NCBI GenBank assembly: GCA_949361645.1
Contig: OX442417.1
Coordinates: 14,001,954-14,065,953, forward strand
DNA: 64,000 bases
Source of the DNA: Spongilla lacustris
Lineage: Eukaryota > Porifera > Demospongiae > Spongillida > Spongillidae
Reading direction: 5' to 3'
Under the pieces are notes generated by a model. That model saw only the letters and a list, made by a program, of their open reading frames with translations. It made no database searches and was not told the origin of the DNA. The position numbers and the translations under genes are program-made. Shown one piece after another: positions 1-64,000 of this stretch. The first letter of the stretch is position 1, and each line of letters begins with the position of its first letter.

Positions 1-854
1 TAAGAAATGAAAATCACACCAATAGCTTCAGAATTCATTGGCATTCTTGCTTCAGTGGTCAAAATGTATCGAGGCTACACTGTATATATCGGTGGTTGTG
101 TTAGCAAATGACGTATATTTAAGCATCCTGTAACAGGACTCAAAAACGATCAAATAGTTTAGAACTTGTTCATATTTTGCTCCAGTACATGTAGCTGTAC
201 ATGTAATCCAATGTGTACGGTCTGGGCACTACACTATTAGTTGTAATTATAATAGTGAAATCGTGGCACGTATCCGGTTTGGGCATTACATGTAGCGCTT
301 ACTCACGGCTGTTTCGAGTGGACAAAAGGCTTATAAATAGAACACAGTGACATTATTTACGGTTCAAGTAAAACATGGCTAGCCGCCATCTCATTAAAAG
401 TTCACCGATTAAAAATGCAAAACGTGTAGCTGTAATGCACATCTTGAAACCATTTCCAACTAGTAAAACTAGTTTGGTTTTTATTTTCACTTAAACGCAT
501 GTCCCAACGCGTAGCAGGACTGCACACTTTGCCACGCGCATATTGTACTCTCCAAATGGCGCGAAAAATGCCATTCATACTGACCTTCGTAGCGGCTTTT
601 TTCCCGCCCTTATAAGTGGTACAATAAGACGCAAAAGTGGAACGATCAACCTTTTTCACGTAAGAATATGCGTTTTACTCGTGGTGCCGCAGTTCCTGCC
701 ACTCACAGAAATACATAATACCACACCATCCACATCGTGAATAATGCGCACCACCTCATAAATAGCCTTAGAATCCTACCACAAATGACGATTGGCGGTG
801 CAAACTTCAAAGAGAAGTCAAAGCCAAGGGCAAACCAACAAAGTAAGAGCCTAC

Positions 855-957
855 ATACCAGCTAGTGCAGGGTCTACACACCAGTGCAGAGCCTACATAC
901 CAGTGCAGAGCCTACATACCAGTGCAGAGCCTACATACCAGTGCAGAGCCTACAGTG
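855..957 (+). repeat. 19-bp tandem repeat
   Basis: About five units of a 19-bp sequence close to ccagtgcagagcctacata. It lies inside the decayed RAG1-like element just upstream of its zinc-motif remnant and reads through in frame with it. Confidence 0.85.
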
Positions 958-2372
958 ATAGTCTATAGCTATTGGTTGCATTTGACATCAGTGTCTCAAC
1001 CAGACCAGGAGGAGATCCACCCACAATTGTTCTGCACATTGTGCCATAAGGCAATGCAGGTGGTGTAAAAGAACCAATACAAGTGCCAAGTGCAGCCATA
1101 TAACTGGTACAGGATTCATGTATTACAAGTACATGTGTAAGCATGTAAACCATTTTACAAGCCATGATGTACCATTTCAAGTAATACGATTGCAAGCTGC
1201 CTCAAAGTCAGTAGCTATCTCCACCTGCTATTATCACCAAAGTACCTATGCCTTCTGTGTTAACAAAATAGATATTGTCAATGGTAGATGCAGTTATGTG
1301 TCCAATGTATTTGGACTGCTACATCAACCAATACAGCTACCATGCCATGCCTAAGTTTGTGGTTGAGTGGATTTGCGTCACTGTACGACTGAAGTGCCCC
1401 TGCTGCTATTCAGTCAACAGTCTTCAGCTAGCCGAGCTCAAACAGCATGTTCAGTTGCTTGGTGACATAGTGATGCATTGTGGGACAGATGTTGTTGCCA
1501 ACACACACCATTGCGGTCAGCACAACAAGCCACAGTTGAAGATAGCAGCACAAGTTGTACACGAACATCTTCAAAACAGCAGTACACAACTAACTGCAGG
1601 AGGAGCAGTAAGTACATACATGCAATGTTACTGTACCAAACTAACACATGGTCTTTTATTCCCAGCCTTTGACTCTTATGTGGATAACACAGCCACGAGC
1701 AGCCATTAGCCAGCTCAGTAAATGCAGCAGGAAGCGCCGGGCTAATGAAATGAGTAGCACTAGGTGCAGAGAGCTCCACTGTCATATTTGAGACTGAACT
1801 GAAATCCTTGGACAGAACGGAGGAGCTTTTGCTGAAGTCTGCAGGGATCACCAAAGGCATAGAGCTAGCACTCAAGGCTGATTTGGGGTTGCCATAGAAT
1901 GCTGAGAAGGTATTAACTCAGTACATATACAATAACACTCATCATGCTATTATTGGCCCCTCCCACAACCCTTTGTGATGCAATTAGTGCTCCTTTATGC
2001 AACTGCATATATGGATGGATCAGGGCCGGTGAGAGCCGTAGTGAGGCCCGGGGTAACACATTATTTGAGGGCCCCATAGGCCCTAAAAATACGAGCACGG
2101 GGGGGGGGGGGGGGTTCCCCCTTGAGATTGGCCCGTCCGGCACCCTTTTATATTTTGGGACCCCTATTATACCTTGGGGCCCGGGGTAAGTAACCCCGCT
2201 TACCCCCCCCCCCCCCCCCCCCTCTCACCGGCCCTGGGGTGGATTTGGATTTCACAGGCCACTTACTCTTTCAGGTGGTTGAAGGAGGCAGGAGTTAGCC
2301 TTGGTACAGCAGGTTCTTTCAAATCACTAGTCGGCAATAACTTGGAGGTAGAATTGACTCCATTTTCAGTTG
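958..2372 (+). pseudogene. RAG1-like transposase remnant (zinc region, RING, linker exons)
   Basis: Four blocks match the intact gene at 13486-16865. (1) 965-1065 keeps the IHPQLFCTLC zinc motif, matching THPPSFCYRC and the IHPxxFCxxC motif of RAG1. (2) 1275-1605 matches the RING and next zinc finger: it retains VKCPCC-like LKCPCC and IVMHC, but the second cysteine of the first RING pair is Tyr and the middle of the ring is shortened. (3) After an intron whose donor (GCA|GTAAGT at about 1605) is at the homologous position, the block from 1664 begins PLTLMWITQPRA against PLTFMRITHPRT in the intact gene; it has several stops. (4) 2275-2370 reads WLKEAGVSLG against CLKASGVSIA. No catalytic DDE block was found. 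It is a pseudogene. Confidence 0.8.
2021..2236. mobile_element. hAT-like MITE with G/C homopolymer runs
   Basis: The ends are inverted repeats CAGGGCCGGTGAGAG and its complement. Flanking 8-bp sequences ggatggat (2013-2020) and gggtggat (2237-2244) match at 7 of 8 bases, as expected for a hAT target duplication. Inside are a run of about 14 G at 2101 and about 19 C at 2204. There is no coding capacity. It inserted into the decayed RAG1-like element. Confidence 0.75.
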
Positions 2373-3168
2373 GCTGTTTCTGAAGGGGGAGAAGAGATCA
2401 AGGGTGGATTGGATTCGTTCCCACCATGCAAAGCCGGATGACCAAGTCCATGCACTCCCAGTTCAACCTTGCAGCTACGTATAAAACCACCCCCAATCCA
2501 TTAGACAGGCATATTACGTGCATTGTGAAGGAACACTACTTAAAGGTCTTTCCTCAAACTCAGAGTGCAACACTTCCTACTTAAGCTTACGTATACGTAG
2601 ATGCAATGTGCGCAATAACAGTAATACCATATTTATTCTCATGTGTCTTCACTAGACAGCACAGCCTAATGGAGCCAAGAGTGTTGGATGGTGGGCTAAA
2701 GACTTAAAATGGCATCGCGATTCAAGTAAGCCAGGTTAAGCTAGGTAGGAGAGGTCAATGGCGTCAAACATCGCGGAAATATTGCAATATTCCAAACGCA
2801 TACTGCATGAGCTAGAAATCGCGGCACCACGAGTTTTATTGAAAATCTAACAGCCAAAACTATCTCAGTTATATTATAAAAGTTTCAGTGTACTTCATAA
2901 GGGCGGAAAAAGTACCAGAGCAATCTGTATCACCTGACCTCAAATAATACACACAGAATTCGCGAGCGTATAACATAGTATCGACAGAATATAAGCGGTA
3001 TTAACTCACATTGTTCAGAGCGTCAGACAATATAGAAGTAGGATCCGAAGTCAAAAGAAGAGTTCAAAACAGTCCTCGTGGTAAAAAGGGAGCATTTTTA
3101 AGCCCATGTTGGTTGCTAAGGTCGTAATTAGGTCCGTTGCTATGAAAAAATTTCGTATCACGGGGCGT
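2373..3168. other. Right half of decayed RAG1-like element, nothing recognised
   Basis: No open reading frame of note and no match to the DDE-bearing exons of the intact relative could be read. This is probably deleted or decayed transposase sequence. Confidence 0.4.
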
Positions 3169-3219
3169 AGCCTTTTTGTCACAGGTTCAATGGGAATGAA
3201 ACAGCCGTGTATACTGTTA

Positions 3220-3500
3220 GGCGGCTATTTACTAAATATCATCGGAACCCCGAGCCAGAACTAACCGGTGAAGGCATCACCGGAACCTCGAGCTTAAACT
3301 AAACTTTAAAGAGGCAACGTTACGATACAACGAAAATTTGAAGAGTGCAGAACATCGGGACGATTCCATCGCTTCTCCTTCTGCGAAAAGGATTCGATTC
3401 CAAGAACGCACGACCGTCGACCGAAGCCAAACATGCTGCTGGAAAAATGCTACAGCAGGGTAATAGGCCTGGAAAGCTACCAAACCCAATAGATACAATA
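3220..3500 (+). pseudogene. Coding-like block of composite repeat (copy 1)
   Basis: A block beginning with YHRNPEP-type codons and continuing past an SGRFHRF-like stretch recurs at 31395-31645 and 42830-43090, each copy with different small lesions. A related, longer start is at 25828-25968, where an ATG opens a lysine/arginine-rich peptide ending in RYHRNPKPKRTA. It is probably the 5' coding end of an autonomous element whose transposase part is missing here. Function unknown. Confidence 0.4.
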
Positions 3501-3861
3501 AGTATTTGGGTTAGGTGTACATTAGTTCTGTTGACCCTTGTGTATCCACGTGACTGAGAGGTCACACGCATGCCTTGTACACGTATACAAATGTCATGTA
3601 GATCTATACATACACGTTCGTGTAGCATCATTAAAAAAAACCTTTCTACATTGATGTATGGCTATACAAGACTCTATAACTTATTAGCAAAAGTGTGTGT
3701 TACAATTACAAGCAGACGCTAGGGCAATCTATAGCATGCAGTAGAGGTCAGAATTCATTATCCCAGCAAGAAGTTCTTGGCCAAGATTCTTGGCCTCCTG
3801 GCAGGATCTTGGCAAGATGGACAAGATCCTGCCAAGATCCTGCCAGGAGGCCAAGAAGTCA

Positions 3862-6600
3862 CCAAAAATAAATTATGTTCATTTTAATATATGAAAGTTC
3901 AATGAAGTAAACAAATACATAACGTGTGTATAGCTAGATTCAATCTTTATGATGTAGGCCCAGCTATAGCTGATACACTATTACATCAATTGAATGTATA
4001 GACATATGTGTAAGCAAAAGTAACACATGAAAGCACAACTCTTATCTGTCAATACAAGAGCATTTGGTAGCTAGATCAAATATATTATACATGTATATCA
4101 TGATCAGTAGTAGAATGTTTGATTGTAGGGATATGTTTGATGACTTGCATTTGGTAGTTACTATAGAAATAATCAGATACTTTTACGAAGGACATATCCA
4201 CTGCTGCATTTGCTAAATCAAGCTTGGCCATGTGGTTGGGATATAACGTTAACACGAATTCAATTGCTCAAACGTAAAAAAAAAAATTCTCTCCAATTAA
4301 CGGTTAACACGTGATCTGGCGCCCAAAATTTTATACGCGTTTGGAAAATCTCCGTCTAGATACCACAAGGGCAATGTACTGCTTGGAAACGAAGACAAAA
4401 CGGCTTAAACGTGTAAGTGTTCTTGTAAATAAAGATACCCCCCATACGTTGGATCAACCGGGGATATTTTACAATGGTATAATGATAAACACTACTAGTA
4501 ATGTGCATATATAGCTGGCTATATATAGGCTAGATCAAACGTTACATGTGTAGATATAAAAAAAATTGGGCTCCACCTATGATTCGGGCATACATGCATG
4601 CGTGCGCGATCGATCGATCGATCAACTGTTCGAGAGATCGCGATCGTGTACATAAACGTACGGTGGTCTCTTTTGTTAGTTTCTTCCTTTATATATCATA
4701 CGCAAATCGTTATATGCTTGAATCAGGCATGGTCTGGCGGCATGGCTATGGATAAAAGTGTAGATCCTACGTGCATATGTATGCGCTTTTTTATGCCATT
4801 CCTTATAATTATTAGTATATATCAAAGTGAAAAAGAGGTACCGAGCAATAAGCAAGATTGTATGTGTCTTTATTCAACCATCATACGTATAGCCAACTGT
4901 GTGTAGTGCCTTGTTTTGCAAAACATCAATACACTTGCAAGACTATGTCCTCATCCTCTGAATACAGTTGTGAAAAGCTTAAGTATGAAAATCACTCAGT
5001 GAAAATGATGAAGAGGTATATATTTCTCTTGGTGTAAAGTCATTAATGTACAACATACTATCAACATGATAATAGAAGTGTGGAAAAGGAAAAGAAAGGG
5101 AAAGCCGGGGAGAATCAATTCAGAAGAGATCAACAATTGAATGCAGAAGTGAGGTATGATAGATGAACAATTTTTTTACATACATGTACAGTGTAATATA
5201 TTGTTTGCAATGTTATTTTGCACAGAAGCCACTAAGCAAGAAAGTGGACTGCGGCAGTAATATAAATAATAGTAAGGGATTATTGTTATTATTAATTAAC
5301 CTAGCTACATTATTTATAAAAACATCCATGCATATTGCAAACATCAATAAAAGCAACTCACATTTGCAATTCCCATAGTCATATTATTTCTTTTTTTTTT
5401 TGTTATAAACAGCAACCATCTTAAAATTGGAAAACACAAAATTGAGCTAGAGGTATAAAACTGTTTTGATGTTTGTTTAATTTATGAATGTATATATATG
5501 CATGTATATATATGTGATATTTAGGTACATGCAGAAGGATTTTATCATGCAGGGTCTTGCAAAACTCAATAAAATTGAAACAACAATGCTGAGACAATTT
5601 ATTGCCTTTTGGAGATTCATTTCATACAATAGGGAATTTAATTTCCAGATTCTGCAGAGGATGAAGGTTTGCACAAAACCACATGCACATCACATATTGA
5701 GTAGTATAATGCTTCTATAACTGTATGTTTGTAACATTCAGCAGGTAATCTGAATGAGAACCATGTCGTATCTGTAAGTGTATTGCATGATGCACGTATT
5801 TACATGTATTTTATCTGAACAGAAAAGTGGTGTGAATCAATCGTTTTTAAAGATTGACTTGCATTAAGTAACTCTGGTCTTACTGGATGCTATGTTCTCC
5901 CAAGAAAAGGCTACTATGAGGAGTTAACTAAAGCCAGCAGCAGCAGCATGCAGCCAAAAAAAACAACATGTATGTCACCAGCTAGAGTGAAGTTCATTGA
6001 AGGTGCAATTCTATATATTCTAATACAGGTTATATTATTGATCTTCCATGGCCATCTATAACAGACAGAATAGTTAAGGAAAGGAACAGTGGCTGAATTG
6101 CTGCTGAAAAAAATCAGAAATTCACTGAATCAAAAGTGTTGTTACATGTACAAGCTTAAAAAGCTGAACAAATAAAGTACATGTAAGTGAAATAAATCCT
6201 GTCATGCTGATGCTCATTTTTCTTTCTGCTTCAGGGAGTGTCGGTTGCCGTTTAACAGGGATTGCTGCTTTCATATTGGGCACTATGAAACCGGACAGTT
6301 ATGTAGATGAGTTTTTTGTTTGAATTGTTAAGCTGTCATGTGAGGTAGTTTAGGTCAGTTACCATTTGTGTATTTCCCTAAATTTACATGTAAAATACTT
6401 GTGCATTAAAACCCAATTTTATTAATGTGTGCCACAATTCAGTGACATTATGATTGGCATGCACTGTTCTATTAGCTAATGTCAATCTATATTCCTGCTG
6501 GCCTTGGGCATTACAAATGCAGATCGAACACTCATATTGTATAATGCCACCCATTTCATGTGTGTGCTATTAAAAATGTGCTTCATTCAATCACATTAAC
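3862..6600. other. Interior of TAT-flanked element, no gene recognised
   Basis: AT-rich sequence with short open frames only (for example 4598-4906 and 5484-5720), none with a recognisable domain. A GATC-rich stretch lies at 4606-4646. An exon-like piece at about 5880-6000 (GCYVLPRKGYYEELTKAS in one frame) has no family assignment. Confidence 0.4.
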
Positions 6601-6619
6601 TACATATAATTTATTATAT

Positions 6620-6832
6620 TATAACATCTTGGCCAAGATCTTGCCATCATATCTTGGGATCATCTTGGACAAGATCTTGGGCAGTTCTTGGCAAGATCTT
6701 GGCGAGAACTTGGCCGGCATAATCTTGGCATCCTGGGCAAGTTCTTGGCAAGTTCTTGGCAAGTTCTTGGCAAGCTCCTGGCAAGTTCTTGGCAAGTTCT
6801 TGGCAAGTTCTTGGCAGGAATCTTGCCCAAGA
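6620..6832. repeat. TTCTTGGCAAG tandem array
   Basis: Tandem 10-11 bp units of TTCTTGGCAAG form the inner part of the right terminal repeat of the TAT-flanked element. The periodicity makes open frames on both strands (6560-6994 plus, 6619-6917 minus) that look artefactual. Confidence 0.85.
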
Positions 6833-7370
6833 ATTCGTTGCTGGGTATGTACTTGGGACAACTGTGCCCTGTCATCAATAAAAAAGGTCTGCCCAGGTCA
6901 ATTAACAGTTTTGACATGGCTTCTGTTTATCAAGTACCCCATACATGATTTTGTGAGAATTTCTTTGCATGTGTTCATTTTCTGTACCTTTTAGCTTCTC
7001 CCTGTATGAACCAAAAAAAAACCATACTGAGGGAATATAAAGGTAGCTTCAAAAAGGCTATTGTAAGGAATAGCATACTGTTATATGGGCTAAATGATGC
7101 CTTTTGCAATCCCACCCATGGTTAGCACAAAAGGTCAGCTCTTTGTGAAGTTAGTGCAGGTGCATTGCTTAACAAGGCACTGAGCATGCATAGAAAAGAT
7201 ATTCGTGCTATTGATGCAATCAAAATTACAGAACCTTTCTTTTGTGATGCCTCTTACAACCAAATAGAGAAGCTTGGTACTCTAATGGTACATGTAGGTG
7301 TGTGTAATGGCGGACGAGATACCTGCATACATGTACCTACTACTACCCCTACCTACTACCATAGGCGCCC

Positions 7371-7553
7371 CCAGCATTTCTGGAAGGGTGGGGCCAGGAT
7401 AGGGTACATTTGACAGCCAAATATTACTATAGGAGTGTTGTCCGCTTTCGGCCGATTCGGTCGGGAGGGGGGGGAGGGGGGGTGCACATGTTGCTAGTAA
7501 TACTGAATACTTTAATGTTTTATTAGAAGTGGGGGGCCCCCTGGGGATGCCCA
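7371..7553. mobile_element. GGGCGCCCCCAG-type MITE, copy 1
   Basis: It starts ataGGCGCCCCCAGC and ends near CCCTGGGGATGCCCAC, the degenerate inverse. Copies lie at 32594-32751 (perfect 14-bp inverted ends), 43868-44047, and inverted at 10388-10545. Three of the four sit at the same place inside the composite repeat, so that insertion predates its amplification. Confidence 0.75.
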
Positions 7554-7559
7554 CGGCCT

Positions 7560-8028
7560 ACTACCCCTATCCCTCTCCTTGCCCACTACTACCCCTACTT
7601 CTCCCCTTACCTACTACGTATATACCCCTACTCCTCCCCTTACCTACTATGTATATACCCCTATTCCTCCCCTTACCTACTACGTATATACCCCTACTCC
7701 TCCCCTTACCTACTATGTATATACCCCTATTCCTCCCCTTACCTACTACGTATGTACCCCTACTCCTCCCCCACTACCCCTACTCCTCCCCTTACCTACT
7801 ATGTATATACCCCTATTCCTCCTCTTACCTACTACGTATATACCCCTACTCCTCCCCTTACCTACTACGTATATACCCCTATTCCTCCCCTTACCTACTA
7901 CGTATGTACCCCTACTCCTCCCCTTACCTACTACGTATATACCCCTACTCCTCCCCTTACCTACTACTACTCCTCCCCCTCCCCTTACCTACCACTACCC
8001 CTACTCCTCCCCTTACCTACTATTCCCC
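7560..8028 (+). repeat. 33-bp minisatellite (cctactacgtatataccc type)
   Basis: About 13 units of 33 bp; because 33 is a multiple of 3, plus-strand frames stay open with an 11-residue YYVYTPTPPLT period. Shorter versions are at 32500-32590, 32755-32822 and 44045-44155 in the other copies of the composite repeat. There is no evidence of translation. Confidence 0.9.
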
Positions 8029-8537
8029 TGGTGGGTGACCTCAAAGGTCACGTATGTGATGATGACAAATTCACTGATACACTACTGCCAGAGTATGAAA
8101 CATATCTACATGGATACTGTTTATAAGTTGAGTTGACACAGATCACTTAGAACACTGTAATAAAGGAAGAGCAGTCATATCATGAGAGCCGGAGAGAGTA
8201 AAAGTTTCGCTGGTATTAGTACCAATACAACATTGTTTATGTACTGAACAATATGTATCATCCATGGCTGAGTTATTTCTGGTTATGGCATGTAGATATA
8301 CATGTAAATGACATATATACCAAGTTCAGATCATAGCTAAAAGTGATCAGTGTTTCTCTATGGTATCATAATTGCAACGTCAGAGGCTCTTATTTAATGG
8401 TCCTTTTTGAAGTACTCTCTTTCCATTATTGGGGTATATAAGATTATGAGTGATGAAATGTCTGTTGCTAAGTGAATATATTTAGATGTAGCGTGACTGT
8501 TGAAAGCATCCAATTATGAATAAAAAGCAATGAAACA

Positions 8538-8822
8538 AGTTAATAAAAACATTCTCTATGAGAAAGTTGGTGGTATATAGGATTTGAAGGCAATGGTGGT
8601 GTAAAAAGCAGGGAAACAAGGGTTGAATGATAAGGAAAAACAAAATAGTCCTATATTTAGCACATGCATGAACTATTGTCCTACAATGTGTGCTGGGCTA
8701 AATATAGGACTATTTCGTTTTTCCTTATCATTCAACCCTTGTTTCCCTGCTTTTTACACCACCATTGCCTCCAATTCCTATATACCACCAACTTTCTCAT
8801 AAAGAATGTTTTTATTTTCTTG
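8538..8822. repeat. Large palindrome (foldback MITE / 3' end of composite repeat), copy 1
   Basis: Inverted arms of about 130 bp start ACAAGT(T)AATAAAAAC and meet near 8680. The right ends of the other two composite-repeat copies have the same hairpin (33563-33851, 44712-45012). A solo copy is at 37550-37800 and a decayed one at about 45385-45530. Confidence 0.85.
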
Positions 8823-9003
8823 TGCATAAATAATTGATAATTAATTTTTAAACCGGAAATTACCTGTTATTTTTAAACGAACAACCTTAACCGACCGGTT
8901 ATTTTTTAAACAATCACCTTAACCGACCGGTTTTTTTAATTTTAACAACCTGTTACAACCGGTTTTTTTCTAAACTAACAGGTTTCAAGCCTTAGCTCCA
9001 TCA

Positions 9004-9102
9004 CACTTCAGTCCCTTAGCATTGGTGGGTGTGGTCTTCCCATCAACGGCTCTCTATCTCTGAGGGCTGACGAGGTGGTGAGATGGGACTGCAGCCTGTG
9101 AT
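9004..9102 (+). pseudogene. GH116 glycosidase, 3' tip of last exon (duplicate)
   Basis: Nearly identical to 46303-46401, the end of the GH116 gene, including the stop codon and about 40 bases of 3' sequence, then the same minisatellite. It encodes only the last 30 or so residues (LSIGGCGLPINGS region) with no upstream exon nearby, so it is a duplicated fragment. Confidence 0.8.
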
Positions 9103-9143
9103 GGTCCTCTGATGTCATGAGGAGCTGTTATGACACTGATGTG

Positions 9144-9612
9144 TGTGCACTGTACTGTGTGTGTACCATGTAGGCTTTGATATGTGCACTGTATTGTGTG
9201 TGTACCATGTAGGCTTTGATATGTACACTGTATTGTGTGTGTACCATGTAGGCTTTGATATGTACACTGTACTGTGTGTGTACCATGTAGGCTTTGATAT
9301 GTACACTGTACTGTGTGTGTACCATGTAGTCTTTGATATGTACACTGTACTGTGTGTGTACCATGTAGGCTTTGATATGTACACTGTACTGTGTGTGTAC
9401 CATGTAGGCTTTGATATGTACACTGTACTGCGTGTGTACCATGTAGGCTTTGATATGTACACTGTACTGCGTGTGTACCATGTAGGCTTTGATATGTACA
9501 CTGTACTGTGTGTGTACCATGTAGGCTTTGATATGTACACTGTACTGTGTGTGTACCATGTAGGCTTTGATATGTACACTGTACTGTGTGTGTACCATAT
9601 AGGCTTTGATAT
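9144..9612. repeat. 39-bp minisatellite, locus 1
   Basis: About 12 units of 39 bp containing gtaccatgtaggctttgata. The unit is 13 codons, so long open frames exist on both strands (VHIKAYMVHTQYS or MYTVLCVYHVGFD per unit). The same unit occurs at 28385-28512 and 46445-46692. Confidence 0.95.
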
Positions 9613-9619
9613 GGACTAC

Positions 9620-10310
9620 AAAGCTGGATGATGCGATAACTTTGACCACCAGAGCCAGAGCCGTGCTATTGAGGGAGGTGGAGGTGTAGGTGACCCCTCC
9701 GCTGGTGGCAGTCCAGTTCAAACCAGCGCCATTGTAAGCTTGAATGGTGGCATAATAGAGCCCCAAGAACGAACCCTGCGTGGCAGTTCCAACCCACGTA
9801 AATGGCTGAAGGTCCTGCCCATACAGCAGGACCTTCAGCCAATTGCCCACAATAGGTGCCCCAATACTTAAGAAACATGAGCTACAAGGAATGATTTGAG
9901 GAGTGTTAAACCCACACAGCGCTCATTTATGTGTACATACGCATGTGTGCTGTGTACATGTGTGCTTGTATGGCTGTGTGCTGTTGTGTGCATAGTTCTT
10001 TCGTACTCACCTGCCAGCTGCTAACACTGCTATCTCCTGGCTTGGTCCCTGCAGCAACCATGAATGCCACAATAGAACTTCCAGGACTATAAAATGGCAC
10101 TCCATATCCACAAACCCCCGCGGGCCTAGTGTGTTGTGTGCAAGTGTGTTGTGTGCAAGTGTGCTGTGTGCATACGTGTAGAGTGTGCAGAGTTTCTTTC
10201 ATACTCATCTGCCAGCTGCTAACACTGCTATCTCCTGGCTTGGTCCCAGCAGCAACCATGAATGCCACAATAGGACTTCCAGGACTATAAAACGACAATC
10301 ACCCCAGCTG
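9620..10310 (-). pseudogene. Unrecognised exons, including a tandemly duplicated exon
   Basis: On the minus strand, 10024-10110 and 10210-10298 are two near-identical exon-like blocks sharing SIVAFMVAAGTKPGDSSVSS. The lower one is followed by a canonical gtgagt donor; the upper ends in atgagt. A further block at 9640-9850 reads GLYYATIQAYNGAGLNWTA and runs into the minisatellite without a stop. The spacing sequence is tgtgtgc-rich. No family was recognised and no start or full gene structure can be built; it may be the remains of another secreted or enzyme gene. Confidence 0.4.
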
Positions 10311-10387
10311 GCCCTGTCGCTATGACAATGTTAGAAAACACAGCTGCAAACAAAAGGAGTACCGATAACATAATAGGGAATAGGGAT

Positions 10388-10545
10388 TCACTTGATTGAA
10401 TCGGCCGAAAACAGCCCCCCCCCCCCTCCCCCGTGTAGTCATATTTAGCTGTCAAATGGCGCCTCGTTACCTTACCCTCTCCTTCCAGAAATGCTGGGGG
10501 CTGGAGGCGCTCATGCTGTCCCTCCCTACCCTGCACCAGCAATAG
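10388..10545 (-). mobile_element. GGGCGCCCCCAG-type MITE, inverted copy
   Basis: It contains, in reverse, the family's agaaatgctgggggc end, the agctgtcaaatgg block and the gaatcggccgaaa block, with a C-run at about 10418. The ends are diverged. Confidence 0.6.
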
Positions 10546-10872
10546 ACAGTGTTGCTAGGTTACACCACTCTCACCAATAAGATGGGCATCCATTCAGGGA
10601 GGCTGAGCTGCAGAAACGTTTGGTCGCCTGAGCAATTCACCAAACACCACATCACATACTATTAACCTTCATTCTCTAACCCTTCGTATAATACTGCCCT
10701 GCACATGCAACTTTGAAAACATTGGAGGGATGGCAGTGGTGAAGATAGTAAGGCCCATTATTATGGTTCATTGCATGTGTTGTAGATGAATATCATACAC
10801 CATGAAGAACAGATCAAAGATTGCCTGTACAAACATAATCGCACTTCCTTGTCACACATGTTCAAATTCAAC

Positions 10873-11627
10873 ACTCAATTCAATCCTGAATTAACATATC
10901 CATGTTCTTTCAGTTTCTGCAGATGCACCAGCAGTCCACCTACATGGTGAAGTGAATGGTTCTGCTTTAAGTCTGCCCAATAACTTCGTGCAATGTCCAA
11001 GTCAATATCGTTAGGATGGGCAACATCTTTACGGATAGAGCACAGTGCTTTAATTGCAGATATGTCCATTGGCACGTCGTAACGTGTGGTCCAGCAGGAT
11101 TTCCATTTGAGAATTGCACAGATAGTTCTCCATCTTTCCTCGACCTTTGCACCTGGGCTATAGTCTGGGTGATTTATTTCCAACTCAAGATCTTCAAGCG
11201 TATATTCCTTTACTTCTGTCGTCTTCTTTTGCAGAACAAAAGCACATATGTTTTGCTGGAAAACAAACGCTGCTTGTGCCAAGTACAAACGTTTTTGGTC
11301 GATATTTGCCAGTTCCAGTTCCCCTTTTAGTGCATCGATTTGTTGTTAGTGCTCCTGTGCTGTAATATTTGCTTCTCTTTTTAGAGCATCGATTTGTTGT
11401 TGGTGCTCCTGTGCTGTAATATTTGCCTCTCTTTTTAGAGCATCGATGTTTTGTTGGTGCTCCTGTACTGTATAATACAGTCCTATAATGTGCTCAAGTA
11501 ACAGCTTGGCTCTTTCCTCCAACTCCTTGCATCTCTGATGAAGTTCTTTAGATGGGCTGGAAGAAGCTGATATCTTCATTAGCTCCTCAATGAGTTCTTT
11601 GCAGTTTCTAATGGCACACTGTTCCAT
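10873..11627 (-). pseudogene. Coiled-coil gene with HEPN-like RxxxxH motif, one nonsense codon
   Basis: One open frame runs from the ATG at 11627 to a stop at 10873-10875 (251 codons), broken only by TAA at 11346-11348. Tandem repeats of HQQQIDALKREANITAQE span residues about 55-100; at the third repeat the glutamine codon CAA has become TAA. The C-terminal part is compact and polar, with IKALCSIRKDVAHP: R followed by four residues and H matches the core motif of HEPN domains, many of which are RNases or nucleotide-binding helical bundles. That assignment rests on the motif alone. The CAA-to-TAA change may be a pseudogene lesion, a polymorphism or an error. No neighbour suggests a pathway. 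Confidence 0.5.
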
Positions 11628-11639
11628 ACTCTATTTTGT

Positions 11640-12126
11640 GACATACAATATCATATAATTAAGCAAACACTAAAAAAACTTGCCATAATGTCTGTATATA
11701 TTATCAATATATACAAGTAGCTGATCTTTTTCCCCTCATTGAATGTTATAGCCGCTTGCATTTTAACCCCATAGTCGCAATTTTGCTGAAGGTCTTTGCT
11801 CTAACCATCCTGTTAGACTAAAGCGCTTACTCTCCACAGGGGTTGTAAAGGCATGCTAGATACATAGTTCAATCCAAAAGGAGGCATTTTGGGCCCTGAA
11901 GTGTTAAATGTCTCAACTACGCATTTATTGGTGCAAAGGAAGAGGTCTGCATTCTCAACTTTATCTTCCTCTCTCCTCCCCTCTTTTTTCGCACACCCCA
12001 TACTTAAATAACCAATGACTTAGGAGGCCACGCCATACCCCGTTAAACAATCTCCTTTGTTGACGTAGAGGGGCAGTTACGCACAAAAAATGCAACAATA
12101 TACTAAGCACGAAACGTGTGCACAAC
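11640..12126. other. Gene-free stretch
   Basis: AT-rich upstream region of the coiled-coil gene. A short minus frame at 11813-12001 has no recognisable feature. Confidence 0.5.
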
Positions 12127-12218
12127 CAGGGGCGTACGCAGGATCTTATAAAAGGGGGTTACGGCAGCGCGGTTATATAATATAAAACGACACAGGAGGG
12201 CCAAATACGAGCGGAGGT

Positions 12219-12251
<33 letters not shown>

Positions 12252-12286
12252 CCCCCTTGCGTTTGGCCAAACACGAGCGGGAGACC

Positions 12287-12458
12287 TGTTATGTGCGCAT
12301 AGTTGAAGACATTAAGATTATTCAGGGCATTTCCGGACGCTCACGTGTCCGAACTCTCTCGTGTGCATTGCTATATTTCGTTGTCGTGTCGTTCATTTGT
12401 CTTGTGCCTTGTTTGTTATAATCCGTTAACATCCACGTTGCTCCGCAAGAATACAACA
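12287..12458 (+). repeat. 5' LTR
   Basis: 172 bp starting tgttatgtgcgcat and ending aagaatacaaca, with TG...CA ends. Compared with the 3' LTR it has C for A and T for C at one site each. Confidence 0.95.
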
Positions 12459-12464
12459 GAAAAT

Positions 12465-12480
12465 TGGCGTAGTCGGCAGG
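12465..12480 (+). promoter_or_regulatory. Putative primer binding site
   Basis: TGGCGTAGTCGGCAGG begins six bases after the 5' LTR. The leading TGG is complementary to a tRNA CCA end. The tRNA was not identified. Confidence 0.55.
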
Positions 12481-12487
12481 ATCTATC

Positions 12488-13012
12488 ATGTCTGAGACGG
12501 GGCAAGTAATCGAGCTACTTCGCCAGCAGTTGGACTCTCAGCGAAAACAGATGGAGTCTGAACGAATGCAGATGGAGAAGTTGTTCGAAACACTAGCGGG
12601 AAAACTTTCGGAGCCTACTTCCAAACCGCTTGCGGTGGCAATCCCAAGTTTCGTTCCTTTCGACCCTTCTTCAGAGTTATGGTCTGATTACTGGGCGCGC
12701 TTCTTGACTTTCCTCGGTGCGAATTCAGTTCCAGACGACAAGGCTGCTCAGATATTCCTAACAAATCAGTCCAAAGTCACGTACAAGCTTTTGGGCAACC
12801 TTGCTTTGCAACAGTCCCCGCCCAAAGACGTGAACACGCTCACTCTCGACGAAATCGCGGCTTTCATGAAGACCCAGTTCGACCCTACTAGGTATGTGGT
12901 CCGCGAACGGTTTAGGTTCTGGTCGGAGATGCAGCGCAAGCCCGGGGAATCGATTCAAGAACTGGCTGCCAGGATACGTCATGATGCTGTCAGATGCGAT
13001 TTCCCCTCAATA
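12488..13012 (+). CDS. gag: gag, 5' part (interrupted by transposon)
   Basis: The ATG at 12488 lies shortly after the primer site. The N-terminus is a glutamine-rich helix, followed by a capsid-like region of the Ty3/gypsy retrotransposon gag type (for example SELWSDYWARF and ESIQELAARIRHDA). The native frame is cut at 13012 by the RAG1-like transposon, and the frame running past it to 13057 is only insert sequence. The gag frame resumes from 17320 in register: the insert plus one AATA copy adds no net frameshift at the site. Confidence 0.85.
13009..13012. repeat. Target site duplication AATA (left)
   Basis: AATA directly precedes the transposon end at 13013 and recurs at 17316-17319. Codon phase of gag matches across the two copies. 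Confidence 0.85.
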
Positions 13013-13052
13013 CACAGGTGTTTGCGGCCATATATTTTGTGGACAGTAGGTT
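13013..13052 (+). repeat. Transposon end, 23-spacer signal (3' of transposase)
   Basis: Reading inward: heptamer-like CACAGGT (13013-13019), 23 bases (13020-13042), nonamer-like ACAGTAGGT (13043-13051). The first five bases equal the RAG heptamer consensus CACAGTG; the nonamer-like block shares only ACA at its start with ACAAAAACC. Confidence 0.7.
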
Positions 13053-13485
13053 TATAACCCGAAATATTGAAATGATTACGTATTCCCTTAGCAACGTCCT
13101 AGACAACCAGAGTCGAGAAACGTGAGCCCCCTGTACAAAAACAGGAATTATACCAGCGCCATTTAAAACTTCGAAACAAAAGAAGCATCACCTTTCTACA
13201 TACACTGCGTTTCTCGTGTCACAGTTTTGACGCTACGTCAAGTTATGGCTCCTGAAAGCGGGTAACCCTCGACGTACCTGTCCACTTTGAAGTAAGTTTT
13301 CCACGCTCCCAACCGGTAGAAAGTTTTTATTCAAGTAAATCTTAGAGATAACAGAAGGTACTAACTGGCTCGATTATCTGCTTGTAGCCGCCTTTTTTTG
13401 GGCTAGAGATACGTATTGCTGAAATATAGTGAATTTAACGGTATCAAAATTTTACTCTTTTGGGGGGAGGGATCGCTGCCACGAT

Positions 13486-16400
13486 TTATGGAGCTATTGA
13501 AAGCATGTGCTCCTTCATAATCAAGGACAGTCTTTTGACTGGGTCATATACCGAATGGTACGTACGTTGCAAGGAGTTAAATCTGGCATGGATGGATTCT
13601 GCTCCTTGCTCTCCCAGAAGACCAAATCCAACGTATGTTCTTTTTGCCCATGGCACTGTGTGTTCTTCCAGCATGTGCATTTTTAATGATATAGAGCAGT
13701 CGGGGAAGGAACTCCTAATGTGCTCCATGAGCTGGGCTGTTGTAGTTTCTATTGAATTATGTACAGTTATTTCATACATGTACTTGTACATGCATGCATG
13801 TTAAAAGCGTACCTAGCTCCTTGCATTGTGCCTCTTCAATGAAATTGTTATCATATATTCTGTGACACTGGCCTAGCAGGGTGAAGATGTTTGTAAACTT
13901 CGTGCATGCCTCTGTTGCTGGTGTTATAAGTGCAGGGCACTTAGTTGTTGCAACTTCTACCATGGAGGTGCACAAACGCTTGATGTTTGCTGGCTAAATA
14001 GGGTATGAGTTATAACAACTGAACTAAATTTAGATGATTCTAACCTGTAGTGTCTTGTGGATGTGGTTACCAACAAACACACCACCAAAGTATTGCTGTC
14101 GCTTCACCTTGAAGGATTGGAGGGCTTCATCCAATCCCTTCACAAATGGACCATCATGAAGGGCAAACTCCTTGTTTGTAACTTTGGTGGTCTTAGCTAT
14201 TTCCATTTCCTGTGTTAGGGTGTTATAATCATTTAAATCAGTGTTTTGTTTAGTCCTTACCATTTTCTCCACAGACTGCCTCCTGTCCAGGGCATGCCTG
14301 ATAAGGATCTCCGTAACAGGGCTGTCCTCCCCATATGCCACCACTACGTACGTGACAGCTTCCTCCAAAGCTGCCAAGGACTCTCGGGCTTCAGCCAGCT
14401 TAGCCTTGGCCACCTGCAGCTTATGCAGCTCTTCAGCGTACTTTGTGAATGAGGATGAGCTGCTGCTTTCTTCCTGGTATGTGTACGCCAGCTGCAAGTC
14501 AAACTGGTGGCAAGTGTCCTCCAGCAGCCCGAACATCTTCATGAAGACACCCTGTGTCATATGCAGCCCTGGTATGCACACCTGTAATGTTACGAAGTGC
14601 ACACATTATATTGTGATGCATGCGATAATTGCACACAAATGCCGGTGCATGCATACCTGTGTTATAGGTATGTCAAAGATGGGCTCAGTTAAGCAATTCA
14701 GGAAATGCATCACATGTTTCTTATTTCCACCAGTAGCTACAAATTCCTTGTGGCTTTCAAGGATGCCCTGTAATGTTCTAGGAGGATAGCATCTTCTTTT
14801 TATAGGAGGTAGTTGCATTTCCTCCAGAACAATTTCACAAGATAAGCACGGGTGCTTTCCTGTAACAAAAAAAAAAGCGAATTTTTTTTGGGTGCAATGA
14901 AGTACATTGTACATACCAGTGGCTCCAGATAAGCCATACATCCTGCTTTGGAACTCGCAGTCCCCGCACAGAAACACCCTTATAGTATACCTCCTGTGTG
15001 TTCAGTATTCACTATGCATGTGACTATACACTGTAACTTACTGCCACTTCATTCCCTGTAGCTTTTTGACCTGGTCCCTGTAGCGATCAAGTGCACTGTG
15101 CAGATTTGTGACACTGTCATCGGCAGCAAAGCAACAGAATACACATGTATTGTGTACAGAATTCGGTGCAGGGACATTGACAATTTGGAAGCTCATCTTG
15201 AAGGTGCCTCCTCCCTTGTCACCACCAAGCTTCACCCACACCTCACTTTCTGGGATGAAGCCATTGTGCCACGTAAGCCTTCCGGCTCTGTGCACACATA
15301 CAAATCTTCATCGTCATTGCCATCATCAGTTTCTCTTTACCTATGGTTCTCTTCCAACATCTTCAGAATCTGTTGATTGAGGTCTGGCATGTAGACAAGT
15401 GGAGCAGCACGCAGCTCCTCTCCACCAGAGGCTAGTTTAAATGAAAAAAGAGCCATCTCTCCATGGAGATTGTCACCAATCATCCCACGAGCAACTGTCC
15501 TCATATTTTCTTCACAGGCAATTGACACCCCTGATGCCTTCAAACACCTATGGAGTGTAAGTGATTACTGTGTATGTCATATCTTAAATTACATCATTTA
15601 GTTACCTTCGGAGCACTCGTAGTTTTGCCCATGGTAGTCCAAGGCCAGCTTTAATAGCCAGTGCTTCACCTGCTCCAACTGTGCTCAATAATCCAGCCTC
15701 TTGCAGCAGTGTTTGCCTTTCTGCTGGGGCAAGGTAGTGTAGCTCCCTGCTAAGAAGTGCAGAAGACTCTCCCTGGCTGACTACATCTCGCACCATTTGC
15801 ATTTCCTCACAGCGGCGCTTCATGGTTCTTGCACTTGCTGTCTCAGTAGGGGTACGAGGATGTGTGATACGCATAAATGTGAGTGGCTAAGGAGAAAATA
15901 TGATGTATAAGAAACAATATATGCATGTACATGTATGTTGTACTCAACAGTTCCTCCAGTAGGAATTGTGATCGTTTGAGAGCTGGTGGATGCCAGTGTT
16001 CTGAGCACATGACACGCTGTCTGCACATCAGCGTCTGAAGGTCCAGGTTCTTCTGCACACTTGTGAGTGCTGTACTCACCAGCCCGTATCTCCTTCCCAC
16101 AGGTTTGCTGGCAATGTACCACTATATCCATCAGCAAGGTCTGAATGAGTGGTGGTGCGGGCTTCAGCTGTGAAGGAGCCAAAGGAGTGTCCATGATGCA
16201 GCATGGACACTTGACCTCACTGCAGTTGGAGGCCATGAACCAGTGTACGATGCAGTTTGTGCAGACTAGTGCCCTACATGGCAGCTCCAGTGGTTGGTGC
16301 ACAATTGTCAGGCACAAGGGACACCGAAGTTGGTCCAGTATGTCTGGATTGTTGGTACTGGCAAGTATGTGGTCTTGTACTGAGAAATCTGTCTGCATAG

Positions 16401-16865
16401 GAGGAGCTATTCCACGTATGGCTGCAATAATCTGAGCTGGACTATTGTGGGCTGGTCGGCCTGTTGTGGGTGACATCTTGTGCAGTGGTTTTGGATGACA
16501 TATCTGAATATGATAAGAAATTGGATTCATATACATGTACATGCAGTCAAGTAGATGTATACAAAATTATGAATGTATTTTTATATTACCATGCAGTCAA
16601 CTTCTGTGTGGGCCTTCCACTCAAAAGAAATACTGTTGGGCCCATGTTTGTGGTGTTTATCCATCGTTCGTTTGCACCGATAGCAAAAGGATGGTGGGTG
16701 GGTGCCAATTGTGTCCAGGGAGGTGTTAATACGGAATTTGTAGTGCAAATCATCTGCAAACTGTCTGCAGTTATAGGTTTTCCTTGTCTTTTTGTCTCTA
16801 GCCTCCACTAAGAAGCGGCCACATACTCTGCATAGCTGTTCCACTTTCTTTGCGTGTATCTCCAT
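13486..16865 (-). CDS. RAG1-like transposase, 11 exons, 919 residues
   Basis: Exons (minus strand): 16865-16590, 16503-15949, 15886-15606, 15547-15341, 15287-15042, 14978-14917, 14859-14657, 14581-14261, 14209-14045, 13993-13813, 13748-13486. Every junction is GT-AG, phases agree throughout, and no stop interrupts. Residues 12-91 match the RAG1 N-terminal zinc region (LCRVCG, HPPSFCYRC, EWKAHTEVDC). Residues 153-194 are a RING with RAG1 spacing (C-x2-C-x11-C ... C-x2-C), except that the histidine position is Ala170. C223, C227, H239 and C241 match the RAG1 finger after the RING. Candidate catalytic acids are D463 (GGDKGGG), D528 (LCGDCEF) and E883 (GEQGAES), the last resembling GNES of RAG1. 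A coiled coil lies around 650-690. Expected role: nuclear cut-and-paste transposase; the RING may act as an E3 ligase. Confidence 0.85.
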
Positions 16866-17286
16866 TCTAAAATACTGAATTTATTCATAAAATCTCCTGC
16901 CTTATTTTGGGGTTAAAAAAAAAAGGCGGCTATTTATGAGCGATATGTATATGCTCTCCTATGTGTGCTGATCATTATATTCCTCGCTTACAGATTTCTA
17001 CCGGTTGGTTCGTCCACTCAGACCGCTCAAGTACACCCCATCTTTTCCCGCCAAAGTTACATTGTTGTGGAAACGGGCTGCGCAGAACCATTCATAATAA
17101 ATGTAGTCCTTGTGCAATTATGGCTTATGTATAGCTGTGGTAGAGTGTTTTCATGAGCATTTTCTCTCCTTGGAATGTCATAAGACGAGTATGATATAGG
17201 CTCGCAAAAACTAACATCGTATAATGAGATGCGGCTAGATATTTTTTTGGTGGCTTATACTAAATTACGGTATCGCTTAATTATCC

Positions 17287-17315
17287 AACCTACTGTCCGG
17301 CCGCAAACATCTGTG
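17287..17315 (-). repeat. Transposon end, 12-spacer signal (5' of transposase)
   Basis: Reading inward on the minus strand: CACAGAT (17315-17309), 12 bases (17308-17297), ACAGTAGGT (17296-17288). The block TGTTTGCGGCC next to the heptamer and the block GGACAGTAGGTT are both shared with the other end; that end simply has 11 extra bases between them. Confidence 0.7.
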
Positions 17316-19440
17316 AATAAAGGACCCTCAAGACGAGGCGATGCGCACACGCTTTATGTGTTCGGTGAACAATGAAGCCGTACTGAAGGCCCTATTCAAG
17401 GTGAAGGATGACGAGCTTACATTCGCGAAAGCACTTCAAGTAGCACAGGAGACTGAGGAGGCCGCTAAGGTAGCTAAGGAAACAGTGTATGGGGCTAAAC
17501 AGATACAGCGAAGCCCTAGTCCTTACTCTTCCTCGATCAACCAAGTGCAGTCATCACAGCAGCAATTTTCTCCTAGGCGTCCTCATGCCAGACCAGCAGC
17601 TGGTGGCAAGCCCAAGAGAGATTTCCCCAGAGGAACCTGTCCACGGTGCAGCAAAACGGATCATGGATCTAAGGACTGCCCGTTCAAAGAGACTGTGTGC
17701 AACTACTGTCAGAAGATGGGGCATATTCAAGCAGCCTGTCTGAAGAAGAGGAAGGAGCAGCAGCTGGTCAGAACTATTTCAAAACACTCCATTCAGACTG
17801 TTAAGGTCATTGATGCAATCCCACAAGTGCGGCAACCCCTACAGATCAAAGGCCAGGATTACACCTTCGAGGTGGACACCGGTGCAGGGGACAACTTCTG
17901 TTCAGTGGAGGTGTGGACCAAGATAGGAAAGCCTACTTTGGCACCAGCTTCTTGTCGTTACGAAGTGGCCAATGGACAACCTTTGGCTACATTGGGAACA
18001 TTTCAAACTGTAGTCTCATTGCAAGGAGAGAAACCCAGAAGCAGCAAAATCCAGTTCACTGTCAGCAAGACACCAAGGCTTAACTGCTTGGGACGAGATG
18101 CAATCGTCAAGCTAGGTGTGGATATTCCAGCTCTACTGGGCATACCTCCAACAGTCAAGCAAGTCAAGAGTGAAGCTGTCCTCTCCATTTCTTCACAACC
18201 AGACCTAGTCCTTCAACAGGCCTGTGAGCAGCTTTGCGCGGAATTCCCTGACCTCTTCAAGCCAGAGCTTGGTTGTCTGAAAGACTTCCAGCTGGAGGTC
18301 AAATTCAAGCCGGATGCAAAGCCGGTGTTCTGCAAGCCAAGAGTGGTTCCATTTGCTCTCCTGGACGATTTGAACCAAGCATATGATGCGGGCATTGCTC
18401 GAGGGGTATGGAAGCCGGCTCAATTCAATTCATACGGGACTCCAGTTGTTCCCATTCGGAAATCGTGTACTCCCAGTCAGGCCAAGGCCAAAATTCGTGT
18501 GTGTGGAGACTACTCAGTGTCAGTCAACCCACAGCTGGAACCACATCGCTACCCAATGCACCTACCGGAGGATCTCATGCGCAAGCTGAGTGGGGGCCAT
18601 GGGTACACCAAGATAGACCTTGCTGATGCCTACAATCAAGTCATGCTGGGACCAGAAAGCCAGAAGCGTCTAGCGTTGAGTACACACAGGGGAGTGCTTC
18701 TTCAACTTCGTCTCCCGTTTGGGATCAGTTCTGCACCAGGTTATTTTCAAGAGATAATGGACCAGCTAATAGGCGATCTAGGAGGTGTGGCTAGCTACAT
18801 GGACGACATCTTGGTCAGTGGATCCAATGCAGCGGAACACCTGCAGAACCTACGTGCTCTTCTTCAACGTCTCCAAGACAAAGGACTCCGTTGCCGTAAA
18901 GAGAATTGCCTATTTGCTCAACCCTCAGTCGAGTATTTAGGTTACACACTGTCCAGCAAAGGAGTTGCCAAGGGACGCAAGGCAGATGCAGTGAGGATGA
19001 TGCCACCCCCAGACAATGTCTCCAGCTTACGTTCTTTCCTAGGGTCAATCCAATTCTACAGCAAATTCCTACCAAATCTGGCTACTGTCACTGATCCTCT
19101 GTATCGACTCACCAAGAAGAATGTCCAGTGGGAGTGGGGAGCAGAACAGCAAGCAACCTTTCTAAGTCTCAAGGACTTACTCTGTACGGATACTGTTCTG
19201 GCCTATTTCAACCCTTCACTACCAATCGGGATTTCTTGTGATGCTTCTGAGTGTGGCCTAGGAGCTGTGCTGTTCCACCGCTATCCTGATGGCAGTGAGC
19301 GTCCTATCAGTAATGTTTCCAAAACTCTAACGGACACCCAGAGGAGGTACAGCCAAATTCAGAAAGAGGCTCTGGCCATAGTATTTGCTCTCAAAAAAAA
19401 TTTCACCAGTTCCTGTATGGCAGAAATTTCATTCTGGTGA
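17316..19440 (+). CDS. pol: gag 3' part and pol 5' part (zinc knuckles, protease, RT, RNase H start)
   Basis: The frame resumes after the transposon. Two CCHC zinc knuckles (CPRCSKTDHGSKDC and CNYCQKMGHIQAAC, 17640-17735) bind RNA. The protease has DTGA at about 17875. Reverse transcriptase carries YMDD at 18796-18807. RNase H begins around 19230 with ISCDASECGLGAV. The frame ends early at 19440 because an A8 run (19393-19400) puts it out of register by two bases. The original product would be a gag-pol polyprotein cleaved by its own protease. Confidence 0.9.
19393..19400 (+). other. Frameshift at A8 run in pol
   Basis: Eight consecutive A; the RNase H frame continues on the other side only if the run is two bases shorter. 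This could be a real lesion, a homopolymer error, or less likely a recoding site. Confidence 0.7.
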
Positions 19441-21086
19441 CAGATCACAAACCACTTCTGTCCCTGTTCGGACCCAACAAGGCTACTCCAGTTCTTGCAG
19501 CCAACAGGCTGGCACGTTGGGCACTACTTCTCAACCAATACAGCTATTCCATTGAGTATAGGAAGACTACTGATCATGGAAATGCCGATGCCCTCAGCCG
19601 TCTCCCTTTTGGTCCTGACCCAAGCTTTGATGGAGTGGAAGGTGATGCAGACGTGGACACAGTGTGTGCCATTCGGACCATCAGCCTTCAGCTTAACCCC
19701 ACGGATCCAGGTGTCTTAGCCAAGGAGTCTGCAAAAGACCCAGTACTGGCAAAGGTGATGCTGTTCACACGTGAAGGTTGGTCACCTAAGGCAGAACCTG
19801 AAGATCAAGGAAAGGACTACTCAGTGGAAGATTTCCGCAAAATCTCTGCTTCACTCACAACTGTTCATGGTTGTCTGCTATATGGCTCCAGAGTCATCAT
19901 TCCTCCTAGCCTTCAACCTCAAGTGCTCGAACTCCTGCATTTGGGTCACTTCGGGATGCAGAGAATGAAACAGCTGGCCCGTACTGCTGTCTACTGGCCA
20001 AGGATCGACACGGACATAATGAACCAGTGCCATCGATGTTCAACATGTGCGGAACATCAACACATGCCAGCTAAAGCTCCCAATCACCCCTGGATGGTAC
20101 CAGAAAAACCTTGGAGCAGGCTCCATCTGGATCATGCCATGAACTTCATGGGGACAAACTGGCTAGTTTTGATCGATGCTTATTCTAAGTATCCGTGCAT
20201 CCACCCAGTGAGTTCTACTTCGATCAAGGCGACTACTGAGTTGCTCGAGCAGGACTTCGCTCATTTCGGCTATCCTCACACAGTTGTGACAGATAATGCC
20301 ACTTCCTTCGTATCGGAAGAGTTCCAGGCTTGGTGCAAAGAACGGGGTATCACTCACCTGACTGGTGCTCCATATCATCCGGCAACAAATGGTGCTGCCG
20401 AACGCCTCGTTCAAACCTTCAAGCAATCGCTCACCAAGTCATCTCTCCCTCCACGAGCGGCAGTTCTAGAGTTTCTAATGCAGTATCGCAGGACGCCTCT
20501 TGCATCAGGTTACTCTCCCAGCGAGATTCTGAATGGTCGGCAGATCCGGTGCAAAATTGACGTCCTCCTTCCTTCTCCTGCTCACATTGCCCAGGCAAAA
20601 CAGGCAACAGCAACTTCTAAGTCTCCACCCACTACTTCCCACAGCCAAGTGTCCAGAGTGGCTCACACTTTCAAGGTTGGCGACCCTTGTTATGCCCTGT
20701 ACTGCGGACCTCGGCGAAACTAGGATCCACGTTGGGTACCTGCAGTGGTGACCAAGGTGTTTGGCCCACGAAGTGTTAATGTTCGTGTTTTCCCTCATGG
20801 GGCTACCTGGAGACGTCATATAGAGCAGCTGCAGTACCGCTATGGTTCCAAAGAGGATTCAGACCCTGGAGAGCTTCCGGCCCCTGTGACTTCCTCACAG
20901 GTTTCAGTAGGACCACTACCTTCAAATGAACTCCCACTGGCAGAGTTTGAAACTACTGAACACTTGGACCAAGGAGATCAAGTGCCTCAGCCTGTCAAGC
21001 AAAAGACTTCACGTAACCCCCGACTTCCCACTGGGAATGAGTATGGTCCTCACAACCCTCGACGCAGCACCAGGAACCGGAAGTAG
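19437..21086 (+). CDS. pol: pol 3' part (RNase H end, integrase), one internal stop
   Basis: It continues RNase H (TDHKPLL), then the integrase: an HHCC zinc finger (HLGHFGMQ ... CHRCSTC, 19937-20050) and a DD35E core with D in DAYSKY (about 20177), D in TDNATSF (about 20290) and E in NGAAERL (about 20402). The tail from 20640 is basic and ends at TAG-free sequence until 21086. A TAG at 20721-20723 splits the frame; the same register reopens directly after. No chromodomain is visible. Together with the frameshift this makes the copy non-functional. Confidence 0.88.
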
Positions 21087-21112
21087 TCTATCGCCTTTTC
21101 ACCTACATACTT

Positions 21113-21129
21113 CAAGGCTGACAGGGAGG
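21113..21129 (+). promoter_or_regulatory. Polypurine tract
   Basis: The purine-rich aaggctgacagggagg abuts the 3' LTR at 21130, the usual place for the plus-strand primer. Confidence 0.6.
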
Positions 21130-21301
21130 TGTTATGTGCGCATAGTTGAAGACATTAAGATTATTCAGGGCATTTCCGGACGCTCACGTGTCCGAACTCT
21201 CTAGTGTGCATTGCTATATTTCGTTGTCGTGTCGTTCATTTGTCTTGTGCCTTGTTCGTTATAATCCGTTAACATCCACGTTGCTCCGCAAGAATACAAC
21301 A
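21130..21301 (+). repeat. 3' LTR
   Basis: 172 bp, same termini as the 5' LTR, followed by AGACC. Confidence 0.95.
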
Positions 21302-21889
21302 AGACCCTTACGTTTCGCCACATACAGTACGAGCGGAGTTAAGGTCCTCCCACGGTGCTGCCATTCAATTTATCCTTCGCTACTGGTAACATATTTACCT
21401 TGCGCACATATTTAAAAAAAGTTCAGAGCCAAAAGAGTGTTCGTCCGAACCTCCCTGCGTACGCCCCTGACAACTCTCTTACCTTGCACTAGCACTTCAG
21501 TAGACGCCAGACAAAAAAAAATCTGGTCACGTGCACCTTTAATACAGTGACATCTTAACCGATCATTCATGGGTGCAACGTGTACGTACGTGTATAACCA
21601 GATTTAATTTTAACCTATTCAAAAATTGTTCGTCTGTCAATCGTTTGCTTTGCGCGATCGCCTGTATTAGCGTTAAGGTTGGGCTTTTGATGGAGCCTGA
21701 ATTGTCAAAATTGTGGTGCCCTGTGGGCATGCAATGTGTGGCTGGTGTAGCCAGCAGTTGACCGTGGCCAGACGGCCTGTGTTGGTGGCGCGGCCACCTG
21801 GTTGGCCAGGAGGGTGGTGGAACGGTACCTGGTCATTGTTGACTGGGTAAATATAGCTGTTTGGTATGTCCCCTCCACAGATGTACTGG

Positions 21890-22885
21890 CAGTGGGGGTG
21901 TGGCCCTTGCTTCGCAACCTGGAGGACCCGAGCTACGGCGGCCGGCAGAGGCTCTCCCAACAACAGTGTTAAGCAGTAAGGCAGACAGCACCACTAAAAA
22001 GTACCTGGGTGCCTTCAAAAGATGGAAGCTGTGGGCGGAGGCACGACAGGGAGTACTGGCTTTCCCAGTGCAAGACATCCATCTCGCGCTTTACCTCCAG
22101 CATTTAGGTGAGTCTGTTGAGTCACGAGCTGCAGCAGAGAAGGCAGTGCATGCACTTGCCTGGCTGCATCAGATGGCAGGTTTGCCATCGGTGGGTGGTG
22201 CCCCATTGATGCAGGCAACACTGGCATGGTTCAGGCACAGGCTTGTACAGCCAAAAGTGCGTAAGGAGCCTGTCACTGCAGATATGTTAAGGGCAATGGT
22301 GGATTCCATGGGGCAGGATCCATCACTGTCAGATATCAAGTTGCTGGCTATATGCCTGGTGGCATTTGCTGGGTTTATGCGGTGTGATGAGTTGCTAAAG
22401 TTGCAGTGTTCAGATATTGCATTTAGCCATGAAAGCATGACCATTGGCATAACGTCCAGTAAGACTGATCAGTATGGGGAGGGTGCCTCCCTGGTGATTG
22501 CACGTACACAGGGACAGCAACATGCCCTGTAGCCATGATGGAGCGATATTTCAGCATGGGTGGGTTGTCTACACAATCGCATGACAAAGTATTCCGAGCT
22601 GTGGTTTGTGCCAAGGAGGGTCAGAGATTGCATAAAGGTGGTGGTATTAGTTACACACGACTCAGGGAGTTGTTATTGAAGAAGATAAGTCAGTTGGGTA
22701 TGGACTCAAGTGCATTTGGTATGCATAGCTTGCGGGTAGGGGGTGCAACAGCTGCAGCAGGAGCTGGTGTGGCTGATTCCTTGTTCAAAAGGCATGGTCG
22801 CTGGTTTTCAGAATCTGCCAAGGATGACTATGTCAAGGACTCACTTGAAACACGGTTGTCTGTTACAAAGCGTTTGGGAATATAG
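21890..22885 (+). pseudogene. Tyrosine recombinase, frameshifted
   Basis: A SAM-like N-terminal core-binding region begins STTKKYLGAFKRWKLW at about 21985. The catalytic domain has the first arginine in GFMRCDELL (codon 22380-22382), HSLR (22724-22735), HGRW (22793-22804) and the tyrosine nucleophile in DDY (22829-22831), in family order. The frame breaks at about 22505-22510, where two extra bases (CA) fall in a stretch that otherwise reads through. This type is common in cnidarian and sponge genomes, probably from Crypton or DIRS/Ngaro-like elements. No RT lies nearby, so a Crypton-like or stranded origin is possible. The start is unclear: 21861-21890 lacks a convincing ATG and cacag|atg at 21880 looks like an acceptor. 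Confidence 0.85.
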
Positions 22886-22886
22886 T

Positions 22887-23510
22887 CCCAGCTGGGCCAG
22901 CCCATTTTCTGTTGTGCTGTCAGGTGCTACTATTAAGTTGGCGTGCACAGGCGACGCTGCACCAATTGTCATGTGATCTGTGAAGGGGTATGTACCATGG
23001 AAGGCATGTGGTGGGAGATACATTTTCCTGTCATTTGAAAGCATTGAATTAGACGGGAAATAAGCACCCGCCTAAATATGGCCGGTATGCATGGTTACAA
23101 GCGGGATGGTACATTGGCGGGGTTGTGCTAGGTTATTGGCGGGGGCAGCTGTAAGTGGCAGCTGACAGCACCGGTAGAAGCAGTTGCTGGAGACTGTTGT
23201 TTAGTCTAAGCGTTCATGCACAGCATAACATACAAGCACCATTTCATTTGTTTATTCTCTGTTTGTTGCCAAAGGGTAGCATTGTGTGTGTGTCTTATTA
23301 CAAGAGCAGATTCTTTGACTGATGGCAGATGACCCTTGGGCACAGAGAAGGCTGTAGCTGTTGGACTGTTTGTAGAATGTATTCGATGTTGTATGTGGCT
23401 GGGCAGTGCTAGTTAGAGGTTTCTTCATGGTGGATTTTTTCCTATTAGAGGTTTTTCCACTGGGGTTTTTCCATAAGGAGATGTGGGCGCATCTCCTTTA
23501 AAATATAGGT
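22887..23510. other. Gene-free stretch
   Basis: Nothing coding recognised. A small near-repeat (gaggttttt/ttcc units) lies at 23415-23480. Confidence 0.5.
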
Positions 23511-23514
23511 GTTA

Positions 23515-23690
23515 TGTTTGAGCCCCCTGCCCAGCCTTGTGTGTTGAGCCCCCTGCCCAGCCTTGGTTTTGAGCCCCCTGCCCAGCCTTGTGTGTTGAGC
23601 CCCCTGTCCAGCCTTGTATGTTGAGCCCCCTGCCCAGCCTTGTGTGTTGAGCCCCCTGCCCAGTGTTGTATGTTGAGCCCCCTTAGTGCC
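23515..23690 (+). repeat. 26-bp minisatellite (gagccccctgcccagcctt)
   Basis: About 6-7 units of gagccccctgcccagcctt plus a short variable link. Confidence 0.9.
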
Positions 23691-23715
23691 CCCCGCCCCC
23701 CGCCCCCGCTCTGGC

Positions 23716-23945
23716 CCAGGTGCTTATCCCATGTCCAAACTGGTCGTCATGGACACCAGGCTCCCGGTAACAGCCACCATATATGCTTACTCCCGGTACT
23801 AGGTGGGAGACATGAACACCTCGACCTCGCCCTCTGTGGCCTTCACTGCCGTCATGGGGAACTCCCTGAATGAGACCATCACTGCCTCCTTCATGTTCAA
23901 CTTCCCCCACGGGATAGAGCCACACACACAGCGGGCCACCAGCCA
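23716..23945 (+). pseudogene. GH116 N-terminal domain exon fragment
   Basis: The reading SKLVVMDTRLPVTATIYAY, then after an in-frame TAG (about 23800) VGDMNTSTSPSVAFTAVMG and NETITASFMFNFP, matches the beta-sandwich region of GH116 glucosylceramidases (the family pattern of a D-x-LPV strand, then P-x-AF and an NPT-like turn, then SxxF). The stop and the lack of neighbouring exons argue for a decayed fragment. It lies between two minisatellites, like the other GH116 pieces here. Confidence 0.5.
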
Positions 23946-24087
23946 GCCATCTCCCCGTACCAGGGTCGTCATGGCACCCCGCTGCAGATTGTGGTTGCCA
24001 CGGATACGATGTCTTGCTTTGATTTTTACAATTCTGTTAGCGCCTGTTCATCCTGGAGCTGGCAAACGTATGCTGATGACGTGAGGC

Positions 24088-24560
24088 TGAATGGATACTA
24101 GGCTGGGCACTCGTCAGGTGTAAAGGTGGGGCTGGGCACTTGTCAGGTGTAAAGGTGGGGCTAGGCACTTGTCAGGTGTAAAGGTGGGGCGGGGCACTTG
24201 TCAGGTGTAAAGGTGGGGCTGGGTACTCGTCAGGTGTAAAGGTGGGGTTGGGCACTTGTCAGGTGTAAAGGTGGGCTGGGCACTTGTCAGGTGTAAAGGT
24301 GGGGCTGGGTACTCGTCAGGTGTAAAGGTGGGGCTGGGCACTTGTCAGGTGTAAAGGTGGGCTGGGCACTTGTCAGGTGTAAAGGTGGGGCTGGGCACTT
24401 GTCAGGTGTAAAGGTGGGGCTGGGCACTCGTCAGGTGTAAAGGTGGGGCTGGGCACTTGTCAGGTATAAAGGTGGGGCTGGGCACTCGTCAGGTGTAAAG
24501 GTGGGGCTGGGCACTTGTCAGGTGTAAAGGTGGGGCTGGGCACCTGCTGATGTAAAGGTG
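24088..24560 (+). repeat. 29-bp minisatellite (ggcacttgtcaggtgtaaag)
   Basis: About 16 units of ggcacttgtcaggtgtaaag plus gtggggctg. Confidence 0.95.
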
Positions 24561-24900
24561 TGGGAGCTCGTCAGGTGTAATAGTGGGGCTGGGTATTCGT
24601 CATGATTAAAAGTGGGGCTGGGTACTCAAAGTGGGGCTGGGTACTCATCATGTTTAAAAGTGGCGCTTGGTACTCGTCATGTTTAAAGATGGGCCTGGGT
24701 ACCTGATGATGTAAGGGATGGGCACCCATGTAATAGTGGGGCTGGGTACTCATCATGTTTAAAAGTGGGCCTGGGTACCCGTTGATGTAAGGGATGGGCA
24801 CCCATGTAATAGTGGGGCTGGGTACTTGTCATGTTTAAAGAATACCAGTTGATATAAGGGATGGGCACCCATGTAAAAGTCGGGCTGGGTACTGACACGT
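24561..24900 (+). repeat. Diverged continuation of the 29-bp array
   Basis: Irregular units sharing gtggggctgggtactc and catgtttaaa, probably an older, rearranged part of the same array. Confidence 0.75.
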
Positions 24901-25024
24901 GTATGAACAATGCAAACTTCTCTGGTTCATTAGGGAAATTGGAAAAATGGTGGCAAATGTGTAACCGTGCACAAGATGGGTACGGATACAGCCGCTGGTG
25001 GGAACATGTCACTCTGTGGCTTCT

Positions 25025-25135
25025 CATCCGATAGCACAGTATGTTTGTGTGTTTATGTGAGTACATGTATGTGTGTGTAGGTACATGTATGTGTGTGTGT
25101 ACATGTGTGTGTATGTAAGTATGTATGTATGTATC
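25025..25135 (+). repeat. GT/ATGT-rich simple repeat
   Basis: Alternating tgtgtgtg and gtacatgtatgtg followed by tgtatgtatgtatgt. Confidence 0.85.
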
Positions 25136-26076
25136 GAGAGTTACGTTAACTCTCATATAGGATTTGACCCCGATTATGAATGTCATTAAAAAAACGGGAC
25201 TCACTTCTAACGGGACTTCTATCAATCGGATCGCTTTGCTTGTTGTCGGTATCGAACAAGAAGTCAAAAGAGAGCCGTTTGGTGTTTGTTTGATGTTTCA
25301 AAACTGTGTGATTCAAGAGAACAAACGGGATTCTGTTTTTCCTTGTCCCCAGACGAAACATAATGTAGCGCCATTTTTTTTCTTCTTCTTCCTTTATTTG
25401 TAAAGTACTCGAGATAAAAGCCGTTTCAAAGGACGCGAATGGTGCCAATACGTTCAGAATTTCAAGCGGTAGTGCACTTTTGAGTCAGATACACGTGGTT
25501 CCTATTGGACCTTGAACTGATAACATAAATACATATATTGATAACTTTACTGGGGATAAAACTCGACACGGGAGCTGTTTCAAAGAATGTCAGTGGTATC
25601 AATAGATTCAGAATTTCAAGTTATATCCGTACATGTGAGTATGTTCATAGGGATCGCTTGTTACAGTAGCTCAGGCTAGAAATGGTGTGTTTCAAGCCAT
25701 ACGGCCATGATAGATGCTGTAAGCCACACCTACCTGAACTTAAATAATAGAACTACACGTGAGGCTTTGGTATTCCTGTTCGTAGTTTATATCGTTTGCT
25801 TTTGTTAGTGAAGTTGTTTTTGTCAAAATGAGCTATAAACGTCGAGCGGAATACCTCCAAAAGCGAGAGGAAATATTGAAAGAACGGTCGTCAGAAGAGA
25901 GCAAAGATAAAGCTCGAGAACGATATCATCGGAACCCCAAGCCAAAACGAACCGCTGAGGAAGAATGATATCACCAGAACTCCGATCGAAAGCAAGCCGC
26001 TGAGTGGGGAAAATATCACAAGAACCCCGAGCCCAATACTATCTTTAAAGCGGCAACGGTACAATGAAAATAAAGC
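25133..26076 (+). mobile_element. Diverged relative of composite repeat, 5' part
   Basis: It starts tatcgagagttacgtt...aactctcatatagg like copies 2 and 3, but the middle differs. At 25828 an ATG opens a peptide MSYKRRAEYLQKREEILKER with a basic RYHRNPKPKRTA segment, stopping at 25966-25968. The hAT element begins at 26077 and the repeat does not resume after it. Confidence 0.55.
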
Positions 26077-28385
26077 CAGGGCTGCCAACCCTCACGGAAA
26101 ATCCTTGAGTCTCAAGGATTTCAATTATATTTCAAGGATTCAAGGAAAGGGGTCCGATTCTCAAGGTTTTTGAAGCCGCCATCACTAATTTTAAGATTAT
26201 GATAGAATTATAAATGTTCATTAATATTACCTCTCGATTTAACTCTCTAGGCCAGTTGGTACCGGGTCTGTAACGGATTGTACATGTACAACAAAAGAAT
26301 ACGATTCGATACAGGCCCGTTGGGAAATACATTCCGTTACAGGTTTTGATATTTGGTTGAGAATGGCGGAAAAACGCGTGTTGACTGATTCCGAGAGCGA
26401 GCTATCGTCATCGAGCGAACAGACAGCTGGCCTGTCTACGAGGACTCAGAGCGCAAAAAAGCGTAAAACAATGTACAAGTGTAAATATTCTTTACAGTGG
26501 ACAAAGACGTGGCCTTTTATCATCGTGCAGCGTGACGATAAACACTCCTTTCTGTGCACAGTATGTTCGAAGAGACTATCATGTAGTTCTTGCATGGCTA
26601 TGATTTAAATTTTATACTGTTTTAGCTTTACTTGTGGAAGAAATGAAAAGGAAATCTTTCAGTTTGATGATCGGTGGTTCCAATGATACTGGAATTGAAA
26701 AACTTAATCCTCTCACTGTTCGAAAATACGATGATAATGAAAGGCAAGTCATAACCTTGTTTTTAGATATGTGCACAACAAGTGGACGAGATTGTGGTAC
26801 TGCTGATGTTATTTTCCAAAAGATTAATTCAGTCATGGATCAATATGATATTCCATGGGGACATTGCATAGGATTTGGTGTGGACAATACATCTGTTAAT
26901 TTAGGAGTACATAAGTCAATAATGATACATGTGAAAGCCAAAAATGACTCCTGTTATTTTAAGGGATGCCCTTGCCATATTGTACATAACATAGCTAGCA
27001 AGGGTTCAAAAGCTTTTACAAAGATATCAGGTTTTGATGTGGAAGATTTATGTGTTGATGCCTTTTATTGGTTCGAAAAAAGTACGAAGCGTAAAGGAGT
27101 GCTACAGGAATTCTGCACATTCTGTGATATGGAGTATAGTGAGATTTGTTAGTGTTAGGTGGCTTAGCCTTGATGCAGCAATAAATAGAATTCTTTTAAT
27201 CTGTTCTGCTAACTTTCAATAGGTTTAATCTCTTTTTACAACATGAAGAACCTTCAATATTTCTTGTTGCAGATGGAATACAAAGCTTTTTGAAGTCATT
27301 GTTAGAAAGATTTTTAACTATTGAATCTATTCTTTCGTCAGATAATGTAGAAAATGTTGATTTTATGAATCCAAACAACCATCTACACAAGGATGATGTA
27401 TCAGTTGGTATGATTACAAAGCAATGCCTACATAAATGTTTGGGAAATGGAGATATTACTCCACAAAGTGTAAAAGTATTTTATTCCTCTGTACATCAGT
27501 TTTTCACTGAAAGTGTTACATATGCACTAAATAAGTTGCCAGTCAGGGACACATTATTACAACATGCTAGATTTCTGAATGTAATGGAGAAAGTGAGACA
27601 CAAGTTTTCTTCTGTGGAGTTTTTAAGTACAGTGCTTTATTGAAGTTTACACCAACAATAATGGATTCACTACATGAGGAGTTTATAGAATACCAACTTT
27701 TGGACAAAAGTACAATGGAATGAAGCTATTGTCTCTGTTAGTGGTGCTGATGACGAGACTCCAGACAAAAATGTATACTATAGAATGGATACAATATGGG
27801 GATTTATTTCAGAACTTGAGAGTTGATTCTTCACCTAGATTTTTAAAAATACTTATCCATGGTAGCAAAGTTGGTCTTATGCACTCCACATAGCAATGCG
27901 GGAGAGGAGCGTGTTTTTAATTTGATTAAATTAAACAAAACTCCATCAAGGAACTCTTTGAATCCTAATGGTACACTGTCATCAATTGTTAAAGTCAAAC
28001 TTGCAAATCAACGTAATCCTGCTGCATGGGAGCCTTCTTTTGAAGTGTTGAAATCTGCAAAGAAAGCAACCAAGCAATACAACGATGAGCACAAAGCGAA
28101 AAATCCATAACTGTGTTCAGTGTACATGTAGTTCATTTGTCATTTCATTTACAATTTTTATTTTGTTTGAAACATATATTTCTCTACTGTCTACATGTAC
28201 ATATATAGTAATGCATGTGATGATTGTAAAATAACTTTGAAAACACCGGTAATGCAATTAACAAATACAGTTATGTTTTGAATAGGCAGAATAGGGATAG
28301 TTATAGCGGTTATATGCTCTCATCTAATCATTAATTTTCATATAAAAATCTCAAGGTTTATTATTATGGCAGGTTGGCAGCCCTG
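26077..28385 (+). mobile_element. hAT transposon, decayed
   Basis: Perfect 14-bp inverted ends CAGGGCTGCCAACC and its complement bound 2,309 bp. The 8-bp flanks (aataaagc and tactgtgt) do not match, so one side has been rearranged. The transposase inside is broken. Confidence 0.85.
26363..28110 (+). pseudogene. hAT transposase of the ZNF862-like type, multiply frameshifted
   Basis: Pieces in order: 26363-26608, an N-terminus ending in a BED-like CTVCSKR; 26634-27152, with SNDTGIEKLNPLTVR, TLFLDMCTTSG, VDNTSVN (RNase H-fold catalytic region) and CPCHIVHN; a shifted frame at about 27145-27190 with VRWLSLDAA; 27210-27640, helical; and 27859-28110, the hAT dimerisation region with PHSNAGEERVFNLI. 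Much of the region between BED and core is missing, and at least three frameshifts or stops occur. This hAT lineage is widespread in invertebrates. It is not functional. Confidence 0.85.
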
Positions 28386-28512
28386 TACTGTGTGTGTACT
28401 ATGTAGGCTTTGATATGTACACTGTACTGTGTGTGTACCATGTAGGCTTTGATATGTGCACTGTACTGTGTGTGTACCATGTAGGCTTTGATATGTACAC
28501 TGTACTGTGAGT
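28385..28512. repeat. 39-bp minisatellite, locus 2
   Basis: About 3.3 units of the same 39-bp unit as at 9144 and 46445, starting at the hAT right end. Confidence 0.9.
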
Positions 28513-29227
28513 GTCCAGCTCAGCGGGCCGGGCCTGTTTAAAGATCAGTAATATCTGCATGAAAATGTTGTTAAGTAAATCGCCATCGGCTTGGGTTTTG
28601 TTTTTGATACATTACTCGCCAAATTTTTCTGGGGCTCCGCCCCAAACCCTAGCGCCACCTTCCGCCCCGCCTCTTCATCAATATTTACATTGAACACCCC
28701 CTCTCTGAATTCCTGTCCTTGGGCCGGGCATGGCTCCATAACGGATCGTAGTGTCACCCAAACATGACGTCATTGAGTGGCAAAACCGCAAAGGATATGG
28801 CGGGCACATGACATCAATATTCGTTATAGCTAAAGGGGCTTAACAATGGCGCGTCACATGCACAGCCGATACTTCCTTCGGGTGTTGACGCAGCGTCGTT
28901 GCTTTGCAAGTAATGACCAAACCCAGAGCCTAAAGCCGTTTTCAGACATACCAGGCAAGTAAAATCCAGTCTAGTACATTGTGCAATTCAGTAGTGTCAG
29001 ATGCACCAGCGTGCTGGTACTACTATAGTATAGTATAGACGTATACATAATTTTAATTACGCACCTAAGTTCCTTTTATTATCGTTGCTCATATATAGGC
29101 CCCAAAGGCCTACCTGTAGTCGGATCGCTGTTTGATGTGATGCGTAACTCGTCCAAGGCTGGAGATGAGAATTACTTCCACCAACTACTGCTCAAGTACG
29201 GTCCTGTTGTCAAGGTGACAATTTTGG

Positions 29228-30346
29228 GTGAGTTGCAGTTTCACAAGGTGTGTACTTTTGGGCAAGGTGTTTGCTCTTGTTTGAGATACCAAGGATAACG
29301 AAATACAGAAATCGAATTTCTCAATTGACAGCATAGACCTTGGCCGGTAAGAGAAGAACATACCTGCCAGGTGCTATGCCTGCTGCTTGAGTACTGTACT
29401 CACACTATACACTACTGCCTGGTAGTAGCTGCCTGCCCGGGGCAAGCATGAATAAGGCTGCATATTGTCTGTCTCAATGTCTAAGAGAGTTTGGAAAAGC
29501 TACATTTGGTAAATGCAGAAGATGCTAAAAACTAAACATTTTCCAACTAAGTAACCACTCTTAATTTATGGCTTGTGACATAGAATGATAATTGGACTGA
29601 TACATACATATAAACTTTGCCCATCCTCCTAAATGGGTAGTACCGCAAAATGACTACTTTGTGTTCTGAAAGCCAGTATCTTATTTAAACTGAAACGAAA
29701 AGAATATGCGAGTAACAAAATGACTTTTGAACATGGATTTCAATTTTGAAGCTTTAGAGATAAGGAGGTATGTGTGTTTGTAGTTATTTAAGCTCAAATT
29801 TGTAAAATTCAATATCTGTCAGAAGGAAATTTATATCTCTGGTATCTAGCATTTCTTGGATCATTTACAAAGTGCTATTTAGTGGCAAATGATGGGTTTA
29901 TATGGCTTTTAATTGGCATGAGATCATCTCATTCCACTGACAAATTACAAAGCTCTAAAGTAGCAGAATACAACTCCCTTAGACAGACAATAGTCTCCGG
30001 AATCCCTTTTAAAATTTACTTTTGACTGAAATCCTACATCATCAAATTCATACGCTTGAGTGATGAAATGGCTTTGAAGTGCGGGCCAGGATCAGTCTTT
30101 ACACTAATTTTCTCATTCTCAGTTCTAAGCAGCCTTGCAGAAAGTGGTCACAATAAGTCTCATCATGCGACCCACATCACAAATAATTTTTAACTTGGCA
30201 CCTTAGACTGAATACAAATGTCATTAATGTTATGAGAATTTGATGCATGACCAGAAACTATAAAAGAAATCTGAGCATGTAAACAGGTTTACTGAATGTT
30301 TGCACTATTGTTATGTGCAGCTCTTTCTAGTATTAAAAATATGTTT
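29228..30346 (+). other. P450 intron 2, left part
   Basis: Non-coding; its ends match 56721-57340 in the second P450 copy, which lacks an internal block (about 29470-29990). Confidence 0.6.
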
Positions 30347-32593
30347 ATCGAGAGTTACGGTAGTAACTCACATATAGGATTTGACCCCGATTATGAATGT
30401 CATTACAAAAACGGGACCCGCTTCTAACGGGACTCCTATCAATCGGATTGCTTAGCTCTTTGTCATCGTCGAACAAGCCGTCGAAAACGAGCAGTTTCGT
30501 GTTTGTTAGATGTCATAAAACCGCGTGGTTGTGGAGAACAAAACATTTGTCTAAACTCGTACCCAGTCTCACCGTATTTCTCGTTGTTGTTGTTCTTCTT
30601 CTTCTTGACCACGCATAATTCGAGATAGGAACACTTCTAAGAAATGAAAATCACACCAGTAGCTTCAGAATTCATTGGCATTCTCGCTTCTGTGGTCAAA
30701 ATGTATCGAGGCTACATTGTATATATCGGTGGTTGTGTTACCGAATCACGTATATTTAAGCATCCTGTATCTAACAGCACTCAATACGATTTAGAACTTG
30801 GTAATATTTTGCTCGAGTAGTTGCATACATGTACATGTAATCCAATATGTACGGTCTGGGCACTACACCTATCCGGTTTGGGCACTAGTATCGAGAGTTA
30901 CGTTAGTAACTCTCATCGAGAGTTACGTTAGTAACTCTCATATAGGATTTGACCCGGATTATGAATGTCATTAAAAACGGGACCCGCTTATAACGGGACT
31001 CTTATCAATTGGATAGCTTAGCTCTTTGTCATCGTCGAACAAGCAGTCCAAAACGAGCAGTTTCGCGTTTGTTTGATGTCATAAAACCGCGTGGTTGTGG
31101 AGAACAAAACGTTTGTTAAAACTCGTACCCAGTACCACCGTATTTCTCGTTGTTCTTCTTCTTCTTCTTGACCACGCATAACTCGAGATAGGAACACTTC
31201 TAAGAAATGAAAATCACACCAATAGCTTCAGAATTCATTGGCATTCTCGCTTCAGTGGTCAAAATGTATCGAGCTTACATTGTATATATCGGTGGTAAGT
31301 ACACTACATGTACATGTAATCCAATGTGAACGGTCTGGGCACTACACCTATTAGTGGTAATTAACCTAGTGAAATTGTGGCACGGCACTACCACTATTTA
31401 CTCGAGCCAGAACTAACCGGTGAGGTCTTCACCGGAACCTCGAGCCTAAACTAAACTTTAAAGAGACAACGATACAACGAACATTCAGCGACCATGAAGA
31501 GTGCAGAACATCGGGACGATTCCATCACTTCTCCTTCGGCGAAAAGAATGCGATTCCAAGAACGCACGACCGACAGCCAAACATGCTGCTGGAAAAAATG
31601 CTACCGCAGGGGTAATAGGCTTGGAAAGCTACCAAAACCAATAGGTACGCTCGAATTCAACTGGGTTTGATGTACATCAGTCAATTATGGTCTCCCCCAC
31701 ACCCCCTAGTACGGGCACAGAATGGGCATTTGGACAAGGATTGACTAGGATTTTTGCCCCAGGGGAATTATTCATGATGTCGCATGGCGCAGGAAATTTT
31801 ATGCGGGCGTCTCTTCTGCTGCTCCACATAGTATGTGGGGTATTTGAATGGCTAGAATGCCCAAGGGGTTGGGGATTTGAAAACCTCAATCTTCAAATCC
31901 CCACCTTCGCCCCATCTGTGCCCGCACTGGGGGGCCGGGACTGGAGTGGGAGACCATTGATAGGTGCATAAACTATAGCAGTAGAGGTCAGAATTCATTG
32001 TGTACGTGGGAAAACCTGTTAACCTTGCCCTGTCATCAATATATAAGAGGTCTGCCCAGGTCAATTAACAGTTTTAACGTGGCTTCTATTTATACATGTA
32101 CATGTACAATGTAGGTATTTTGTAGATACATGTAATTGTAATTTCATTGCATGTGTTCATTTTTAGCTTCTCCCTGTATGAACCAAACAAAGCATACTGA
32201 GGGAATATAAAGGTAGCCTAGTAGCATTCTGTTCAATGGGCTAAATGATGCCTTTTGCAAAATCCACCCATGGTTAGCACAAAAGGTCAGCTGTTTGTGA
32301 AGTTAGTGCAGGTGCTTTGCTTAACAAGGCTGCATAGAAAAAAATAGGTGAATTTCTACATGATATTCATGCTATTGATGCAATCAAAATCACAGAACCT
32401 TTCTTTTGTGATGCCTCTTACAACCACATAGGGAAGCTTGGTACCCTAATGGTAAGTGTGTGTAATGGCAAACGAGATACCTGCATACCCTTATGTACCC
32501 TGCTCCTCCCCTTATACCTACTACTACCCCTACCCCTCCCAATACCTACCATTACCCTTACTATTACCCCTACTCCTCTCCTTACCTACCACC

Positions 32594-32751
32594 ATGGGCG
32601 CCCCCAGCATTTCTGGAAGGGTGGGGCCAGGATAGGGTAAGGGGGCACCATTTGACAGCCAAATATTACTATGGGGGTGTTGTATGCTTTAGGCCGATTC
32701 AGCAGGGGGGGAGGGGGGGGGGAGGGCATGGCCCCCCCTGGGGGCGCCCAT
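32594..32751. mobile_element. GGGCGCCCCCAG-type MITE, copy 2
   Basis: Perfect 14-bp inverted ends ATGGGCGCCCCCAG. G-rich interior. Confidence 0.85.
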
Positions 32752-32968
32752 GACCTACTCCCTACCCCTACTCCTCCCTTTACCTACTACTACCTCTATC
32801 CTCCCCTTACCTACTATTCCCCTGGTGCATGGAGTGAGGTGACCTCAATGGTCACGTGTGTAATGATGAGGAATTCACTAATACACTACTGTCAGAGTAT
32901 GAAACATATCTACATGGATACTGTTCACAAGTTGAGTTGACACAGATCTCTTTAATTTACATAACACT

Positions 32969-33168
32969 CAGGGATTTACCGCTCCCACCCCCTACCCACC
33001 CCCTGGTTTGCCCCTAATTTGACTAATCCACCCCGTGGTTTATATGTGCCATGTCAAAATAAAACTGCATTTAATGGTGCAGAGGGAAGGCTTTTATTTT
33101 TGCCCACCCCCAATATTGTTATATATATTCCGAAACCCCCCCGTTGCAAACTTGGCCATAAATCCCTG
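32969..33168. mobile_element. hAT-like MITE, CAGGGATTTA ends
   Basis: 10-bp inverted ends around 200 bp. Copies 1 and 3 of the host repeat read straight through at the same place (about 8150 and 44300), proving insertion. CACT is repeated on both sides. Confidence 0.75.
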
Positions 33169-33562
33169 TCACTGTAATAAAGGAAGAGATGGTGGACACT
33201 CCTGTTGCTGTCATGAGTATCAAGAGAGCCAGAGAGAGTAAATGTACTAATACTGAGTATAACATTGTTTATGTACTGAACAATATTATGGTTATGACAT
33301 GTAGATATACATGATTACTATGTAAATGACATATATACCAAGTTCAGATCGTAGCTGAGTGATCAGTGTTTCTCTATGGTATCATAATTGCAACGTCGGA
33401 GGATGGTCCTTTTTACATTTTAAAATGCAAAATATTCTCTTTCCACTATTGGGGTATACATGTATACATGTAAGATTAATAGTGATGAAGTGTCTGTTGC
33501 TAAGTGAATATATTTAGATGTACACATGTAGCATTGAAAGCAAGAATAAAAAGCAATGAAAC

Positions 33563-33851
33563 AAGTAAATAAAAACATTCTCTATGAGAAAGTTGGTGGT
33601 ATATAGGATTTGAAGGCAATAGTGGTGTAAAAAGTAGGGAAACAAGGGTTGAATGATAAGGAAAAACGAAATAGTCCTATATTTAGCACATGCATGAACA
33701 ATGTATTGTCCTGCAATGTGTGCTGGGCTAAATATAGGACTATTTCGTTTTTCCTTATCATTCAACCCTTGTTTCCCACTTTTTACACCACTATTGCCTT
33801 CAAATCCTATATACCACCAACTTTCTCATAGAGAATGTTTTTATTTACTTG
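33563..33851. repeat. Large palindrome, copy 2
   Basis: Arms of about 135 bp beginning ACAAGTAAATAAAAAC. Confidence 0.9.
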
Positions 33852-34596
33852 TAGTATATTTGGTTGCTAAAGTCACAACTGATCGGTACAGATTTATGCA
33901 TTTTTTCAAGGTGGCCTTACAGTACGTATGATTTCAGACAATTCCGTACCACTAACGGGTTAAAAATCTCGTTGTATAAGTGAGAAGTTCACTGGGTGTC
34001 CAATAGTTTTGGCAGCTTTGCCGGTTAGCGTATCATAAGAACATTGTTCTGAGTTTGTACCATTTACATGTGTTTGCTATTAAGTGCACTAAATGTAAAA
34101 CAACTTAGATCAATGAACTAGATTGAAAAAAAAACAATTCAAAAACATGACTGTGAAGTATATCCATGGCCACTATGGTATATGGAGAAATTGGCTTCAA
34201 TTTTGAGCCTTTTTTGTATTAACACTGTTACCAAGCTCCCCCAAATATTACGAGGATACCCCAACCAGGGACCTGTCACTTCATTTAATAATTGTTTATG
34301 AAAATCCAAATCCCACGATTATTATAGCATCATATAATTGGCTCAATCAAAAGCTACAAGTATAAAATTCAATTTGGAACACTATAAGTATAAGTTAAAA
34401 GGAAGGTATAGTTGTCGATGGTGGTTGAATACTCTGTTCCTTCTACTGCAGGAAACACCATGGTGGTGGTAGGTACACCAGAGGGTGCTGCTAAGATGTT
34501 TAGGGCTGAAGGGAAGTATCCAGTTCGGGGAGCTGGAGAGGAAAACATGGCCTGGATTTATAAGAATATTAATGTTCCAGCTACCATGGCATTTGC

Positions 34597-35267
34597 GTAA
34601 GTACATTCTGAGTCTCTGTACTTAACCCATTAGCAGTATAGCCACAAAAACAGCATTTTCCCACATAGGCATAACTTTAACGATGATACATGTGCTAGAG
34701 TTTGTCAGTTTTTATTATTATTGGGTTGTAATATGAAGGCATGATTCACTTTTTCAGGTCAAAGTCCGTGAGCTCATATGACAAACGTTATGACTTAGCA
34801 GTACATGTAGTGGATTCATAAACTGATACATTGCAGGGGTTGGGGTAAGGGGGGTTATCATAGGGCTATCATACCTTTTCTTGTAGCTATCATAACTGTT
34901 ACTATAGTAACTATATAAATAAATATTGGTACCGTTTATCAGCTGGATTACTTGCATTTGGAAAATAAGGCATTTCATTAGCTAGACTTGGACAACAGAA
35001 AGTGTGATTAGATTTTATCTCAAATGTAATTCATCGTTTTAAGCCTACACAAGTTGCCACTAATTGTCAATGTATGCCCTGTATCTTTCCATATTTGGCA
35101 CTGTACATGGAAAATGCTGATGTAAACAATTAATTCTTATTCCAAACATCACCTAATCAAAAAGACTTAATGGTTCCACTGACTTTAATATGGACTGGGG
35201 ATAGAAACAATGGCTTTTAATAAGGATGTGGTACAGGAGGCAGCACATCTTGCAGCAGGATATGGTA
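34597..35267. other. P450 intron 3, left part
   Basis: Non-coding. 34597-34905 resembles 58137-58450. Confidence 0.6.
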
Positions 35268-35268
35268 C

Positions 35269-36106
35269 AGGGACGGCGCCGCCGGTCTGGTTGCATGGTT
35301 TTAACCGGACCACTTTTTCTCCCTGCTGCCTCGGTCTCGGACCCATTTTATTACATCATTGTATGTTCTTGCACTACGTCACGTCCGCTACATGTTATCG
35401 ATCTACATGTACATGCATCACCCATGCATGACTTTACATACTTCTACATGTGGCGACAAATGTCTGATCCATTACAAGACCTATCAGCGTGTTATTAGTA
35501 TTAGCTACAAAGTTACTATCAGTTCCATGGATATGCTACCTTTCCCCTATGATCTTTTTATATAGCTATACTCACGCACCTGTATATCGTTTTTACACGC
35601 TACACTATACCCTCTATAATTGTGGCTGTGGCACACTTTCTCCCTAAAATTACTATGGCGTCGGCGTAGTAGAGGATCCAGGGCATATAGATCACAACTA
35701 TGGTGCATGCATCAGTGCATGCATATACATCGCTATGCATTGCATGAATTTTTTTAAAAAGTTGTTTTTACGTCGCGTGCATTTAATTGTTTCATTGATG
35801 ACAGAGAACAACGCAGGACCATCTAAATAAATTTAAATATGTGTCTCTGTGTCGTAATTTCTAAATAAATAGACGGTGAGTGCAGTTATATAGTAATACA
35901 TACTATATTTTTATATTGTACTTTTTACGTAGTTTTGGAGGGTTTTACAATGCATAAAGCGTTGGCCAGACCCCGATGGGGGAGCTTGCAGCGCTCCCCC
36001 ATGCCCCCTAGCTGGGCGGGAGGGGTGCCCCCTCCCACACCCTCCCCGGGGCCGCTCCCACCGCAGGTCACAACCAGACCACTTTTTGTACGGCGGCGCC
36101 GGCCCT
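35269..36106. mobile_element. hAT-like non-autonomous element in P450 intron 3
   Basis: The ends agggacggcgccgccg and its near-inverse ggcggcgccggccct face each other. TGGTAC flanks it on both sides (35263-35268, 36109-36113 region); the exact 8-bp boundary is ambiguous by one or two bases. The interior has a GC-rich hairpin at 35967-36060. Confidence 0.6.
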
Positions 36107-36259
36107 GTGGTACATGTACTGGTGGCAGCACGGTCATCCTGCAACATGACTGCTTCCTGGTGTTTTTGTGCTAATTCATGTCTTGGTTGATTTTCGACTG
36201 AACTGCACATATGGATCCATTTGTCCTCTGTCTCATGTAAGAAGTTTATATATATCATC

Positions 36260-36736
36260 CAGGTCAGGGGCTTGTAAATGTATTCAGGTTTTATATTGTA
36301 CTGATATTTTATCCAAACTGGACATCAGCTGTTGAATACATTTAGCAATTGCTGTGGAACATATTGGTCTCCTCTCCATAATTAATGAGAGTGGCTAAAT
36401 GGTTAGGTAAATAATTTATTTCTTTTTTTCCCCCCATAATCATGAAATTGATATTATTGTGCGTGAGTATGAAATGTAGTTACGTGTGATGATCAAATAC
36501 TTGTATATTTGGAGAGCTCCACAAGGTTCCATTGATTATTGTAGCCTACCCAAGCTATGTGACTATATTATGAGAGTAAAAGAGACAAAGTTCTTTATGG
36601 AACGTGTCAAATACAGGAAGTTTGTTGTCCATTTATGCACATCATCTACTAGTGATCCATAGGAGTATAATTTGAACTCTAATAATAAAGCCCCTTCAAA
36701 CTTTGAACCCTGTAACAGCCAGATTTACTTTTATAG
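36260..36736. other. P450 intron 3, right part
   Basis: AT-rich, nothing recognised. Confidence 0.5.
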
Positions 36737-37549
36737 TACGGGTGAGGAATGGAAGCACATCAGGTCATCTGCATCCAAGCAGATTGTCCCGTGACGTGTG
36801 GCCAACTATGCACCAGGACTGTGTGAGATTGGAGACAGCTTTGTGGGGTACATCAGACACAAGAGAGGCCCTAATGGCTATGTGGAAGATGTCAACAGTG
36901 CACTTATGAAGTGGGCATTCCAAGGTTAGCTGTGTATTTGTGTTGAGAGACAGTTGAAGTAAATGTGTTCACAACCTCTAATTACAGGAATGAGTTATAT
37001 GGTGTATGGAGAGAAATTGAACACTTTTGATGAATCCAGAAAAGATATACTGGAATTTCAGAATGCTGCTAGTGCATTTGTTGAGTCAACAGCAACTCTT
37101 ATTACTGAGCCACCTTTTTACAAATATTTTCCAACTAAAACCTATCGACGCTTTGTACGAGCAATTTCTCACATACATGAGTATGGTATGTTTACGCTTA
37201 TACATGTCTGTACTCACTGGGTAGTGTGACTAAAAAGCGCACTGAAATAAACAGGAGAAATTCTTAGTAGCAATATGCAGAATAATTCAATGATGATAGT
37301 GGTGGTGGTGGTGATAGTGATAGCATGCACAAAGGCCAAGGTACAGTAAATTTTAAACCAATAACAATGGAATCTTGAAACCTTATATCCTAACATCAAA
37401 AATGACTAAATATTAGTTACATTGCAGCAGCAGATGTCACAGTGCCATTTTGTTGCATAGCGGTGGCAAATGATGACATTGATTTGAATTCTATTTTTTC
37501 CAACTTTACACTTAAAACCATCCAGTCTCATGGAAAAAAAGCAATTAAA

Positions 37550-37800
37550 CAAGTAAATAAAAACATTCTCTATGAGAAGGTTGGTGGTTTATAAGATTTG
37601 AAGGCAATAGTGGTGTAAAAAATAAAGGTCTAATAATAAGGAGAAATGAAATATAGAAAGGGGTGTTACATTGTTCCAGCATGTGCTAAATATAGCATTA
37701 TTTCATTTCTCCTTATTAGACCCTTATTTCATTGCTTTTTATGCACTGTTGTCTTCAAATCTCATACAGCACCAACTTTCTCTGTTTTTATGTACTTGTA
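37550..37800. mobile_element. Solo foldback MITE (ACAAGTAAATAAAAAC)
   Basis: Same palindrome as the composite-repeat 3' end but on its own within P450 intron 5. Confidence 0.8.
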
Positions 37801-39268
37801 TATTATAAAATATAGTAGTGAGGGTGCTATGTTTTTAGTTTTATGCTTTTACTTCAAAAACCAAAAGCTGCAATGAATTTATGATAGAGGCTATGACCCT
37901 TGCATGCTTCTGTTAAGGTGTGACTTTTAGAAAGCATCAAAAAGCATGTCTTGTTATACAATGAAAGTTAAAATCATTAATTATGCATGCTATATGTGTA
38001 GTGGGCATTATTGTGGTTTCCTGCGAATTGTTTCAAAGCTGTATTCGTACGTTTACCTAACTCACAAATGACTCGCAGGAAACAAAAAACAATACCATGT
38101 GCTTGAATAATTAATGATTTTAACTTGGCTCTTGCATTATTTCCATATACCGATAGTTATGAAACAAACAATGCTAAATTATACATTATTAGTTTTAGAT
38201 TTAGCGTCACTGCTATTTATGCCTTTGTGCACTCTAGCTCGCCATATTTGGGTAATGGCATGGGATTTTGAACACTGCAGTTTTATATTGTACATTCCAA
38301 GTAGGGATAATTTTTGCCTAGCTTCAGATCACTGCTAGGGGGACACAGTCCATGCACTTGGGGTCATTTGCAGCATGTCACGTTTCCTTCAAAGCATGAA
38401 AATATAGTGCCCTTAAATATTTTTTACAATGTTGTTCTTTGTTGATGGGGACAAAATACAACCAAAAAAAAAAAATTAGAAAAAAAACTTAATGATATAC
38501 ATTTAAAATTTCTGATATCTTTATCTGGCACATAAGCTGACGCAATAGAAATTTCTTAATCTACAATCAGGAAAGATTGTTTAAAAACTAACAGTATTGA
38601 AATTAACTAGAATGAATTAGTAATTTGACAACAATTGTATTTAAATCTCCCAACATTTTTCTTCGAATGTTATGAATAAACCGTTATTACTATTATCCAC
38701 TAAATGTATTAATTTATCCTATAATTTCTATCGAAAGGGAAATTTAAGTAGATCTATTTTATTAATCTTCGATATGATGTACTTCTGTTTGGGAGATTTT
38801 TAATTAGTTCTATGGCTGGTAGAATTTTGCTAAGTTTGTGGTTTAAAAAAAACAAACTATTTACTTCATTTGGAACACCCATGCCTACACCATGAATTTT
38901 CTTATTTGTTTTGGAACCCAGGGATAGGTATTATAAGGAAGAAATTTGACAAGGCAGTTGATGCTGTTAATTCTGGAGTCGATGAGACAAAGGTTGCTTG
39001 TAAGGTTCTAATTATTGGACTGGCTCCAGTAGGTTTACTTGGCATTTATATTTCAGCAATGATGGAGCAATGGCTCATTGAAGGGAAGTTTTCAGAGAAG
39101 GAAATTTTGATGCTAAGCTGTGACGTGTTGGCTGGAGAACTTGATACAGTAAATGAGTGTGCCATATGGGAATTATGTCACGTGGTAACAACAGGCCTGA
39201 ATACATATAACTTTCTATTGCTATCCGGAGGGGCCCGAAATGCTGCCTCAATATTGGGGTGCATGTAG

Positions 39269-40669
39269 CTTAGATATAAGTATCTAAAAACCAAAAACCA
39301 TTTAATTTTTTTATGATCTTCCTTTTCATATTACCTCACGATGGAAGACTTCCAACACTGCCACATTCTTGCTGCATGAGGTAGCCAAGCAAGTTTTTAA
39401 GTGTTAAGACTAGCTTTTTGTCCTACTTTAGGATTTTGTTCTAGTATTCATCAGAATGTGAAATTCAAAAATAAGAATTTTGATGATCAGAGTGAAATTC
39501 TCTTTTTATGGTTTGTGCCCTCCTAATTTCGACACAATGACAATATTCTTGTTTCAGTCTTGGGTGTTTGAAAGTACATGTATGCAGCTATATTTATGTT
39601 TATAATGAATTACATACTTTGCTTCCTTTTTATACAACTTAGCTAGTTACAGGAAAAGTTAATATTGGGGTTACTTGAGCCATTTGCAAAGGGGGTTTGT
39701 TGAGCCATATGCTTTAGCTGCAATTGTATGGCATAAAAATGATTTATTGATTCACATAACAGAAATAGTGAGTTCGGCTTCTTTGGCTATGCAGCAATAT
39801 CAGAAGTATTCTGTTTTTATCTCTAACAGTAAAAATGACTATGAATCACATTAGAAACACTTGCCAATCAATTTCAAGAGCTCTCATTGAAAAAGTGTCA
39901 TGCACTAGTGTATGAATTTGCTTTGATCAATGATTTGACAATATAAGACCTTGGCCTACTTTTGTTAGCAATCATTGATATGACTCAACTGACCCATATA
40001 ACTGGCACAACTAACCCACTTGGCTGGGTTAGTTGTGCCATTTGACACCTGTTGATTTTTTATAATGTCATTTTTCTTACATACATCCCCAGTCTCTAAC
40101 ATTCGTACAACATGTACCCAAGTGATGCCCCTTTACACCAAACTATTAACCTCTGCCTAATACTAAACCTCAGAGGCAGTATAAGCCTAAACCTAAAAAT
40201 TGGCTCAACTAACCCACTCCTCCCTTACAGCCACATGCTCTCCATATCTGCTGGCATCCAATTTTGCCATCTTATAGAATTGGTAGATACTGTCAAGTTG
40301 GTGTTTACAGTTACCGAAGTGTTTACTGACGTACCTTGGAAAAATTATACCATTTTTCTCTTCCTCATAAACACGGCTTCAGTTTGCTGTCAGAAAAACC
40401 TTCTTACCAAGTAAGGTTACACCTGTGGCACATTTTAAACTATTTGCTGATACAACAAACATTTACATTTGAAACCTACCAATTTCAGTTGATCTTTCTC
40501 AAGATTCAGAACATGCATGCCTTGCAGTAGCCCATGCCAAATAATGTGCATGCATGACCAAATGTAAGGACAACTAGCAATAGAAAATATATTTTTCAGT
40601 TACAAACCTGGCTGCTAAGAAAATTTAGAAGTTATAATAGTACTCGGTTAATCTGAACAAGTATCTATC
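39269..40669. other. Gene-free stretch after P450 exon 6
   Basis: Searched by eye for P450 ExxR and heme-binding motifs without success. The open frame at 40112-40414 has no recognisable feature. Confidence 0.5.
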
Positions 40670-41015
40670 AAAAGGCTGTGGATGCTATCATGTGCTTCCA
40701 ATCACTCAATATCTTGGCAGCAGCTAGTTATTAAAGGTGACAGATGCTCCACATATAGACAGTGTGTAGTGCAGGGGCATAGAAGATAGATTTTAAGCTG
40801 TCTTTAATTAAAATAGTATCCTTTTGGCAATGGAGCTAAGTGTCTTGATCTTTGGCTTTGCCTACTATTTCAACCTCCTCCCCATCCTGCTGCTTTTGTT
40901 TATGTAGTCCCAACTCCAGGACAGAGTCTTCACCTTAAACAAAGTGAGCTCCATGTGGTGGGTGTGGTGCAGCCAAGGGATCCCACTGTACCTTGTGCCC
41001 TTACTTGACTCCTGG
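40670..41015 (+). other. Duplicated segment with possible exon
   Basis: Matches 51880-52260. Within it 40915-41010, ending ctcctg|gtaggt, could be an exon upstream of the GH116 exons (FTLNKVSSMWWVW in one frame). Comparison of the two copies does not settle the frame. Confidence 0.35.
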
Positions 41016-41100
41016 TAGGTGTGAAGGGGAGATGATCTCATGATGACAGCATATGTACATGTAGCATCCATCCCTTGGGGATCATTCAAGTTGAGATTTT

Positions 41101-41250
41101 GACCTATGGTGATCTTATGGGAGGGGTTGTCCTGTGGTGATGTAGGGGGAGGGTTGTCATGTGGTGATGTAGGAGGAGGGGTTGTCCTGTGGTGATCTAG
41201 GGGGAGGGGAGGTGGTAAGGGTTGATATAGGGGAAGGGGTTGTCCTGTGT
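41101..41250 (+). repeat. Short tandem repeat (gggaggggttgtcctgtggtgat)
   Basis: Four to five irregular units in an intron. Confidence 0.75.
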
Positions 41251-41281
41251 GTCACATATTTCTGCCCTTACCTGGTGAACA

Positions 41282-44200
41282 GGTAACGACACCTTTGCCT
41301 CCATCTGCCATGATGCCTTTGTGAAGGGCCAGGTGGCTCTGGACCAGTACCTGTGGAATGAGGGACAACAGAGCTATGATGCCTACACCATCAGTGGAGG
41401 ATTTGATTATGAGAGGTACCGCAATTCAACTAACCTGACCCTCTGCCAGTACGAGGTCGCAGAAAGCAGTAAGAATGATTGCATTCATGGGGATCCAGAG
41501 GCCACTAGTGCACTGATGTCTGACGTACAGCTTCTATGCCCAGGTAATCAGGCTGTTATATATATCCATGGCAACAACAATGCTGTTCTTTTCCTTTGCT
41601 AGGTGTTGGCTTATTCTCTAGGTCTGGGCACCTTGGTACAAGGTTGAGACTTCACATGAAGGCTGAACTGAAGTACAATGACTCACCTTGGGGTCTGCTG
41701 GCAATCACTGGTTAGTTAATACAATGACTCACCTTGGGGTCTGCTGGCAATCACTGGTTAGTTAGTACAATGACTCACCTTGGGGTCTGCTGGCAATCAC
41801 TGGTTAGTTAGTACAATGACTCACCTTGGGGTCTGCTGGTAATCACTGGTTAGTTAGTACAATGACTCTGCTGGCAATCACTGGTTAGTTAGTACAATGA
41901 CTCACCTTGGGGTCTGCTGGCAATCACTGGTTAGGTTAGTACAATGACTCACCTTGGGGTCTGCTGGCACTCTCTGGTTAGTTAGTACAATAACTCACCT
42001 TGGGGTCTGCTGGCAATCACTGCATGGTTAGTTAGTACAATGACTCACCTTGGGGTCTGCTGGCAATCACTGGTTAGTTAGTACAATGACTCACCTTGAC
42101 TGGTCACTAATTAAAATTACACTCTAAGTTGATTAAAGTACAAGAACATGGGAGGGGGAAGGTTCACTACAATGGATGGAGGGGGAGGAGGAAGGTTCAC
42201 CACCTTGGAGGGAGGGGGAGGGGGGGAGGAAGGTTCACCAGCACACTATCATTTGTATAGGATGCCCAAGTAATCGAGAGTTACGTTAGTAACTCTCATA
42301 TAGGATTTGACCCCGATTATGAAGTCATTAAAAAAACGGGGACTCCTATCAATCGGATCGCTTAGCTCTTTGTCATCGTCGAACAAGCAGTCAAAAACGA
42401 GCAGTTTCGTGTTTGTTTGATGTCATACAACCGCGTGGTTGTAGAGAACAAAACGTTTGTTTAAACTCGTACCCAGTCCTACCGTATTTCTCGTTGTCGT
42501 TGTTGTTCTTCTTCTTGACCACGCATAACTCGAGATAGGAACACTTCTAAGAAATGAAAATCACACCAATAGCTTCAGAATTAATTGGCATTCTTGCTTC
42601 AGTGGTCAAAATGTATCGAGGCTACATTGTATATATCGGTGGTTGTGTTAGTTAATGACGTATATTTAAGCATCCAGGACTCAAAACGATCAAATAGTTT
42701 AGAACTTGTTCATATTTTGCTTCAGTACATGTAGCTGTACATGTATGTGTATGGTCTGGGCACTACACCTATTAGTTGTAATTAACCTACGTATCCGGTT
42801 TGGGTACTAGCGCTTAGGCGGCTATTTACTAAATATCATCGGAACCCCGAGCCAGAACTAGGGCATCACCGGAACCTCGAGCTTAAACTAAACTTTAAAG
42901 AGGCAACGATACAACGAAAATTCAGCGGCCATGAAGAGTGCAGAACATCGGGACGATTCCATCCCTTCTCCTTCTGCGAAAAGGATGCGATTCCAAGAAC
43001 GCACGACCGTAGACCGAAGCCAAACATGCTGCTGGAAAAATGCTACAGCAGGGTAATCGGCTTGGAAAGCTACCAAACCCAATAGGTACGTTCGAATTGG
43101 ACTGAGTGCATGATACAATAAGTATTTGGGCTAGATGTACGTCAGTTGACCCTTGTTGTATCCACATGACTGAGAGGTCACATGCATACCTTGTACAAAT
43201 GTCATGTAGATCTATACATACACGTTCGTGTGGCATCATCAAAAAAACCTTTCTATTCTTTACATTGATGTATGGGCTATACAAGACTCTACAACTTATG
43301 ACGCTAGGGCTATTCTATATGAACTATAGCAGTAGAGGTCAGAATTCATTGTGTACTTAGGAAAACTGTGCCCTGTTATCAATAAAAAAAGGTCTGCCCA
43401 GGTCAATTAACAGTTCTACATGGCTTCTGTTTATCAAGTACCCATACATGATTTTGTGCGTAATTGTAATTTCATTGCATGTGTTCATTTTCTGTACCTT
43501 TTAGCTTCTCCCTGTATGACCCAAAAAAAAAAAAACCATACTGAGGGAATATAAAGGTAGCTTCAAAAAGGCTATTGTAAGGAATAGCATACTGTTATAT
43601 GGGCTAAATGATGCCTTTTGCAATCCCACCGGACCCATGGTAGCACAAAAGGTCAGCTCTTTGTGAAGTTAGTGCAGGACAAGGCACTGAGCATGCATAG
43701 AAAAAATAGGTGATTTTCTACATGATATTGATGCAATCAACCTTTCTTTTGTGATGCCTCTTACAACCAAATAGGGAAGCTTGGTACTCTAATGGTACAT
43801 GTAGTTGTGTGTAATGGCGGACGAGATACCTGCATACATGTACCTACTACTACCCCTACCTACTACCATAGGCGCCCCCAGCATTTCTGGAAGGGTGGGG
43901 CCAGGATAGGGTACATTTGACAGCCAAATATTACTATAGGAGTGTTGTCCGCTTTCGGCCGATTCAGTCGAGGGGTGCACATGTTGCTAGTAATACTGAA
44001 TACTTTAATATTGTATTAAAAGTGGGGGGGCCCCTGGTGATGCCCATGACCTACTACCCCTATTCCTCCCCTTACCTACTACATGTACGTATATACCCCT
44101 ACTCCTCCCCTTACCTACTACTACCCCTACTCTTCCCCTTACCTACTATTCCCCTGGTGCATGGAGTGAGGTGACCTCAATGGTCACATATATGATGATG

Positions 44201-46401
44201 ACGAATTCACTGATACACTACTGCCAGAGTATGAAACATATATACATGGATACTGTTTACAAGTTGAGTTGACACAGATCACTTTAATTTACAGAACACT
44301 GTAATAAAGGAAGCGATGGTGGACACACCTGTTGCTGTCATATCAAGAGAGTTGGAGAGAGTAAAAGTTTCACTGGTATTAGTACCAATACAACATTGTT
44401 TATGTACTGAACAATATGTATCATCCATGGCTGAGTTATTTCTGGTTATGACATGTAGATATACATGTAAATGACATATATACCAAGTTCAGATTGTAGC
44501 TAAGTGATCAGTGTTTCTCTATGGTATCATAATTGTAACGTCAGAGGCTCTTATTTAATGGTTCTTTTTGCCTTTTAAAATGCAAAGTACTCTCTTTCCA
44601 CTATTGGGGTATATAAGATTATGAGTGATGAAATGTCTGTTGCTAAGTGAATATATTTAGATGTATCGTGACTGTTGAAAGCATTTGGTTATGAATAAAA
44701 AGCAATGAAACAAGTAAATAAAAACATTCTCTATGAGAAAGTTGGTGGTACATGTATATAGGATTTGAAGGCAATAGTGGTGAAAAAGCAGGGAAACAAG
44801 GGTACGTTGAACGATAAGGAAAATCGAAATAGTCCTATATTTAGCACATGTATGAACAATGTATTGTCCTACAATGTGTGCCGGGCTAAATATAGGACTA
44901 TTTCGTTTTTCCTTATCGTTCAACCCTTGTTTCCCTGCTTTTTACACCACTATTGCCTTCAAATCCTATATACCACCAACTTTCTCATAGAGAATGTTTT
45001 TGTTTACTTGTACCACAAATTCAATATGGGCACTGGCTAATCCAAAACTGGGCTACAACCAATATACACCTCCAGGAGGTCAGATATATATGTATGTGTG
45101 TTTGTGTTTGTACGTTTCGTGATGTCTGGTTTGCAATTACATTGTTAGAACAGTAGGTCCCTAGCTAGGCCTGAGCTTGTTAGGATTGGACAGATTTTAT
45201 CCGAAATGCGGTGTATCTGGAAGGTTGTGCATCCTATATTACATACGTGTATAGCAGATGCAGTGATTAAGGTGGACATAAAAAATAAACGTATGCTTAA
45301 GCACGCTATCGCAAGTTAGACTTTGAATTCCCATCTCATAGGCTTACGCATACATTAACATCATTAAGTCCCAATCAGCATTGGGATACCATAATTATTC
45401 CTATATTTAGCAACATAATTGTAAATATAGGAATAATTATTGTATCTCCAATCCCTTGTTCCCTTCCTTTTTATACCACCATTGCCTTCAAATCCTCAGT
45501 GTATACTGTTACCTATCTTTTTATATTATGTACTTTGAAAATTATTGCAGAATACAATGCCCATGTTGTGAACAATTGAGAAATAAAACCTCAACTTGCA
45601 GGAGCAAATTACTGTTCTGAACATCAATCTAATTGAGAATGGCCAAATAGCACTTCCAAATGCACTGCAATCCAAATTTTTTACAAATACACATGTAGAG
45701 CTATCGCAAATCTTATTAAGCAAGTTTCATTCAAAAGAATTCATGATTAAATTTGATTTGAAAAAAATTATCGTTGAAAAGTAGCATTTTGGTTTAAAAC
45801 CATTATAGCCATTGATGCTTCATGTAATCGTGTGATCTTGTGGCCTTATGATCATGTGATCTTGTGATGATGTGATGATGTGATCTTGTGATCATGTGAT
45901 CTTGTGACGATGTGATCATGTGATCGTGCTATTTATAGGAAACTGACTTGGCATTGTCTGTTGCTGGAAAGGCCTTGGACTACTGGAGGTCAGAACTTTC
46001 TTAATGACCAGTGGAACATTGCTGGCCTCCTGGGAGGTACTCTGGCCAACGATGGACTGCCTTATGTGACCAGTCACTATGGCTTCTACATGACATCATG
46101 GCACATTGTGTTAGCCCTGTCGGGTCAGCTGGCAAACATGATGCTGGGGTCGCTGACCTTTGCACCCAAGCTGCCCCCTCCTTTTGTGCTACCTGTGATG
46201 CTGCCTGGAGTGTGGAGATATGTGGAGGGGGAGGAGTTCTCCCCTAAGCACCCCATAGGTGGCTACGTCCAGTACACTGTTGGTCTTAACTTTGGCTCCA
46301 TCACACTTCAGTCCCTTAGCATTGGTGGGTGTGGTCTTCCCATCAACGGCTCTCTATCTCTGAGGGCTGACGAGGTGGTGAGATGGGACTGCAGCCTGTG
46401 A
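41282..46401 (+). CDS. GH116 beta-glucosidase (GBA2-like), C-terminal exons
   Basis: Two clear exons. 41282-41540 follows a cag acceptor and ends in cag|gtaatc; it reads DTFASICHDAFVKGQVALDQ, YLWNEGQQSYDAYT and ALMSDVQLLC, matching the GH116 stretch with LWNGxYF and the D-containing IMADQ. About 45957-46401 reads SHYGFYMTSWHIVLALSG and LGSLTFAPKL, matching the family's C-terminal barrel end, and stops at 46399-46401. GH116 enzymes hydrolyse beta-glucosides such as glucosylceramide or bile-acid glucosides. The upstream catalytic exons were not found in place; similar ones lie decayed at 52470 and 59390. It is partial here; whether it is functional is unknown. Confidence 0.7.
41655..42105 (+). 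repeat. 46-bp minisatellite in GH116 intron
   Basis: About nine units of acaatgactcaccttggggt plus ctgctggcaatcactggtta plus gttagt, with small deletions. Confidence 0.95.
42145..42240 (+). repeat. ggaggaaggttcaccacc repeat
   Basis: Three units. The same purine-rich word is amplified at 53580-53770 and 63370-63440. Confidence 0.8.
43868..44047. mobile_element. GGGCGCCCCCAG-type MITE, copy 3
   Basis: Starts ataGGCGCCCCCAGC; right end degenerate, as in copy 1. Confidence 0.75.
44712..45012. repeat. Large palindrome, copy 3
   Basis: Inverted arms of about 140 bp. Confidence 0.9.
45385..45530. repeat. Decayed foldback MITE
   Basis: A shorter palindrome (ataattattcctatattta and inverse) followed by the family's ttataccaccattgccttcaaatcc tail. 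Confidence 0.6.
45835..45930 (+). repeat. gtgatc(at/tt)- simple repeat
   Basis: Irregular tandem gtgatcatgtgatcttgtgat units just before the last GH116 exon. Confidence 0.9.
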
Positions 46402-46444
46402 TGGTCCTCTGATGTCATGAGGAGCTGTTATGACACTGATGTGT

Positions 46445-46692
46445 GTGCACTGTACTGTGTGTGTACCATGTAGGCTTTGATATGTACACTGTACTGTGTG
46501 TGTACCATGTAGGCTTTGATATGTGCACTGTACTGTGTGTGTACCATGTAGGCTTTGATATGTACACTGTACTGTGTGTACCATGTAGGCTTTGATATGT
46601 ACACTGTGTACCATGTAGGCTTTGATATGTGCACTGTACTGTGTGTGTACCATGTAGGCTGTGATATGTACACTGTACTGTGTGTGTACCAT
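46445..46692. repeat. 39-bp minisatellite, locus 3
   Basis: Six to seven units directly 3' of the GH116 stop, in the same relation as at 9102-9144. Confidence 0.95.
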
Positions 46693-46699
46693 TGGGTCA

Positions 46700-47110
46700 A
46701 ACTTAACTCACACATGTGTCTGAGTTTCAGAAACAAAATGCTTAACATACTAACATACGTAAGAATATAAATTATGAAAACTCTTAGCATGTAACATGTA
46801 GGGGTTTCTGGGTAGATCAATAGTAGTATTTTTTAGCATGGAAAGTGAATAATCTGAATCTGTGGGCAGATATAGACAGAAAGGAAATGCTAATTAAGAA
46901 AAAATTAGAAAGAAGGCAGTTAGCTGTTGCCTGATACACTACTCCATCATGTGGTGGTTGGTGATCATCTCAATGGAGCCTACATTAACCCCTGTGGTGA
47001 TGTACTCACTGCTAACCTCATCACATGACCTGGGTGTGGTCTCAGCAGTTGTTAAAGAAATGTGGGTGTGTCAAGGAAGCTTATGCAATCATTTGTCAAT
47101 ACAACTGAGA
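46700..47110. other. Gene-free stretch
   Basis: No coding feature recognised. Confidence 0.5.
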
Positions 47111-47111
47111 G

Positions 47112-47335
47112 GGAACATGGCGATGCCCCTCCCCCAATGGGAACATGGTGATGCCCCTCCCCCAGTGGGAACACGGTGATGCCCCTCCCCCAGTGGGAAC
47201 ACGGTGATGCCCCTCCCCAAGTGGGAACATGGTGATGCCCCTCCCCCAGTGGGAACATGGTGATGCTCCTCCCCCAGTGGGAACATGATGATGCCCCTCC
47301 CCCAGTGGGAACATGGTAGTATTCCTCCCATCAGA
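47112..47335 (+). repeat. 28-bp minisatellite (gggaacatggtgatgcccct)
   Basis: Eight units of gggaacatggtgatgcccct plus cccccagt. The minus-strand open frames across it are products of the period. Confidence 0.95.
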
Positions 47336-47677
47336 GGGATCATAATAGTGCCTCCCCTGCTCTTTGGTCTCTACAAACAAGGTGTGGCAGCTTGCTCAGT
47401 ACGGTCGCAGTCTGTCATTATATTGCATATCCAATAGAACTCTTTTCTTGTAATTAAATACACAGCAGTACTAGGTTTATAGGCCTAAAATCCCCCACCT
47501 AAGGATTTGCTGGTAAAGGATGTATGATATGTGGACATGACGTAATGAATGAACATCATGTCATATCACTATCAACCTACGCCGGAATACTTAGTCCAAC
47601 CGCAAAACCGTACTTTATGCAGCTTGATGCTTCTTGCAGCTGCTCTACCTGGAGGGCCGTCATATAGAGCCGAAGCA

Positions 47678-50600
47678 ATGATGATTCAGATAGTACTTGT
47701 TTTATCCGTTCTTGGGAGCTACGTGGTTGTTATGTCCGATGAGGTCAACCTCACCGCTACCATTCCACCTGGCTATGCTCTACAGGACTACCTATGCAGC
47801 GGACCGCTCAATTACATTAAGTCCAATACGACTATTGTGTTGGATGATGGAGAGCATCGCATATCTTCAGGACCGCCCTGCGATACTTCCAGTGAAGGCA
47901 ACATTACGATAACGGGGTCTTCGATGAAAAGCACCACAGTTCATTGTGAGGGAGATGGAATATATGTAATGTTACGATTCAAGTCAATACAAAAGTTTAC
48001 TATAGAGAGAATGACATTCATTAGCTGTGGCGTAGAGCTGGTATCGATCGAAAATACTGTTATCACTAACTGCACATTTCAGAGCAGTTCAGCGATATCG
48101 TTACAATCAAGTAGCAACATTGACATCACCAGTTGTGTATTTCAGAACAACAGTGCTACTTCTGGTGGTGGTGCTGTGAGGTTGATTGGATCACAAGGCA
48201 ATGCTAGCATCACAAACTGCACATTTCAGAACAACAGTGCTAATCTTGGTGCTGCTGTGTGGTTGTATGAATCAACAAGCAGTGTTAGCATCACCTACTG
48301 CACATTTCAGAACAACAGTGCTACTATTGGTATGGTCACAATCAAGTACCAACATTGACATCACAAGTTGTGTATTTCAGAACAACAGTGCTACTGATGG
48401 TGGTGGTGGTGCTGTGTCGTTGTATGGACCAACAGGCAATATTGTCATTACAAGCTGCACATTTCAGAACAGTGCTACTATTGATAGCGGCGGTGCTCTG
48501 TGGTTGTATGCACCAAAAGGCGATGTTAGCATCACAAACTGCACATTTCAAAACAACAGTGCTACTTATGTTGGTGGGTCTGTATTATTAGATGGATCAC
48601 AAGGCAATGTTAGCATAACAAACTGGACATTTCAGAACAACAGTGCTACTTATGTTGGTGGGGCTGTTATGTTGGAAGGATCAACAGGCGATGTTAGCAT
48701 CACATACTGCACATTTACAGAAAACACAGCAGACTATGGAGCAGCAGTTTATGTTACAAATGAAGCAAAGGTTGGGCACCTCCTTCTCCAGGATATGGTT
48801 ATTAAAGATAACCACGGCTCTGGGGGAGGGGCCATTTTCTTTGATGGAGTGAAGGTGGACATCTTTGGAAATACCCCCACAGGGAGTCAGTTCTCATCTA
48901 ACTCTGCCCAAGGGGCCATTCAAGGACACAATGGTCTACTGCAGCTGCATGGTAACATCACATTCACAGAGAACAGAGGAGTGAATGGAGGGGCCATAAG
49001 CCTGTCTAACAATGTTCCACTGCTCTTCTATGAGGGGTGTAGAGTGGAATTTTACAGAAATGTAGCAACTGGATTTGGTGGTGCTATCTACAATGATTGG
49101 GGTAAAAAAGACACTAAACGTTCACATCTTTGTATCATACGCTTCAGTTTTAAAAAAGATTTTATAATGTTTCTTCAGCCCAACAGTTTCTCCATTACCT
49201 TCACTGATAACCATGCACAGCAAGGTGGTCATGCTGTATATGCCACACCCATTTATAATTGCGCTAATAAATGCCTTTTTTACTTGATTGATGATCTTAA
49301 TTGTAACAATTTTGATTTTTCTGACATGACTGATTATTTCACCATTACTTCGTCACCAGGACACATCAATGACCTCCAAGTACTCACTTTTCCAACACAT
49401 GTCCACTTGTGTGGCTGCAGTGACCCTAAGTTGTGCAATGTCACAAGTCAGTACCAAGGAAAGGTTACCACATATCCTGGTGGGACTGTGAGACTTTATG
49501 TTACCTCAGTAGGTGATGGAAACAATCTATCACCCAGTGTAGTTTACACAAAGGTTGATACCAGTGGTATTACCTCTCAAAACATAGCACTTGGACCACG
49601 GCAGGAGGCTCAGTGGATAGGAACAGTATGTGGTACAATAGAGTACCAAATTTATGGACCTGAAATGGCTTCATTTAAACTACTTTTGTCTAATAATCCT
49701 GATAAGTCACCAGCTGTCGTTGAGGTGGAGCTGTTACCATGTGAGCCAGGGTTCACACTATCTTCTACTGGTGTGATAAAGTGTGACTGTTCACTGTTCT
49801 TCACATCACATGGAGTGGTCTGTGATACATCAGATGGTACTGTGACTAGAAATAATAAAAATAGCTGGATTGGTGTGTACAATAACACTCTTCCAGCACT
49901 GGCTTCAACCTGTCCTTTGGACTACTGCAATAGTACCATAAATAAGCTGTCTCTAGGTCGGCCTGGGGACTTGTGCAATGAAGGGCGTACTGGCATTCTT
50001 TGTGGCCATTGCCATGGTAATCATAGTGTGATATTTGGTTCTTCCAAGTGCCAGGTGTGCACAGATATGTGGCTGATCACACTTGTGATGTTTGCAGTGC
50101 TGGGTGTCTTACTGGTGGCAGCACTGTTCTTCCTCAACCTCACTGTAACACAAGGCACACTCTATGGGCTCATCTTCTATGCCAACATCATTCAAGTCAA
50201 TACTTCAATATTTTTCAGCCAACCCATTTTAAACCCTATGAAGGTGATTGTGTCCTTTGTGAACCTTGACCTTGGGCTCCCTCTGTGTTTCTATGATGGT
50301 ATGGATGATGCTGACAAGGCTGGCCTTCAGTTTGTGTTCCCAGCCTACCTAATCATCCTCACCATGACAGTCATTGTGCTCTGCCACTACTGTCTTCAGA
50401 GATCTCCAACCTCCTCCACTAATTCCTGTTGGTATAGATTTCCCATCATCATAAGAGAAAGAGCAGTTGGTGTCCTATCTTCTCTCATCTACTTGTCATA
50501 TTCCAAATTGTTGAGAACTGTGATTGATGTTCTCACATATTCCACAGTCCACCTGCCCACTGGTGACATGTATTTGTGGTTCTATGATGGAAATGTGGAA

Positions 50601-51377
50601 TACCTTCATGGGAAGCATACTGTATTGTTTGTTGTTGCCATGGTGACATGTACCCTGTTCCTCCTCCCCTACATCTTTGCCCTCACTTTCATTCCAATCA
50701 TTGAACGGTACAGTGAACACAACAGACTGTTCAACTATCTCCACAAGAAGGCCAGTCAGATGAAACCAATGAATGATGCCCACTATGCCCCCTATAAGGG
50801 GGAGTGGCGATGGTGGCTGGGAGCAAGGCTTTGGCTTCTAGTTGTGATGTACAGTTTAAATCCAGTGTATAGTTCTGACAAGCCATCTCTGCTTCTGTCC
50901 ATCCAGGCTACTGTGGTGATCTTGTTCACCATAGTACAGGCAAGAATAGAGCCATTTGGACAGTCACATCAACAGACAGATAGATGCACCAGATATACCA
51001 TCTTCTGCAACCAATTGTACAATTGTCTTGACCTGTTTTACCTCCTCAACTATATTGCACTAGCTATGTCGATGTCTTACATTCTAGAGCAGAGTTCAGA
51101 CCAAGCACAGATGACTGTAGTATCTGTTGGTGTTTTGGTGGGTCTCTATGTAGTGGTGTTGATGGTGACTGTCTTGTACCATCTCATTGTGGTCATCCTC
51201 AAGGCTTGCAAGATGTATGAAAGAGCCAGAGAGAAGATAAATGGATTATTTGAAAGGAAAAGATATGAATTAATGATTCCTATAGCTACAGAGCTGGATG
51301 ACCCCACCACCAATACTGTCAGCACCACCACTGTGACAGTCGACTATGGTCTGAGGGAACCACTGTGTGAAGATTAA
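47678..51377 (+). CDS. Beta-helix membrane protein with multi-pass C-terminus, one frameshift
   Basis: The ATG at 47678 is preferred because MMIQIVLVLSVLGSYVVVMS is a good signal peptide; an upstream ATG at 47549 is in frame. The ectodomain has many NCTFQNNSAT-like repeats (right-handed beta-helix, similar to polymorphic outer-membrane protein repeats), rich in N-glycosylation sites, then a Cys-rich module (GDLCNEGRTGILCGHC, about 49965-50015). Then come about eight membrane spans from 50070 (WLITLVMFAVLGVLLVAALF) to 51210, with a TRP-like overall layout, and a cytoplasmic tail ending at 51375-51377. The frame shifts at about 48325-48345 inside one repeat. Similar intronless genes form large families in sponges and cnidarians. 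Ligand and function are unknown; a surface receptor or channel role is inference. Confidence 0.7.
48320..48350 (+). other. Frameshift in beta-helix gene
   Basis: The upstream frame ends at 48358 just after this point while the downstream frame is open from before it. Neighbouring repeats carry a glycine-rich GGGAV turn here, and this repeat appears to have lost part of it, so a small deletion in one repeat unit is likely. Confidence 0.7.
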
Positions 51378-51879
51378 AGTACATGCCATGTGGCCAGAGT
51401 GTGCAGACATATTAGTACTAGTAAAGTATGACTTGATCTGTATGCTGATAAATTGTCGAATGTAGATTGTACCTAGTATTTATGGTTGTAGAACCTGGCC
51501 TACAGCTGCATAAGTAGAAGATATGGATAAACAATGTGGTAGTTGTCAATGTAGGTGATTCTGAATACATGCTTATATATGCATTATGTGTGAGTGTGAT
51601 GTAGTGTTGTCATGGGGCAATAATTTGTCCACCAATATATTAGCGGCTAGCTTGTTGCAGTGTTTGTTTTACTAGCTTTGTGGCATTTTAAACACAAGCA
51701 ATAGGAAAACCGAGTGGTTTTGGTGCAGTACCAATCATTGTGGTGGATTACTTTGTATTTTAGTGTTAATTTTAGCTCAAGCACAATGAAAGCTGAAAGC
51801 ATCTGTGGCTGTACTGTTGAAGGTGATAATGATCATCCAGAAATCTACCAGCTGTATGCTGGTCACCTAAACGCATGCA
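51378..51879. other. 3' flank of beta-helix gene
   Basis: AT-rich, no gene recognised. Confidence 0.5.
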
Positions 51880-52260
51880 GACGCTATCAGGTGCTTCCGA
51901 TCACATTCTAGCAGAGCAGCTAGCTGAAGGCAAGATGGGATCTTGGCAGCAGCTAGTTATTAAAGGTGACAGATGCACCACATCTAGTGTGTAGTGCAAG
52001 GCTATGAAGGGCAAAGAAAGCCAAAATAGTGATTTTCAGCTGTATTTAATTTAAATAGTATCCTTTTGGCAATGGAGAACAAAAGAGCTAAGTGTCTTTG
52101 TCTTTTGCTTTGCCTACTATTCCAATCTCCTCCCCATGCTGCTGCTTTTTTTATGTTGTCCCAATTCCAGGACAGAGTCTTCACCTTGAACAAAGTGAGC
52201 TCCAAGTGGTGGGTGTGGCTCAGCCAAGGGATCCCACTGTTACTTGACCCATCATGCTAC
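51880..52260 (+). repeat. Segmental duplicate of 40670-41015
   Basis: Shared blocks include ttattaaaggtgacagatgc and ccaggacagagtcttcacct, with scattered substitutions. Confidence 0.8.
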
Positions 52261-52464
52261 TTGTAGCACATGCTTCTAGCAGGTTTGATCTCATACTTGT
52301 AGCAGCTCATAAGGTAACAGTGCAGTAGATTATCATAACTGCACTTTGTGCCATTTTGCTCACTGTATTGCCATATCAACCACACATAAAACAGTACACC
52401 ACAACAATATGATAATAATGTTGCAATGGTATTTTTATTTGGATTTGTGCATTTGGATATAGGT

Positions 52465-52645
52465 GAGGGGAGCAGTACACCTGGTCCAATGACAGCTACA
52501 TGAGAGGTGTGGTGTTGCCCACTGGCACCTTGACATCCATATGACATCCTGGGGCTGGACTCTTACAAGTACACCACATACAATGGAGCGTTTCACCTGC
52601 TGGCAATGAAGGCAGCAGAGAAGCTGGCATACCTTATGGGTTAGT
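52465..52645 (+). pseudogene. GH116 catalytic-domain exon, decayed copy
   Basis: A shortened, frame-broken relative of 59390-59690: tggtccaatgacagctac and catcctggggctggactctt are shared, but the segment between them is largely deleted. Confidence 0.75.
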
Positions 52646-52659
52646 CATGGATGGACCAC

Positions 52660-52900
52660 TGGGTGGTGTACATGGGAGGTGTGTGTGCCTGATGGGAGGT
52701 GGGCGTGTGTCAGATGGGAGGTGGGCATGTACCTGATGGGAGGTGGGTGTGTATATTGTAGTGTATGAACATTACAGCCATTATGCGCATGAGTAGAGAG
52801 GACCAGAGTGTGTTTACTGGTGATTGCTGCATGCTTACAAGAACAAATCTTATGTAAGCATGATGGGAGGTGTAGGTGTGTGCATGATAGCTAAGCTGTA
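52660..52900 (+). repeat. Low-copy version of the gatgggaggt repeat
   Basis: Only a few diverged units (gatgggaggtgggcgtgtg). The flank after it (gcatgatagctaagc) is the same as that after the 2.8-kb array at 62715. Confidence 0.8.
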
Positions 52901-53377
52901 AATCATCTTTCAGTTATTAGTACACAGCCTGTCAAGTCTCTACAAACAAATAAGAACAATCATTGCAACAGGAGCACAAGAATGAAATTAGATTGCCTAT
53001 TAAATCACTGTCTAACTTCCAGTAAAACTAGCACAAACATCACACAGGTAAAATCCACAGGGAGGACCTCCTACACCTAACCATACACATTAGAGGTGAG
53101 GTGGGATGCAATGTGAAGACACCTTAAGATCACATCATGCTCTGCATTTGTAGGCAGTTTCATCCTGTGGTACATATACACATATATACAAAGCCTTCAA
53201 TATTAAATACATGCTTAGAAGAAAAAAAACACTCCGGCATCTCTGTCAACCCATGCCACCCCTTTCTGTTTGGTGATTATAATTCCGTAAGTACAAAAGG
53301 TCAATGGCTGTTACAAACATTATGTAATTGGTGCGGCCAATACGAAAACCCCTGCATTTGGTAGTTACATCACCCTC

Positions 53378-53780
53378 CATGGTGGTAAAAATTTCTCCTC
53401 CCCCTACCCTTCATGTTGGTGAACCTTCCTCCTCCCCCTCCCTCCATGATGGCTAACATTCCTCCTCCCCCTCCATGGAGAGCACACCCCCATGCAGATC
53501 ATCATTATGTTCTGCTTGACCAGTTGGAGATGGCTTTGTAAGTGCCTTGTGTGGGGTAGTCAGTATTTCACCGCCCACCATGGAGGGTAGGGGGAGGAGG
53601 AAGGTTCACCAACATGGAGGGGAGGGGGAGGAGAAAGGTTCACCACCATGGAGGGTGGAGGAGAAAGGTTCACCACCATGGAGGGTAGGGGGAGGAGGAA
53701 GGTTCACCAACATGGAGGGGAGGGGGAGGAGAAAGGTTCACCACCATGGAGGGAGGGGGAGGAGGAATGTTCACCACCAC
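53378..53780. repeat. Pyrimidine/purine inverted minisatellite pair
   Basis: ctccctccatggtggtgaac-type units (53378-53490) face the complementary ggaggaaggttcaccaccat units (53578-53775) across a unique 85-bp centre. A shorter version is at 63205-63440. The centre is conserved, reading DHHYVLLDQLEMAL before a gtaagt-like donor. Confidence 0.85.
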
Positions 53781-53974
53781 TGAGGGGAGTACTCCTAGAT
53801 CTACAAAAGGAATTTTTAATCCACTTTAATAAAGTGCAGCGGAGGATTTCCTACATGTACTCATGTACAAATTCCTGTTCATTTGTAAGTGGTGCATTAG
53901 AGGGCATTTTTATTGATGGGAGAGGCAAGTTACCTATTATGTTATATATAACTCACACATATCTCTTTTAGGGG

Positions 53975-55855
53975 AACAAGTAAATCAAAACCTTCTCTGT
54001 CAAGAAAGTGATTCGTGATATAGGATTGGTGGTGCAAAAAAGCAAGGAAATAAGGTATAAAGTGAGGTTTGGTAGGATCGTACAACTATAAAACAGTTCT
54101 ACATTTGGGACAGTGTCCAGCAAAATCGGGCTTGTGGGGTTATAATTTTATCACTATAAAAATTGCACGTTGTACTAAACAACACATCTTCGCGACGGTA
54201 CTACGTTTTCCTTTTAAATTTCGTAGACTTGTTCCCACACCATTTCTCTGTATGATAGTCGATCTACACCTTTTCCGTGCCGTGGAAACAACAATCGTTA
54301 ACCCCGCGGGTTAGAAATTCACATTTCTCCACGTACGAGCATTGAAAACGTGTCAAATTCGGAGTGTGCATAGAGGAGTCCTGTAGCTATTGATTTGTTC
54401 TGTTCGTTAGTTTCTGAATCATCCGTTACTGAGATACAGTTGAGCAAACTATAGGCACATTTTCCCGCTTGATTCGCGCCAATGATATAATCACCGCCTT
54501 CCCCTTCACTGAGCGGGACGCGATTTGCCAAAATCATTGGCGCGAATCAAGCGGGAAAACGTGCCCGTAGTTTGTTCAACTGTATCTCAGTAACGGGTGA
54601 TATAGAAATTAACGAACAGAACAAATCAATAGCTACAGGACTCTTCTCAGGGGCGGATCTAGGGTTTTGGGAAAGGGGGGGTCCGCTAAATATATTCACA
54701 ACTGGGGGAGGGTACGGGAGGGGGCACGCCCCCTCCCGTGACAGCAAGGGGGTCTGGGGGAGCGCTGATAGCTCCCCCAGTGGGGTCTGGGGCAAAGCCC
54801 CAGCCGCTTTTTGCTTTTGCGTTTATTTAGCATGAAATTCACAGTGATTTCCAATACAAACATCATGCGATTACTAGAGCCTGCGCTTGCATGGATAGCG
54901 ACGAGAAAACTCTTCATTTTTCACAATGCTACGGTTCCTACTGCTACTTCGTGACGCAAAGCTTTTGTGAATTTGTGAACGAAGCGTGCACGTGGCCATG
55001 CACCAGCTACATGTCGGTCTACAAACGACTCATGCACGTTCTACTATTGTATTAGTACTTTTAGTTTGTTTAGCTCTATAGCTACGGTAATAACCTGTAT
55101 TCAAAAAGAATCTGAGATCCATCCTCACACGCACCATTCGATCGCGATCGCGCGATTAAACACTAAATTTCTTTAATAGTTTAGTTAGATCGATGTAGAT
55201 CCCGCTTGGCTAGAACGATGTGCAAGCCTGCAAATCCAAGGACGGTAACATGCAGAACGCTGCATAGATTACAGTATGCATTACGTCATTCTTATGCATT
55301 ACGTCATTCTTCATATAGGAAAGGGGGGGGGGGGGGGGGGGGGGGGGGTCCGGACCCCCTGGACCCCCCCCCCCCCCCCCCCCCCCTAAATCCGCCCCTG
55401 CTTCTATGTGCAACCCGAATTTGACGCGTTTTCAACAATCTTACGTGGAGAAATGAGGAATTCTAACCCGCGGGGTTAACGATTGTTGTATCCACGGCAC
55501 GGAAAATGTGTAGATCACAAAAATCGATTTTCACACAGAGAAATGGTGTGGGAACAAGTGTACGAAATTTGAAAGGAAAACTTAGTATCGTCGCGAAGAT
55601 GTGTTGTTTAGTACAACGTGCAATTTTTATAGTGATAAAATTATAACCCCACAAGCCCGATTTTGCTGGACACTGTTCCATTTGCAAATAGGCTTCTTCA
55701 AAATTCAGGACTGAGTAATATATGGTTGTAGGATCCTACCAAACCTCACTTTAACCATAGATATTACTGTACCTAGTTTCCTTGCTTTTTGCACCACCAA
55801 TCCTACATAACACGAATCATTTTCTCGGCAGAGAAGTTTTTGATTTACTTGTTAA
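53975..55855. mobile_element. Giant foldback element with nested transposon
   Basis: Left arm 53975-54505 and right arm 54520-54647 plus 55406-55855 are inverted copies; the outer ends read ACAAGTAAATCAAAAC, close to the smaller foldback family. No coding capacity. A related short palindrome is at 63645-63945. Confidence 0.85.
54648..55400. mobile_element. CAGGGGCGGATCTAGG-type element
   Basis: The ends CAGGGGCGGATCTAGGG and CAGGGGCGGATTTAGGG (inverse) are imperfect inverted repeats. CTTCT is duplicated at 54643-54647 and 55401-55405. It interrupts the right arm of the foldback, which reads continuously if it is skipped. It contains hairpins (54700-54810) and G26/C20 runs at about 55323-55386. 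No gene recognised. Confidence 0.8.
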
Positions 55856-55865
55856 ATTAAAGTTG

Positions 55866-56460
55866 CGAATTGCTCCCGTTAAAACCCATGTAACAATTAC
55901 ATATCTCCACACACATTTGTCATGCAAACCGCATGGCCCCGGCATTGTTTCTCGCCAAGGATGCGCAGAATCAGAGACACCCTTTTTTAGTTCTGTCAGC
56001 GTGCATACATATGGGTGCACGGAAGCAGCCTGGGTCACGAAGCGCTATCCTTATCGATCGGCATGCAATTATCACTCCTCGACCCCGCTTATTACGAAAC
56101 CCTTCCTGTTAGTAGTGTGTGTGATAGCCAGATTAAGCAACAATGCAGGCAGAAAAGAGAAAACACCATAGGGTTTGCATCCCTGAGGTGTATTTTGGAT
56201 GTTGGAGACCAGAAGCTCAACGTAGTCTGTCTAGCTTTGCTGGAAGACTGGCCACTAGTCTAAGGCAGCTCAGCTTAAGTCCATCACAATAAACCGGATC
56301 TATAGATACCCACAGATTGAATTTGACCAACTCTATAGGACCATTCTGTGTGTGTAATGTTTATGTACATGTACATGTACATGTACATACACTGATTTAT
56401 AGAGGTCTTTCCTTGGGGGCATGGCCAAGTAGTACAGTAATGTATTATAGGAAATATACG
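55866..56460. other. Gene-free stretch
   Basis: The open frames at 55782-56171 and 56015-56263 have no recognisable domain. acatgtacatgtacatgtac lies at 56364-56390. Confidence 0.45.
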
Positions 56461-56469
56461 TGTCACCCA

Positions 56470-58136
56470 AACATGACGTCATGCAAGTAAAATCCAGTCC
56501 AGTTCGTTGTGCAATTCAGTAATGTCAGATGCGCAGCGTACTAGTACTACGTATACATAATTTTAATTACGCACCTAAGTTCCTTTCCAAAGACTGAAGG
56601 CCTACCTTTAGTCGGATCGCTGTTCGATGTGATGCACAACTCGTCCAAGGCTGGAGATGAGAATTACTTCCACCAGCTACTGCTCAAGTACGGTCCTGTT
56701 GTCAAGGTGACAATTTTGGGTGAGTTGCAGTTTCACAAGGTGTGTACTTTTGGGCAAGGTGTTTGCTCTTGTTTGAGATACCAAGGATAACGAAATACAG
56801 AAATCGAATTTCTCAATTGACAGCATAGACCTTGGCCGGTAAGAGAAGAACATACCTGCCAGGTGCTATGCCTGCTGCTTCAGTACTGTACTCACACTAT
56901 ATACTACTGTCTGGTAGTAGCTGCCTGCCTGGGGCAAGCATAAATAAGGCTGCATAATCTCCGGAATCTCTAGATTATTTACTTTTGACTGAAATCCAAC
57001 ATCATCAAATTCATACACATTTGCCTGATTGAGTGATGAAATCCCATTTATAAGGCTTTGTAGTGTGGGCCAGGATCGGTCTTTACACAAATTTTCTTAT
57101 TCTAGCTCAGAAGCAGCTTTGCAGAAAGTGGTCACTCTAAGTCTCATCACGTGACTCACATCACAAATAATTTTTAACTTGGCAGTCTTAGTACCTTATG
57201 CTGTATACAAATGTCATTAATGTTATGAGAATCAGATGCATGACCAGAAACTATAAAAGTGGTCTGAGCATGTGAACAGGTTTACTGAATGTTTGCACCA
57301 TTGTTATGTGCAGCTCTTTCTAGTACTAAAAATATGTTTATGGTATGTTTGGTTGCTAAAGTCAGAACTGTTGGAAAGATTGGTACAGATTTATGCATTT
57401 TTTTCAAGGTGTCCTTACAGTACGTATGATTTCAGACAATTCAGTACCACTAATGGGTTAAAAATCTCGTTGTATAAGTGAGAAGTTCTCGGGGTGTCTA
57501 ATAGTTTTGGCAGCTTGGTAACAGCGTTGCCGGTTAGCATATCATAAGAACGTTGTTCTGAATTTGTACCATTTAGATGTGTTTGCCATTAAGTGCACTA
57601 AATGCAAAGCAACTTAGATTAATGAACTAGATAGGAAAAAAAAAAAATCAAAAACATGAATGTGAATTATAGCCATGGCCACTATTACCAGTATATGGAG
57701 AAATTGGCTTTAATTTTTAGCCTTTTTGTATTATTTTTTAAATAACACTGTTACCAAGCTCCCCCAAAAATTACAAGGATACCCTGGCCAGAGACCTGTC
57801 ACTTCATTTAATAATTGTTGTATAGAAATTATGGTTAAATGTGAAAATCTAAATCCCACAATTATAGCATAATTGGTTCAATCAAAAATTACAGGTATAA
57901 AAATTCAATTTGGAACACTATAAGTATAAGTTAAAAGGAAGGTATAGTTGTCGATGGTGGTTGAATCTTCTGTTCCTTCTACTGCAGGAAACACCATGGT
58001 GGTGGTAGGCACACCAGAGGGTGCTGCTAAGATGTTTAGGGCTGAAGGGAAGTATCCAGTTCAGGGTGCTGGAGAGGAAAACATGGCCTGGATTTATAGG
58101 AATATTAATGTTCCAGCAACCAAGGCATTTGCATAA
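56470..58136 (+). pseudogene. Second P450 copy (exons 2 and 3 only)
   Basis: 56595-56720 matches exon 2 (EGLPLVGSLFDVMHNSSKAG) and 57990-58134 matches exon 3 (GNTMVVVGTPEGAAKMFRAE). Exon 1 is missing by a deletion joining tgacgtcat to gcaagtaa. The acceptor before exon 2 is changed (actgaaggc in place of ataggcccc). Exons 4-6 are absent. A non-functional duplicate. Confidence 0.8.
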
Positions 58137-58450
58137 GTACATTCCGAGTCTCTGTACTTAACCCATTAACAGCATAGCCACAAAAACAGCATTTTCCCAC
58201 ATGACACATGTAGTAGCTGTTGTTTGTCCATTTTGTACTGTGATATGAAGGCATGATTCACGTTTTCAAGTCAAAGTCCGTGAGCTCATATGACAAATGT
58301 TATGACTTATAGCAGTACATACAGTGGATTCATAAATTGATACATTGCAGGGGTTGGGGTAAGGGGGGTTACCATGAATCATTTCATTTAGATGGTAGGG
58401 CTATCATATCATTTCTTGCAGCTATCATAACTGTTACTATAGTAAATACA

Positions 58451-59385
58451 TGGTACCGATCCTTATCTCACCAAACATCTTTGGGACCTGAGTGAGCCAT
58501 GGGCTGCTGCTAACTAATGATATTGGGGTCCAGCATATCTGTTAGCTGATGCTCGACATCAGAAATAACACTTATGGTTTAACATGGCTTTTCATATACC
58601 ATGAACATGCTAGATTAAATCTAAAACCTTAAACATACTAACTTAATACATCTAGGTGTACTAACTAGTTATAAAAAGTCTTTATTATGATATTAGTGTT
58701 ACATGTATTGTCAAACTAATAATAACACTTATGGTTTAACAGATCCTTTAGTGAGCTGGGTGGACAGTATTGCATGCGGTTGCCATGGTCAGTAATATGG
58801 TGATCAGAGCTGGATGGGAGAAATGTACATGTATATGAGCCCAGAGGCTGCTGGCTAGTGCCCCTGCACATCAATAAGAGTCTTCGTTTAGAGCTATTGT
58901 GAGTGATTGTGTGTGCATGTATAGCAACAGTCAACAGCTAGGTGATGCAGCTTCATTATGTACCTTGGCATTTAGTGCAATTTTACGTAATCTACTGGCA
59001 CTAGCTGTTACCTGATGTTTGAAAATAATGTGTCATGAAATCATGTCCCCTTCACACCTACCAGAAGTGGCAACAATACAGTTGAGGATATTTAATTTGA
59101 GGGTAAGTTGGACCTCACCATATATAAGAGGTAGTGTTGGAAAAAGTAGGTGGCTTATTCAGACCACTCCATTTAAGCATTGCCTACCCCTTACATGGTG
59201 AGGTAAGGTAGTTTATAATTAATTGTAGGTGTGATTAAAGGAGTGCAGGTAGTCTTCATGCTTTTATGATTGTTGTCCTCATGTACCACTAGTAATCGCC
59301 TTAGCAACAATATAGTTGAGGATATTTAACCCTTAGCTTAGCGCAGTAATATTGTCATGGTAATTCACAGGTGTTTTTAAACAGA
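58451..59385. other. Gene-free stretch
   Basis: Nothing coding recognised. It contains two copies of agttgaggatatttaa (59080, 59312). Confidence 0.45.
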
Positions 59386-59386
59386 A

Positions 59387-59692
59387 TATGGACATAGATG
59401 AGGGCAGAGTCATGTCTGATGTCACCTCCATGTTCATCACCTACCTTCTGGAGCTGTACACCTGGTCCAATGACAGCTACACCAGAGGTGTGGTCAGGGA
59501 CCTCTGGCCCAATGCTTAGTGAGCGGCCCAGTGGCACCTTGACATCACAGAGAACAATGGTTACCTCCCCTATAAGCTGGTCAGCACATATGACATCCTG
59601 GGGCTGGACTCTTACAAGTACGCCACATACAATGGAGTGTTTCACCTGCTGGCAATGAAGGCAGCAGAGAAGCTGGCATACCTGATGGGTTA
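59387..59692 (+). pseudogene. GH116 catalytic-domain exon with two stops
   Basis: The reading DVTSMFITYLLELYTWSNDS, GVVRDLWPNA, then TAG TGA (59517-59522), then AAQWHLDI, LPYKLVSTYDILGLDSYKY and FHLLAMKAAEKLAYLMG follows the GH116 (alpha/alpha)6 barrel: a D-containing strand, the LWPAV helix, the TYDxxG motif and the helix before the next segment. The adjacent stops make it a pseudogene unless the sequence is wrong there. It ends at a gttagt donor. Confidence 0.75.
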
Positions 59693-59934
59693 GTCATGGA
59701 TGGACCACTGGGTGGTAGATGGCCTTGTACCTGGTGGGAGGTGGGCGTGTATATTGTAGTGTATCAGCATGACAGATGTTATGTCGTTATGTGCATGTGT
59801 ATAGAGTGATAGAGTAGCTGGGATTGCTGTATGCTAATAAGAACGAATCCAGATTCATCTGTCAATCTATCGGGTACATGTAGGCATACAATGTATATGA
59901 TTGGATGTGGGCGTGCATATGATGGGTAATGGCA

Positions 59935-62715
59935 TAGGAGGTAGGTGTGTGTGCATGATGGGAGGTAGGTGTGTGCATGATGGGAGGTATAGGTGTGTGC
60001 AGGATGGGAGGTAGGTGTGTGCATGATGGGAGGTAGGTGTGTGCATGATGGGAGGTAGGTGTGTGCATGATGGGAGGTATAGGTGTGTGCATGATGGGAG
60101 GTAGGTGTGTGCAGGATGGGAGGTAGATGTGTGCATGATGGGAGGTGTGTGCATGATGAGAGGTAGGTGCGTGCATGATGGGAGGTAGGTGTGTGCATGA
60201 TGGGAGGTATAGGTGTGTGCATGATGGGAGGTAGGTGTGTGCAGGATGGGAGGTAGATGTATGCATGATGGGAGGTAGGTGTGTGCATGATGGGAGGTAT
60301 AGGTGTGTGCATGATGGGAGGTAGGTGTGTGCATGATGGGAGGTGTAGGTGTGTGCATAGGTGTGTGCATGATGGGAGGTAGGTGTGTGCATGATGGGAG
60401 GTAGGTGTGTGCATGATGGGAGGTAGGTGTGTGCATGATGGGAGGTGTGTGCATGATGGGAGGTGTGTGCATGATGGGAGGTAGGTGTGTGCATGATGGG
60501 AGGTGTGTGTGCAGGATGGGAGGTAGGTGTGTGCATGATGGGAGGTGTGTGTTCATGATGGGAGGTGGGTTTGTGCATGATGGGAGGTAAACGTAGGTGT
60601 GTGTGCATGATAGGAGGGAGGTGTGTGCATGATGGGAGGTAGGTGTGTGCATGATGGGAGGTATAGGTGTGTGCAGGATGGGAGGTGTGTGCATGATGGG
60701 AGGTAGGTGTGTGCATGATGGGAGGTAGGTGTGTGCATGATGGGAGGTGTAGGTGCGTGCATGATGGGAGGTGTGTGTGTGCATGATGGGAGGTAGGTGC
60801 GTGCATGATGGGAGGTATGTGCATGATGGGAGGTAGGTGTGTGTATGATGGGAGGTGTGTGTGCATGATTGGAGGTAGGTGTGTGCATGATGGGAGGTAG
60901 GTGCGTGCATGATGGGAGGTAGGTGTGTGCATGATGGGAGGTATAGGTGTGTGCATGATGGGAGGTAGGTGTGTGCATGATGGGATGTAGGTGTGTGCAT
61001 GATGGGAGGTAGGTGTGTGCATGATGGGAGGTAGGTGTGTGCATGATGGGAGGTGTAGGTGTGTGCATAGGTGTGTGCATGATGGGAGGTAGGTGTGTGC
61101 ATGATGGGATGTAGGTGTGTGCATGATGGGAGGTAGGTGTGTGCATGATGGGAGGTGTGTGCATGATGGGAGGTGTGTGCATGATGGGAGGTAGGTGTGT
61201 GCATGATGGGAGGTGTGTGTGCAGGATGGGAGGTAGGTGTGTGCACGATGGGAGGTAGGTGTGTGCATGATGGGAGGTGTGTGTGCATGATGGGAGGTGG
61301 GTGTGTGCATGATGGGAGGTAAACGTAGGTGTGTGTGCATGATGGGAGGGAGGTGTGTGCATGATGGGAGGTATGTGTGTGCATGATGGGAGGTGTGTGC
61401 ATGATGGGAGGTAGGTGTGTGTATGATGGGAGGTGTGTGTGCATGATTGGAGGTAGGTGTGTGCATGATGGGAGGTAGGTGTGTGCATGATGGGAGGTAT
61501 GTGCATGATGGGAGGTAGGTGTGTGCATGATGGGAGGTAGGTGTGTGCATGATGGGAGGTAGGTGTGTGCATGATGGGAGGTATAGGTGTGTGCATGATG
61601 GGAGGTGTGTGTGTGCATGATGGAAGGTGTGTGTGCATGGTGGAAGGTGTGTGATGTGTGCATGATGGGAGGTGTGTGTGCAGGATGGGAGGTAGGTGTG
61701 TGCATGATAGGTGTGTGCATGATGGGAGGTAGGTGTGTGCATGATGGGAGGTGTGTGTGCAGGATGGGAGGTAGGTGTGTGCATGATAGGTGTGTGCATG
61801 ATGGGAGGTAGGTGTGTGCATGATGGGAGGTATAGGTGTGTGCAGGATGGGAGGTGTGTGCATGATGGGAGGTATGTGTGTGCATGATGGGAGGTAGGTG
61901 TGTGCATGATGGGAGGTAGGTGTGTGCATGATGGGAGGTAGGTGTGTGCATGATGGGAGGTATAGGTGTGTGCATGATGGGAGGTGTGTGTGTGCATGAT
62001 GGAAGGTGTGTGTGCATGATGGAAGGTGTCTGTGTGTGCATGATGGGAGGTAGGTGTGTGCATGATGGGAGGTGTGTGTGTGCATGATGGAAGGTGTGTG
62101 TGCATGATGGAAGGTGTCTGTGTGTGCATGATGGGAGGTAGGTGTGTGCATGATGGGAGGTAGGTGAGTGCATGATGGGAGGTAGGTGTGTGCATGATGG
62201 AAGGTAGGTGTGTGCATGATGGAAGGTGTGTGTGCATGATGGAAGGTGTCTGTGTGTGCATGATGGTAGGTAGGTGTGTGCATGATGGGAGGTATGTGTG
62301 TGCATGATGGAAGGTGTGTGTGCATGATGGAAGGTGTCTGTGTGTGCATGATGGGAGGTAGGTGTGTGCATGATGGGAGGTAGGTGTGTGCATGATGGGA
62401 GGTGTGTGCATGATGGGAGGTAGGTGTGTGCATGATGGGAGGTAGGTGTGTGCATGATGGAAGGTAGGTGTGTGCATGATGGGAGGTAGGTGTGTGCATG
62501 ATGGAAGGTAGGTGTGTGCATGATGGGAGGTATAGGTGTGTGCAGGATGGGAGGTAGGTGTGTGCATGATGGGAGGTAGGTGTGTGCATGATGGGAGGTA
62601 GGTGTGTGCATGATGGGAGGTAGGTGTGTGCATGATGGGAGGTGTGTGCATGATGGGAGGTAGGTGTGTGCATGATGGGAGGTGTGTGCATGATGGGAGG
62701 TAGGTGTGTGCATGA
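59935..62715. repeat. 2.8-kb minisatellite (gcatgatgggaggtaggtgtgt)
   Basis: About 130 units of 18-24 bp with variants (ggaggt, ggaaggt, insert ata). All three minus-strand frames stay open over long distances (970, 929 and 712 codons), because the unit has no stop word in any minus-strand frame. There is no sign of selection for coding. Confidence 0.97.
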
Positions 62716-63204
62716 TAGCTAAGCGGTAATCAGTTATTAGTAAACAGCCTGACAAGTTTCTACAAACAAATAAGAACAATCATTGCAATAGGAGCACACA
62801 AATGAAATCGGATCGCCTAGTAAAGCAGTGTCTAACTTTCAGTAAAACTAGCACAAACATCACACAGGTAAAATCCACGGGGATGACCTCCTACACCTAA
62901 CCATGCACATCAGAGGTGAGGTGATGCAATGTGAAGGCACCCTATAATCACATCATGCTCTGCATTTGTAGGCAGTTTCTTCTTGTGGTACATGTACACG
63001 TGTATACAAAGCCTTCAATATTAAATACATGCTTAGAAAAAAAAAATCACTCTGAGGTATCTGTCTTTGAACCCATGCCACCCCTTCCTGTTTGGTGATT
63101 ATTTAAAAAAAATTCCATAAGTACAAAAGGTCAATGGCTGTTACAAGCACTGTGTAATTGGTGTGGTCAATATGAAAACCCCTGCATTTGGCAGTTGCAT
63201 CACC
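62716..63204. repeat. Segmental duplicate of 52885-53377
   Basis: Near-identical flank of the array, non-coding. Confidence 0.8.
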
Positions 63205-63644
63205 CTCCATGGTGGTGAACATTCCTCCTCCCCCTCCCTCCATGGTGGTGAACCTTCCTCCTCCCCCCTCCATGGAGAGCACACCCCCATGCAGATCATC
63301 ATTATGTTCTGCTTGACCAGTTGGAGATGGCTCTGTAAGTGCCTTGTGTGGGGTAGTCAGTATTTCACCACCATGGAGGGCAGGGGGAGGAGAAATATTC
63401 ACCACCATGGAGGGAGGGGGAGGAGGAATGTTCACCACCACTGAGGGGAGTACTCCTAGATCTACAAAAGGAATTTTTAATCCACTTTAATAAAGTGCAG
63501 CGGAGAGTTTCCTACATGTACTCATGTACAAATTCCTGTTCATTTGTAAGTGGTGCATTAGAGGGCATGCTTATTGATGGAAGAGGTATATACATGTATG
63601 TTACATATAACTCACACATATCTCTTACAAAAAAAATAGGGGAA

Positions 63645-63945
63645 CAAGTAAATTTAAAACGTCTCTGTGTTGAGAAAGTGATTCGTGGTATAGGATTGGT
63701 GGTGCAAAAAGGAAAAGTTTGGTAGGATCCTACAACTATAGCAGTCCTACATTTGCAAATAGGCTTCTTCATTTGCAAATTCAGGACTGAGTAACATCCA
63801 TGCTTGCATATGGTTGTGGGATCCTACCAAACCTCACTTTAACCATAGATATTACTGTACCTTGTTTCCTTGCTTTTTGCACCACCAATCCTACATAACA
63901 CGAATCACTTTCTCGACAGAGAAGTTTTTGATTTATATGTTGAAT
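63645..63945. mobile_element. Small foldback relative of the giant element
   Basis: Arms gtgattcgtggtataggattgg and inverse, joined by a short centre with a repeated catttgcaaat. Confidence 0.75.
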
Positions 63946-64000
63946 AAAACTGAGTTGCGAATTGCGCGTTATAAGACGTTAAAAAACCCACGTAACAATT

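Follow-up and report, generated by a model that had tools for sequence, protein, structure and literature searches.

Does a transposon of the sponge Spongilla lacustris carry ends built like the recombination signals of RAG and, if so, how far does the likeness reach? The core of the RAG 12/23 rule is an asymmetric pair of signals whose layouts differ by one helical turn. Within the window (the whole 64,000-nucleotide stretch of DNA analyzed herein), a sequence-only reading had claimed this very asymmetry, CACAGAT-12 at one end and CACAGGT-23 at the other, for an element whose gene lies on the minus strand; the names "5'" and "3'" for the ends follow the gene.

End structure of the element

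Our results confirmed both ends exactly, letter for letter. Specifically, the gene-3' (long) end, read inward on the + strand of the window, consists of CACAGGT, 23 nt, and ACAGTAGGT, and the gene-5' (short) end, read inward from 17315 on the minus strand, consists of CACAGAT, 12 nt, and ACAGTAGGT. The element, best read as a Chapaev-type transposon, sits in a retrotransposon-like stretch (flanking ORFs) as its insertion site, with the following parts:

13013..17315, minus strand: putative Chapaev-type DNA transposon, 4303 bp (4.3 kb)
13009..13012, no strand: target-site duplication AATA, left copy, matching the right copy
13013..13019, plus strand: long-end (gene-3') outer box, CACAGGT
13020..13042, plus strand: long-end spacer, 23 nt, which contains the 11-nt insert ATATATTTTGT (13030-13040)
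13043..13051, plus strand: long-end inner block (block 2), ACAGTAGGT
17288..17296, minus strand: short-end inner block (block 2), ACAGTAGGT
17297..17308, minus strand: 12-nt spacer of the short end
17309..17315, minus strand: short-end (gene-5') outer box, CACAGAT
17316..17319, no strand: target-site duplication AATA, right copy, matching the left copy

The longer spacer has its source in the 11-nt insert ATATATTTTGT, which stands between a 17-nt outer block and GGACAGTAGGTT. The values 12 and 23 presuppose that block 2 starts at ACA and that the outer box has 7 nt. The register is free by 1-2 nt, and these two values shift with it; the 11-bp difference between the ends holds whatever register is chosen, as had been argued.

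Genome-wide conservation of the unequal spacers

A constant short/long asymmetry in other genomic copies had been proposed as the check on this layout, and the copies bore it out. The pattern of the element's own family, CACAGNTGTTTGCGGC-N{0,30}-ACAGWAGGTT, was searched across the whole genome with its gap free from 0 to 30, and it returned 145 matches, versus 0 for the reversed control. Among the 100 matches listed of these 145, all conformed, with a spacer of 12 in 47, a spacer of 23 in 53, and no other length; all 40 inverted pairs among them united one spacer of 12 with one of 23. The element is abundant in the S. lacustris genome, at high copy number, and the scored end copies were 94-96% identical to the ends of the window element. 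Exact 4-bp target duplications flanked 13 of 16 element pairs, with none in the other three and a 5-bp duplication in no case. A search of a phage collection returned no match.

Three wider patterns extended this picture, with spacers of 11-13 or 21-24 in 96, 98, and 92 of 100 listed ends each. Two of these patterns overlap partly, so that their single ends are not additive; their pairs are free of overlap. When all four patterns were pooled, two spacer classes one turn apart emerged, with one of each in 102 of the 105 pairs among the matches listed and like-with-like pairs in none, the remaining three each containing a spacer of 15-16. Spacers of 15-16 occurred in 11 of the 400 ends listed over the four patterns and spacers of 29-33 in three, and identical shortened end forms were found again at two loci; the spacing may therefore not be absolute. 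Further, the absence of like-with-like pairs is weaker than it appears, because internally deleted, non-autonomous copies retain both ends anyway.

Diverged families retain the shift

Nine further families, whose transposases have diverged, showed the same asymmetry. The inner block is shifted between the gene-3' and gene-5' ends by 11 bp in 8 of the 10 families (the element's own, F1-F5, G2, and G7), by 10 bp in G9, and by 12 bp in G10, and the short end is at the gene-5' side, with the long end at the gene-3' side, in all 10 families with both ends resolved. For G9, an automatic scan ranked a shift of 2 best (8/10) and the shift of 10 second (7/10). G10 had been considered as a counter-example with a shift of 4 and was rejected as such; that copy carries an 8-bp deletion, and the common G10 form has a shift of 12. 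The most diverged family, G1, contributed nine long ends, each with a spacer of 23. Ends were not fully resolved in 8 of 20 and 5 of 10 fetched copies, those of G1 among them; matching target-site duplications in the fetched family copies arose partly by selection, given that the duplication was part of the score by which ends were chosen. For F3c, the second-ranked end candidate was used since it is identical to that of F3a.

Across these families, the sequences of blocks and spacers vary while the shift stays. The 11-nt inserts are about 50% alike, with their length constant, and ATTGAAA recurs in the long spacer, which is hence not free sequence. Inner blocks agree more between the two ends of a family than between families (61 of 72 positions versus 46.5; shuffle p 2e-5; nine families), the outcome predicted if a single binding protein were tracked by both ends, and so do the outer ten positions (85 versus 78.7 of 90; p 4e-4; nine families). 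Sequence deeper inside the element also differs between the two ends. The end architecture is 12/23-like and conserved across families.

The freedom of the register by 1-2 nt might have pointed to chance or to an artefact of a single copy. We rejected that explanation as having practically no probability, given that the control had no match where the pattern had 145, and that the shift is equal to within 1 bp in ten families.

The window holds a second element, of a related family:

304..3209, plus strand: second element, with the short end (spacer 11) at 304 and the long end (spacer 23) at 3209

Its transposase remnants (1160-1764; 30-45% identity; E 4e-12) are on the + strand, and the short end is therefore again gene-5' and the long end gene-3'. 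The element lacks a clean 4-bp duplication (tact/tata).

The transposase and its class

The single gene that fills the window element would encode a protein of 924 aa, with the following predicted features:

13486..16865, minus strand: transposase gene, predicted, 11 exons, with splice sites taken from reading frame and GT/AG
16865-16590, 16503-15949, 15886-15606, 15547-15341, 15287-15042, 14993-14917, minus strand: exons 1-6
14859-14657, 14581-14261, 14209-14045, 13993-13813, 13748-13486, minus strand: exons 7-11
16590..16865, minus strand: exon 1, zinc region of the Chapa / RAG1 importin-binding type (PF12560)
15949..16503, minus strand: exon 2, GRP motif, RING finger, then zinc finger
15042..15287, minus strand: exon 5, PF06918 (DUF1280), with D463 of GGDKGGG as the presumed first catalytic aspartate
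14657..14993, minus strand: exons 6-7, with D533 as the presumed second catalytic aspartate and C(2)C (552-555)
13486..13748, minus strand: exon 11, with H(4)H (862-867) and the glutamate of GEQGAES

The PF12560 match (E 7e-7 for the exon 1 ORF and 1.7e-5 in the whole protein) covers residues 1-98 at 24.9 bits, versus a cut-off of 23.3, and the homologue P0004 aligns weakly with RAG1 chain positions 150-213 (domain E 0.89). The Pfam RING match at residues 153-194 reached 16.6 bits, under its cut-off of 30. With a profile of 31 homologues, RAG1 was the best PDB hit (E 3e-9), across RING and zinc finger; this RING match is unspecific, as many other RING proteins rank behind RAG1, from 7e-7. In Pfam, homologue, and profile searches, the matches to RAG1 were confined to its N-terminal zinc, RING, and zinc-finger regions, with no sequence match to its catalytic core. 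The DDE residues, C(2)C, and H(4)H (D463, D533, C552-C555, H862-H867, and GEQGAES) were assigned by motif only. By its predicted domain content, the transposase belongs to the wider kin of RAG1.

Chapaev transposons have CAC...GTG ends and 4-bp duplications. In two of their subgroups, Chapa is followed by RING and then by the DDE core (Kapitonov and Koonin 2015, PMC4411706), and in the CMCT clade, C(2)C and H(3-4)H lie within the DDE core, after the second D and before the E (PMC12730594). The sponge element combines a Chapa domain, a RING after it, a DDE core that includes C(2)C and H(4)H, 4-bp duplications, and CAC...GTG ends, and its best reading is that of a Chapaev-type cut-and-paste DNA transposon with a Chapa zinc region, RING, and DDE core.

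A true RAG-like or Transib transposon, whose ends would be direct kin of the RSS, could be proposed from the CAC-first ends with 12/23 spacing, the RAG1-like zinc region and RING, and the inner blocks of the second element, ACAAAAGGC and ACAAAAAGG, which agree with the nonamer ACAAAAACC in 7 of 9 positions. However, the inner block of the window element's own family shares only 4 of 9 positions with that nonamer, a RAG1 core match is absent, and the duplications are of 4 bp, versus 5 bp, almost always or invariably, in RAGL, RAG, and Transib as described in PMC7204232. Further, the RAG1L + RAG2L gene pair is absent, and a search for RAG2 (PF03089) found nothing in the genome, although control genomes were equally silent. 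We consider such membership highly improbable, and rejected it on the 4-bp duplications and the absent RAG2 partner.

A possible pairing mechanism and its implications

How might one transposase handle two unequal ends? Each end is bipartite: the outer box, at the cleavage point, starts with CAC, and the inner block follows 12 bp (gene-5' end) or 23 bp (gene-3' end) further in. One transposase domain would grip the outer box during cleavage while a second one contacts the inner block. Since the two distances differ by about one helical turn, the inner blocks would lie on the same face of the helix, and a two-fold transposase dimer could then span a short end and a long end. Such bridging would resemble the pairing of 12RSS with 23RSS by RAG1/2 and would favor the pairing of the two unlike ends of one element. 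A Chapaev-type transposon with bipartite ends, in which a dimer pairs short with long, is the explanation that we favor, and a fairly likely one. As for the likeness to the 12/23 rule drawn in the sequence-only reading, which may be inherited or convergent, its geometry is kept over copies and families, while the rule itself, a preference for unlike ends, probably applies, judging from that geometry.

Alternatively, the one-turn difference could be merely inherited, with the ends recognized singly and the asymmetry serving polarity or regulation (for example, the gene-5' end as a promoter), and with no pairing rule. All families share descent, the short-at-gene-5' polarity is constant in the ten of them, the sequence further in is also unlike at the two ends, and short-plus-long non-autonomous copies are explicable by internal deletion alone. 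Against this, the length stays at 11 +/- 1 though insert and inner block change, and spacers outside 11-13 and 21-24 are rare among the matches listed. We regard simple inheritance of the layout as rather unlikely.

The layout of the sponge ends bears on the origin of the 12/23 rule of antibody-gene assembly. A RAG1-related transposase group shows the 12/23 layout over ten families and in ends that number in the hundreds, with a single protein and mostly exact duplications. More speculatively, a 12/23-type pairing rule may predate RAG, with one-turn-different bipartite ends ancestral to Chapaev, Transib, and RAG, kept by RAG1, and lost or altered in most Transibs and RAGL; invertebrate RAG-like transposons, as described in PMC8355894, are without 12/23 ends. 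If so, the sponge elements would follow such a rule as high-copy transposon families, with a single protein and without RAG2. The sponge families make the question of origin testable and offer a simple system for a two-fold transposase that handles two unequal ends.

Comparison with known systems

The closest known relatives appear to be the Chapaev subgroups with Chapa and RING, named from lancelet and sea anemone genomes, which have the order Chapa, RING, DDE in common with the sponge element (PMC4411706). The end type and the 4-bp duplication are shared as well. A literature search found no 12/23 layout of Chapaev ends among the papers listed or in passages of PMC4411706, the wording "12/23 rule" being beyond the reach of that search.

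Unequal ends are known from other systems. Transib5 of Drosophila melanogaster and Transib2, N1, N2, and N3 of Anopheles gambiae have 12/23 ends (PMC8355894) and resemble the sponge element in one spacer near 12, one near 23, and a CAC-first heptamer. Such asymmetric Transibs are few (PMC8355894), with symmetric ends in most families (PMC8289069), and Transib differs in its 5-bp duplications and in a canonical transposase described as lacking Chapa and RING (PMC4411706). ProtoRAG of amphioxus likewise has bipartite, asymmetric ends in which spacer lengths matter, and assays favor unlike ends; it differs in its spacers of 27/31, its encoded RAG1L + RAG2L, and its 5-bp duplications (PMC8289069). 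In the Drosophila P element, the spacing from terminal repeat to inner transposase site is 9 and 21 bp, about one turn apart, which PMC7776569 compared to the 12/23 RSS, but the transposase belongs to another family, with a THAP DNA-binding domain, and the duplications are of 8 bp (PMC7776569).

Finally, the 12RSS and 23RSS of RAG1/RAG2 share with the sponge ends a CAC-first box and an inner block that starts with ACA at 12 or 23 bp, and RAG1 shares with the sponge transposase an N-terminal zinc region and RING. RAG differs in being a recombinase that acts with RAG2 and not a transposon, in its nonamer ACAAAAACC, and in the 5-bp duplications of RAG-mediated transposition.

Ends of the main element

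The main element of the window is delimited by inverted repeats in its outer 17 nt (one mismatch) and by a 4-bp target-site duplication, AATA; the 25-nt repeat arm reported there by repeat detection takes in 8 flanking nucleotides. The features concerned are as follows.

13013–17315, gene on the minus strand: main element, 4303 bp
17341–20723: retrotransposon-like ORFs (protease, RT, RNase H, integrase), directly adjoining the main element
304–3209: second element, decayed, of the type of family G10; spacers 11 and 23
1160–1764, plus strand: transposase remnants of the second element (E 4e-12)

Judged by sequence, what looks like a Ty3-like retrotransposon surrounds the main element, with Pfam matches to protease, reverse transcriptase, RNase H, and integrase after it and an ORF on its other side (12488–13057) without a clear Pfam match. 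Elsewhere in the window, long ORFs at 47549–51377 carry right-handed beta-helix and Chlam_PMP-type repeats, and a 970-codon minus-strand ORF (59867–62779), which other long frames overlap, had no Pfam match at E 0.001.

Each end comprises an outer box, a spacer, and an inner block (block 2). The gene-5′ end reads CACAGATGTTTGCGGCC-GGACAGTAGGTT and the gene-3′ end CACAGGTGTTTGCGGCC-ATATATTTTGT-GGACAGTAGGTT, giving spacers of 12 and 23, respectively, when the outer box is set at 7 nt and block 2 is started at ACA. The sequence-only reading had held that these two figures depend on register and that the 11-bp difference between the ends does not, which is borne out by the end sequences.

Conservation of the asymmetry among copies

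The 249-Mb genome was searched with the left end (best 40 of 349 candidates scored) and the right end (best 40 of 128), and 30 loci were cut out for each. The long form was kept in 30/30 left ends and the short form in each of the 16 right ends for which a left partner could be assigned; an exact 4-bp duplication was present in 13 of these pairs and absent in 3. A two-block pattern for this family, with the gap left free from 0 to 30, gave 145 matches in the genome vs 0 in a reversed control. The check suggested from the sequence, whether other copies keep the short/long asymmetry, came out in its favour: the 100 matches listed all had spacers of 12 (47) or 23 (53), and the 40 convergent pairs among them within 9 kb (80 ends, with 20 left unpaired) each combined one of either kind. 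Thirty-eight of these pairs are only 1.6–2.8 kb long and are thus presumably non-autonomous; of the remaining two, the window copy measures 4.3 kb and the other 5.3 kb.

Wider patterns, with spacers measured as the distance between the 7-nt box and ACA or AMA, were assessed on the first 100 matches listed per pattern in contig order, many of the listed ends having no partner in the list. The pattern CACGGCTGTTTC-N-GACAAAA had 215 matches (0 in the control), with listed spacers of 11 (36), 23 (60), 15 (3), and 16 (1), and pairs of 11+23 (22/24) or 11+15 (2/24). For CACGGCTGTT-N-GGACA (918 matches, 5 in the control), listed spacers were 11–13 in 57, 15 in 2, and 21–23 in 41, and all 23 pairs were short+long. 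CACGGRTGTT-N-GGAMAYW (354 matches, 9 in the control) had listed spacers of 12 (33), 15–16 (5), 22–24 (59), and 29–33 (3), with 12+23 in 17/18 pairs and 12+16 in one. Across all four patterns, including the window family's 40 pairs, 102 of the 105 pairs among matches listed were short+long and none joined like with like.

Identical shortened long ends (spacer 15) occur at two loci each (C2:15051372 and C4:11816675; C2:10557446 and C2:10618948), which points either to transposition of elements with a shortened spacer or to segmental duplication. Such recurring ends offer a natural test of spacing strictness.

Diverged families

Searching the genome with the transposase sequence gave 128 stretches at 31–98% identity (best 49 of 2520 candidates scored), and PF06918 had 116 matches. 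Both ends were located in 12 of 20 copies whose end regions were fetched; of 10 further copies, 5 had both ends resolved, 4 a single end, and 1 neither. Together, these make up ten separate families known at either end: that of the window, F1 (with F6, F8, and G8), F2, F3, F4, F5, G2, G7, G9, and G10. Their transposases are 65–85% identical in the catalytic exon, and F1–F5 are 31–76% identical to the window protein over the stretches from the protein search. The asymmetry extends to these diverged families, the inner block lying further inward at the gene-3′ end by 11 bp in eight, 10 in G9, and 12 in G10, with the short end on the gene-5′ side in 10/10. The G9 value was taken by eye from a GGACA/TGACA block, the automatic scan having scored a shift of 2 higher (8/10) than a shift of 10 (7/10). 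The fetched G10 copy, with a shift of 4, was rejected as the family's form, being a rare deletion form; the common G10 ends give 12, and G10-type pairs (C5:566595–571146 and C5:612767–617318) contain PF06918 hits.

In G1, the most diverged family, long ends recur every ~3.7–3.9 kb on one strand (C9:6834987–6846281, C24:1666835–1674461), as though the element were arranged in tandem; no short end of this family turned up in the fetched DNA.

End agreement was assessed in nine families (G10 omitted), with shuffled partners as the control. The two ends of the same family were alike at 61/72 positions of the inner 8 nt (46.5 shuffled, p 2e-5) and at 85/90 of the outer ten (78.7 shuffled, p 4e-4), and the 11-nt inserts were ~50% alike between families. 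The sequences thus indicate that, within each family, both ends diverge in concert, at a constant distance. ATTGAAA recurs in the long ends of many families, inside the 23-nt spacer, so the insert is not free sequence; this motif may be a third contact absent from the short end.

In the second element, the remnants lie on the plus strand, which places its short end again on the gene-5′ side. The inner blocks of this element (ACAAAAGGC and ACAAAAAGG) agree with the nonamer of RAG recombination signals (RSS), ACAAAAACC, at 7/9 positions, vs 4/9 for the main element, a likeness given no statistical weight. Poly-G/poly-C runs lie near 2100–2220.

Transposase and comparison with known systems

The 11-exon minus-strand gene, with exon borders placed by frame and GT/AG, encodes a predicted protein of 924 residues without internal stops. 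Among 8000 scored candidates, 47 relatives were found (31–78% identity), one from the starfish Asterias rubens and 46 with names of the freshwater sponge Ephydatia muelleri or Em gene codes, which we take to be E. muelleri. At such identities the host is probably a species other than E. muelleri, and presumably also a sponge. Pfam identified PF12560 (RAG1 importin binding) at 1–98 and PF06918 at 297–517, with a RING match under the cut-off at 153–194. Against PDB sequences, a homologue matched RAG1 best (E 1.5e-4; taken as single domains, 0.89 for the zinc region and 0.012 for RING). A profile built from 31 homologues matched the RAG1 RING and zinc finger at 3e-9, with other RING proteins behind (7e-7 and weaker). 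The RAG1 catalytic core had no sequence match from the transposase, the homologue, or the profile. Homologues extending that far carry a GR[GP] motif between the zinc region and RING, presumably resembling the RAG1 GRPR nonamer motif, a lead only. D463, D533, C552–C555, H862–H867, and GEQGAES fit, by motif, the DDE, C(2)C, and H(3-4)H pattern that PMC12730594 describes for the CMCT clade.

Among transposable elements, Chapa and RING are reportedly encoded only in the Chapaev superfamily, with RING after Chapa in two Chapaev subgroups (PMC4411706). By its predicted domains, motifs, and duplications, the main element is classed as a Chapaev-type transposon with the layout of the 12/23 rule, the RAG pairing of 12RSS with 23RSS, and it probably obeys a rule of this type. 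No report of such a layout in Chapaev was found in the literature searched, Repbase and most subscription papers lying outside that search. Among known systems, 12/23 ends occur in a few Transibs (PMC8355894), and RAGL and Transib make 5-bp target duplications (PMC7204232), in contrast to the 4 bp of the window family. The spacers are 27/31 in ProtoRAG (PMC8289069) and 9/21 in the P element (PMC7776569).
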